64,000 bases of DNA, taken from NCBI RefSeq assembly GCF_900496995.4, contig NC_044012.1, forward strand, positions 22,606,759 through 22,670,758, written 5' to 3'. Within the stretch, counting starts at the first letter, position 1. Each line of letters begins with the position of its first letter. Source of the stretch: Aquila chrysaetos chrysaetos. Its lineage: Eukaryota > Chordata > Aves > Accipitriformes > Accipitridae. Positions 1 through 64,000 of the stretch are shown one piece after another. The position numbers were made by a program, and so were the translations under genes. The notes below the pieces were generated by a model. It saw only the letters and a program-made list of their open reading frames with translations. It had not been told where the DNA came from and did no database searches.

Positions 1-3000
1 ACTAGGCATGAGACATCATCCACAGTAGGAAGAACTACATTGGTACCATCAGCACACGGCTCTGGTCAGCACTGCAGTTCACAGCAATTATGCAATTGTC
101 CTCTGTACAGGGAAAAAAATAGACATTAAATATGGGTTGTGTTCAGTTTTATTTGTATGAAATCTCATGCTGTATTTAGAGCTGGTGAATCTAATCCTTG
201 AGGGTTTTTTTATTTCTCTGCATCTTCCTGCTTCTATCTTCCCCTGTGTTCCTACATTTCTGCTGCAGTTATTACATTAACAAAAAGTGGGGATGACTCC
301 TGTATAATAACATTTTGTCTGAAACCATGCTGTGCTGGGAAGATGGTAATTTAGTTAATTGAATTCCCTCTAAAATGGTACTGAATCAATATTCCAGCAC
401 AGTGCTGGCAACACGTAGCTGGCAATGAAGTATTGCATCCAACATTTGTGGTCAAACCAATATCTCAGGGCACTGCATGCAAGGATTTGAAGTTTTAGTC
501 CCAGGTTTAGATGTATACCTCCAAGAAAGTGCCTGACCCACCAGGATACAAGCTGCTCTCTGAGTCTTGTCTGAACATGATTTACAGCTTGGTCTGTGGA
601 TTTTGGAAACCGTTGTCCATCAGACTAGCAGTGAAATGGAAAAGTACTGAGGAAGGCAGCTCAGGTACAACTCAGTAGGGAAGCTGTTTTGCCTGGACTG
701 AGACCAAGGATCTGCACTGTACGAGCGCAATACACTCCATGGAGGAATGCTTGCTGTGGGAGCAGTTTTTTGGAACGGTAACATCTATGAGCTCTTCCTG
801 GTGCTCCTACACAGGGACAGAAAGGGTGAGACCTTGCCAGGCTTATTGGCATCCACTGTCTCACTCTTCTAGGAATGAACATATGTCCTTGAGGAACACA
901 GCGATCAGTCCTCATCAGTATGTCTGGTCAAAGCACTTAGCCCAGAGAAAAATGACCTCTCAGAGGGGCCAGAGCCCTCGTCCCAGGCACACAACTTGCT
1001 GTCAATGTGTGAAGCACATCAGACATGACCCCAGATGATTTTAGAAACTCTCTAGGGAAGTGACCTTGGGGGCAGAGAACACATTTTACAGCTAAATTTA
1101 TCATAACCACTCAGCTGGGCCTTCTGGGCTGCACGTCTCACTGGCAAGCTGGGACATCAGCCTGTAAGAGGGTCTGGGTTTGTCCAAAATGGTGGAGCAG
1201 GTGAGTGTTTGTGGTGGCAAGGTTGGGGGCGAGGTCTGGCGTGCCCCTCCACTGCGGAAGTGCAGCCAGAGACTGACCAAGGGGAAGAAACAATTGGGAA
1301 GGAGAAAAAAGCTTCATGTCTGGGACTTGGATCAATGCAAACAGCATAAATAATGGCTGAGACACCTTCCTTCTGCTGGCTCTTCCACTGTGAGGGAATT
1401 ACACACTGCCTGCAAAATGTCTTTCTTGAGCTGGTATGGAGCCAACCTCAGAGCACATGCTTGGCCAGAGCAAATTCATTAGCACAGGGGAAATGGCTGC
1501 AAGCCCTTTTGTTTGGGCTGTGTCACTTTTCATCACAGAAAGTAGTTCTGCAACTAGTATTTTAAGGTTTCTGCTGTCTCAGCAGCCTGTGGCACCACTT
1601 CAAGCTTCACTGGGAAAACAGCCGGAGCCACTGGTCCCATGGAAGTTCCTTCAGGTTATGGTCTTCTTGAGGGCTGAGCACCCCAACTTGGCCTTTCCTT
1701 GTCTGTCCTGGGCTCCAGTGCCAACCATCCTGGGGACCTCTGCTTTCCTGTCCACGTTAGTCATGAAGACTGATGTTTAAAGGCCATATTCCTTGCACTT
1801 ACCTCCCTGTGAGGCCATGTCTCCATCTGGTTTCCACCATGCATAGAGGCTGTGTGATGTGTCTGTAATGCAGATCACAGCCGCAGTACTTCAGGTGCTT
1901 TTTCTAAAGGGCCTTCACACCCTCCTGCAAGGATGAACTGGGCGAGCCTTGTACACACAGCCAACAGCTCCCCAGGAGATCACTACACTGGTATTTAGAA
2001 AGTTTTCCATTTTCGGTGAAGACCCAAATCAACATCTCATTGTTCCCAGGAAGCTGTTCCCATCGCTTCAGGGGAAGTGACTTCTTTTCAGGTTGATCTT
2101 AGGCACTTTGCAGCCATTAGACCCTATTGGGTCTTTACCGGTGCTAATTCTCCCCGGGGCTGGTTTGGCAGGACTGAGATGCCAGCCTAGGTGATGCCAA
2201 CCAGCCTGGCCAGAGTGGTCTGGCCATTGCTACCCTCACCACCCAGCCCTGGGAACAGCATGTGCTGGAGCTGCCTCCTTGGGAACAAGGAGAAGGTTGG
2301 AGGGGGAAAGTCCCGTGTAAGCTGTGGAATGAGTGGTGGAGAACTTGAAGAGGAGCTGAAGCAGGTAAGGAGCAGCTTTAGGCTGGGCGATTTGGCAGTG
2401 CATGGGAACTGCTAGCCACTGTGTGACCTCTGCCATGACTTCACAGGCTGCAAAGAAGCTGCTTCTGTTCAGGATTCAGAGCAGGATGCAACCGACTGAT
2501 GGCAAGGCTCAGCTGAGCTGACTGCCCGGGGGGAGGTCCGGCTGTCCCTGCCCTGGCTGCTCCATCACCTGAGCAGCAGCAGCTCGGCTCCCCTTGCTTC
2601 TAGATGAACTTATGGAGGTAAGTCCAAGTGAGGACCCATCAACCCATCCTTGCAGGCTTACAAACCATGGGAGTTCAGCAGCTGCTAGGTGGACAGCTGA
2701 CCTGCTGAGGTACCCAGGCTCAAAGGCGGAGGTGGGGTGAGCAGCTGGGGGAGGAATGACTGCTGCTCCCAAATGCCATGCTGTGCTCTGCCGCTGGACA
2801 CAGGGATGCCAGAGCTGCTGCTCTTGCCACATGCAAGATTAAAACCAGGCAGAAATCCCATTCCCAGTCTTGATTTCCCAGTATCAAAAGCATGTCAGCA
2901 CCCACAACTCCCCTTCAGAGCTGCCCCGACATGGGTACCCCCACTTTGCTCCACCACCAGATCCTGACAATGTACAATCCTGACATGTACAGGCAGGGGA

Positions 3001-4009
3001 TGAGTCCCATGGGGCCTGGCCTGCTCGCCTCTTCACAGAATGTTCTTCCTTCGCAAAGCCTCCAAGTCTGCATACAAGGATGGGGCTGTGGATGGCACCT
3101 CCTGCAAGGCAATGCAGACAGCCTTGCTCTGGGAATTTTGCACCTCATTTTTGCAGCCAGGCAACGAAGTCAGTGAAGGGTTAAAGCCCCCCCTGCCCCG
3201 AGCAACAACTTTTCAAAGGAGGAACATTGGATCTCTGATAGAGCATTTAGGGGCACAGCCAGCCACGAACTCCCTCTTATCTGCTCAAAGGAGGGCTAAT
3301 ATCCCCCTCTGCCCTCACCCCCAGCCTGCCACTGGTAGACCCTCACTGGGGTGAGGCTGAAACCAGCCCAGAAGATGACAACCTCTTCCCTCTCCTGTGT
3401 TTTAAAAAGCAGGCGGCTAGGATGCAGATGGTGCAATGTTGTGCGTTGGCAGGGAGCGAGCCTGCCCAAGCCACATGCATGCCCCCAGCACATCCCTCAC
3501 AGTGTGGGTAGCGCCAGCACCACAGCTGAGGCACCTGTGAAATAACCCCTGTGGGTTATTTAGGGAGCCTGGCCCCTAACAGATGACCACGGAGGTGGGT
3601 ATCTATCTGGAAAGCCTGGCACTGCCACCCAGGCAGCGCTGCAGCCAGCTCTGCCTGTGCCTGGGATCTGGGTGGTAGCGCCTGCACCCAGCCTCATGCA
3701 CCCAATCCCATCCCAGAGCTGCCATCCCATCCTGGAGCCCAGCCTGTTCCCAGGGATCGTTACCAAGAGCTCGTGTGTTTGGTTGCAAACAGAGCAGGAG
3801 CAGGAGCCAGGCGCTCGTGTTTGTGTGCCTCCGGTTGCTCAGGCAACTTGGGGCCAGCCAGAGGCTGCCAAAACCACCAACGGCCAGGGCTGAGCCCATG
3901 GCACGGCTGCCCTGGGACGGCATGGCCAGCCGAGCCTCCCACCATCCGGCTGGGTGAACGAGCAAAGGGGCTCTCACTGCTCGGTCCCGCTGAACACAAC
4001 CAGACTGGG
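1..4009. other. Intergenic left flank, no supported gene
   Basis: About 4 kb with moderate base composition at the left (1-2000) that becomes GC-richer towards the TPPP3 3' end. Open frames here are short, overlap on both strands and show no recognisable domain. One stretch near 2330-2370 (GELEEELKQ followed by gtaagg) looks superficially like an exon end, but no partner exon or family match supports it. In human the next gene on this side is LRRC36; I see none of its leucine-rich repeats here. Confidence 0.5.
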
Positions 4010-4029
4010 GGCATCAGTGCGGATGGGGT

Positions 4030-4035
4030 TTTATT
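4030..4035 (-). promoter_or_regulatory. TPPP3: TPPP3 poly(A) signal
   Basis: The plus strand reads TTTATT, which is AATAAA on the minus strand. It lies about 740 bp downstream of the TPPP3 stop codon and is the first canonical signal met in that direction, giving a 3' UTR of about 760 nt that ends near 4010-4020. Confidence 0.7.
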
Positions 4036-4775
4036 GCAGTGCGGGTCTGCAGCATCCTTTGGTTTGGGCTTCACAAAGGCAGCGGGAGGCCACGGGGGTT
4101 CAGGTCAGAGACCTTTGCCGATGGCCAGGCAGCACGAAGCTCTCCCAGGGTGCATCCCAGGGCTGGGCCGGGAGCATCCTGGCAGCACCGGCACTAACAG
4201 CACCGCAGGGTCTGAGCCTCCTGCGGTGCTGGGCAAGCAGCAAAGCCGGGCAGCCCCGTGGCGAGGGCACTGGTGAGGAAGGAAGGAGGCGGCTGTGGTG
4301 TAACTGGTGCAGGGTTAAGGCAAGTCCCTGGGAGGTGTGCAGGGAAGACAGGCTGCAGTCCCCAGTGGGACTGGCAGAGAGGGTGCCCTGAAATCTGGGG
4401 CTGAGGTAGGGAAGGTCTGGGTGCCAGCTGGCCAGGGGAGCCCTGAGGAGCAGTGCTGTTAGTACGGCGAGCGCTGCCGGTGGCAGGGGGCTGGGGGAGA
4501 CAGCACGGTGCGGGGCGGGGGGAGTGAACAGGAAGGGCTGGGGGGGGTCACAGCACAGAGAGGGGGACAGACGTAGCGCTGGGGCAGAGCACGCGGCCCG
4601 GCGACTTTCCCGATCACATCAGCGCTGGGCGGCCAACATCCTGCCAGCCTGGGGCTGGCCCCAGCGCAGCCTCCCTGGCCCCACATCATGCGGGCATGTC
4701 CCAAGGCTGACGTGAGTGCTGGCCCCATGGCCGACGCACAGGGACCGGGGTGGTGCGTGCCATGGGCACCCATCC

Positions 4776-6679
4776 CTACTTTTTCACTTTGGCATCGTAG
4801 GTGCCCGCGTTCTTGTAGGCACTGACGTAGCCGCTGGTGTCCACGATGTTCTCCCGCCCGCTCTTGCCCTTGCCCTTGCCGCTCTCGTCAAAGCGCTCCT
4901 TGTGGGAGCCCGTGTACTTGGAGGTGTCCGTCAGCCTCTCCACAGCCCCCACTGTCTTGGCTTTCTGCAGTGGGGAGATGGGACACGGGAGTCAAGAATA
5001 TGGCCCATCCCCTTCATCCCTTGCCCCACGCAAGCCCCTGACACCCCCTGAAGAACCTGCTGTGCTCCCCGTGCCCACCAGATCTATGTAACTCCCAGAT
5101 CCCCCCAGCCCCCCCAGGGCCATGGGGTCCCCAGGAAAGCATTTGTACTGTGGGCAGAGCTCCATCTTCCCCTCCTGAGCATCCCTCCTGCTCCCAGTGC
5201 CCAAGGGGGTCTTCACTCACCGTGACACCCACGTTAATGGGCTCCTTCCCTGCCACCAGCTGGCAGATGGCTTCATATGCCTCCTCTTTGCTCTTGTCCT
5301 TAAATCTCTTGGGGGCCAGCTCCTCCAGCGCCTTCTTGAACTCCTCATAGTTGATGACGCGGGCCGTCTTCCCTCTGCAAGCACAAAACCCAGGCTGCCA
5401 TCAGCACGTCTTCAGGTTGCGCCTCCAAATGGGGCTGCAGCAGGATGAGGTGCATCAGGGAGACCCTGGCTTTGTCCTCCACCAGCCTCGGGCCCCTTGC
5501 CCATCTCCAAAACGCAGCTACGGCGAGGGAAATCCCAGCCGAATGGGTTGGGCTGGACACAGCCGGTGCTGAGCTCCAGAAGCTTTTCAGCCACATGCTG
5601 TTAAAGTCCCTGGTGCCAAAAACCTCACCCCTGCATGGAAGTGCCCTGGGACTTGGGTGCTGGTGGCAGGAGGGGACACGCATCCATTCCCACTGCTCCC
5701 AGCCTGCCTGGGATGCCCGGCGCCCTCTCTTCCCCGGCAGGCATCTGTCCTTCTCTGGTCAAATTTGGAAGGACATGCACTGAACATCTCTCCCACGAGC
5801 GCCTGGTCCTCGTCTCCAGGGCAGCACACCAACCCACCCTTCCACATGCCAAAAACCTCCCAGTGCTCAGACCCTCCTGGCCCCACCAGGGAACAAGGGC
5901 ATGCCTGGACAGAGGGCATGGAGGGAGCAGGTTCTCCACCCATCCTTGCTCCTGCACCCTGGTCTGGAACATTGGGTGTCACCATGTCCTCAGGGACCCC
6001 AAAAGCAGCCCCAGGTGCCTTTAGCTCTTCAGCTGCCCCCGTGACCTCCAAGGACCAGAGTCCTCCCCAAGCTCAGGTGTGGGCTCGCCAGGCCCAGGGA
6101 TGGGCCATGCCACATCACGCAGGACACCCCTGAGCACCCTCCTCTGCTCCCTGTGGCACCTTCTTGCTAGGTGGGAACCTGGCAGAATCGGCCAGGCCCA
6201 CCCCAATGCCTCGGAGCAGGAGCAGAGGCACAGCCTCTGCACCAAAATCTGAGCCTTCCAACCCCCCAGATTTGGATTAATTTATTATTAGGTCTTGCAA
6301 AAGCAGCCACACAAACTCCCTGAAGGCAGCACCCGCTGCTCCATGCCAAGTGCAACACGGGAACGGAACAGAGCCAGGGTACGACACCCCCCCCGGGGAC
6401 CACTGCACCCAGGCACCGACACCCTGCTCGCACTGCAAGGGCATCCCCACCCTTTGGGCGACTGGAGGCCCTGAAAAACCAAGTCACTTACTTCACCTTG
6501 GAGAAGACAATGTCCACATCGGTGCTGGTGACGCTTTTGCCGTCGGTGACTTTGCAGTCTTTGCACAGCTTGGCCCAGTTCTTCCCATTCATTTCTTGTC
6601 CCGTAGCCTTGGTGTCGCCGTAGATGGCGAATTTGCGGAAGCTCTCTTCCAGGGACGCCATCTCAGTGCTCCCGGCCAT
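4776..6679 (-). CDS. TPPP3: Tubulin polymerization-promoting protein family member 3, complete
   Basis: A small, mostly disordered cytosolic p25-alpha-family protein that binds tubulin and bundles and stabilises microtubules; in vertebrates it is prominent in ciliated and mesenchymal cells. Three coding exons read on the minus strand: 6492-6679, 5221-5374 and 4776-4964. All have GT/AG borders (gtaagt and gtgagt donors) and join in phase to 531 nt, 176 aa plus stop, the same length as human TPPP3. The N-terminal exon gives [18 protein letters not shown], then the p25-alpha core with KLCKDCKV and [10 protein letters not shown]. The middle exon gives [16 protein letters not shown] and the last ends [17 protein letters not shown]. 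The short N-terminus and these residues separate it from TPPP/p25, which has a long N-terminal extension. The start chosen is the ATG four bases inside the exon; a longer in-frame ATG at 6745 lies in the intron. A 5' UTR exon is predicted near 7865-7930. Upstream of ZDHHC1 in the same orientation, as in human. Confidence 0.95.
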
Positions 6680-7049
6680 GGGGCTGCAGGACAGGGGGGC
6701 AGAGAGGCCTGTTACTGCCCAGGCTCTGGCTGGCTGTGCCGGCAAGGCTCAGTTGGCTCAGCTCGCAGGTCCGCGAGGGCAGGAGGAGGAGGGCTGGCGA
6801 GGGTGGAGGGATTGCAGCATGGGCTGAAGGGCTGGGCTGGCGGCAGCCTCGGACAAGCCCCGAGGCCAACAGCTGGGATGCGTCTTGGGGGATGGAGGGT
6901 CCCGACTGAGAGCTGTCAGCGGCGCGGCTGTCGGCTCCAGGGGATGGCGAGGAGTGAGCGCATCAGCCCGTCCCCTCGGGAGCACTCTCCGGGAATGACG
7001 CAATGCGGCTGCCTTCCTCCTGCTCACCGATCATGAGAAACGGCACCGC

Positions 7050-8090
7050 TGCCTGCCTCCGGCCCCACCTCTCCCCTGCCAACGGCCACATCCCCCTGCG
7101 TGGAGCTGGCAGCACCCCAGCTCTGCAACCTGCCCCCCGCCCCCGGGGCTGGACCAAACACGGTGACCCGCAGGCAGCTGTGCTGGAGTGCCGAGTCGCA
7201 CGGCGCCGTGGCCGCCGCTCCATCCCGGCTCCCCGCCTGTCGTCGCCTCGCCAGCCTCGCCCTGCCGGCTCAGCATCCCCCGCCACGCGCTGACCGTGCG
7301 CCCACAGCATCTCCGCCAGGACCGGGCGCAGCGGTACCCGGGCGTGACTCCGGCACCCCGAGGTGCAGAGCGGGTACATCGCCCCGTGCCCGGGCGGGGG
7401 GCGGCACGGGCCCCCCCGGGGCCTTGGCGAGAGCCGGAGAGCGGGCACGAAGGAGCAGCGGGCTCGGTTCCTCCGCCGCCGGCCCTCGCGCTGCCTGGCG
7501 ACCGTCGCTAGGGAGGAGCGGCGTTGCCTGGCGACCGTCGCTACGGAGGAGCGGCGGGGCGGGGCGGGGCGGGGAAGCCGCTGGTCCCCGCCCGCCCCCG
7601 GGCTCCCGCGGCTCACCCGCCGCCCCGGGGCCCCGCACCGCACGGCCCCGCAGCAGGGAGCCGGGACCCTCCCGCCCGGGGCGGGGGGGGTGGGGGCTGT
7701 CACCGCGGGCGGCTGGGGGATGCCGGGGAAGCGGCGGCCCCCGCCCGCGCACCGGCCCCCGGGATGGGCAGCCGTGGGAGGCCGGGGGTCCGGGGGGTCC
7801 CGCTGCCGCCGCGCCCCGGGGCGGGGGGGGGGGTCCCGGCACCGCCGCGGCCGCCCTCACTCACCTCCCGGCGCCGAGCTCTGAGGCGGGGGGGGGCGGC
7901 CGCCGCCGCCTGTTTAAGGCGCCGCCATGGCGACGGGAGGAGCTGCGGGCCGCGCCCGCACGGGGCTCCGGGCCGCCCCCTCCCGCCTCCCCCGGGCCGC
8001 GGCACGGCAGGGGAGCGCCCTCGGGGCGGGGAGACGGAGCCCGGGCAGCCGTCCCGGACCGCCTCTGGGACGCCCTCCGCCACCCCACGA
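7050..8090 (-). promoter_or_regulatory. TPPP3: CpG-island promoter and predicted 5' UTR exon of TPPP3
   Basis: A very GC- and CpG-rich kilobase. On the minus strand a good donor (gtgagt, plus-strand 7859-7864) follows a GC-rich stretch starting at 7865. I infer an untranslated first exon at about 7865-7930 that splices to the coding exon whose acceptor abuts 6683. Many long overlapping open frames here, on both strands, come from the base composition (few A/T-rich stops) and are not genes. The exact transcription start cannot be read from sequence. Confidence 0.6.
7490..7555. repeat. 33-bp tandem duplication carrying X-box-like motifs
   Basis: Two adjacent copies of a 33-bp unit begin at 7490 and 7523 and differ at only a few bases. 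Each contains a near-palindromic core, TGCCTGGCGAC; the second reads GTTGCCTGGCGAC at 7523-7535, which resembles the RFX X-box (GTTRCC-N-RGYAAC). It lies 300-400 bp beyond the predicted TPPP3 start on its transcribed side, within the CpG island. That it is an RFX site is inference. Confidence 0.55.
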
Positions 8091-11000
8091 AGCCCCTCCA
8101 TCAGCCCACGAGGTCCCACCAGCACCCAGCAAGGACCGATCATCACCCCACAAGGTCTTTCCTCCACCCCACAAGGCCCCTCCATCACCCCACGAGGTTC
8201 CTCCACCACCCTGCCACCGCAGTCTCCCCCCTGGCAGTCCCCCTGTGCTCTGCCCTGTTCCCTGCCCCACGCACCCACCCTGCCCCTCCATAGAGGAGCC
8301 GGCCCCTCTTGGTGGGTGACGTCATGGACCAAACGCACGGCTCGGGCTGCGGGGGCAAATGCCAACCATCCTGGTGTGCCAGGCACAGCGGCGAGTGCCT
8401 GTCCCCTCTGCACGGCCCAGTGGGACACCCCTAGAGCACCCTGGGGACAGCCAGCTGCGTGCCAGTGCTGCCCATTGCTGCCCTCACCCAGAGCCCGACC
8501 ACACGTGGGGCTCCTGGCGGGTGCTGCGGGCTGAAGCAGCACCCAAATATTGTGGTTGCCATGGAGTCCCGACACAATCCACACCACTTACTCACCGCCC
8601 CACCTCAGCTGTTTGCCCACAGCCTGTTCCGACCTCTGCACTCCCCTGGCACTCCCCGCCCTCGCTCCGCCAGGCGCAGGCTGTTGTGCATGGCCAGCCG
8701 CAGCATCACCAGGAGTTGTTCACACCGAGGGGCCGCAGCGTGCGGTTTGCTGCTGCCATGCAGGGTCCTACGGGTAAATCAGCAGCTTGGGGAACTGGGC
8801 AGCCTTTGGCACCCTGCAGCCTCCGTCTGCCCTGGTCCCTGTGCAGAGGAGCTGCAGGGCAAGGACGGAAGTGGGCGTCCCCATGGCTGAGCTGCCCCAG
8901 GGGTATCCCAGTTCTGCTCTTGCACCCAGAGCCCTTTGCTTTGGGGTACAGCCCCAGTGACAACCTCCCCGCTCTTGGCTGAGGGGCATGTGTTCTCTGC
9001 TGGGACCTTGTTGACTGGACAAAGCCCTGAGCAACTTGCTCATACTGGTCCTGGCTTGGAGCGGGGTCTGGAGACCTCCAGAGGTGACCGCCAGCCAACT
9101 CTGCAAGTCTGTGATTTGTGATCACTAACTTTACCTACTGCCTCAGAGGTGAGTGCCAGGGCTGGTGTCAGAGGACGCAGGCTTGCCACAGCACCTGCCT
9201 CCTTTGGGTAGCTCCAGATGCTCAAGGCCACATGAAGGACCCCACTTTCTCATGGCCCCCAACCAGCCTTGTGACCCCTCCGTCAGCAGGAGCTGCTGTT
9301 TCACAGCCCAGCCAGAGACAGGGTGAGAACCCATGGCTGCCAGGCGGCAAGGACATCCCGGAGGGGACAGGCAAGGGTGGGCAGGACAGGTGTGGAGGCT
9401 CATCTAGTAGGGCTGGACCAGCCTGATGCCAGAGTCCAGGCAGACCTCACCCACGAGTATCTCTCCTCTGTCCAGCTTGTACTGGTAGAGCTCAGACATG
9501 GCCAGAGAGCCTGGGCGCTGCGCAGAGGTGGCACCAGGAGGAATCTGTCCTGAACATGCACGCATCCCACTGTTCAGAAACTAGAAAAGCAGGTCCCAAA
9601 GTGCAGAGGCTCAGAGATTACACCAGCTAGCTATGAAGTGGGAATTTAAACCAGCCTCCACCCAGGCCAGCAAGGACCTAGGGCTGTCGTCCCACCCCTC
9701 AGAAAGTCGGAAAGAGCTGCTCGCCTGCTCTCTGCTTTAAGGAGAGAGCAATAATTGGGGCTGCCATATCGAGGACGGTGGTTAAGTCTTGCTGAAGGTA
9801 CAGCCTTGTCCTTAGCTTGCTCTGCAACTCCCCACTAGAAGCAGGTGTCTTTGGCTTTGTTTCCAGCCAACAGCTCCGGAGAGGAGCCCAGGTAATGGCA
9901 GCTGGAACATCCAGCCCGCAGCAGCTCTGGCAGGGTTTGGCAGCAGCAGGCAGTGCAAAAGCCCAGATGCACCGAGCTGGCAGCAGGCAGGAGCTGAACG
10001 AGAGCTGGGTACGTCAGCAGCTTTTCTGCCAGAGCTCCAGCCGGCCCCAGGGGCTGCAGAGCCCAAAAAGCCAAGAGGCGGCACATGGGGAGAGCGGGGC
10101 GAGCCGGGGGCACCAAGCCAGGGCTGGCGAGTTGCCCCACAGGGTCGGGCTGAGCAGGTCAGGTTTCAGTTCCTAAGAGCTGGGGTTTGTTGTGCATTTG
10201 TTGTCACCATGACAGCCCTGTTGGGATGGAGCACGGTCCTTGGCTGGCTCCTGTTGTTCCTCATGCAGCCCAGAAAAGGAAGCCCGGGAGGAGGCTGTGA
10301 CTTGGTCTGGAGCCTGGAGCGCGGGCAGGAGCTGAGGAAGAGGTTGCACAGGTCCTGTGATGTGGTGGAGGAGCATGGACACAGCTCAGTGCTCACCTCC
10401 CCAGGGACCTTTCCCTTCTTGCATTTCCAATAAAGGTCAGGATATTGCCAGGCTGTCTCCTACTCTGGGGAACTTAATGAGCCGCATAACTCCAGAGCTT
10501 ACCCGAGGCACACCGAGGCTCACAGCTCAGTGTCACCAAGACACGGGTTCTGATGCTGGGCTTGTCCCTGCTAGGACCATGTCTATCTCCCCATCTTCAC
10601 GCAGAGTCCTGGAGTGCTGCGATAGCTCCAGGGTGCAGCTCAGAGCTTGCACGAGAGCACAAGCACAACCTTGGAGCACGCTCTCTGCTCACCCTCCGTC
10701 CTCTTTGCCTCTTGCCTCCCTGGAGGCTGGGCACCGCAGGCTCCCCCGAGTCATCTTGTTTCAGGAATGAGTCGCTGGCTCGGCCGCATCTGGGGTGGGA
10801 TGAGGTTATGCAGGAACACTGCTTCTCTAGCACAAGTTGCTACAAAACAGAGGGAAGTGTTTCCGAGGTTGTGCAATATGTATATGGTAACCCCGGCAAC
10901 AGCGTGTCCACAAGGCATTAACGGAGGCTTAGCTGTGGCTGATGGGCAGCGCAATCGTGGGGTGCGTGTGTGTGTGCCGGGTGTGCCAGCAGCACACAGA

Positions 11001-12370
11001 GCCGAGGGGGGATCTGCCGCTCGAGCTGGGGTCCCGGCTGCTATGCACAGCACCAGGCAGAGAGGAGGGGGGAAAAAAGCTCCGTCCTCTGGCGGGAGCT
11101 TCCTTTCCCCCCACCATGCTCTCAGGACGTGTCAAAAGCAGCGCCCAGGAACAGACTCACCAAAAGTCATTTCCCCAAGGAAGGTCCCCTTGACTTCAAA
11201 GAGAAAACTAAGAAATTTGAGTCAGGCCCAAAGATGAAAGCAAGCAGGGCGTACATCCCATGCCAAGGCGGAGAGGCTTACAGTAGGCACTGCAAGGCCT
11301 GGCACAGCTGCTGGTGAGTGGCCAGGGACTGTGATTTACGATTTTAGAGGACTCTGGAAAGCTGTCACCATCCTGCAAATGCTTTGCTTGTTCCCAGTAA
11401 AAAGCCACAGCGTCTCGTGGTGGAAACAGCCAGCCCAGGGCACTGCCTCCTGCTGATGGGACAGTTCGTGCCCTGGCAAAAACCTTTTATGTAGTGCTGG
11501 AGAAGGTGCCCGGGGATGCCAGACCTCAATGTTTCTGCAGCGATGGGGAGCTGAAGGCATCAGGACTTCTGCTGTCGCCTTAACCGAGCTCCCTGATGGT
11601 CTTCGGCTGTAGCAAGGGCTTAGCTCATGGTCATTGCAGTCCTCTGGTATCACGGCCAGGACTGCTCTGCCCACACGCTGGCCTCTGCAGCAGTACCCTA
11701 ATGGGACTCCTTCCTTCCGCTTGCTGCCACAGGTCTGCTATGGACCTTCCTCATCCAGGGCAGCAGCCTCGCCAGGGCAGCAGAAATGCCCTCAGCACCT
11801 GAACCCACAGGGTATCAGCATTAGGGTCCCAAAAGGACAGAAATGAGGTGGGGAAGGAGAGAGCCCAGGCTGTGCCTGCCCCTGCTGTGACCATCCTGGA
11901 AGGTACCAGCTGCCTGCTGTGGAAAACTTCCACGACTTTGTGGGATACCACACACAGCATCCAAAGCCAGGGTCCCAAGGGCATGTGCATATTGCAAAGC
12001 GGCATCTGCAAAAGGCCCTCCCGGCGTGAAGCAGCTCAGCTAAGATGCTGGACTGCACTTGCAAAGGTTCATTCTTGCTGGGAACTGATCTGAGGCAGAG
12101 AGCAGTTCTCCCAGGGGTTAAAACCATCTCAGGCTCACCATTTTCATTACTGGGTGCCCAATATGCATCTTCAACAGTCCTCCTTTAATGTGGTTGTGGT
12201 CAAAATACAAAACCCAGCCAAAATCAAACACTACACAGCACACACAATCCTACCTGCCACCTGTGAGGTTCAGGAGACCAGAGCCCAACGCTGGCAGTGC
12301 TGGAAGCCCATCCTGCTGGGGCCTGCCTCTTCGCTCAGCGCCCAGCTGCCCCAACACACAGACAAGGCAT
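8091..12370. other. Intergenic, no confident gene
   Basis: Between the TPPP3 promoter and the probable 3' end of ZDHHC1. Open frames are short and mostly mirrored on the opposite strand. The only one with any gene-like property is at 10209-10433 (see its own entry). No domain, repeat family or RNA gene is recognised. Confidence 0.4.
10209..10433 (+). CDS. Doubtful small secreted-type ORF, 74 aa
   Basis: An ATG opens a 74-codon frame starting MTALLGWSTVLGWLLLFLM, which looks like a signal peptide or single membrane helix. It is followed by a short charged region with two cysteines. The stop codon is part of CCAATAAAGG, so a canonical poly(A) signal sits exactly at the end of the frame. No homologue is recognised and no splice partners were found, so it could be chance. 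Listed because the hydrophobic start and the abutting AATAAA are an unusual pair in an otherwise empty stretch. Confidence 0.15.
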   Translation: MTALLGWSTVLGWLLLFLMQPRKGSPGGGCDLVWSLERGQELRKRLHRSCDVVEEHGHSSVLTSPGTFPFLHFQ

Positions 12371-12390
12371 TGTGCATTTTGCAGCCTTGA

Positions 12391-12396
12391 TTTATT
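12391..12396 (-). promoter_or_regulatory. ZDHHC1: Candidate distal poly(A) signal of ZDHHC1
   Basis: The plus strand reads TTTATT (AATAAA on minus). I found no canonical AATAAA on the minus strand between here and the ZDHHC1 stop at 15979, so the 3' UTR may be about 3.6 kb. A non-canonical nearer signal is equally possible. Confidence 0.35.
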
Positions 12397-15300
12397 CTGC
12401 CTCTTCCAGCACTTGATGTAGTAGTGGAGACAATGGTCCATGGCTCAGCTGAAGGCAGCAGAAGGATATCTTCCCTACCCAGAGAAATTCCCAAATCAGG
12501 GTCCCCAGGGCATCCTGTTGGCCTCCAACAAGAAGTGTGGTCTCCCGCTCCTTGTGGAAAAGCCTGCAGGGCAGGACAGAACCAGTACAGCCCAGCAGCT
12601 TATGGGGCTCTGCACTGGTTGTCCGGGACTCTGGGGGCAAAGACCTTTCTCAGGTGGGTGTCTGTGTGCGTGGCAGGGGAATTTGAGGCTTACGGGCCAT
12701 TCTCAGCAGGACAACTGGCTGGTAAGCACAGCCTGGGATGGGGAGGACAACTAAATGCTGGACCTGAGGGTGAGACCTGTGCTCCTGGAGAGCGTCATGT
12801 CCCAGCAAACTGTAGGACATCCCCTTCCTTCCCAGCTTGTGCTCAGAACCTGCCACCTCAGGACATGCTGGACCTTTCTTTCCCTGGACATCTGATAGAC
12901 CAGGAAACCTGGCTCCACTCACCCCAAAGGGGACAGCAGTCTTCCTGTAGCATGGTGCACAGCCGGACTGGCCTCCTCCCTGTGGTGCTCACCCTGCTGC
13001 AGCACAGAAACCAGGCTGGAGTTATGTATCTCCTGGAGAAGGTGGTCTACCCGCTATGCCTCAGGGAAGGCAGTCCCACCTAACATCCATAGGGTCCTAT
13101 GGAGAGGGTACCACTGTCACCCCCACACAGGTTAAGGTGCTAAGCCCAGCTGGGACATCAGAGGTGCAGGGAAAAGTGGGGGGACCATCAACTGGGCAGA
13201 TAAATTAATAACTGCAAAAAAGGAGGAAACTATTTAGCAAAGGGCATAGAAATTCATTATGGACAGAGCTACTAAAGAGCTCCATACAATGACTTTGGGA
13301 CTGGTTCTGCATGGATGAAGGGTAAGAAAACACATGAGGTCTGCTCAGGGGCACCTGCTGGAAAGAAATTACCAATGCCTTCTGGGTGGAGGGACAGCTG
13401 GCCTTTGAAAATCCTGAGCCCAGCATTACCGCAGGGTGTAGTTTCCTTGGATGACAGCAGACATGAGGAGAAACAACTGGAAGGACTTTGTCTAACCAGG
13501 ATCCATCAGTGAGCAGATGCCCTGGTCTCTGCAGACAAGCAGTGACATGTCTGCTCATCCACAAGGTTTGGTCCCGCACATGCCTGCTTTTCCAAGGGGT
13601 CACACTGCCAGCGGGTACCACTGGCCACAGCAGCAAGGGAAGCTGCAAGGAGTGTGACTACAGGCCAACCCTTCCTGCAAATTGAGACAATGACTTCAAC
13701 AGCTACATGAGACTTCACTTTTGCTGATCAATGGTCCACGTAATTCGATGAAGAGTCAAGACTCCTCATTCCAGCTCTTTCAGGAGTCAAAAATCAGACA
13801 ACAGAGAAGGATGGTAAGACAGGCTTTTAAAGAAGCCCAGGGTCAGTGATCGTAGCTACACTGCCTTGCCAGAATTTGCCAAGGACTGTCCCAGGGAGTG
13901 CTTGGCCTGGATGGTCCTGTCTATGAGCCACACTTACCCCATACACCCTTCCACAAAGGGAAGACTCCCCTACTCCAGCTTCAGCTCTGCAAGGATCATG
14001 GGTTTCCAGGAGCAGCCACAGCACTTTGCCTTCTCCTTGAAGGCAAGCACTATTTGAAATGTCCACTGCATGAGCACCACACAGCATGGTGTTGGCCAGG
14101 TGACAGTGCTGGGGTGCTTCCCAAGGGAGCTGGGCCAGCTGCCAGCATTCACAGGTGCCCCTGGAATGAGCTGAGGCTTTCAACATACAGTAGCCACCTT
14201 CCCGCCTCTCTCTGCTGAAGTGAGCTCCCCAGAAGGAAATCTGTCTGGACCTAAAGCTCCAGGGGAAGCAGACTTTGTGTGGACCTCAGAGCAGCACAGA
14301 AGCCAGCGTGAGCACTGGGATGACAGGCAACAGCCGGGCTGGGAAGTGTGTAAATCAAACCTGGGAGTCCAGCCTGCCTGTCCCGTGTTGGCTTTGCCCA
14401 GAGGGCATTTGTCCCCAGATATCCTGTCCTGCTCTCAACCATTTCTGATGAATGCTCACAGACTGAGCTACATGAGGGGAGGAACAGCTTAGTTCGACCT
14501 GCATGGCACCCCACTTTGTCTTGTCTTCCCTAACCTGCACCCACCATAGGCTGGAGAAAGGGTTGGTTGTGGTTTCCATGCATCAAAACATTTGGTAGAG
14601 TAATAAAGACTTCCCGGGCTTCCTCTTCTCTGCTGGTGCACCTATTTGTTCACACACACCAGCAGTGTGCAGCATCAAGGGCTTGTCCAGAAACAGTGCA
14701 ACCGGCCAAGCCAGCCGCTGCCGCTCAGGGCACTGGCCATGCTGGGTAGGCAGGAGCTGTGCAGGTGCCATGGCTGTCAAGTGACAAATCGTGTCAGGCA
14801 CACCCATGCCAGTAGCAAGGCCCATTGGATGTGTGCGTAGCTGCTATCCTGGGCTCTGAGGTTAGCTGGCTGCTAGGCAGATCTGGGCTTGCTGGCAGCC
14901 CTGACCTCAGTGCTCAGCCAGGAATTTGGAATGGGGTACGCTGCCCGGGGAAGCCAAGGGTGCAGGGAAAGCCGAGGTGCTGTAGCTCGGCAGCCCAGGC
15001 AGCTCTCTGCTTCTCACCACCAGAACAGGGTGCTGTGACTTGAGGCACTGGCTATGTGCCCCAGTGTCTGCTGCAGGATTTTTCTGCAGTACAGAGACTC
15101 CAGGCTTGGCTGTGGACTAATGGGGATCTGGCAGCCCAGGAAATGGAAAGGTGAGAAAGCTCTCTGATGAGAAAGCTGCACTGTGCAGCACCTCAGGCTG
15201 CTGGGAAGGTGGAGCAGGTCAAACTATGCTGCCTTACAAAGTACATGCTGGTGGTGGTCTTGGCTAGAGGGTACACAGTGGAAAGCAGTATAGGGACAGG

Positions 15301-15978
15301 ACAATCCTGAGGTTACTCCCTGACCACCTGCTGAAGCCCCTGGGCATGATCCAAAGACTGACACGATGTAGGCAGATGGGAAATTTAGTTTCCAGGGTGC
15401 CAAGGAACAGCAGAAATGCAGCCTTGTTCTTCCCCATGCACTCTCCCAGAAAGTTACTGCCGTACTAGTGTGCGGAGGGCCAGGAGGGTGAAGCCCTTTC
15501 CTACGGAAAGCACTCGAATTCTCTCTAGCAACATGCCTACCTCAGGTTTGCCACCTTATTGCTTCTTGCTTTTGGTCGAGCATGAGAAATGTCTCACTGC
15601 AGTCTGATGGCTAGCACACAGTGCAGGGATGAGTCCCTTAGCCCTCTACTGAATACTAATGCTGCAGTCCTTAACCAGTGGCAGCCCTGGGCACATCCCT
15701 ACCAGGGGAGACTGTTTCCCCTTGACAAGGAGAGTGGAACTGGGCTCGGGGGCACTCCTGGCTTAGGAAGAGGCAGCAGCCAGAAACAATGATGCAGCGG
15801 GTTTTTTACTGCCTCTCAGCTAGTTTGCTGGAAGATGGGCAGCATCAGGTAAAGGGACGCTGCTACCTCCAGGGAAAAAGACAAGTCACTGGAGTCAAGA
15901 TCTTTGAACAGCAACATACAAATAGAAAGAGAACCTCTTGCCTTGTCCCCAGAAGCTATGGCTTTGGAAAGCTGATCA

Positions 15979-18900
15979 CTAGGCCGCTGTGGTGTTTGTC
16001 CTTATGTCCTTAAAGCATGAATCACGTCTGCCCATGTGCTGCTTGCTGGTGCATTTTCTGTGGTGTGGCTCGGATGTGCTCTCACTGGGCTGGGGCTGAG
16101 AGACATGAGGTTCTCCACTGCTCTTACTTACAAACACAGCAGGAATCTTAGAAAAAAGTTCCAGGTCTCGTTCCACACGTCTGTCTTGCTGGCAGCTTTT
16201 CCTTTTTACCTTGTGTCCAGAATACAGATTCTTCTTCCTGTCACCTCTGGGACTGTCTGTGGACAAAGGATAGTGTTGAGAGTTGCTTGAGTTATTCTTA
16301 GGAGGCCTATGAAGGGCTGTGCTCCCAAGGCGAGTCTGAGCCACAGGAATCTCATCCATGGACTCGGCGGACTCTGAGTGATAGTCAGCTGGGGGTCCCG
16401 CCCCCTGGATGAGGCCGATGCTGCTGGGGGGCACAGCAGCTCTCAGAGGAAAAGCTGGCACTAGGAGGTGAAGGCTGTGGGAAGTTGAGGTGGCAGCAGC
16501 CATGGCTGGGAACTCTACAGATGGAAAGAAAGGGAGAAGAAAGCTTGAGGAGAGAGAGAGAGAGAGAGAGATATCCCTCAGCCCCATAAAGACAACAAGC
16601 CCAGAAACTCTGATATGGCTGATCTACTAGTGTTAAAGAAAATCATACATATATTTATGCAATATTAGACATGAAAATGTACGGAATTCTACACTCAGCA
16701 GTGTACACAAGTCTGATCATTTTAGAGTATCTCGAAGCACTTACTATCCCTTCTTAGGCAAGGTAACTTTCTGCCAGTGCTGGGTTTTCATGACACAGTT
16801 TATTTCTGTGTGCCAGCAACCAGAAATCCAGTCCAGAAGCAGAGAAGCTGACTGGTGCACTCTCACCTGACTGGGGATCTTGTAAAGAGGACCAAGGACT
16901 AGCATGTGGTTTAGATCTGCTGTCCATTGCTGAGGAAGAAGCTTTATGTGTCTTCTTTCTTCTTTTTTTCTGTTGCTGTGAAAGCAAATTGCCCAAGAGA
17001 AGGGAAGTCACTTCATCAGTCTGAAGTAATGAGACAGGCAGGTTTTTTAACTGCGACCTCTTTTTAATTCCTCCTATTTTTAATAATGAACATTAGGTAT
17101 GACCAAAGAGCAAGAATATTGTATAGCTTAAGACTGAGTTACTATAAAGCAATGACAGAAAATGGGTATTTAATGAATGCATACATTATCTGCATACAGT
17201 GATTCTCTGTGTGTAGGTACCTTTAAGCTGTTGTCTCATACAGCTGGAGGATGTATGAGACACTGGTGGATAAATGCATTTGTAGAGCCAAACTAGAAGA
17301 GGGGACCAAAAGTCACATAGCACAGGACATCCCAAGAGAGAGATCACTCTTGTCCAAAATACAAGTGTAGTTGAAAAGGATTTTTTCTTATCATCTAGAT
17401 GACAAGACTTTGATTAATAAGCTTGGAGGAAAGGGGGAGAGCACCACCACCTGCCATCTGAGCAAGGAGGGAGAGCATCTGGACGTAGATACATGAATAT
17501 CAAGAGGGCAGAAAACTTGACTTTGGACAGCTGTTTCATACACTCAAGCTTCATATCCACACACACCATCTTTCCCTGGGGCAGATGCTTTAAACATCCA
17601 TATATGAACATATAAACTGTTGGATTTTGCTCTACAGAAACACGCACAGCTTGTTACATCAACAAAGTAGCATAGATACAGTCACCGAACTGCATTGGAG
17701 CAGCAAGACATCGTATTACAGCTGAGCTGCAAGCTTATGAGGGAACTGTGGAATACATCTGATCACATGTGGGAGATGAGACAGGAGAGTATCACTTAGA
17801 TGCGGTGACTGCAGGGCACAGCCATACCTGCAGAGACACGCTGAGGACAGGAACAGCATGTGTACGAAGGAGGCAACCACAGTCTGCACTAGAGTGAGTG
17901 TGCACCCATGCACCATGGTGAATTGTCAGCAGCAGAGGTTATGGTATGCAGCAAGTCTCCTGCTTACCTGAGAGGGGACCGCAAAGTGAAGAGCTGGGAG
18001 GTCAGGGGAGGAGCTCTGCTCATGGTCAGCTTCATCACTGCGGACATAGAGCTCTGAAAAGCTAAAACACACGGCAGATATACAAGATACTTCCCTTAGA
18101 CATGACTTAACTCTGATGCCTACTTTGCTTGCACATACGCATCAGCCTGACTGAAGCATCCCCTGCTTTGCACAGCATTGCCAGCAAAACTGCAGGGTAA
18201 CTTTTCCTGTGCAACTGTGCAAAATATGAAGGGTTTCCTCTCCCTTCCTGAGGGACATGAGTTAATAGGCAACGATTAATTAAGAGACAAGGATGGTGTT
18301 TTCCCATGAGTGCTTGCCTGTGTTATACACTTTGCTGTTGTGATTCATCTCTTGACAACCTGAATCATGTAACTATAATGAGCTCAGTATAGGAATTACA
18401 GGACAAATCAGGCAGCTTTGAAGTAATTTTAATACAAACCAGCCTAAATAGAGTATTCTAGGAAGATATTTTCCCAGGGGAGGGGAGGCAAGTAGTCCTG
18501 CAGGTATTTGCCCTCCTGAAACTCAAAGATTTCACCATGCCTTGGTCAAAACATGGGTGCTCCCTATCTGCCTAAGTACTTTTGTCTTAGGGTCCATCAG
18601 TGATTTTGGTGACAATTTCCCATTCACCATACATGCTGCTGGCAGACTCCTATATATGACTTTACTCACCCTTTTCCTGAAGTTACTGTTGAGAATTCCT
18701 CTACTTGAATACCAGGATCTGTATAGCCAGGGTTACCTGAAAAAAAGTCTGCTTCCTGAAGAAAAGAAAAAAAAAGAATTCACATTTTCAGACCAATATG
18801 GACACAGAGAGGAGAAGAGGGATTTTCACTAGAGAGATGTCTTCTTCCTCCTTCCTCAGCCACATGCCAGACATTTTCTGTCCTTACAGCTAGCACAGCT

Positions 18901-21900
18901 GAAACTCAGCAGGAGTCTGCTGCTTAAGAAGACGGAAAACCAAGATTGAGACAATTAGAAGTCCCTGATTCATTCATTTAGTCCAGCCACCATTTCATGT
19001 GACTCCAAATCAAATCAGAGCACACTTGCGGAGACCAGCTTAATCATTTCTTGGGACCACATTCAAAATATCACTTAAAGCCCTCAATACAGTTTAATCA
19101 TAGGAGTTAAGCAGTGAATGCAAAAAACTTCTTTTAAATTCAAAATGGAGGTGAGGAAAGTGAAAGCATGCAACATACAGGAAAAACATAAAGTATTTTC
19201 TGTTTCTTGTATGAATCCTGTATGGCTAATAACTGCTGTTTTTAGATGTGATATATTGCTCATTTGCCTCAGGTGTAGATGAATTCAAAGTAATGCCATC
19301 CTGAATTTTAAAATTGCATACTTTCATACACATATAAGAAGACCCAAAGAATAAGCCGCCTAAATCCAAGTGTCTGCATTACAGAAAAGGGCTCCCAGTT
19401 CTCCCTCAAAAGGACACAGTTAAGATAGTCAGAGTACCAAGTGATGCAGGGTATGTAGCTCCGTTGTCAAAAAGGATAAATTGTGCTCAGGAGAACCTTG
19501 ACACTACTTTCCAGTTGCTCTTAAACTTGAATAATTAGCAAGACAACTTCCTCTTAAACATTTCAGTGCGCAGTGGCCACAAAGACACATATACATTTTA
19601 AGGCAACTTTCAGGTGGTAAAGACAGAGGGATTTTAAATATGATAGGCATTAGCTTCCGAAATATCTTAAACAAGCTCATGAAGACCTATTTGTCTGAAC
19701 AGCCTGATCAGCAAACTTGAGAAAATGAATTCAAAGGTGGACATCCCACAGATGGGTTCCTGAGAGACCCAGGGCCTCTGCACTTCAACAAATTCATAAA
19801 CAATCAACAAAAAAGCAGAGCAGTGAGATGAAGTCTGGTGATGATACTTCCTTATGTAAGGCAATAAAAATGAAAAGCAACTGCAAGGAGTTGCAGAAGA
19901 TTCTTGCAATATTGAATTATGGGGTGATAAAATGGCACACAAAAATCAATATTGCTAGATGTAAAGATGTAATGTGATGTACGTGGGAAAAGTAGTGTAA
20001 CCTTTACATACAAAGCAATGGTCTCTGAACTAGAAAAAAATTCATGGAGCTGCACATTCAGTGGTAGCCAAGAAATCATTTCAGATTACAAGAATGAAAA
20101 GGAAAGGAAAAAAAAAGAAAAATGGAAAATAGTTTCATGTTACTTCCCCCCAAGAAGACCTGGAAGAAGGTACAGAGAAGAGTGACAGGACCAATGAAAG
20201 GTATGGAGCAGTTTCTGTACAAGAAACAGCTAATGGGCCAGGGCTATTCAGTCAGGAGAGGAAATACTCAGGGCAGATATGAGTGGAGAAAGCAAATGGG
20301 GAATAATTCTTTACCATCTCTCTAACAGAATATTTAGGGAGCATCAAATGAAAAAAATCAGGTAGTAGTTTCAAAAGAAACAGAAGGCAGGCTGCATTTT
20401 TGACACAGCATAGAAATAAGCTGTAGCACTCACTGCCATAGGATGCTGCAGGTGTTAAATGTTACATGGATTCAAGAAGAAATGAGAAAAGTTTGTGTGA
20501 GAAACCAGCAAATACAAAGCCACTCGAAGTTCTGTGCTCCAAAAGCCCCTAACACATATTGCCAAGTGCTGGGAGAGGGTACTGGGAACTACAACTCCTG
20601 CACTCTTTCTCAACATCCACAACTGGCCAGTGTCAGAGCCAGCACACTGGTCTGATCAACTCTGGCCAGCCTTCTTTACATGCCAGAAGAGATACTTCCA
20701 AAATTACTAGTTGCTTTTGAACATCTTGGCATCAATGTCTGGAGCCTCAGTACTCGTGTGATTGTTAGATAAGAGAGTTGCCAAACTGGAAAGACTTGAG
20801 GCCTGTTGCCTTTTGTAAAATGCTCTGAGTTTAATGGGTCTTGTAAAGAAAAAAGAGGTGGAAAGGAATTTCCAGCTGTTTTATAGGTGGTAACATCGAA
20901 TTTGAAGGGAATTGGTTTAGCAATCCCAAACATTAGAACTTTCTGATTTGAGAATTACGCTATTTAGTTCTATTATAGGCAGAGTTTATCCAAGTGCAGG
21001 ATTGATAATCTGCAGAAATTTACATGTATTTCAAATAGAACTGGTAACTCAATTCAGACTGTTGCTCATCATCGACTGAACAACAAATGTACATAAATGC
21101 CTCCTCAAATCTCCTTGGGGACCAAATTCTTAACATTTACATTCAAGCCTCATGCACCTGAGTTGCAAATGAAGGAGACCAGGCACAATCTCATGTCACT
21201 GTAAGCATATGGGCGGTAAGTCTTTTCACAGGAAAGCACACTGTGGCTGAAATGAGCTGAAGCAGGAGACATCCTTGTAGGACTGTGCAGAGTAACTGAA
21301 AACAATCAAGATTCAATGTCCACAGCATACAAACAGGACTGGTATTTCAAAGGAGATTAATAAATGATATATCTTGAGAATATCACGAACAACTTCTTTC
21401 CAAGCAGGGAATGAAAGAGCTTTTTAAATCCATTTTGTCCATTTCAGCCTTCTATAAATTATGTATAACCAAAGCAGTCACATAAAAGAAAGCAAACCAT
21501 TAGAGCTGACTAGCAGAAGCAAATGGAAGAAGACTCGATCAGTAGAAAATACAGTGTACTCTCAGTGTGACAAAAACTGCAACCGCAGCAGAGTCCCAGC
21601 CTCTCTCCACTCCCACAGTCCTTAGCAGGACAGCCAGCATCCTTCAACTGTGACAGCAAGACAAATCTACCCTTTCCAATCGGGTTGTTAGGATTCAGGT
21701 TCTTCTCTTGCTGAAAACAGACTGCTAAATCGACAGACCGCCCAAGTTCATTGCAAAGCCTGGTCATGCTGACCCCTCCTCTAGAGGCTGAATACCAGCT
21801 GTGTCCACCCCAAGTTTCATGGTTACAACTTCAGGATGAATTCAGCTCCTTTGCCCGCTAGAGCTGCTCTTATCAACCACTTCAGTGGCAGCCAGTGCCC

Positions 21901-24900
21901 TGAAATGTTGTCCGGCTGGAGGGGAGGCAGAATTGAACAGGAAAAAATGGTTCTTGTCCCAGGGAAAGCGAGTCTGTTGCAAGTGTTGAGGCTGAGAGTG
22001 AAGACAAGGTTCATCTTAACCAGACGTTGGAAAACAGAAGCAATATTGAAAACGTGAGGGAAGCTGAGTAAAATCCATGTTTATTATTTAAAATCAAACC
22101 TCACCAACCTGAATCAGTGTCCAAAGCAAGTTCAAAGCTTTAGGAACGTGAAAAAAATCACATCCCAGCTGGCCTCACTATGAAAGCCAGCTCCCTGGTA
22201 TGAATGCAATTATGCATTAAAGTATCATTTTTGGTTTAGTTTATATTTCTTTGGACTGCTATGCAACCACCTACAGAAAAAACTGTTACTTGCACATGCT
22301 GCTTTGGGTATAGTAATACAGGCAAAGGCTGTGTATGTCCAACTGTTTTGCATTTTTTGTGACATCTGAACCACTCCAGTGTGCAAAATTAGGGCTTTCA
22401 CTTTGTGCGTGTTCTGAGAAGGATTCTACAAGCACATAAGAATTCTTTAACCTAAAGAAGAATCTTTAACCTGAACATAGCAAAAGACTTAACCACAGAC
22501 AAACATGGAAAACTGAAGCCAAAACCAACACCCAAGCTTAAATAAGGCTCAAAACCAAGGATTAAAGGAGAAATGCATGTTTCTTCTTACTCCCTAAAAT
22601 GAATGAACAGTTAGGACAAAAGTGGGAAGAGGATGATTTCCATTTTATGCTTGCAACATCTTGGATCAATTACAAAGGATTTTTGTGTTCAAGCTAAAGA
22701 AGGCTGTAGTCAACACAGCTTACAAAACGCAAGTCACTTGGTGTACTCCTACTCCAATCTATTTGTTTGTATTTATCTCTGGTTGCTATGTAAGAAACAA
22801 GGAAAATCTGGAGGGTTAACATTTTTCTTAACAATGTTACTGGACATCATCCAGTCTTTCTTGTTCCCCAAGGTATTAACTGCAGTCCTGAAACACAGAA
22901 CTACTTTTTACCCTGCTTCTTCCAGGCTTGCTGCTTCAAATTAACCATATTCACACACATCTAGATAAGCACCAGTGCAGACAGAAGAACATCATTGAAT
23001 GGCTACATCCCAAATATGCACACACAGAGAGTGTACCCCTGTTCAGACAGATTTTCAGTATCAATCAAAATTTAGTAACTAGGAAATGATTAGAGCTAAC
23101 GCTTTACTATTGTTTTAATTTTCACGGCAAGCAAAGCTCTATGAGACAAGGTGCCAAATATTTTTATTGTTATGGAAACCTCTGTTTAAACTGAAAGTTC
23201 AACTTTTCCAAGGCAGTAAAAAAATGTATATGAAAAGCTAGGGTCTCCATATTATACAGAAGGAGAATTAGCTCACTCACCCCTTTGCTTTGATAGGAAA
23301 AAACTATGAATGAGTCCAGGGAGATCCCAGTATCTCTACATAGAATACCTGGATGAAGCTTGGATTTAATTAATTTCTTATGAAGTACAAAACTGGTTGT
23401 ATAGAAGGTAACTTATTGCATAAAACTAGATAGAGTTACACAGGATCACAGAATCGCTGAATAATTTAAACTAGGAAGAATTTCTGGAAGTTTTTAGTCC
23501 AGCCCCCAGTTAAAGCCAGTACAGAATTTGTCCTGTCAAACTTTGAGTGACTCCAGGGATAGAGCTGCCTTGCAGCAAAATAAATTACACTGAACCTCTC
23601 AATTCATAGCAGAATATATATGCCAGTGCAGAGTGTAACAGCATTGTAGAACCCTTTTTACAGTGATATAGCTCAACATCACAGTAATCACAAGGACCCT
23701 TATCACTGTGTAGACTCAATTCGAAGAAAACCAGATATCTGGGTCATTTCTGAACACAGTTGGTATCCTTTTCCTTTTCAAGATGGTTAAACTACTTCGT
23801 ATTATTAGCTGCTTAATGATTAGCCCTAGTTTCTCCAGCCTTAGAGCCTGTCTCGCTTTCAGTCATGACCTGCGACACTGCTCACATAAGCCAGCCAGAC
23901 ATGCACTGCCACCGAAACAGATGGTCCTGTCCTTTCCAGGGACAGGACCCTTCCCACTCTTCAATCATCCTTGTTCGTGCTGACACAGGCATTTATGTGA
24001 CTGCTTGGTGAACCAAATGGGAGGGAACTGGGCCAGCTAAACACGAGCTCGACTATTTTTTTTAATAAAGTTTATTCTTACCCAGATGAGTTCCCCCACC
24101 CTGTTCACTGCGTGACTGTAACAAACAGCTGCGCTGGCAGAAGAGAATAGATAGCGCAGGGCCCAAAACAACTGGTGGAGGAAGAGAGTGGGTGGGATTG
24201 GTTGCTTTGAAAGCAGTACTTGCTTATGCCTAAAGTGTTCATTCAAATTACAGGCCTTACACTCTCTCGCATCCCACTCAACTCCACCAAAGTACCTCTA
24301 AAGTCTTATCTGTAGCAACTGCCTCTAAAATTTGGAGCTCGCAAAAGTGAAGCAAACTTTACACTGCAGGCAAGGGAGGCTGTTTTTGAGAAATGTACTG
24401 AAAGCTCAACGAGTACCTGACTGGGTCTCACTTGGGAGGGACAAGACTCCAGTTGCTTGTCTACCCCTTTTGCCTCTTGCTGGGGACGCTGCTGCAGGAT
24501 GTACTCGTATGTAGTCAATTTGTTCCACACTGGGAGGAAAGAAAGAGAGCTGTCAGCACAGGAAAGGCCACTCCCGGATTACACGTATACAAACAGTCTG
24601 AATAACTATACAATCAAATAGTAACTATAAACATGAAAAGACTCATACTCTAAGCCAAAAGTACCTTTGCACTGTACATCTTACTATATCCTTTATTGTC
24701 ATGATCACAATACTTTCTCATAGTCCCACTATTCTTCTAAAGTCTCATATACATGGTACAGCCTTCTATACTGTAGTAATTTGTCAGCTCATTTCAGAGC
24801 AAATCCATTATTCATACCCAATAAGGGTAAGATCTGTATTGTGCAGAAAGCTCAGTGAGTAGTCAGAAGGTATGTGATGCTAAATGGAGAAAAAAGATTC

Positions 24901-27900
24901 AGCAGGTTAGTGTGTCCTGTAGAGGAGATTGAGACACTTCATGTCCAAAACAGTGAGCATCAAATGCACGGCTTGCCTTGTGACATAGAAGTGCCCAGAG
25001 TTTACATGTGCCTGAGTTTATGTGCTCTTAAGGTCCCACACACAAACACACCTGCTTCCATGAATGATCAAAAGCATGTGACATTTCTGACCAGCTTGGT
25101 TTCTTCATGAGACCCAAAATGTTACAAGGATCCAAAACTCAGACATTCCTCCCATAATGATCCTGTTATGGTAAGTATTTTTAGAGCACAAAACCCAGAA
25201 ATGGATGCTGAAGATTTTTAGTGCACAGCCTGGTAGTCATTCTTCCTTTTTACAGAAGCATAGTAGTTAAAGCAGATGCCTAGGATGTGGGACATCCAGA
25301 CTAAAATCCTTCCTCTGCCTGAAGATGTTTGTATCAGTAATATCTTACCTCTCAAAACCATACCCTAAACACAGGACTACTTCACAGGGAAGTGGGGGAG
25401 AGCAGAGGAGAAGGTGCCCTTCCTGTTAAAGCAATGACCTGTTGAAGAAATAAGCATTCAAGATCCATTTGGCCAGGAAGACAAGAGCATAAAAATGAAT
25501 GCGAGTCTGCAGCCAAGTGATCAGTGAATGCACTTAACGGGGACAATGCTGGGCACTGGCAAATGCTCCTAGAATGGTACTGTATGCTTTATTTGAGAAA
25601 CAGAATATTCCTTCATAAGCAAAGGGCTATAAACCATTTTTAATTTAGAGTTTGTTGGTTTCTGAATACTTAACAGAGTAACTTTAAAAATATTTTAATA
25701 GAGCTATTTAGTTAAAAATTACTGCATTTGTCTGGCCAGATAACACTGCAGCACATACTGTGCAATATATAATCATAGCCTGTGAAGAGCCCTATATGCT
25801 CTCCTATATTCCCTTCCTATATTCCCTACTATTATTTTCTTTTTTATTCTGCTTACTATTGGCTTCTCAGTATTGAAGAAAAAAAAATACCCTCCCTCCA
25901 AACTTCTGAAGTGCCATGCTTCACTGAATGCCTCTAGCACTGAGTCTCAATCATTCTGAGAACGATTATTTTGAGAATAACCTACTTCTTTCCTTTTGAG
26001 TGATACCAGCAAGTAATTAAAATCAGGACAGTAATTCTGAAAATTTCACTATGCTTGCAACAAAACCAGTTTCTAAAATTTTCATAGTCATACCTGACTT
26101 AAGCCAGGTTTTTTTTATGTGCAGCTTAAAGGCAATACCACTCACAGGAGTGCTCTTTTCTTTCTGTAATTTAATTATATATAAAAAAAAAGGTTTATGA
26201 AGAAATACTTACGAACAGTAACTACGTTTTAATTGGTAAACTGTATTTCTAGTCCCAAAAGAGGTTAGACAGTTCATTCCAACACTGTCTACCTTAAAGC
26301 ATTCAGATGAGGCTACTGACAGTTACAGGTATGAAATAAGAGGAATTTAAACCAGACATACGTTGTCTATCTCCCTGAATCCTAGTTGTAAGTGCAATGC
26401 ATACTCCTATGTAACACACAATATAGGCTTCAATATGGTGACATCACTCCTTTTCAGCAAGGACTTACACACCACACTTCTGCACAGCTGGAACCAGTTT
26501 CAATAGGGTAGCAGATTTTAATATAATAAAATGTTAAAAAAAATTTACAATAATTAAATTGTTTCCATGTAAGTCATAAAGATTTAAAATTGGGGCAGAA
26601 ATAAAAGTTAATTTGGCTGAAAATTTACTCTGAAAGAGGAAAATAAAATCACCCCAAGACAACAGTAACAAAAAATGCCCCAAACCCAGAGTAGAACTAG
26701 TTAACACACACACTTTCCTGTTTGACAAGAGAAAGCATGTCTTTATCGCAAGGAGGGAGCACCCTCTTGTGGAAGTTGTACACAAAAACGGGATAAATAC
26801 CACTCAGTACTAAACCGAATAATCCTTTCTTTTTCATCCAAAAGAAATCTTCCTGGAGCGGCCCCAGCTTTGTTATGCTTTTAGTCTTTCTACAGTGCTA
26901 GATCGGCCTTTGAAATCTCCAGGCATCACCATTAACCCAGCAAAGTCAACTTTCAATTCCACCAAGAAAGCAAAATTGCAGCGTGACCAAATTTAAGTTA
27001 AGCTCAAAGAGGCTGTAGAAGGAAAAAGATGGTCAATGACCTCACTGACTGTAACATTAATGCCAGCTCAGGAACACTACATCAAATGCTACATTTCAGC
27101 AGTGCAACCATTTTGCTTCTGGAGCTGCACTGGTTTGTGCTGACCTAGTTTGTGGTGGCAACTGCATCGCTGTTAACTGACAACCTAAAAATCCATCCGG
27201 GGATCCTCTGTAACCGCCACCCTCGTTTCTCTTCCACCACATCCCTTCTTCCCTAGTTTTGGCACCACCGACTACTGCAAGTGTAAGATCTTTTCTCATC
27301 ATGACTTACATCACGCAGCCAAATAGCTTTGGCTTCATTTTAGATGATGGCTGAAAAAAGGTTTTTCATGCCTATCTGTACATAAACAAACATAAATATC
27401 TCTTCTTGACAGAGCAACAAGTAAGAGATCTAACGAGGACTCTTTCTGAAAACCTCTTCCTCTGAATTCCACAAGTCTTTTTGTGTTGCTACAGTATAAC
27501 TTCCATAAAGGGACCTTGACCTGAACATCAGGCCTCCTATTAGAAATTTAGATCAATACCATCCACATTTCTCCGGGGTAACAGAGAAACAGGTGCTCTC
27601 ACACAACAGAAGTACTGGGGAGCACAGTGAAGAGACTCAAAAAAGCCTGTATGCAGAGCCAATCTGAATCTGGCATCACTGATACTGAGCTGGAATTAAC
27701 CAATTCATCCCACCTAGTCTTCTCAACTACTCTCGCACGTGCTTTCCGTTCCAGGATAACATAGCTTAGACACAGGAATGCACAGGCCCAACGCAAGCCC
27801 TATATTGCACATGCACTGATAAGGCTACCTGGTCCTGGGGGAAAATCAGAAGTATAATGTTAAACCTAAATTTTCTACCTTTTCAATGGTAATCTTGCAC

Positions 27901-30900
27901 AAGGTGTGTCTATTTGTAACACGGGTGAACACACAGTGAATGCAGAATGAGTAGAAGCAGTTAAGTGAAAATGAAATGGAGATGCAGGTGACGGGAACAT
28001 AATACCTACTGAGATAGATGTGAAAGGTCAATAGGTGGCCCAGCAGGATCACGGTCATTAGGCTCAGAAGAATAAAAATCCCAGCCGTCACCAAAATGGC
28101 AGATGCCTGAGTCTCAACAGGAGCTGCAGGAAGAAACACAAACCAGCGGTCCGTGTGGTTCTTTAGAGCTGTAAAACAAAAAGAGTTGGAGGTAAGTAGA
28201 TTGTCCAGGTATTAAATATCTCTAACTAAACTTTGCAGCTGGAAATATTGTTAACTTAAAAGTAGCTGCAGACCCATTATGCACTGGAGGCCTAAGAAAT
28301 CTTGTGTCTGCAAGGTCCATAGGAAGAGCAGTTAGCTCTGTAAGGAAAGACATTCCATCCAGCTGAGCAGAGATATTCTTGCAGAAATATAAATTGAAGG
28401 AGTAAGGAATGGAGTTCCTTGTCAGTGAGAGAGCCCACAGAATCCAATCCCATACTGGGATACACTGGCTGATTCACAGGATGCTCAACTGAAGCACTGC
28501 TCATACCATCAAAGTGCCGGTCGGAGCGAAGCATCGTGGGGTCAATGAAGAACTCTACAAAGACGTAGCAAGCAACGAGCAGCAGAAGCCCAAGGCCCAG
28601 AATGGCAGACAGCACGCTATTCAAAAAGAGCCTGCCAAGAAAGTGAGAAGTGTGAGTGGCTTCAATAACATTACACACACAATTCAAAATCCCAGCCTCT
28701 AATAAAGACGGAGATATAGACAGCTATCCCAAATTACTGTGATGCTTTCTTACACTTGCGATCGATACTGGTGAACAGTCTTACTTCTGATTTGTTACCC
28801 TCAGGGACTAAACTGTGACTCTTTAGAGCAACCATGGTTACAAAACAGTCAAGTATATCTAGGACAGACAAAGAGGTCCCTGCACAAAATCTGAAGGCAG
28901 TGTAACGTGGCACCCAGCAGTAACAACGCTTTGCTTTCCACATGGTTTTAGTGCAGGAAAGTAAACTGAGAAGCAATAATCAGTGATAGCCTCCTTGTTC
29001 TTTATCTTAAACCTGGCACAGATTAGAGGTGCCTATACGCTGCTGTAACTCCTGCCAATCGGCAAGTCTCGTAGGGAAAGCATGCAATCTGAATGCAGGG
29101 TGTTTCAGAGACGGGAACAGCACAATCACGGTTCTATTCCCACTCCAGCTCTCAGAAGCATTAAGGACACCCAATTAACATCCCGTAAGCTTTTCCTAAT
29201 ACCAAATAATAAGATTATGTTTTCTGTTTTCACTCGTAGACGTTCAGCTACAAAATCCTAAGTGTAGGAGTTTTATCCCTGGTTATTTGAATCTCATAAT
29301 CATGCTTGCATTTTCCATCTAGTTTTCTCATGACTGATTTTATTCAGCCGGGGTCTGAAAAAAAAGTGGTTCTGTGTGGCTGAGTACAGACTGGGCTGAG
29401 ATGCAGGAGAATCTTGGGAAGAGAAGGGCCGACATTATTGATGCAGTGTTGCACTCCTGTCACAATGCCAGGCTCTTACCAGTAATTCCTCTCTCCCACA
29501 CAGTTGTTGAGCCATTTGCAGTGGTGATCAAAGCCACACACACACTTGTTGCAAGTTCCACAGTGCTTTGACTTGGCACTCCTGCCAAAGAAAGGGTGGC
29601 GTTAGCATGGCAGCACCAGCTTATTACCGTAACTTTCCAGTGACACAAATACAGGGGGTTACAGCAGTAGAAATCCTGGTAATAGTGAGAAAACCTTCTA
29701 CATCAGGAATACTTCAACACCCAAACGTATCGGCCATATCGGCCATTGTTGGACCACAGTCCCAAATACTGCAAAATTTGCCTTTCAATGCACTGCGTGA
29801 TTTCTAATTTGGAGATCATTCATTTCTTATTTGAAACTCTTCAGCAGTTCTCCAAAGCTTGATCTCAATGTCTGCCCTCCAAGCATTTCCTGCTACCATA
29901 TTAGCATCTAGCCAAATACAAGCACACATGCCCAAGTTACATGTTGTTAGGTCAAACACCAACACCCAGATCATGTGGAACAGAACAGTCCTCTCCACAC
30001 AACAGGTGAGCAATCAAATAAAGTACGGAACCATGCGCACATTTGACAGCAGGCACCTACTCAGCTAACTGAATCTTGCCACAGGGTGAAGTTTAACTCA
30101 CGCTATAGAGCTTCAGGGGCTCAATTTCAATCTTATAGTCTAACATTTAAGACTAATGGTGAAATGTAATGATGAAGAAGACAGTGTAGTAGAAGGAAAA
30201 AAGAAGATACTTACACATCGACATCACAGACATGGCAATGATGGTTTTCAATGACATGTGCATGTTGATTACGATTGAAGGTAGCCAGAGGCCCTAGATA
30301 GTTTTTTTCTCGCACATTTGCATCCGCAGGATCAATGGAGACTGCAGTAAGATGAACAACTAAATGGTAGATAAAACACACTCCTGGACACTGAAGTACA
30401 CAGTTAAGGATTTTATGAGTGATTTAATGCATATATTTTTATCCTTAATACACAAAGCCCACACAGATGAGAAATACATGGCTTAGAATTAGAAATCACT
30501 ATATAACTGATTGCAGCACATTCATCTGAGCTTTATTAACAGAGACATTTGCACTGTAATAAATATCCTCTGGAAAATGGTAACTAAATCTACAGGAACA
30601 ACCCTCCTTATTATGTACTACTCTGTCTCACAGAAATGTCCTTGCTAGCACAGGAGTTTTTAAAAATTACCTTTACTTACCAGAATCTGACCCCACTCTT
30701 GACATAGGTCCACGTTTCTTAGTCCATACAGACTCCTTGGGAAGGAACAATCAGTTAAGGCCGTGCACATGCCCCTTCACAAGACCAGACTTCCAAGAAA
30801 GAAAAAAAAAGTCACATCAAGGAACTAGTACTGATCACCTTGCTTTCCTTTTCCTTAGTCAGAATCCCAAGGAAGAGGATCACCCCTTTAAAGTAGACTC

Positions 30901-33050
30901 CTACACAATTTACAGACAGACAGTATCCAGGATTTGTCATTGGTTCTTGAAAGATTACCGGTTTGGATTCTTACTTTCAAATGCAGTAGCAAGTCAGAGC
31001 AAATACGCTTTAGCAGTACTTTTGATCAGACACCTGAACTAACTGCCAATATTTGGAAAGAATATACAAATATGTAAGAACATACAAATAAAAGCAGCAA
31101 CCCTGCATGCCTGGAGTACCACTGTGCTCAAGAGTTTGCTTCTCAATATACTGCAACTAAATGAGTATGTGTGCAAAAATTAACCTTCCAGTCTATTTGT
31201 TACACAGCCAGATGTGCACATCATTGATGATACTAAGGCATATGGAAAATAGAGCAGTGTAGTAAGGAAAAAAAGGAGGTCTGTGAGAGGTCTAGCTGAC
31301 TAGAGCTCTGATGACTGGTGTAGCAGAATGGGAGGGGATTTGCCTTTGACGCAAAAGAGATGTTAGTGCTTTATTAACTGGTAGTAAAACTTTAGGATAC
31401 ATAAATCTGTTGAATTAGAGTGACTTTAGATTGAGTTATGAAGATATTTGGTAGACAAATTCATGAGGTTTGAACCGTGATAATACCAAGGATTTGGATA
31501 AGATAAGTAGACGTAAGACCACTGTGAGCTAATGATATTAATGCCTAAATCACACAGGTGTAACTAAAACAACGATAAGCAAAAGCATCCCAAACATATC
31601 AAAGACTCCATGGACATACATCAATCAGATGTATAAATGATGTAAGTGCATATCGGATCTCTTCTGAACTTTTCCCAAGATTGTCTCTATCATATTTCTT
31701 GGTTAGCTCGTTCTGCTAAGAAAGCACTAAGTGGCACCGAGCCACTTAGTCAATTTTATTTGCACCCCAAAGATGTTACCAGAGAGATGACAAAAGCAAA
31801 CACTTGCTCACAAATTATAAACCCTCACCAGCTTGTTAAGCACTAAATTCAAATCTCAGGATACCCTCTTCCCATCCGCCACTCCTCAGACAATCTAGTC
31901 CACCAGAAGCCAGGGCCTGACTTTGAGGAAGTTCCTTCCCTGGCTTTGAGGAAGTTCCTTCCCTGGGCAGAGATGACAGTACAAGGTGGCACTGGGAGCA
32001 CTGGGATTGCTCACCAGTGCACCCCATCTCTAGTCCCTCTCCTCCCCAGCTGCAGGAGCAGCAAGTGCACACAGCTTTAGGGAGGGGGCTTGAGGACAGG
32101 AGGTGGAAAACGCATTGGGCTGGGCTGAGTTAGGCTTTACTGGGCAGCACATAAGACAAGATGCCTTCACAGTGTAAGCACCTCATCTTCTGATACTGCC
32201 CACATTTAGAGGACAGTTAGATGTGTATTAAAGAGCTGCTCAAGACTGTCCCACGACAGACCTCTCCTCTGAGGTTCACACTACACCACCTTGTCTTTCA
32301 CTCACAGACTTTCTACAGAGGACAGGGGAGGGCCCTGGGAGAAGATCAACTGCCAGCTATCACAAGCAACCACACCGTAAAATTGTAAATGTATAAAGCT
32401 GCCTTTCAAGACTCAGTCAGCACAGGGAGGTGTGGCTGCCCACCGCGGCAAGGATGTTTCAGGAGGGTCTTTTTTAGTACGAATTCCTTCAAACTCTGCA
32501 GCACCCTTGTAGAAGAATAATATAAAGCAAAGGAGACACATAGGCAGAAGTAGACAGCAGAAGAGCCTTGGAGGCAAAGACAGTGACCTTAACAGAGTGA
32601 TGAAGGAGACAAGCAGAACGTTAGTGACCTACCTAAAGCTGAAGGGCAGAGAGGATCTCAAAATAACTGTTTTTTATAGACAGGAGAAGATCAAGATTAT
32701 GGTTATCGTTCAGAAAAAGATTCCGACTCAGCTGCTTTCTCCTAGGCTTTCTATGCTACCCAACAACTATTTTAAAAAAATCCCACTGAGAGTTTATTAC
32801 AGTCCATGTTCTCCTCTTGACCAAAGGATACAATATAGCCAGCAGGCAGCCAGTGGCGTGGCAGGAGAGGAACCAGGATTCCAAAGCCAACCAGCGCAAA
32901 GAAGAGGTACAGCAACCAGGCAATAATCTGGAAAAGGTGCAGAGGCCAGCTCCAGCCATTTCTTCGAGCGCGTTGGACCTGCACCTCAGGAACAGCTTCG
33001 CCCAAATTCTCTGGAGTTGTCTTATTAGGAGGTTTATTGCAGATATTCAT
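15979..33050 (-). CDS. ZDHHC1: Palmitoyltransferase ZDHHC1 (DHHC-type), complete
   Basis: A multipass membrane S-acyltransferase that palmitoylates cysteines of client proteins; mammalian ZDHHC1 is also reported as a positive regulator of STING-dependent DNA-virus sensing. Coding exons in transcript order: 32832-33050, 30215-30390, 29480-29581, 28507-28631, 28010-28168, 24417-24529, 21671-21710 (tentative), 17968-18053, 16867-16975, 15979-16514. All phases join, giving 1665 nt or 554 aa. The start [11 protein letters not shown] matches human and lies at an exon border. Membrane segments are visible near residues 38-65, 74-92, 167-195 and 222-250. The zinc-finger core is [21 protein letters not shown] with catalytic DHHC at 150-153. 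A DPA motif follows TM2, and the TTxE motif reads TTYEY after TM4. The C-terminal tail has a basic [11 protein letters not shown] run and a Ser/Pro-rich end, longer than human (485 aa). The 40-nt exon fits the required phases (0 in, 1 out) with a weak gtagat donor, but I cannot match it to a known homologue. Confidence 0.92.
16551..16570. repeat. (AG)10 microsatellite in ZDHHC1 intron
   Basis: A pure AG dinucleotide run. On the transcribed minus strand it is a (CT)10 pyrimidine tract 37-56 nt upstream of the last ZDHHC1 acceptor, so length variation could affect splicing of the terminal exon; that effect is inference. Confidence 0.9.
20150..20500 (+). mobile_element. Degenerate CR1-like LINE fragment, 3' end of ORF2
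   Basis: The plus strand encodes, with decay, [21 protein letters not shown], similar to the KVQRRATKMIKGLEHLSYEE region near the C-terminus of CR1-type LINE reverse transcriptase. Downstream, decayed sequence still resembles the usual continuation (about 20370-20490, including CACTGCCATAGGATG, like the normal CTCCTTGCCAGAGGATG). Old and non-functional, lying antisense within a ZDHHC1 intron. The family assignment is from memory of the consensus. Confidence 0.5.
23440..23580 (-). mobile_element. CR1 retrotransposon 3' tail
   Basis: The plus strand shows the reverse complement of the avian CR1 3' end: GGATCACAGAATCGCTGAAT, then a diverged TTAGTCCAGCCCCCAG, then a decayed GTTTTGAGTATCTCC-type block. 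The element is therefore on the minus strand with its 3' terminus near 23440. It is truncated at about 140 bp, as most CR1 copies are, and many substitutions mark it as old. It supports a sauropsid, probably avian, source. Confidence 0.75.
31921..31966. repeat. Perfect 23-bp tandem duplication
   Basis: Two identical adjacent 23-bp copies (31921-31943 and 31944-31966), each containing GAGGAAGTTCCTTCC, which is itself an inverted repeat centred on AAGTTCCTT. It lies in a ZDHHC1 intron. The exact identity suggests a recent slippage duplication. Confidence 0.9.
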
Positions 33051-35318
33051 CTACAGAAATCAGAAATCAAAAATGGAAAACAAAAAATATGTAATACAAA
33101 AATATTGCGACTGAGCCCCGGTCCTGGAGTTATGCTCCAGGCTGGACAGAAACTTGGAGAGACTAAGATGACAACACATCTGAGGAGAGACTTCTCTCTG
33201 CACAGGGGATTTGTGATCGATAGTACCAAAGGGAAAAAACAATTACACACTCTAAAAGCAAGTGCTAATGTCTGTGTGAAACAACAATACCCCAAACTTT
33301 GAGCTAAGGGAAACTTGCAGGTTTTGCCAGTCTTCGGATGGATCTAGACCTAAATTGAGTAAAAAGAGCAAAGAGGGTACTTCAGTGGCAGTCCGGAGAT
33401 GGAGTATGATGTGCTGTGGTCTGGGGATGTGTTCATGTCAGAACGCTGTTATGGATGATGGCAGAACAAATGCTTTCACCTGTCTCAGATATGCCATGTT
33501 TTCCTTCTAGCTAGTGCAGAGAAGTGTAGTGAGAGTGGGTGGCCCCACTGGAGCACATGGTCTGGAACCACAATTTAGCACTACACAGCATCCAAAAAAA
33601 CAGAGACTCTTTTGTCAGCAACAAAGGAAGTGGACAGACTAGAAACCAAAAAAGTGAACTTTAATGACAAAAAGGGGGAAAGAAGCAGGAGTTACTCCAC
33701 AACACAAGTATAAAGCAGACTGTTGCTAGAACAGAACAGAAGGTTATGTATGCAGGACATCCATGCAGGAAGCAGCTTGATTATTCAGCTGTCCTACAAT
33801 GTCTGGACTCCTGGCAGGAGAAAGCCAGATTTAACTCCAAAGGCGAGTAACGAACCATAACCTGGGAAGTTCCTGACATTTATGATTCCTGTTTGCACAA
33901 CAGCTACGAGCTCAGAAGTGATTTCTCTTTCTTTCAACTTGTGTTGGATTATTAGTTGTTGCTTTTCGCTTGCCACAGAGCCAGGATGAGCTTTTGACAA
34001 CAGAGAGTGGGGCTGCTCTGCTTCACAGAAAACTCAGGTGCAACAGATACTAAGGAGTACAATACAGGCAGCAGGTCAGGGGTCGCATTGCAAAACAGGC
34101 ATGAAGCAGCTCTGCTGGACCTCAGCTGACTCGAGGTACCTCTGCACCATGCTCACTGTTCCTTAGTAACTAAGAGGATGTTAAATTAACATCTAACAGG
34201 GATAAGCAACTTCAATTAGTCTGATTAACTTGCACATGAGCATGCTGAAAGAAAAGGAGGAGGTCTCTAGCTCACTTGCGGTATTTTTGATAATGGTTCC
34301 AGTACCAGAAAAATGCTGAAGGGCTGGAAGACAGCAAGCATGCCAACGTGCTGAAAGAGTGAGCAGAACGATTCAGATCTTGGTACACCAACGGTCCTGC
34401 ATCAGTCCCAGGAAAAGGGCTGGAAATGTCCTTTGGGGTCAACTGGTAGAGAATTAGTGGGTAAGAATACAAAAGAATGTAATTTAAGCTTATCAGCACA
34501 GTCCTATCAACAAACAGGCTGGAAAAAAAAAATTCCTAACTTCGGTCTTTGAAGAAATTAGCAGTATGTGCCTGCATTCATAGTTTGCTACATGGCAAAT
34601 GCCTCATCAATGATGAGAAAGAGTTACTAATCATGCGATACTTTTCTCATTAGGTTGTTGAAAACTTGCCTGCACATCACTTTGAGCTACCTGTTACAAA
34701 ACCCACTCAGATTATTTGAAGAAATTCCCCGATTTCTCCTCTCTCCTAATCAGACCCTAGCCGGGGGAGCCAGGTCCACCCAGACCATGGAAGCCCTGTT
34801 TTGCTGCCAGATTTTGCTGTTTTATTACACCAGATGGTTTTCACATTATGTTATTTAATGTCAAAAACTTTGGTAACAATTCGACAGAATGTTTTATGTA
34901 GTGAACTGCTACTAAAGCTAGCGTAAGCTACCTCCTGGCTGAACTATCCCTCAGGCTGCAGTCATCCCACAGCAGCGTCTGTCTGGTGACAGACTCTCAC
35001 GAAGGAAGCAAGCCGCTTTGTCCATCCCGTTTCAGAAGCGAAGTTCCTCTTGCCTTTCCCTTACAACTGGATGGCTTCTCTTGTAGCTGATGCGCTGAAT
35101 TATCCACCAATATCGATGAAAAACAAAGCTGTATGTGAAGAGACTCAAGGATACTGCATCTCCCCTTCCCGGTGGGGTGCCCAACTCTGTGGGTATGCCC
35201 GGCACTCCTTTCAACCCAGCTACAGAAAACACTGAATATAAAAAACAGGGCACGAAGTCATCATCAGGGCTTACTCAGTCACCGAAGACAGAGGAGAGGT
35301 AACTGAGTTGACGCTGCT

Positions 35319-35350
35319 TGTTAACTAATACTAGTTAACTAGTTAACTAT
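35319..35350. repeat. Short TTAACTAGTTAAC palindromic tandem
   Basis: Repeated GTTAACTA units give overlapping palindromes (TAGTTAACTA, TTAACTAGTTAA) just outside the ZDHHC1 CpG island on its intronic side. GTTAAC half-sites resemble HNF1-type elements, but this is only resemblance. Confidence 0.5.
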
Positions 35351-35379
35351 AAGTCAGCCGGGAGTTAACAGGTTCACCC

Positions 35380-35900
35380 CTTCGGTTGTTCAGCCACCCG
35401 ACAGCCAAGCGCTGGGCAGCGGGAAGGAACACGCAACCAGCCGCCCTGAGGCACCGGCACCTCCCGGGGATATCGGGGCAGGCACCGGGGGCCGGGTCGG
35501 GCGAACGGTATCCCGGTCAGCCATTACGGGGAGGGTCGGATAGACCCCTCCCGCGGCTTCGCCACCTCTCTATCCTCACCTTCTTCCCTCAGAGGGGGTT
35601 GAGAACGGCCCCGTCCCCGCTTCATGCCCAGAGCGGGTAACGGGGCCTGCGGTTAAAACCGGCGCGGCAGCTCCCGGCGCCTTCAGCGGGTTCAGGCCGC
35701 TGGGCCCGTCGTCATGGCAACGGACTGGGCTACGGAGGGGCGCATGCGACAAAAAACGCCGGGCGCGATCCGTTCGGCGGAGATGGCGGGGGTGACGGGT
35801 GGGAAGAGCGAGGCTTCGCTCCATAGGACCCCGGGTGTGGAGGTCCCCGTTGGGGCCTGCGGGCCCAGCGAGGACCCCCACACCCGGGGAAAGCCTGGCT
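35380..35900 (-). promoter_or_regulatory. ZDHHC1: CpG-island promoter and 5' UTR exon of ZDHHC1
   Basis: A CpG-rich block about 2.5 kb upstream of the first coding exon. A strong donor on the minus strand (gtgagg, plus-strand 35574-35579) suggests a non-coding first exon at about 35580-35720 that splices to the coding exon whose acceptor abuts the ATG at 33050. GTCGTCATGGCAAC at 35708-35721 has one good RFX X-box half (TGGCAAC). The plus-strand 75-codon frame from 35714 is probably a base-composition artefact. Confidence 0.55.
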
Positions 35901-37600
35901 ACTGGCATGCTTCCCCCCAACCCTTCAGCACCCATCCTTGAGGTGTAGACAGGGGTTTTATGCCTGGTGGCACAGAGTAATTTGTATTGGAAAGACCTAC
36001 ACCATCCCTCCATCCCGGCCTTTCATCGCTAAAGGAGGTGGCGAATCCTTCCCCCGAGGCCGGAAAAGTCACGACCCTTCAAAAGGCCTCCTTTGGGAGG
36101 GTGCTTGTTTTTCCCTTCGTCACCCCCAAAGCCAGCTGTGAAGCGCTGCTGGGAATGCTGGCTGTGTTTTTAGGAAAACACCCAAGATTTTGTAGGTTGG
36201 CTGGGGTCAGGGAGGCTCTGGGAGCCAGTGGTGGAAGGACGGGAGGCTGGTTGTGAGCTGGAGCCAGCCATCCCGCTCCCTGGAAGCTGTTAGGAAAATT
36301 CCCTTCCCTAACTATTGTATCAACCAGTCTTTATAGTACGAAAACACCCCTCTGACAGGGCTTTGAAACCCTCCCAGCATCGTCTGGCATCATAGATCAG
36401 TAACTCCAGCAAGACTCCAGGGACGTCTGGATCTATGGACGAGCAGCAAGAATGCTGGAAAAATATTGTTGCCTTGCAAAGTTTTACGATGATTCGTAAT
36501 CAGTAATGGGGGTGTCAGTGATTAGTCAAGTCATGTTGTACCTGAAGGTTTGAAGGGTATAAGAAACCTGTGCAAAACCACATTTGGGGTGCCCAGTTTG
36601 GCTGGGACACCACATGTGCAGGAATAAATATTTACCCTTCTAATTCTCTACTTTGCATCCCAGCCTCTCTCCTCGGTCAGCACGGGCCAGCTGCGGATTT
36701 TTGTGACACAGAACGGCCAGCCCCGCCAGCCCAGCCCGAAGCTCTGCTGCCCTCAGGGAAGGCTTTTCCCCCTCCTCCAGCAAAGCAGCCATGCCGATCC
36801 CCAGGAGCTGGCGAGCAGAACTGGTGGCAGTGCCGGCTGCGGGTGCATAAGGAGGTCTTTATGAGCCGCCTGCGGTCTGTGCACAGCGGCTGCTTTGTGC
36901 GAGGGGTGCTGGCACCCGCCAGCCGGCCACTCACCTAAGAAAGCTTCTGTGTGCAGAGAGAAGGGTGTCCCGGGAGCAGCGTGTCCTTCGCTTGCTGTCC
37001 CCAAAGGCCCTCATCACCTTTCAACCACCAGCCTCCCTGCACAGGGATCTGGCCATGTTGGTGGTGGCAGGGGGTGCCCAAAGAGCGTGGGGGGGGGGGT
37101 CTGCACCTCTTTTGTCCTCCTTGCCCTCCCCTTCGAACAGGGGAACAGCTTGAGTGCTCAGTGAGCTACGGAGCTGCCGCTTTGACCACCTGTGCGGTCA
37201 GCTCCTGTCAGAGCTGTTGCAGAGGGAAGTCTCCCAGCCGCAAGGAAGCATGGCCCCCGGTCGCCGTCCCCTGCTCACCTGGTGCCAGGGAGCCCCGCTG
37301 TGCTTTGCTGGCACCTGCCAAAGGGGCTGGGGACAAGCCTTGGCTGTGCAGGACATGCAGGGCAGCATGTTCAGCCCATCTCCCAGTCCTGCACTGGAGG
37401 GCTCTTCAGTGTGGCCCCCAGGAATAGTGGTTCTGGGAGAGACATGGACACTGCATGATCCTGGGTGGGTTTGACAGCTCTGCTGGCACCTCAAGCTCTG
37501 CAAGGGGACCCTGCCATAACCACAGCCCCCAGCTCTCCCCAGGAGCCTTGCCCCAGGAGCACGGGGCTGCTCCCACGCAGCAGGCATACAGCAAGGAGGA
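35901..37600. other. Intergenic gap at a likely synteny junction
   Basis: Lies between the ZDHHC1 promoter and the 3' end of the fibulin-7-like gene. In human the gene next to the ZDHHC1 5' end is HSD11B2; no short-chain dehydrogenase motif (TGxxxGxG, YxxxK) is visible here. Nothing else is recognised; long frames on both strands at 36570-37470 look like composition artefacts. Confidence 0.5.
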
Positions 37601-37624
37601 CACCCTTCCTACAGCTACTTTTCT

Positions 37625-37630
37625 TTTATT
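37625..37630 (-). promoter_or_regulatory. Poly(A) signal of the fibulin-7-like gene
   Basis: TTTATT on the plus strand (AATAAA on minus), 334 bp downstream of the stop codon. This implies a short 3' UTR ending near 37605-37612. Confidence 0.7.
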
Positions 37631-37963
37631 AGAGGTTACAAGATACAAGGAGCCGGACCTGCACGCCACGTGCCATCGGCTTGCTCTGCTGTGCCCCTCT
37701 GTGTGCCATGCGGGCAGAGAGGAAGGGGGCTGGCAGAGGCAGGCACCCCCAGACTGGTGCCCCCATTGCTCGCAGGGTTTTCCTTGCAGTCTTTGCGACA
37801 GGCACCATTTCTGCTGCGATGGCTTTGCCCTGCCAGCCATGAGCAAGCATTACGGGAGAGGGAAGTCCCCAATGGGACAAGAACTGGGACCACTGAGCTG
37901 AACCCTCTCCATCACTCCCCAGGAGAGACCCTGGCTTGGCCCCACACCTGCCTCCAAAGGGGA

Positions 37964-40900
37964 TCAAAACTCATATGGGGACACAAAGGCTGTGACCTTG
38001 AAAATGTGCTTGCCCAGGAGGACCTTGTGGGAGAACTCGCTCATCTCCAGCTCCACCTCCAGTGTGGCTGGCCCGGCCACAGGGCTGGTGAGCACCAGCT
38101 CTCCCGTCTGCCTGTCGGAGCGCCGCACGGCAAAGACGCCCTGTCCCCGGCCGCCCGTGATGGCGAAGCGCAGGCTGTCACCCACGAAGCGGGTGGTGGA
38201 CATCTTGAAGAGGACGCGGGGCACGGTGCGGTTGGCCTGGAGAGGCAGGTAGTGGAAAGAGATGGAGGTGGCAGCCAGGCGGCAGGCTCGGCTCTCCATG
38301 GGGCAGGGGTTCCTCTCACACTGGCTGCCAGGAGAGAAGGAGTACAACCACTCAGTGCAGTGGTTTGGTTCTCGGGGAGCTGCCTGCATCCTTGCAAACA
38401 AGCCTAGCCCGCACTGCAGGTAGCATCTCCAGCCCCACTGGTGGTCCTGCGGCAGAGCAACCCAAGCCAGCCACATCTGAGTGTGCCCAGCATCGGTTCT
38501 CTGTCCCATCCCTGCCTCTGCCAGGCAAATGCCATGCCTTGCAGGGATACGGCTCTGGGTCACGCTCCGAGGCTGGGACCTGGGTTACCACAGTCCCAGC
38601 TGGAGGCCAGGGATGGAGCCAGGCTCAGATGTGCCTCCCGCAGTGGAACATCCCTTGTCCAGAGCAGGGATGCTCCTCCGCTTGGGTCACTTGTGCTCGG
38701 CTGCAAAACAGTTCAGTCTCACAGTCAGAACCAGGGGGGTTTTGCCTGCTGGATGGCAGCCGACGGCACTGCGTGGATGTGCAACAGAGGGGAAATGGCA
38801 TTGTTCCACCCAGGCTGGGGCTCTGAGGGGCTGGGGTCCTGGATTAAAGTCACCATGTATCAGGGTGCTCCCACCTGCACCCCCAGCCACCGGCATCCCA
38901 AAACCATCGGGGAGCATGCCAAGCACACCCAGGCACCCCACCTGGCAATTTGCTGCCAGCGCTGACTGGCACTCTCCCTGCTGCCTCTGGTTGACATGAT
39001 ATGGTCCTCAGGGCACCATAGGACCCATCACCTGGGGGAGAGAGCATGACGCAGCCCGAGCCACATGCGGTACTCACAAGGCGGAGGTCTTGACGTAGCT
39101 GGTGTTGTGGCGCGGTGGGGGGCACTTGGGGCGCACGCAGCGATGGCCCCCGAAGGTGTTGATGCAGAGTTCGCCCTGGGTGCAGTTGTGCTGCTTCCCG
39201 GCGCACTCGTTCACGTCTGTGGCGGTGACACGGGGTGAATGGGGCTGTCCCTGCTGCTCCCCACTGCACCCCAGGTCCCGTAGGATGCTCTCTGCCCTGC
39301 ACCCACTGCTCTTACCCTCGCAGGCATTGCGGTCAGTGTGGAGCAGGTAGCCGGGGGGGCAGACGCAGCGGTAGGAGCCGGGGAGGTTGAGGCAGTCGTG
39401 GAGGCAAAGCCGGGTCTGGGGACTGGACTGGAAGAGCTGGCACTCGTCGACATCTGGGGGGACACAGTGGAGCATGGCTGGGGCTCCCATTAATGCTGAG
39501 CTTCAGTTTCCAACCCCGCCCCCACCATCCTCATGTCCCTTTTACCGTGGCACATGCCGCTGGCTCGCATCTGGAAGCCGGCGTCACAGCTGCAGCGCCG
39601 GGAGCCCGGGCGGCCCTCGGCACAGCGGGGCTGGCGGCTGAAGGAGGCGTTGCTCAGCGTCACCCAGTCTGTGGGGGTGAGTGGGTGTCACTGCTGGGGT
39701 GGGGGGCATGGGGACATGGGTGGGGGATGAGATCCCGGGGGGCTGCCAGGGAAGGGGGAGACGGGTGCAGCATGGCTGGGTGCTGTCTCCATGAACATCC
39801 CCATCCTCTGCAGCCCAAACCCGGGCACCTACAGGCGTAGACGGGGCTCTGGCAGCTGGGGCCTGACCAGCCCCGGGGGCAGAGGCACGTGTAGCTCTGG
39901 TTGCCATCCACGCAGGTCCCACTGTTGGCACACGGGTTGCTGGAGCAGTCGTCAATGCCTGGGGAGAAGGAACTCATGAACACCAGCGCGTTCTCGTTGC
40001 CACCCTGCTGCCCAGCCTCAGTGCCCATTGCTGCAGCCTCTGGCTGCTCTCCCTGCAGCCGGGGGAGCAGAGCGATGGGACCCTGCAGCTTGGGGCGACA
40101 GAGGAGCCCCCAGGGAGGGCTGAGCCCGTGGCACCCCAACCCTGTTCCACTTCACTTCTGCAGAAGGGCTGGGTGCCGCTCCACGTGCGGTCGTGTCGGC
40201 AGGCGCGCGTCTCTGAGCCCACCAGCCGGAAGCCGGCGTCACAGACGAAGTGAACGTCGTGGCCCACCCGCACGCTCCGGCCCAGCATCCGTCCATTCAG
40301 GGGCACCACCGGCTGCGGACAGGTCTCTGCCGACAGACAGACATGGGTGAGGACAGACATTGCCAGGCTGGAGCCGACCTCAGCCCTGGTGAGGAGCTGA
40401 GGGTCCCTCACCCAGGCTGCTCGCCAGGTGTCCGGGGGTCAGAGCCAGCCCCGTGGGGATGTCACCCCTGGCCGGGGTTACCGTTGCGTTTGGTGGCCTG
40501 TCTCTGGAGGCGGTTCTGGAGGATGGAGAGCTGCTGCCGGAGTCCACGTGTGCCCCGCAGGTGGGCGGCCTCCTGTGCCGCCAGCAGCTTCTGCATCTGG
40601 CGCACCGCACTGAGCGCCTGCTGCTGGCTCAGGCACTCCTGGGGGGACACAAGGACATCCCCATCACCCGCCGGACTCCACCGCCACCCTGCCGCAGCCC
40701 AGGGGGACCCTGCCAAGCAGGCAGCATCTCTGGGGTTGGTTTGGATGCCCTGCCCCAGGCAGAGCCCCTTCCTCCCCATCCCAGTGTGGGGGCTGCCCCT
40801 GCCTCTGTATCTGCTCCAGCTTCAGCCCCTCTGCTTGGTTCTGCCCCAGCACTTGGATGCTGAGGAGCAGCTCGGATGCCCCAGGTGGGTTTAGCATCAT

Positions 40901-41160
40901 CTTGCTGCTGCAGGAGAAAAGCCCCACAGCCATCTCCCCTGGCCCTGGGCAGCCCCGTGGGCACCATGGCTGTGCCATACCCCCCAACCCGGGGCGGTGA
41001 CGGAGTGCTGGGGTGTGAGAGGTGGGTGCTGAGAAGCCCCCAGTGGGGGGGGTCTGCAAGGGGGCTGGATGGGGGGCATGAGTGTCCTTACCTGGGCGCT
41101 GCCGAGGGGCAGCTGCAGGATGCCCAGGGCCAGCCAGGCTGGCAGCGGGATTAGGAGCAT
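37964..41160 (-). CDS. Fibulin-7-like secreted matrix protein, complete
   Basis: A secreted extracellular-matrix glycoprotein of the fibulin-7 type; mammalian FBLN7 is an adhesion protein of tooth and cartilage matrix. Eight coding exons, in transcript order: 41092-41160, 40482-40638, 40156-40326, 39833-39958, 39546-39668, 39316-39453, 39078-39216, 37964-38324. Phases join to 1284 nt, 427 aa (human FBLN7 about 439). Order of parts: signal peptide 1-22 (MLLIPLPAWLALGILQL), a coiled coil about 24-75 (CLSQQQALSAVRQMQKLL), one sushi domain about 77-133, an EGF-like domain (IDDCSSNPCANSGTC), a linker half-domain, two calcium-type EGFs (DVDECQLF and DVNECAGK), then the fibulin C-terminal module starting QCERNPCPMESRAC and ending KVTAFVSPYEF. 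Every part and intron position follows FBLN7. Human FBLN7 is at 2q13, not beside CLEC18, so this may be a paralogue or a relocated orthologue; I leave the symbol blank. It is divergent from CLEC18 across a telomere-like tract. Confidence 0.88.
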
Positions 41161-41750
41161 CGTGTCGGGGCTGGCTCCGGCCGCACAGGCTGCAGGGACG
41201 AGATGCTGGCAGTCCGGTTCTGCCCCGCTCGCTCGCAGCCGCGCTCCTGCGCTCACCGGGATTTATTCACAGCGCGTGCCCGTGTGTTTGTTGGTTTTTC
41301 CCCTGGCTGAGGCAGAGCCATAGGAAAGTTTCCCCTTGGCACTGGCACCAGCCTCTCCCTTCCCTTCCCTCTCCGCACATCAGAGGCTTTGGGGCCTTTC
41401 ATGTCACAGGGCCAGCAGATGCCGGGGCCAGGCGGTGGCTGTCACGGCACTTGCTGCGGTACCAGTGGTTCCGGGCTCCCCCCACAGCCAGCCACGGCTC
41501 TGGGGCTCCCCAGCACGCAGGGGTGAAGGATGAGGCTAATCCCGTGTGCTTGCTAAGCATGGGAAATTCTCCCGGGAGAAAGGATGGCTTTGGAGTTGGT
41601 GCTGGTATCCAGCTCTCTGGTGGGGCTGGGGCTGCTGAGGAAGGCAGCCTGGCAGCACCGTGGACTTGCCGGCCTCGGCACGGCTTTGCTGGGGTGAGCT
41701 CAGCCACGGTTGGAGCCTACAGGGGGACCTCAGGGCTCTGCTGCAGCCTA

Positions 41751-42100
41751 GAGTTGGGGTGCAGGTTGGCATTACAGTCAGCATTAGGGTCAGTGTTAAT
41801 GTCAGGGTCAGCATAAGGTTTAGGGTTAGGGTTAGGGTTAGCGTTAGGGTTAGGGTTGAGGTTAGAATTAGGGTTAGGGTTGGGCTTAGCATTAGGGTTA
41901 GGATTGGAGTTAGAGTTGGGATTAGCGTTAGACTTATGGTTAGAGCTAAGGTCAGGTTTTGGGTTAAGGTTAGGGTTAGGGTTAGTGTTGGGATCGGTGC
42001 CAAGGGTTTAGGTCCAGATGAACAGGAGGTTAGCATGAGGGTTAGGGTTGGCATTAGCAACCCCAGGGTTCAGGCCAGGGTTAGGGTTAGGCTCAGGTCA
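41751..42100. repeat. Degenerate interstitial telomeric (TTAGGG) tract
   Basis: About 350 bp built from GGTTAG/TTAGGG units on the plus strand, with runs of three to four exact copies (near 41820-41850 and 41965-41985) separated by diverged copies (GTTAGAATTAG, GTTAGAGTTGG). It lies between the divergent starts of the fibulin-7-like gene (41160) and CLEC18 (43064). An open frame rich in V-R-V-S runs across it and is a repeat artefact. Confidence 0.9.
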
Positions 42101-43063
42101 AGGGAACTGAAGGCATTCAGAGCTGGATTTCTGCTGACATCCAGCTCAGCCCCAATAGCTGGCAGGTGGGATGCTCCCTGTCCCTCCCACCCATGACAGC
42201 CCCGAGGAAGGGTCATGGCAGCATGTGCCTGACCCCCAGCCACCCCCAAGCAGGTATGTTTGAAGCCCACATATCTGCCCTGTGCCAGGGGAGCACATCC
42301 AGCTCCCCAGCATGGGTGCTGGGAGCCCGGCGCTGGAGCAGAGCCATCGGGGTGCTACTGAGCCCCCCAAGCAGCATGGGTTCCAGGACCCCTGCCCGAC
42401 CCTGAGCGCCTGCTGACATGTGCCCCCCTGAGCCCGGCATCTCTCCCACCGCCGGCCCCCCAGCCCTCGCATCCTCCCACCCCGTAACCATGCTGCCCAG
42501 CTCGCCGGAGTGGGTATTTGGCTTCGTGCCTGTGGCGGTGTGTGTTACCTCCCCAGCATGTTTAATTCATGGGGCAGGAGGAAGGCTGGCAGCGGGGGCC
42601 CCCTTAGCTGCCCCTCCAGCCCCATGCCATCCAATCTCCCAGTGCTCCAAAATGGGTGCCACTTGGGACCCCCTGCTCCTGCCTGCCTTCCCATCCCAAC
42701 CCCGGCTCAGCAGTGGGGCTGGGGCAGAGCACGGGGGGCCGACCCCACTACGGGACATCCCAGCGGGGCTGCAGCCCGGGGCCCCGGGAGTTGTCTGCCG
42801 TGTTCGCGCCAGCGAGCAACTGTTTTGACAGAGCTATTACTCACCCGTCAAGCTTTTGTTCGAGCTGACCAGCGGTGCCTGTCTGGAGTCCTGAATAGGA
42901 TCAAATCCTGCAACCAGACACACACACACAAGCACACACAAGCGCGCAGGAGCGCGCGGCCGAGCTTGCCCCGATGCCAGGGCTGCTGCAGGGTGGCTCG
43001 TCTCTCCCGAATCCTCACTCCAGAGCCGTGGGGGTCTGGTCCCCCCCGACCCCAGGCACCTGC
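42101..43063. other. CLEC18 upstream region
   Basis: GC-rich, with a CA microsatellite passing into CGCG-alternating sequence at 42917-42960 (possible Z-DNA). The CLEC18 transcription start must lie here, but no TATA box or clear 5' UTR exon can be fixed. Confidence 0.4.
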
Positions 43064-47067
<4,004 letters not shown>

Positions 47068-47621
47068 GCCAGCAGCTCTGGCCACCGGCCAGTGCTGGCT
47101 GCTGTGCCAAGCCCGTGGCGCAGGAGGACTCCATTGCCGTGCCAAGCCCAGACCATGGCTCAGGAGGACCCCCCCCACGACTCCCCCACTCAGGGGACAG
47201 GGGGCTGAGGCGACCCACAGCGCCAGGACCTGGCGAGAAGGGCACATGCTCTACATCAGCATCCCCAAAACAGCGTCTTCTTCTGCCCCTCACCTTCCTC
47301 TGTCACCGTCACGCTGTAACAGCCCCCCAGAGCAGGGAGATGCCCCTGCAGCAGCCAGGTCCAACAGCATCCTTCTTCTAAACTGGCAGCCGGGCTGTGT
47401 CTGGACCGTGGTCCCGATACAATGAGGGGCTGAGGGGGGCGTCTGGGGAGCACAGACCTTGGCATGGCTCAGGGTAAGGACTCTGCTCAGCTCTGAGCCA
47501 TTGTCCCAACCTGGGTGGGAACCCCTGAGCCTGGCACTGCAGGTTCCTCACCATCACCTGGGTCTTCGTCATCACCCAGTTCCTTACCATCACTCAGTCC
47601 CTCACCGTCTGCCGGGTGGTT

Positions 47622-47627
47622 AATAAA
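47622..47627 (+). promoter_or_regulatory. CLEC18: CLEC18 poly(A) signal
   Basis: AATAAA within GTTAATAAAGACC, 555 bp after the stop codon and followed by a T/C-rich stretch. The 3' UTR just before it (about 47540-47615) holds three short copies of a CCTCACCATCACC-type repeat. Confidence 0.8.
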
Positions 47628-47645
47628 GACCCTCTCTCCCTTCAG

Positions 47646-48240
47646 GAGAGCCGTTTGTCTCCTTTTCCTCCCCCAGACCCACCAGACTCTCCCTCTGCCA
47701 TGGCCCGCATCGTGCCCGCACCGGGTGGTACCTCCAGCTCCATCCCTGGAGCGGTTGCTGGGGTTGCAGGAGCTGGGACTAGCCTGGCTCCTGGCTGAGC
47801 TTGTGTCTCCAGCACCCTGGGGGTGTTTTGGGGGGGTGGTGTTAGCCAAGAGCTGCTTCTTCCAGCCCCAGGACATCCCCAAGCCATGGCAACCTACGTG
47901 CTGGGTGCAAGCCTGTGCCCCCAGCACTGGTGGGTGTCTGGAGGGGACATGCCACTGCCATCTGCAAGCTGGCACCCTGCAGGGACCCTCCCACCGCAGA
48001 GCCAGGGAGTCACTTCCCTCGGCTGCCTTCCTCCCTTCCAAACAGCCCACTCCAGCGCAGGGCCAGGGTGGAAATTAAAATGTCCCCAGCCAGGGCGTTG
48101 CATGCCAGTCGTTTGTGCTGCGGCTCTACGGAGGGAAGGCAGGAGCTGCATTGCCACCGGCAAGGCTGGTTTCATGGCTCTGGGGCAAGCTGGGCAAACC
48201 CGGGGTGCAACCAAGCTGTTGGCCAGGAGGGCAGGGTCCA
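47646..48240. other. Intergenic between CLEC18 and the RALY-like gene
   Basis: About 600 bp of mixed GC-rich sequence with no recognised feature. No RRM motif (RNP1-like GYAFVQY) is visible in any frame. Confidence 0.5.
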
Positions 48241-48475
48241 ACAGGTCAGAGGTGGCTGGAGGCAGGAGATGGGGGAAGGAGCCTGGGGAGGATGGGGATG
48301 AAGGATGGAGGATGGGGATGGAGGATGGGGGATGGGGCATAGGGGACGGGGGATGGGGATTGAGGATGGGGGATAGGGGATGGAGGATGGGGATGGGAGA
48401 TGGAGGATGGAAGGTGGAGATGGATGAAGGATGGATGGAGGATGGAGATGGGGGATGGAGGACGGAGGATGGTCC
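48240..48475. repeat. GGATGG purine-rich minisatellite
   Basis: A tract of GGATGGGGGATGGGGATGGA-type units, almost all G, A and T on the plus strand, just upstream of the RALY-like CpG promoter. Unit length is irregular, 7-15 bp. Confidence 0.9.
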
Positions 48476-48479
48476 GGCA

Positions 48480-48960
48480 CAGCCGCCACATCCATACAGC
48501 TGCAGCCTCGGGGAAGAGCGAGCCCCAGGCCCAGCGCTGCCGGCAGCGGTGCGTGCAGGCAGGGACAGGCAGCGATGCTGCAATAACGCACCGCTGCGCT
48601 CGGGGCGGGGCGCGGGCGGGCCGGGGCGGGGTCCCCCACCGCTCCCCCCCCACCTCGCCGTGCCGCGATGGTGCGGCCCGCCGTCCCCCCTCCTCGCCCT
48701 GCGGTGGTAGAGCCCGGTGGCGGCGCGCTCGGGCCGGAGCGGCGGGGCTGCGGGGGCTGCGGGGCCGCCGGCGCTGCGGGGGGATGACGCTCTTCGGCAG
48801 CGGGGACGCGGGCTGGAGATGTGAGTACCGACCCGGATCCGGCCCTCCATCCCCCCCTCACCCGGGTGTCGTCGTCCGTCCCCCCCCCCCCCCCCCCCGC
48901 CCTCCCGGGATCGGCCCTTTTCCCACACGCCCCCACCCCCGCCCCCAGCCCCCAGGTAGA
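48480..48960 (+). promoter_or_regulatory. CpG-island promoter of the RALY-like gene
   Basis: Dense CpG with GGGGCGGGGC boxes leads into the exon holding ATG 48784 and its gtgagt donor at 48821. A C homopolymer of about 18 (near 48880-48898) follows the first exon and is a likely sequencing-error and slippage site. Confidence 0.6.
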
Positions 48961-51900
48961 TGCTCCGGCACCGGGATGCTTACCCGGCACCGGCAGCCCT
49001 GCCCGGGGCAGGGGTACCCCCCTGCAGCCAGGTTTCTGGTGCCCCCACCCCGGGCAGGGCCGCCTCCCGGTACCGGGATGCCTCCCGCCCCTTTGGACCA
49101 GTACCTCCCCCCCGGACACGCATGTCCTCCCGGTACCGAGCCGCCCCACAGCCCGGTACCAGTCCCTCCCAAGAGCTGGGATGTCCTCCTGGTACTGGGA
49201 TGCCTGGTCCTCCCCACACCATTACCCCCCCGCCCAGGACAGGGATGTCCTCCCAGTACTGGGATGCCCCCATGCCATTACCTCCAGGACAGGGATGTCC
49301 CCCTGGTACTGGCATGCCCCCATGCCACTACCCCCAGGTCAGGGATATCGTCCCAGTACTGGGATGCCCCCATACCATTACCCCCCCAGGACAGGGATGT
49401 CCTCCCAGTACTGGGGTGCCCCCCATACCATTGTTCCCCCACACCATTACCCCCCACCCAGAACAGGGATGTTCTCCCAGTACTGGGATGCCCCCTCGCC
49501 ATTACAGGGAAGAGAGCCCAGACGCAGGGCCGATGACCCTGGGATGAAGGAGTCCTGCTGGCCTGGGTCCCCTGCCCCAGCAGGACAGTCCCCATGGTGC
49601 AGGTGGCCTGTGACAGGGAGCCTGGCCATGGCTGGGGTCCCTGGCTGGGGTGCTGAGGTCTCCATCCTGCTGGCAGGGAGACGAGTGGGTGGCTTTGCCG
49701 GGCGGGTGTGGTGGGATGGAGAGAGGGATGTTGACGGCGGGCTCCGGTCCTGAGCAGTGAGCTCGGCCATCCCTGGGGATGCTGGCTGCACCCACAGAAA
49801 ATGGGTGCCAGCATTACCTAGCGCGTGTGCAAGGGCAAGCGGAGCACCTTCCCCAGCTCGCCCCAAGATCAGAGCCAGCCCGCAGACTTTGTCACACAAG
49901 GTGACAGCCTGGAAAGCAAACACGTGCCAGTTTCCTTCTGCTCGGATCTCCTCCACAGGCTGCGGGGCTGGAGGGGATCCATGGCCCGTGTCCACGCTCC
50001 TGGGGAGGTCTAGACCTCTCTGATGAGTTGGTGTGTTCCCAGAGGACTCGGGAAGCTTCAGCTCGGGATTCCCTGGTGCAGTGGCATCCACAATGTCACC
50101 CGCGGGACAGCTGGCCACGCTTACCATGGCCAAGGGGGAGCGTGCAAGAGGGAGCCCTCAACATCTCACCTACCGGCTCCTACCCCAGGGGCCAGAGAGG
50201 TTTTGGAGCCCCCCAAAATTACAAAATTAAATACATGGAGACGTTAGTAAAGCATTGCATCAGTGGCTCTCAAATGTATACTCAGAAAATAGATTCAAGC
50301 TGGCTTTTATATGGACGTTGCTTGTGAAATCCTAAAGAAGGGGTGAAGAGCATTGCTGGGGAGGTGAGACATGGCATCACGAAGCTGCATGTCCAGAGAC
50401 ATCTCCACCCCACATCTCAGCATCACACGTGTCTTGGCAGCCTTTGGGACCGTGAAGTGGCTGGGTGTAGGGCTTCCCCCATCCCTGGCACCCATTCATG
50501 GTGGGCAGCGCTTACCAGCATCCCACTGGCCTGGGGCTCCCCGAAAAATGGCTCAACCACCCAGCAGAAGGGATAGCGAAGGTGGATTCACCGTGGTGGT
50601 GGGAAATGTCTCCAGGGGTTAATTACCCTCATCATCAGAGGTGCTTTCTGCCACCCTAATTGGAGCCCGCCTGGTCTCAGCTGGGCACGGGCCCCTGGGG
50701 ATGGGACACCCACGGGAAGGGGCTGCTGCAGGGACAGCCGGAGCCACTCCATGTCCTGGCACAACCCTGGGCCACTCCTGTCCTTCCCCAAAAACTTAAG
50801 TCGAGAGAGTTGCCAGCCTCAGGCTTGTCTTGCAGATGCTCTGGAGTGGGACATCTCCAGCCAGGAGAGGAGGGTGGCCGGTAGCCCCCGAGAAGCCGGT
50901 GCCAGAGACGCATCCGTGCGGAGCAGGGTGTTGGCATCCCCTTTTCTTCCCGCTGCTCATTCCCCTCCTCTCTCTCCCCGCAGATTTGGACATGGCCAGG
51001 GAACCCAAGCCAAGCCGGGCCAGGCTGGGCCAGAAGCGGCAGCACGGCAGCAGCCTGTACCAGTGAGTGCCGGCACGTGGGGTCGGGGCTGTGACAGGGG
51101 GAACTTGGCTCCAGCTGGGGACTGTCCCACACTTGGCTCCTCTTCCTCCCCCTGCTCTCCATCACTCACCCTCCGACTATTCCAGCTGCCTGCCCACGGT
51201 GGTGGGCATGGGTCCGTGGGATGTACCTGCCCCATGGGGCTCTCGGAGCATCACCTTACCTCAGCGGTGGTGGCTGGAGTCCTTGCCGGGTCCCGCCTGG
51301 TGTGTGTTGCTGATGGGGTGTGGAGATCCCCCTTCCCCATCCGAAGGTGCTGGGAGAAGAGCAGAGCCCTGTGGTCTCCACACCTGTTACAGATGTCAAT
51401 GTTGGTTGCAGTTCTGGCCTTTAAATGCTGTTCCTTGGGGGACAGACATCCCTGCAGAGGCACATAGGGCTGGCGATGGTCCTGACGATGGCAGTAGATG
51501 ATGGTGATGGTGGCACTGATGGCAGCAGAAGAGCAGGTTCCCATCCCTGCATGTTTTCGGCTCCTCAGCTCTGCAGACATGTGGCAAGGAGAGGACAGGA
51601 GCCAGGCTCCGTCTGTCTTGTTAGAGAGCTTTTTGCGAACGCCCTGATTGAACTAATTGCTCTGCCCGTTGCCATGGCGCCGGAGGGATGCAGTGCTGGC
51701 AGGGCAGGGACTGCCAGCCCCCAGGGCCACTGGAGCATTGCAACTGCTGCTTTTGCTCTTCCTGGGGGATGCTCTGAGCAAAAAGCTGAGCTGGGAAAAC
51801 CTTTGCCATGTCCCTAGCTGGGTGCCAGACCCCAAGACCAGGTCTCTTGCGGAGCCACCAGTGCTCCCATGGCAGGAGGTGACCTGTGGCATCCCCGTCC

Positions 51901-54900
51901 CTCTTGGCAGTGGCTCCGGGCAGCAGCAGCCATCAGAGCTGGCACCTTCCCTGTGCCCTGTGCGTGGGTTGGGACTCCTCTCCGGCTGCCCATTCCCCTC
52001 TTCCCCAAGGCAGGTTGTGACCTTCCTCCCCGGCTGATGGGCAGGAGGTGGGGATGCGAAGGACTCACCGTCCCCTTCACAGCGATGGAAAGTTGGATGG
52101 CAGCAAGGCTGGCCCGAAAGCTCCCAAAATATCCCCAGGTGCAAACAACAGGAGCAGGCGGGTCCTGGCACCCTGGGGCTGCCACCTTGCCCTTACTAGG
52201 AAGGCTGGTGCTTGCGGGCTGCGTCCCATGTAGATTATTCTTGAATAAGGCAGGGCGGCAGCAGGGCTGGGAGTGCCTTTGCCCTGTGATGGGCTCTGAG
52301 CTGCCTTCTGGGTTTGGCAAGCCTGGCTTACTTGGTAGCCCCAGGCAGAGCAGCCCAGGTTGTCTATTAGCCCCCTCAGCAGACCTCCAGCTCTCCTCGA
52401 GCTCCAGCATTGGTCCCGTGGTGACAAGCTCATCTGCAGCAAAATCTGGAGCCCTGGGGGACCTTGTACTGGTCCCCCCCCATTCCTGGCAGTGTGGCTG
52501 GGGAAGGGTCCCTGCTCCCAGTGATGCTCTAAGCACGGCTTTGTCTCCCCTCGGGTTAGGCTTAATCCTACGCTTCCTGACTCCACAAGAGCTGAAGCAG
52601 CAAAAAGAGCTTCAGCATCTTTCCTCCTCCTCCTCCTCCCCCTCCCCGCTCCTGGTCCACGGCGCATGATTTATTACCGGCACGTCGGCTTCCCGCATTG
52701 GAGGCGATCTGTTGACAGATCGCTTCTTAATTTGGAGCCGAGCGAGCCGGCAGCGTGCGTGCAGAGCCAGGGACCATGAAATTTAACATCAGGGTGCTCT
52801 AAATGCAGCTTCCTGAGAGCAGAGCCTGCTGATGCTGCCCCAGGGACTCTCTCCATCCCCCCTAACACCCTTGTTTGGTGCCAGGGCAAACCCCTGCCAG
52901 AGCACAGCCACCTCCCCAGGCTGTGAGGCAGCCCAGGCAGCTTGCGCGGCACCCTCTGGCGCGCCTCCCACTCCCTGGGGTTGGGGATGGAGGCTGGGTG
53001 GGTGCCTCTGCCCTGCTGTGCCCAGCCCTAGCTGCCCCACAGCATCCATGGCCTCGCAGAGCGGGTGACTTTTGTTCTCCTCTCTCCCCCTCCTGCAGCA
53101 GTAACTGTGACCTGGACTATGATCTCTACAGGGACGACTTTCCGTACCGGTGAGCACGGCATCCCAGGAGCGGGGTGGGCTGAGCATGCCTCTACCAAAG
53201 GCGGAAAGTGGGGTGTCCCTGGGCATCTGTCTCCCTGCCTCCAAGAGAGGCTCAGCGGTGTTGCCCCCTTCGAGGATGGTATGCCACAGATTCCCTGGGC
53301 TGGGGGCCTTGGGGAGGGGGTACGTGGAGCAGGGCCAGCATGTGGGCTGGGCAATGCCTAGGCTGGGGGGCCTTCACTGCAGAGGGACCCCAAGAGATGC
53401 TCTCTTAGCTGGCTGGGGCTGCTGCTGCACCTCTGGGGCTGCACTCACGCCACCGTGCTCTTGTGCCCTTGCAGGGTGTACGAGTACCAGAAGATCCCCC
53501 CCCTCATTAACCGCATCCCGGTCAAGGCCAGACGAACTCATGTGGGAGCAGGAGGCAAAAGCAGCCTGAGCCCCCAGCCTGGGGCGAGGAGCAGCACCAG
53601 CTCCACAGCAGGACGGACAAAATGTAAGTGCGATGGGGCTGAGAGGAAAGAGGAGGCTCGGCCCGCGCGTCTTGGCACATTAGAGCAATGCCAGTCACCC
53701 GAAGGTCCCGCTCGGTGCTGACACTGTGGCTATGAGTCCCCAGCTCCAGCAGACACTGCCTGGACTGCGCTGGGCTGGTGGCTGTCCCCTGGACCCGTCC
53801 CTGTTCCCCAAGGATGCTCTGGAGAGGAGGATGCTCCAGAGGTGGCTGCCCAGGACGGTGTGTTCCCCCGGCTCTGGGCAGGCTGTAGGGCAGGGTGGGA
53901 TCTTAACAGTTCCTCTTCCCCACAGTGCGGGCCGAAGAGCTGCACTCCATCAAAGGAGAGCTGAGCCAGATCAAGGCGCAGGTGGACAGTCTGCTGGAGA
54001 GCCTGGACCGCATGGACCAGCGGAGAGAGCGTCTCACGGGTGAGGGGACAGGTCGTAGACCCGCCGACACCCATGTGTCCGTGCCGGGCAGCCTGTGGGT
54101 GCATGCCAGCCTGGACCCAGAGTTGGGTGTAAGGGATTCCCTCCGTGCGTGCCCAGGAGGGAGTTGGGCATCTGGAGCTGGCTGGGCAAATTCCCCACGT
54201 CCTCCCCCTTACCTGGCCTGGCAGCGCACAGTCCAGCCCTTTGGCACAATGGGACCCTGCGAGGACAGGCCTGATGTTTGCATGGGTACCCCAACTTTCT
54301 GCTGTCTCTGTCCTTGCAGGGTCCAAGGAGAGCGAGAAGAAGAGGGTAGAGACGGGGGCAGAGTCACCGTCCCCAGCAGGAGAGGGGTCACGGGAGCCCC
54401 GGGGGAAGGAGGGGATGGGAGCTGATGGGCACAGCGACCTGCGCAACATTGACAGCGCCGAGGACAGCACAGACACGGAGGAGACGGTAAGAGGAGGGCC
54501 AGATCCTCCACCAGGCTTTCTGCTTTCCTAAAATTCATCCCCACTTGCTACCTGCATGGGTCCTGGTGGGGGATGCCTGGAGCAGAGATGCTCCATCAGG
54601 GTCCCCCAAGCTGTCCCAGCTGCTTACCAGGGCTACAACCGCCCGCTCCTCCAGGACAGCCCCAAGCACCCTGCAGCAAACCCCTGGGCGTGCATTACTC
54701 CAGCAGCACAGGCTGCAACCCCCCACACACTTTGGAGTAGAAATACCTTTTATCAACACTGCTGCTCCCATACCCACATCCCCCAGCTGGGTGCAGGACC
54801 CTAGGGATCCCCGTGCCAGGCAGGGCGCTGGGTTTGATCCTGCTGCCCAGGCACATCAGAGGACGGCCACCCTGTGCATTTTTTCTTGCAGGTGAAAAAC

Positions 54901-54930
54901 CACATGTCGGACCCCGAGGGGAGCCAGTAG
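48784..54930 (+). CDS. RALY/hnRNP-C family protein lacking a visible RRM
   Basis: Seven exons: 48784-48820, 50984-51062, 53099-53149, 53475-53623, 53926-54039, 54320-54486, 54892-54930. Phases join to 636 nt, 211 aa. From exon 2 on it follows RALY/RALYL/HNRNPC in order: LDMAREPKPSRARLGQKR (RALY: DINMAGEPKP), CDLDYDLYRDDFPYRVYEY (RALY: FDYDYYRDDF), a basic RIPVKARRTH nuclear-signal-like segment, then the leucine-zipper-like coil about 106-143 (LRAEELHSIKGELSQIKAQV, close to RALY LKSSELQAIKTELTQIK), an acidic Ser/Glu-rich tail and the end VKNHMSDPEGSQ. The family's N-terminal RRM is missing: exon 1 gives only MTLFGSGDAGWR, and no RRM exon is seen in the 2.2-kb intron or upstream. In family proteins the coil drives oligomerisation, so this could be a nuclear partner or competitor of RALY/hnRNP C; that is inference. 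Start alternative: the ATG at 50990. Exon 3 has a tandem CAGCAG acceptor. Confidence 0.8.
48960..49510. repeat. 50-65 bp minisatellite in intron 1 of the RALY-like gene
   Basis: About six clear copies (starting near 49180, 49243, 49293, 49343, 49393 and 49466), each built of CAGGACAGGGATGTCCTCCC, then AGTACTGGGATGCCCCCAT, then ACCATTACCCCC. More diverged copies extend left to 48960. Long open frames on both strands here are repeat artefacts. Confidence 0.9.
49511..50983 (+). other. Remainder of RALY-like intron 1, no RRM exon found
   Basis: Read in three plus frames for RRM hallmarks (VFIGNL, GYAFVQY); none was seen. A minus-strand open stretch near 49800-49990 has protein-like composition but no family match (see rejected items). 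Confidence 0.5.
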
Positions 54931-56336
54931 ACGGACTGGGATGCTGTGGCCTCCCCATGTGGCCAGCCCTTCCAGTCTTGTGTTTGTATTTCTTTTGAGG
55001 CTTCCAGCTAGTGCCACACACGGTGCGAGGTGCCCGCTCTCGGCACAGCCATCCCCTGCTGCCGGTGCCCGCAGCTCTGCGTCCCACTCCTTGTGAGACG
55101 CCAGCCAGCCGTGGCGAGAGAAGTCTTTTGTGTTCGAGTGCGCTTGTTTTCTTTTTCCTCCTGTTTTCAGACCTAGGGATAAGCAGACGTGGCCAGGGGA
55201 GGGAGGGGAGGAGTAAAAAAAAGGACCACATCCCAAAGGAGCATCCCAAATCCCAGCTGCCTTGCATGCCAGCATCCCCCCACCCACAGGGTGCTGTGGG
55301 GTGCAGACCAGGGCTCTCAGCCCCTACAGCACAGGTCACATCCCAACCTCCCCTGCCCTGCAAGTCCACCATCTCTGTGCTTCAGCCCCCCCGGGAACTG
55401 GTTCAGCAGGCATGGGTACAGCCCAGGAAGGCTTTCGGAGCTGCTCGGCATCCCACAGGAAGGATGGACCACCCCGAGACAACTCTGAGGGGCTTTCGTG
55501 GGATTTTGGGATAGAGGTCTGGTGCTGAGCCCAGCTCCGATGCCAGCTGCAGGGCCAGCAGCGGGGTGATGCAAACCTCATTGCTCCCAGTCACCTCTGC
55601 TCACAAATGGGTTTCCCTTACTGGTTTACCACGGGCTGTTCTCGGCCACAGATCGTGTTTGCGGTCAGCAGGACTCCCGTGAGCAACTGTGCCAGGGTTC
55701 CTCGCCAATGCCCGAGGAAGTTGTGGTCCCCATCCCATGCTCCCCAGCGTTGCATCTCGGTTCAGTGTCCCTCATTTCTAGGTCATCCTTCTCTCGCTGG
55801 TAGGAACTTGTTCTGTATTTCTAATTTGCTCTGGTAAAAGAGTGTATTGTGTTGGGAAGAAAAATAATTTTTATTTCTTTTCTCTGTTTATTTGACTCCG
55901 ATGCAGTTTTTAACCATCTGAAGCACCTGTGTAATTTTTGTACCCAATTTTGTGTGCTGCCTGACACAGCCCTAGGCTCTGGGGTCTTTCTAGGATGCTG
56001 CTTTCCCCACAACTCAACCCAGAGGCAGGAGGAGCGCAGCTCTGCCATGTTTCTCAATGGAAGCATTAATCAGGGCCTTTACCCAGAATATTTCCTACCA
56101 GTCCGGCATGGTGCTGCTGGGCAGACAGGACCAGCTCCTCTCCATCCCCAGGAATAACTGGACCCCAAGGCAGCACCCAGCTCTCTCTGCACCCCTTGAG
56201 GAAGGACAGCGGGAGCAGAGGGGGGTGACCCCGATGCCTGGCAGCCAGTCACCACAAGTGCATCCTTCCACCTCTGCCCACAGCTGGCAGAGGCCCCAGC
56301 AGAGCCATGCAGGCAGAAAACACCAGAAAAACCTGA

Positions 56337-56342
56337 TTTATT
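56337..56342 (-). promoter_or_regulatory. EXOSC6: EXOSC6 poly(A) signal
   Basis: TTTATT on plus (AATAAA on minus), about 830 bp downstream of the EXOSC6 stop. It gives a 3' UTR that contains the 56640-57110 minisatellite. Confidence 0.65.
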
Positions 56343-56348
56343 ATTAAA
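56343..56348 (+). promoter_or_regulatory. Candidate poly(A) signal (ATTAAA) of the RALY-like gene
   Basis: ATTAAA on the plus strand, followed by an A-rich run, about 1.4 kb after the stop. The plus-strand region 54931-56342 contains no better signal that I noticed. It overlaps the minus-strand EXOSC6 signal in the motif TTTATTATTAAA. Confidence 0.4.
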
Positions 56349-56639
56349 AAAAACCCAACAAAACATATCTCTGCCACCCCAAAGCACTGCCTGGGCAGGA
56401 GTCCCAAGGGCTGCACAGTCTGTGCCATGATGTGGTTCCTGCCTGGTGCTGCCTAGACCCTGCCTGCATGGATGGTCATGGTGGGCAGCCCGGTGTGGAG
56501 GTCTCAGCCCTGGTGCTGGGGACACCCCGGGGTGGGGTGTGGGGTCCCCCAACTGCAGGCAGCTGCTTGAAGGGAGGTCTCAGGCAGGATCCAGCTGTGT
56601 GGTGCTGGTGCAGGCAGGCTCTGGCAGCTGAGGCAGGGT

Positions 56640-57110
56640 GGAGGCTGTTCTTGGGGGGCTCTGGCAGTGCGTGGGGCTGCTTGGGTCCTGCGGGGCCACA
56701 TGGGAGGGGTCTCCTGTGACACGGGGGCTCCTCAGGCAGGCTCCGGGGTGCTTGGGCAGTGTGGGGGGGGTCTCTGGTAGTGGTGGGGAGGCAGGCTCCA
56801 GTGCCCTCGGGCAGGTTTCTTGGGCCTCCAACTGTGTGGGCATCTCTGGGGGGGTCTCAGGCAGCTCAAGGGCTGGCTCAGGCTGGCTCTGGGGGGTCTC
56901 TGGGAGCTTGAAGGCTGGCTCAGGCTGGCTTCAGGGCCTCTCTGGGAGTGTGAAGTGTGGATCAGGCAGGCTCTGGGGGTCTCTGGCAGCTCAAGGGCTG
57001 GCTCAGGCTGGCTCCGGGGAGGTCTCTGGCAGCTCAAGGGCTGGCTCAGGGGCTCTCTGGGAGCGTGAAGCGTGCATCAGGCAGGCTCCAGGGTCTCTGG
57101 CAGCACCGAG
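56640..57110. repeat. Minisatellite in the EXOSC6 3' UTR
   Basis: About seven imperfect copies of a roughly 55-60 bp unit on the plus strand containing GGCAGCTCAAGGGCTGGCTC and GGTCTCTGGGAGC. It lies between the EXOSC6 stop and its poly(A) signal, so it would be transcribed in EXOSC6 mRNA as a C/T/G-rich complement. Confidence 0.85.
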
Positions 57111-57168
57111 AGCAGCTCTGGGAGACAACCCCATCCCCAGAGAGGGGCCACCCGGGCATCGTCGGCAC

Positions 57169-58014
57169 TCACGCAGTGGTGGTGGTGGCGGCGGCAGCAG
57201 CGGCATCGCGGCGGCGGGAGGCCCGCAGCAGGCTCTGCCGCAGCACAGGGTAGAGACGATGGCAGCCGTCGAGGCCGAGGCGCAACGCCTGCGCCCAGTC
57301 GTCGGGAGGGCTGCCCTGCCCGCCGCCCAGCACCGCCGACACCTGGTTGAGAGCAGGCAGCAGAGCCACGGTGAGCCGGGCGACGGCACGACGCTCTTCG
57401 GGTTCCCCGGGTTGCAGCATCCACGCAGCTGCGGGACCGGGGGACCGGCACAAGGCGCAACCCACCACCAAGTCGTACATCTCCACGCCAGCATCAGCCA
57501 GGGCCAAGGCAGCGGCGCTGATGGCGGCGGCCAAGGCGGAACCACCGTCCTGCAGCAGCAAGGCGCTGACGGCCAGGCGAGCCCGCGGGTAACGAGCCAA
57601 CCGCACGGCCGGTTCCAGCGCTTCCCGCAGAGCCGCCGCCGCTTCTCGTTCCGCATCCCGTTCCGCCGCCGAGCCCGGCCTCCGCCGCGCCCCGCGCCCG
57701 GCGAAAGGGGCCCGGTAGAACTCGCAGAGCAGCCGCCCCCCTCCCACCGCCGCCGCCGCGCCGGGCTCGGCCGCTTCCCGCGGGCCCCATGCGGCGCAGA
57801 GGACCTTGGTTCCGCCGCCCAGCTCCACGTAGGCCGAGCCCTCCGCCTGGCTCAGCAGCCCGGCCCGGGCGAAGAGGGGCCGCAGGGCGCAGGGGTCCTG
57901 CGGCGCCGCATCCTCCTCCTCTTCCTTCTCCGGCACTCCCCCGGTTCCCGCTGCCCACAGCTCCGGCGGCTGCGACTCCTCCGGGCCCCGCAAGCGGCGG
58001 TGATCCAGCGGCAT
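57169..58014 (-). CDS. EXOSC6: Exosome complex component MTR3, intronless, complete
   Basis: A non-catalytic RNase PH-like subunit of the six-member ring of the eukaryotic RNA exosome, which processes and degrades RNA 3'-5' in nucleus and cytoplasm. Single exon, as in human; 281 aa (human 272). The start MPLDHRRLRGPEESQPPELW matches human (MPGDHRRIRGPEESQPP). The RNase PH core follows: ARAGLLSQAEGSAYVELGG, TKVLCAAWGPREA, LLCEFYRAPFAGR, then EALEPAVRLARYPRARL, QDGGSALAAAISAAALALAD and AGVEMYDLVVGCALC. An alanine/arginine-rich tail ends RRRDAAAAAATTTTA. The frame stays open upstream to an ATG at 58194, but homology starts at 58014. It follows AARS1 on the same strand with under 100 bp from the AARS1 poly(A) signal, as in the human order. 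Confidence 0.96.
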   Translation of the reverse strand: MPLDHRRLRGPEESQPPELWAAGTGGVPEKEEEEDAAPQDPCALRPLFARAGLLSQAEGSAYVELGGGTKVLCAAWGPREAAEPGAAAAVGGGRLLCEFYRAPFAGRGARRRPGSAAERDAEREAAAALREALEPAVRLARYPRARLAVSALLLQDGGSALAAAISAAALALADAGVEMYDLVVGCALCRSPGPAAAWMLQPGEPEERRAVARLTVALLPALNQVSAVLGGGQGSPPDDWAQALRLGLDGCHRLYPVLRQSLLRASRRRDAAAAAATTTTA

Positions 58015-58100
58015 GGTCGGTGGAGAAAACAGGCAGGGAGGCAGGCAGGAGGAGGAGCCCGGCCCGGCCCGCCCCCGTAAGCAGAGCCGAGGCGGCAGCA
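57170..58100 (-). promoter_or_regulatory. EXOSC6: CpG island covering EXOSC6 and its promoter
   Basis: CpG-dense from the EXOSC6 coding region through the 90 bp separating it from the AARS1 poly(A) signal. The EXOSC6 promoter must overlap either its own coding region or the AARS1 terminal exon. Confidence 0.55.
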
Positions 58101-58116
58101 GGCGGGACAGGGAGCT

Positions 58117-58122
58117 TTTATT
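58117..58122 (-). promoter_or_regulatory. AARS1: AARS1 poly(A) signal
   Basis: TTTATT on plus (AATAAA on minus), 92 bp downstream of the AARS1 stop codon. The implied 3' UTR is only about 110 nt. Confidence 0.8.
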
Positions 58123-58213
58123 CATAGGAAACGCGGGTGGCGGCTCAGCAGCAGGCAGGGGACGGGCAGGAGGGCAGAGGGGTGCCGGTGACACCCCCCA
58201 CCACCACCCATCG

Positions 58214-61200
58214 TCAGTTTTTCAGCTCCCCCAGCCGGAGCCTGGCAAAGTCCGTGGCCAGTTTCAGGGCCTCCTGCAGGCAGCCCACGTTCTTGCCCGT
58301 CGCCTGCGCGGAGACGTCCTTGCCCCCACCTTTGCCATCCATCAAGCCAGACACCTCTTGCACCCACTGGCTGGCCTTCAGGCCCTTATTTGCGGTCTCC
58401 TGAGCGGGAAAAGAAACAAAGAAAGAGGCGGCTCGACCTCAATCCAGTCGGCAGCAAGGGAAGAGGGTCCACAAGCACAGTACAACAGGACAAAGCTCTT
58501 CCAAGGGCATCTCCTGGAGAAGAGCCAGGCCAGCAATCCAGGAGCAGCCTGCCTGCCCCATGCCTACAACTGCATTAAGTCCTGGCTCTACCCCCTTCCC
58601 CGTCTGCAGAGCACAACGCCTCTTCCCCTCCGCCCTGCAGCCTGATAACCCGAAGCACAAGAGTCACAGCTCTTGCCAACCCAAAAGAGTTTTGGCTGCG
58701 TAGGTTACTGCCTGGAGGCTGCAGATCCTCCACCAAGGCTCAGAGAAAGGCAGATGCAGAGTCTCAGCCTTACCTGGGGTACCTGACACAGGCAGGTGAT
58801 TCTGCCAGCTTCGTTATCTACAGTGAAAAGCATGGTGGCGGTCTGGGGGGAGTAAGTCTTGAAGAGCTTTAGAGATTCGTTGAGGGCCTGTAGAAGGACA
58901 AAGTCACTGCGGCACACCCTCCCCGCACTCACAACCAGCCCCGCTCCAGCCCCTGCGGCACCCACGGAGACCTCGGGGATCTGGACTTGCATTAAACCAG
59001 CTGGCAGCACGCTGCAGCACTCTTCCTCCCAAACACGAGCAATGTTCACATTCCCGGCTGTGCAGAAGCCTTGGCAGGGGACACAAGCCCTGGCTGTGTC
59101 CCCTCACAGCTGCAAGGAGGCAGGAGTGAGGAGCTGCTTTTATTTCCCTACCTTCAGTTATCCAGGAACTGGCAGAATTAGCCCCAAAGCAAGTGAACCT
59201 TTACCCCAGTGTACTGGCTGGAGGGGAAAATGCTCTGTCCCGCACTGCGAGCTCCCAGCCGGAGGGAGCAGCTGTTCTGCAGCAAGTCAGGAGGACTTAA
59301 ATGCAGCGAGAAGAAGCTGCAAGGGTTATCAGACACAGCAGGCATGCTGGAGAAACCAGGGAGACTGCCATGCATCCCATTATTCCCAAGGAGACAGTCA
59401 TCCTTTGCTCACATAGCACAATACAGCACAGAGCTCTGGGAGCTGGCCCTCCAGTGAGCAAAGCCATGCTGCTCTAGCTGCATAGGGAATACGCAGCTCC
59501 CCAGGCTGCCGGCACTGCCATCCCCCGGGATGCAGCCTTCTGCCAGGGAGAATGCTGCGTTGGCACCCACTGCAAGCAGGAGTGCTGGCATCGTGGCGAT
59601 GGGGATGGCCACAGAGAGCGAGCAGGCATCTGTAAGCAGGATCGGCTCCGAGACTCCCAGAGCGGAAATTTAAATAGGGCATTGAAACCACAGTGGTCCA
59701 ACCTCAAGGCACAATCAGCCCGCACTGCCTGGTGCTTGCTGGGCTCAGCACTGCGGCACAGTGCACACAAGGGAGCTTTTATTCACAACAGAAATTGCTC
59801 AGAAAGAAACTTAACTCATGACTGGAGGAGGGAAGGAGCAATTTCAGCCCTGGCCAGAGAAGAACTTGAACCATGCTGCAGCAGACAGCGCCCAGGAGCT
59901 GGGGAGCTGCTCTCTGGCCTAGCCCTGGCCACACACTCAGCCCAGGACACTGTTGCCAGAGCTGATCTGCCATGGCCACAAGCATCATGACTACCATAGC
60001 TTGGCAGAGCTACTGTTCAGAGTTCCTTAAGCCTGCATTTTAGTGTCGTGACTGCTGCTGGATGAGTCTTACCTGGGACACAAAGTGATTCCTATTGGGG
60101 TCCCTATCCACTGCCAGGTCTGGAAGCTCAGCAAATGGTCAAGACCCCACCCACCCCTGCAAACCCATCTGTTAGTCCAGGCGGTGGGATGCAGAGTGTC
60201 CCAGTGGTCCTCCCCCTCTTCACTAGCTGCTACTCAGGGCTGGCAGGTGGCAAGAGAGACAGCCCTGTAACACAGCACCACCTCCCCAAGTGAACAGAGA
60301 CCACCCAACTGCTCCTCAGGCACAAGGAAGGTTCTTGAGGACCTTCCCATACCTTTGCTGAGGCTCCATTTTCCATTTCCATGATGACCAATGGCTGGTT
60401 AGGGTGACTCTCAATGACTTGCTTGGTCTTCTCCAGCACCTGAGGACAACAGTGGTCAGATGCCAGAGCACACACATTGCATATGGATACAAGAACCACC
60501 TCGGTAGAGCTTCCCTGCAGCTACAGAGGCCCCCAAGGTGCCCCAACACACCCACAGCCCAGCCAGGAGCAGCCTCATGCTGCGGAGCCAGGAACAAAAC
60601 ATGTTGGCAGGCAGTTGTGTGGCCTGCAAGGCAGCAGGAGTGCTGTGTGTGATTCCTCCTCCAGGAAAAACCAACAGGATCCAGGAAGAAGAAGCCTGCA
60701 CCCAGGGGCACCGTTAAGGCAGAAGCACCCCAACTTCCAAGACACGCTGCCAGCATTTCAACCCAGGGAACAGGCGTGGAGGTAGCCATGCCCTGGGAGG
60801 GAGCAGGAGAGGTTGGAAAGCTGAACAGCATGAGGGGCACGCCCTCAGCTCAGCTCCCTTCCACACTGGACACAAGTGGAGCCTCCCAAGGGAGCCCCCC
60901 TGCAGCCCTCCCACACTGTCCTTTATTCCCACCCAGGGCTCACTCGTTTCTGGATGTCGGCTTTGCTTGCTCGGTCCAGGTCATCCATAACTTTCTTTAG
61001 TGCTTTAACAGCCTCTCTCAGTTCATCTTTCTGCCACTGCGGGATAACAGCAGTAGCCAGTGTCTGCAAAAGAGGAGTAGGTGGAGAGGGTTAAAGGTAC
61101 CGGTGACCACAGCAGGAGGCAGGAGATGCTGCACCACACTCGTGAACCTTAAGTGCCTCAACTGGCAGTGCCCAGTAAGCTCCCCTCCGCTCCCAGTGCC

Positions 61201-63765
61201 CAAGAGCCCCAGGCATGAGGTGCTCGCTGCAGGACCCACAGGACACAGGGCTGTTCGGACAGGAGCAGGAAGCTGAACTGGGGCCTCCTTAATACCACCC
61301 GGTGCTGGCAATCAAGGTCCCATTCACTTTGGGAAGGCAGAGCACTGCTACCATCCTCACCTCACTGAGATCCGTGATCTCCTTCTGCACATCCTTGTTG
61401 GGAGCTGTCTGGACCTTCACCTTGGCCTCCAGGGCTGACAACAGTTTCTTGAGGCTGTCAACTTTCCTGAGGGCCTAGCAGAATACAATCTGCATTAAGT
61501 CAGGCAGGGAGATTTAGCATGCTGGGCTCTTGGCCACCACCATGAGAAGGGGTGAGGAATGCTGCAGCCCCAGGATGGAGTTCAGTAACTCTTTGGGAAG
61601 CAGCAGAGCCAAAGCAGGCAGCACTTGACCAGAACCAGGGTGTGATGCTGGCAGCCAGGCCTCCAGAGTCTTCTTTGCCAGAAGGAATGCCAAGATCCTC
61701 CAAAAAGAGAAAACCATCTCCTCATGGAGCCTCTCCTCCCACTCTAGGGAACACCAGTCCAGGCTAGCCCAGGACCAGTCACCTGCCTCATGCAGCAGGG
61801 GACTGGATTCTCAGACTTCACAACTCTCCTGCCAATCTTGCCAGCTGCTGAGAGCCTAGATCTGTAGCTCATTCTGCAAAGCAACCTGAGCTAACCCTGC
61901 AGCCACCTCACAGACCCACCCCAGGCCCTTCTGCCACACAAACACAACAGCTACAGCCAAGACTTCCCCCCTTCCCTTCCCTGTTCTCTCCTCTGACTGT
62001 AGCACATCCAGGGGCCTCCAGCACAGCCTTTGCTAACAGCAGCATCCTTCTCCACAAGTCCCTCAGACACTCACGCCAGTTCTCCCTGGTGCTGAGTATC
62101 CCAACAGGGATACTGGGCAAATTTGAACAAAAGGAACCTTGGCACAGGGTTAATATGTGGGATTTCACAGAGGATCCCTCCTGCCTCCCCTTACCTTCCG
62201 AGCTTCAGCCCCGGTGACTGCAACTATCCTCCGGATGCCTTTAGCAATTGCTTCTTCTGAAACAATCACAAAGGGGCCAGCATGGCTGGAGTTCTGCAAG
62301 TGCCTTTGAAAAGAACCCAGAAAGACCCACAAGAGAGAGTCAGAAGTCCACGTCTCATCTCAGCAGGAAATCAGCATGGAAACAAGAAAACCACCCTGCC
62401 AGGGAGATGCAGCAAGTGTGGGGACAGGCAGAAAACCCAACCTAGCCGCTGAAAGCAAATGAGCAAGGAAAGGGTGGCAAGGGCTGTTTCCAGCACTGTC
62501 AGAGACTATGTGTGTGGGCAGGGAGAGCATACAGGCAGTTTCCCTGCCTGCAAAGGCTGATTTTAAATGCAGCTTGACTCAGGACTGGGAATGCAAAGGC
62601 ACATCATCACCACCACCTCCAGCTCTGCCCTGGCTGTGCCCACGGCACTCACAGCAGAGCTCGGGCTCCACAGGGACTCCTTTTCAGCCACCCTGCCGCC
62701 TTCCCCAGCCTCTCCAGATACTCACGTCCCTCCACAGAACTCAATAGAAGTGATGGAGCCTGCGGGGCCAGAGGGGTCAGCCAGCAGCTCCTCCACGGGG
62801 ATGCCAATTGAGACCACACGGACAGGATCGGGGTAGGTCTCGTCAAAAACTGCCCGCAGTCCTTGGATAGCTTTGGCTGCTGCGAGAGGGCAGTCCTTGG
62901 CGTACACAGTCTGCAGAGCACAGGAAAGGGATGCAGGTAAGAGCTGGTCCTGTCAGCTGTGACTAAGGGCCAGCATTCATAGGGAATCCTGACTTCCTCT
63001 GAAAGATCCTAAAAGGGAAGTTCCATGCCTCACCTAAGCTGGAGTTTGTTGAGCTGCAGAGATCCCAAAGTCATTGACAGACACCCCATCTTCAAAATTC
63101 CTGATACCACTGCCTGCTCAGACTCCCCATGTGTTCCCATACATTCAAATGGTTTCTAATCACAAGGTCCTCCAGGGTTTGTTCTGACACAGGGCTGGGA
63201 CCAGACAGAGCAACTCTCTCGCCATTGAGGATGCATCACTGGGGCATCTGAGTGTACACTGTAAATCCAGCCAGGCCTGCAAAACTACTCTGCCAAACTT
63301 CTTGGCTCTTGTAGCTAATGTGACACTAGAGCAGGCATGGAAACACTCCAGCCCTAGAGAGGGCTTGGTACCAATGAACGGAGCAATCTACATGGAGTTT
63401 TCCCACTCAAAATCCCCTGAGGTGATGCGAATCTGTGCATAGTACTGCATAAGCAGCTCAGAAGACTCCCACTGGGCCAAGCTCCCAGCATCCCAGATCA
63501 CCCAAAAGCTCAATTCAAGGTATTTTTTTCCCCAAGCATATCCAACCTGGCAGCCATACCCACCTTTGCCTCCTCAATCATCTGGTTGGCGATCCCTTCA
63601 ACTTTCTTGATTTCCTGTGTAGACAAGGCTCCCTTGGCTGTGAAGTCAAACCGCAGCCTGTCTGGTGCAACCAGCGAGCCTCTCTGGTCAGCTTCCCCCA
63701 ACACTGAGCGCAGGGCGAAGTTGAGGATGTGGGTGGCTGTGTGGTTGCTCATGACTGGCCTCCGC
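58214..63765 (-). CDS. AARS1: Alanyl-tRNA synthetase, cytoplasmic; C-terminal part, 5' truncated by window edge
   Basis: Charges tRNA-Ala with alanine and hydrolyses Ser/Gly mischarged tRNA. Eight terminal coding exons in transcript order: 63564-63765, 62726-62910, 62195-62303, 61361-61474, 60944-61063, 60353-60439, 58774-58887, 58214-58399. Phases join; they encode 371 aa equal to about residues 598-968 of human AARS1. The aminoacylation domain lies beyond the right edge. Present here: the editing domain with zinc ligands HTATH (605-609) and CGGTH (723-727, [15 protein letters not shown]). The alanine mutated in the mouse sticky allele (A734) is conserved. Then the linker helices ([35 protein letters not shown]) and the C-Ala domain ([43 protein letters not shown]), ending RLRLGELKN. 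All motif residues are intact, so the gene looks functional. Confidence 0.96.
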
Positions 63766-64000
63766 CTAGTCTGATGGAGGAAGCCACTGTTAGACTGGGT
63801 CCCGCACTGCGGAGCCAAGGTCACCTCTAGCAGCAGAAGTGGAAGTTAACGGACTGCTCCAACAGAAACCTGAACTAGCTCAGGAGACCAGAAACAACTT
63901 ATTACACTTGCTGCCTTGGAGCCTCAGCTAAGGGAGCAGGATGCTCCCCACCAAATTTGTGCATGGCTTTTCCCTGGCAGTCCCCTTGTTAGGCCTGTCT
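63766..64000 (-). other. AARS1 intron at window edge
   Basis: The last 235 bp upstream of the first AARS1 exon seen here. I find no sign of the preceding exon (expected to end near the sequence YVLHIGTIYGDL... in the family) before the window ends. Confidence 0.7.

Follow-up and report, generated by a model that had tools for sequence, protein, structure and literature searches.

The question raised by this locus is whether a gene of the RALY/hnRNP C family is present without the N-terminal RNA-recognition motif (RRM) and, if so, how such a gene arose and what its product may do. Re-splicing of the sequence of the window, i.e. the whole 64-kb stretch of DNA analysed, gives a RALY/hnRNP C-like gene of seven exons with a single open frame of 211 residues (Table 1). 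Inspection of the exon borders reveals that all six introns are of the GT-AG type, and the joined frame has a single stop, at its end. These results agree with the preliminary description, in which exons 2-7 were held to reproduce the post-RRM half of RALY/RALYL/HNRNPC with frame and splice sites intact, and exon 1 (MTLFGSGDAGWR) to join exon 2 in phase, the split codon (T plus AT) encoding Tyr; this junction was reproduced on re-splicing. The GC contents of the first, second and third codon positions (0.594, 0.491 and 0.797, respectively, with 0.621 for the introns) form a coding-like pattern with GC-rich third positions. The open frame alone is weak evidence for coding, because 527 of 20,000 composites of seven intron pieces were likewise free of stops; in a codon-usage scan, exon 5 was the only exon of the gene among the top 90 segments. 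We conclude that the gene structure is real at this place and that it is without an RRM in the assembly examined.

Table 1. Exons of the RALY/hnRNP C-like gene and features of its 5' region (positions in the window)
Feature	Position	Strand	Basis or remark
Exon 1 (proposed)	48784..48820	+	MTLFGSGDAGWR plus first base of codon; only GTGAGT donor and its only in-frame ATG
Exon 2, post-RRM segment (LDMAREPKP...), phase-1 start	50984..51062	+	Second-best C-terminal profile match, 13.3 bits
Exon 3, DLDYDLYRDDF box, NAGNAG acceptor	53099..53149	+	Profile 11.1 bits
Exon 4, basic linker with degenerate NLS-like KARRTHV	53475..53623	+	Profile 11.6 bits; charge count
Exon 5, coiled-coil oligomerisation segment (CLZ-like)	53926..54039	+	Profile 26.6 bits, E 9.4e-7; 1TXP match
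Exon 6, acidic tail	54320..54486	+	In-frame
Exon 7, C-terminus and stop	54892..54930	+	Frame ends here
CpG island, probable promoter	48500..48900		GC 0.798, CpG o/e 0.85
Intron 1 tandem repeat	49103..49505	+	7 copies, spacing 50-72 bases

Kinship was assessed with a C-terminal profile made from the post-RRM sequences of human RALY, RALYL and HNRNPC, which ends at the coil and leaves out exons 1, 6 and 7, and which was searched against all translated segments, 12 residues or longer, from the six frames of the whole 64 kb. Its four best matches are, in order, exons 5, 2, 4 and 3, all on the same strand and colinear; the fifth-ranked match scored 7.7 bits and the maximum across 25 dinucleotide shuffles was 9.7 bits. 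Since the four best matches are colinear exons above the shuffle maximum, chance similarity to RALY/hnRNP C can be rejected, and the family relationship proposed earlier is upheld. Compared with the shuffle maximum, the EPKP segment (exon 2) scores higher and the YRDDF/DYD segment (exon 3) only marginally so; exons 3 and 4 are individually barely above noise, their order, strand and spacing lending support.

The strongest match, the CLZ coiled coil typical of the family, has all eight core positions. The closest solved structure is the oligomerisation helix of hnRNP C, 1TXP (14 of 26 residues identical), with an E value of 0.011 that is weak by itself because three NAA10 sequences, aligned over the coil and acidic tail, score almost equally (E 0.015-0.016). 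Compared with 1TXP, 8/8 hydrophobic positions remain hydrophobic, consistent with the earlier claim that the coil is preserved. Pfam searches on the 211-residue protein gave only matches below cut-off, all over the coil, the best being BLOC1_2 (17.9 bits vs a cut-off of 33.4). Of the 46 residues counted in the linker ahead of the coil, 9 are K/R and none is D/E. A basic linker is present in the NLS/bZLM region, with the KRxRV cluster replaced by KARRTHV. Exons 6-7 encode an acidic tail, with 17 D/E and 9 K/R in 68 residues (net charge -8).

In alignments with the human proteins, the coil is identical to that of HNRNPC at 15 of 27 positions, vs 22 of 27 between HNRNPC and RALYL, suggesting that the gene is more diverged than its paralogues. 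With one gap placed by hand, the exon 2 block shares 11/20 residues with each of RALY and RALYL and 9/20 with HNRNPC, and the exon 3 block 10/18 with each of the three, identities that appear to favor no single closest paralogue. RALY and RALYL differ from the gene in having an RRM and in chromosome position. Because an N-terminal RRM was searched for and not found by profile and tblastn over the window, or by Pfam on 15 forward segments, we regard the gene as an RRM-less relative rather than as a canonical member of the RALY/hnRNP C family.

The RRM profile used in those searches derives from the RRM sequences of RALY and hnRNP C, checked against 1wf1 and 2mxy. Across the whole window a single segment stands out, the one that carries the exon 2 stub, DLDMAREPKPSR, at 9.6 bits; the remaining matches score at most 5.7 bits (best at -14653), below the 25-shuffle maximum of 9.1 bits. 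Between the stop of the upstream gene at 46875 and exon 2, the best profile score on either strand was -0.5 bits, in keeping with the earlier description of the gene as having no detectable RRM. An RRM hidden elsewhere in the window was considered and rejected, the other matches being below the shuffle maximum with none listed between 47.6 kb and exon 2. In a sensitivity control, simulated two-exon RRMs were found in 60/60 cases at every one of the six identity levels used between 70% and 35%, and in 56/60 at 30%, a lenient control in that the simulated sequences carried substitutions only, with no indels, and were derived from one of the two profile sequences. No Pfam domain was detected in 15 forward segments, five of them in 46.5-49.8 kb (E up to 1) and ten in 48.4-51.1 kb (E up to 10); the region from 46.9 kb through exon 2 has 31 such segments with at least 40 residues, of which these are 15. 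A tblastn match to RALYL at 48644-48880 (E 8e-4), obtained without composition correction or a low-complexity filter, spans a stop and is proline/arginine-rich, and was taken to be an artefact. An Rfam scan gave no matches at the gathering score.

The CpG island spans exon 1, and CpG o/e is 0.19-0.37 in windows of 500 bases between 47250 and 48000 on one side and between 49000 and 49500 on the other. Six donors score at least 7 in 48.5-50.96 kb, among which the GTGAGT at 48821 is alone of its kind, and the only in-frame ATG for it within that interval is at 48784; we therefore propose 48784-48820 as the first exon. Translation could alternatively start at the ATG inside exon 2 (GACATGG); whichever start is used, the protein is without an RRM. 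An upstream ORF of 39 codons (48668..48787, + strand) has a stop that overlaps the start of exon 1 as ATGA, a possible termination-reinitiation layout. The AATAAA of the CLEC18-like gene lies at 47622, 1.2 kb upstream of exon 1. Given this signal and the position of the CpG island on exon 1, the 5' part of the gene probably lies within about 47.6-51.0 kb, and only there is room for an RRM; these ~3.4 kb have no N, like the window as a whole, and no RRM signal. Intron 1 carries a C19 run as well as the tandem repeat listed in Table 1.

The start of exon 2 appears to retain a footprint of an earlier arrangement. The exon opens in phase 1 with AT, and a preceding G would yield Asp, giving DLDMAREPKP in register with DINMAGEPKP of RALY, whereas with the proposed exon 1 the split codon encodes Tyr. 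This phase and register argue that an RRM exon probably once preceded exon 2, with the present exon 1 being a likely replacement first exon.

With respect to origin, the order of genes in the window is TPPP3, a fibulin-like gene, a CLEC18-like gene, the RALY/hnRNP C-like gene, EXOSC6 and an alanyl-tRNA synthetase gene. TPPP3 (p25-alpha; best match 2JRF) is 42 kb from the RALY/hnRNP C-like gene. In the CLEC18-like gene, upstream on the + strand, joined segments from 46135 to the stop encode a lectin domain of the C type (Lectin_C, E 4.7e-19), and the best matches of EXOSC6 are MTR3/EXOSC6 chains (E 1.6e-94). The fibulin-like gene, between TPPP3 and the CLEC18-like gene (37967-41266, - strand), has an EGF domain together with Fibulin_C (E 8.9e-32) and is reminiscent of FBLN7. 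Positions 41820-41985 hold a degenerate array of the telomere-like repeat TTAGGG (27.7 copies, 69% match), and a 42-bp tandem repeat (4.9 copies) at 56844-57050 closely follows the EXOSC6 coding segment.

A published human 16q22 duplication list comprises WWP2, CLEC18A, PDPR, CLEC18C, EXOSC6 and AARS1, and has no RALY-like gene in the interval from CLEC18C to EXOSC6. TPPP3, the CLEC18-like gene, EXOSC6 and the alanyl-tRNA synthetase gene are neighbours in agreement with human 16q22; the match in gene order is imperfect, as no fibulin gene appears in the list. The adjacency to EXOSC6, earlier flagged as a possible coincidence, matches the order CLEC18C, EXOSC6, AARS1 in that list and appears to be ordinary gene order. 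Beyond adjacency, nothing supports a functional link to EXOSC6. In this regard, a table of exosome co-factors in another paper places RALY, RALYL, hnRNPC and hnRNPCL1-4 in its Nab3 row, and the same paper states that there is no evidence for such homologues forming a Nrd1-Nab3-Sen1-like complex in human.

The slot between the CLEC18-like gene and EXOSC6, empty in the human list, suggests together with the neighbouring genes and the literature that the gene may be a fourth 2R ohnologue at a human-16q22-like position, lost in human; this is the simplest origin. The preliminary description did not remark on this position. Human RALY is on 20q11 and RALYL on 8q21, and WWP2, ITCH and WWP1 lie near the three sites. 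RALYL, RALY and HNRPC/HNRCL are given as a 2R-ohnologue family in PMC4042849, and according to PMC7471279 2R paralogues such as CHD9/CHD6/CHD7 are shared among chicken chromosomes 11, 20 and 2, the fourth not having been found; the main text of the latter paper has no mention of RALY, HNRNPC or TPPP. There is also a parallel with a published human 14q11.2 deletion list, which groups TPPP2, ZNF219, HNRNPC and CHD8, in that HNRNPC and TPPP2 share one segment there and the RALY/hnRNP C-like gene is near TPPP3 in the window.

The reading that we prefer, and to which we give an even chance, is that of an ancient paralogue of RALY/RALYL/HNRNPC with introns, probably the fourth 2R ohnologue, which lost its RRM exons, now starts at the CpG-island promoter just upstream, and encodes a coil subunit that modulates hnRNP C/RALY particles. 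The protein would be made and present in the nucleus, and would enter coiled-coil oligomers of the hnRNP C/RALY type, where an RRM-less subunit could lower the RRM valency or could recruit RNA weakly via its basic linker, thereby acting as a modulator of the particles. The divergence beyond that of the paralogues, the weaker NLS-like stretch, the codon-usage scan and the fibulin-like gene count against this reading. In the literature, the CLZ of hnRNP C mediates oligomers, with the bZLM being a major determinant of RNA affinity (PMC8994388); phosphomimetic hnRNPC2 has been suggested to be dominant negative (PMC11914300); and an association of RALYL with HNRNPC has been reported, mainly from databases and co-localisation (PMC11886406). 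These reports suggest that an RRM-less coil protein could join such oligomers and lower their RRM number. The fuller account is that this lineage retained a fourth 2R ohnologue which human has lost, and that the copy, once rid of its RRM, came to serve as a dedicated partner that limits how many RNA-binding sites an hnRNP C/RALY particle has. This account is more tentative, and we place it somewhat below an even chance.

The absence of the RRM might instead reflect the assembly, with normal RRM exons collapsed or dropped out where intron 1 is GC-rich towards its 5' end. Exon 2 does begin at a point that calls for an RRM exon upstream, and both the C19 run and the seven-copy tandem repeat are error-prone; however, the window has no N, and the CpG island, the good phase-matched donor and the AATAAA at 47622 leave only the ~3.4 kb in which the RRM score is at most -0.5 bits, such that we consider assembly loss unlikely. 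A similar low probability is assigned to the gene being a decaying relic, i.e. an ohnologue that recently lost its RRM and is becoming a pseudogene. The missing RRM, the divergence beyond that of the paralogues, the degenerate NLS-like stretch and the apparent absence from the human gene list are all consistent with decay, but no splice site is broken, the frame is open throughout, the coil core and GC3 periodicity persist, and a rough estimate from neutral rates predicts about two lesions per 10 My.

Least probable, in our view quite improbable, is that the protein forms a self-sufficient RNA-binding oligomer through a bZLM-like basic linker and coil, with neither RRM nor hetero-oligomers. 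The role of the hnRNP C bZLM as a major determinant of high-affinity RNA binding (PMC8994388) and the basic linker, free of D/E in the residues counted, point in this direction; against this, the KRPRV/KRQRV cluster is replaced by KARRTHV, and sequence specificity would presumably be lost.

The nearest known systems are HNRNPC, RALY, RALYL and human HNRNPCL1-4. With HNRNPC (hnRNP C1/C2) the gene shares the post-RRM segment, DLDYD box, basic linker, CLZ-like coil and acidic tail, and in our own alignment its exon 2/3 junction is near the site of the 13-residue C2 insert (residues 108-120; PMC8994388); it differs in being without an RRM, in being shorter and in its degenerate NLS-like stretch, KARRTHV being weaker than the hnRNP C NLS PSKRQRV given in the same paper. 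The NAGNAG acceptor of exon 3 (53096-53101) could add or drop one residue. Human HNRNPCL1-4 are intronless RRM-bearing retrocopies. They resemble the gene in being additional copies within the family, whereas the latter has six introns and no RRM. Orthologues were, as expected, absent from viral and prokaryote collections, and no extra or RRM-less family member was recognised among the matches listed from the open-access literature; the gene may already be annotated elsewhere.

If the ohnologue reading is true, the gene would complete a 2R quartet, a human list of the family having only RALY, RALYL, HNRNPC and the HNRNPCL copies. Tetramers of hnRNP C are described as measuring the length of new transcripts and packaging them (PMC8994388), and a natural coil subunit without an RRM would offer a direct test of whether the number of RRMs per particle sets RNA selection.
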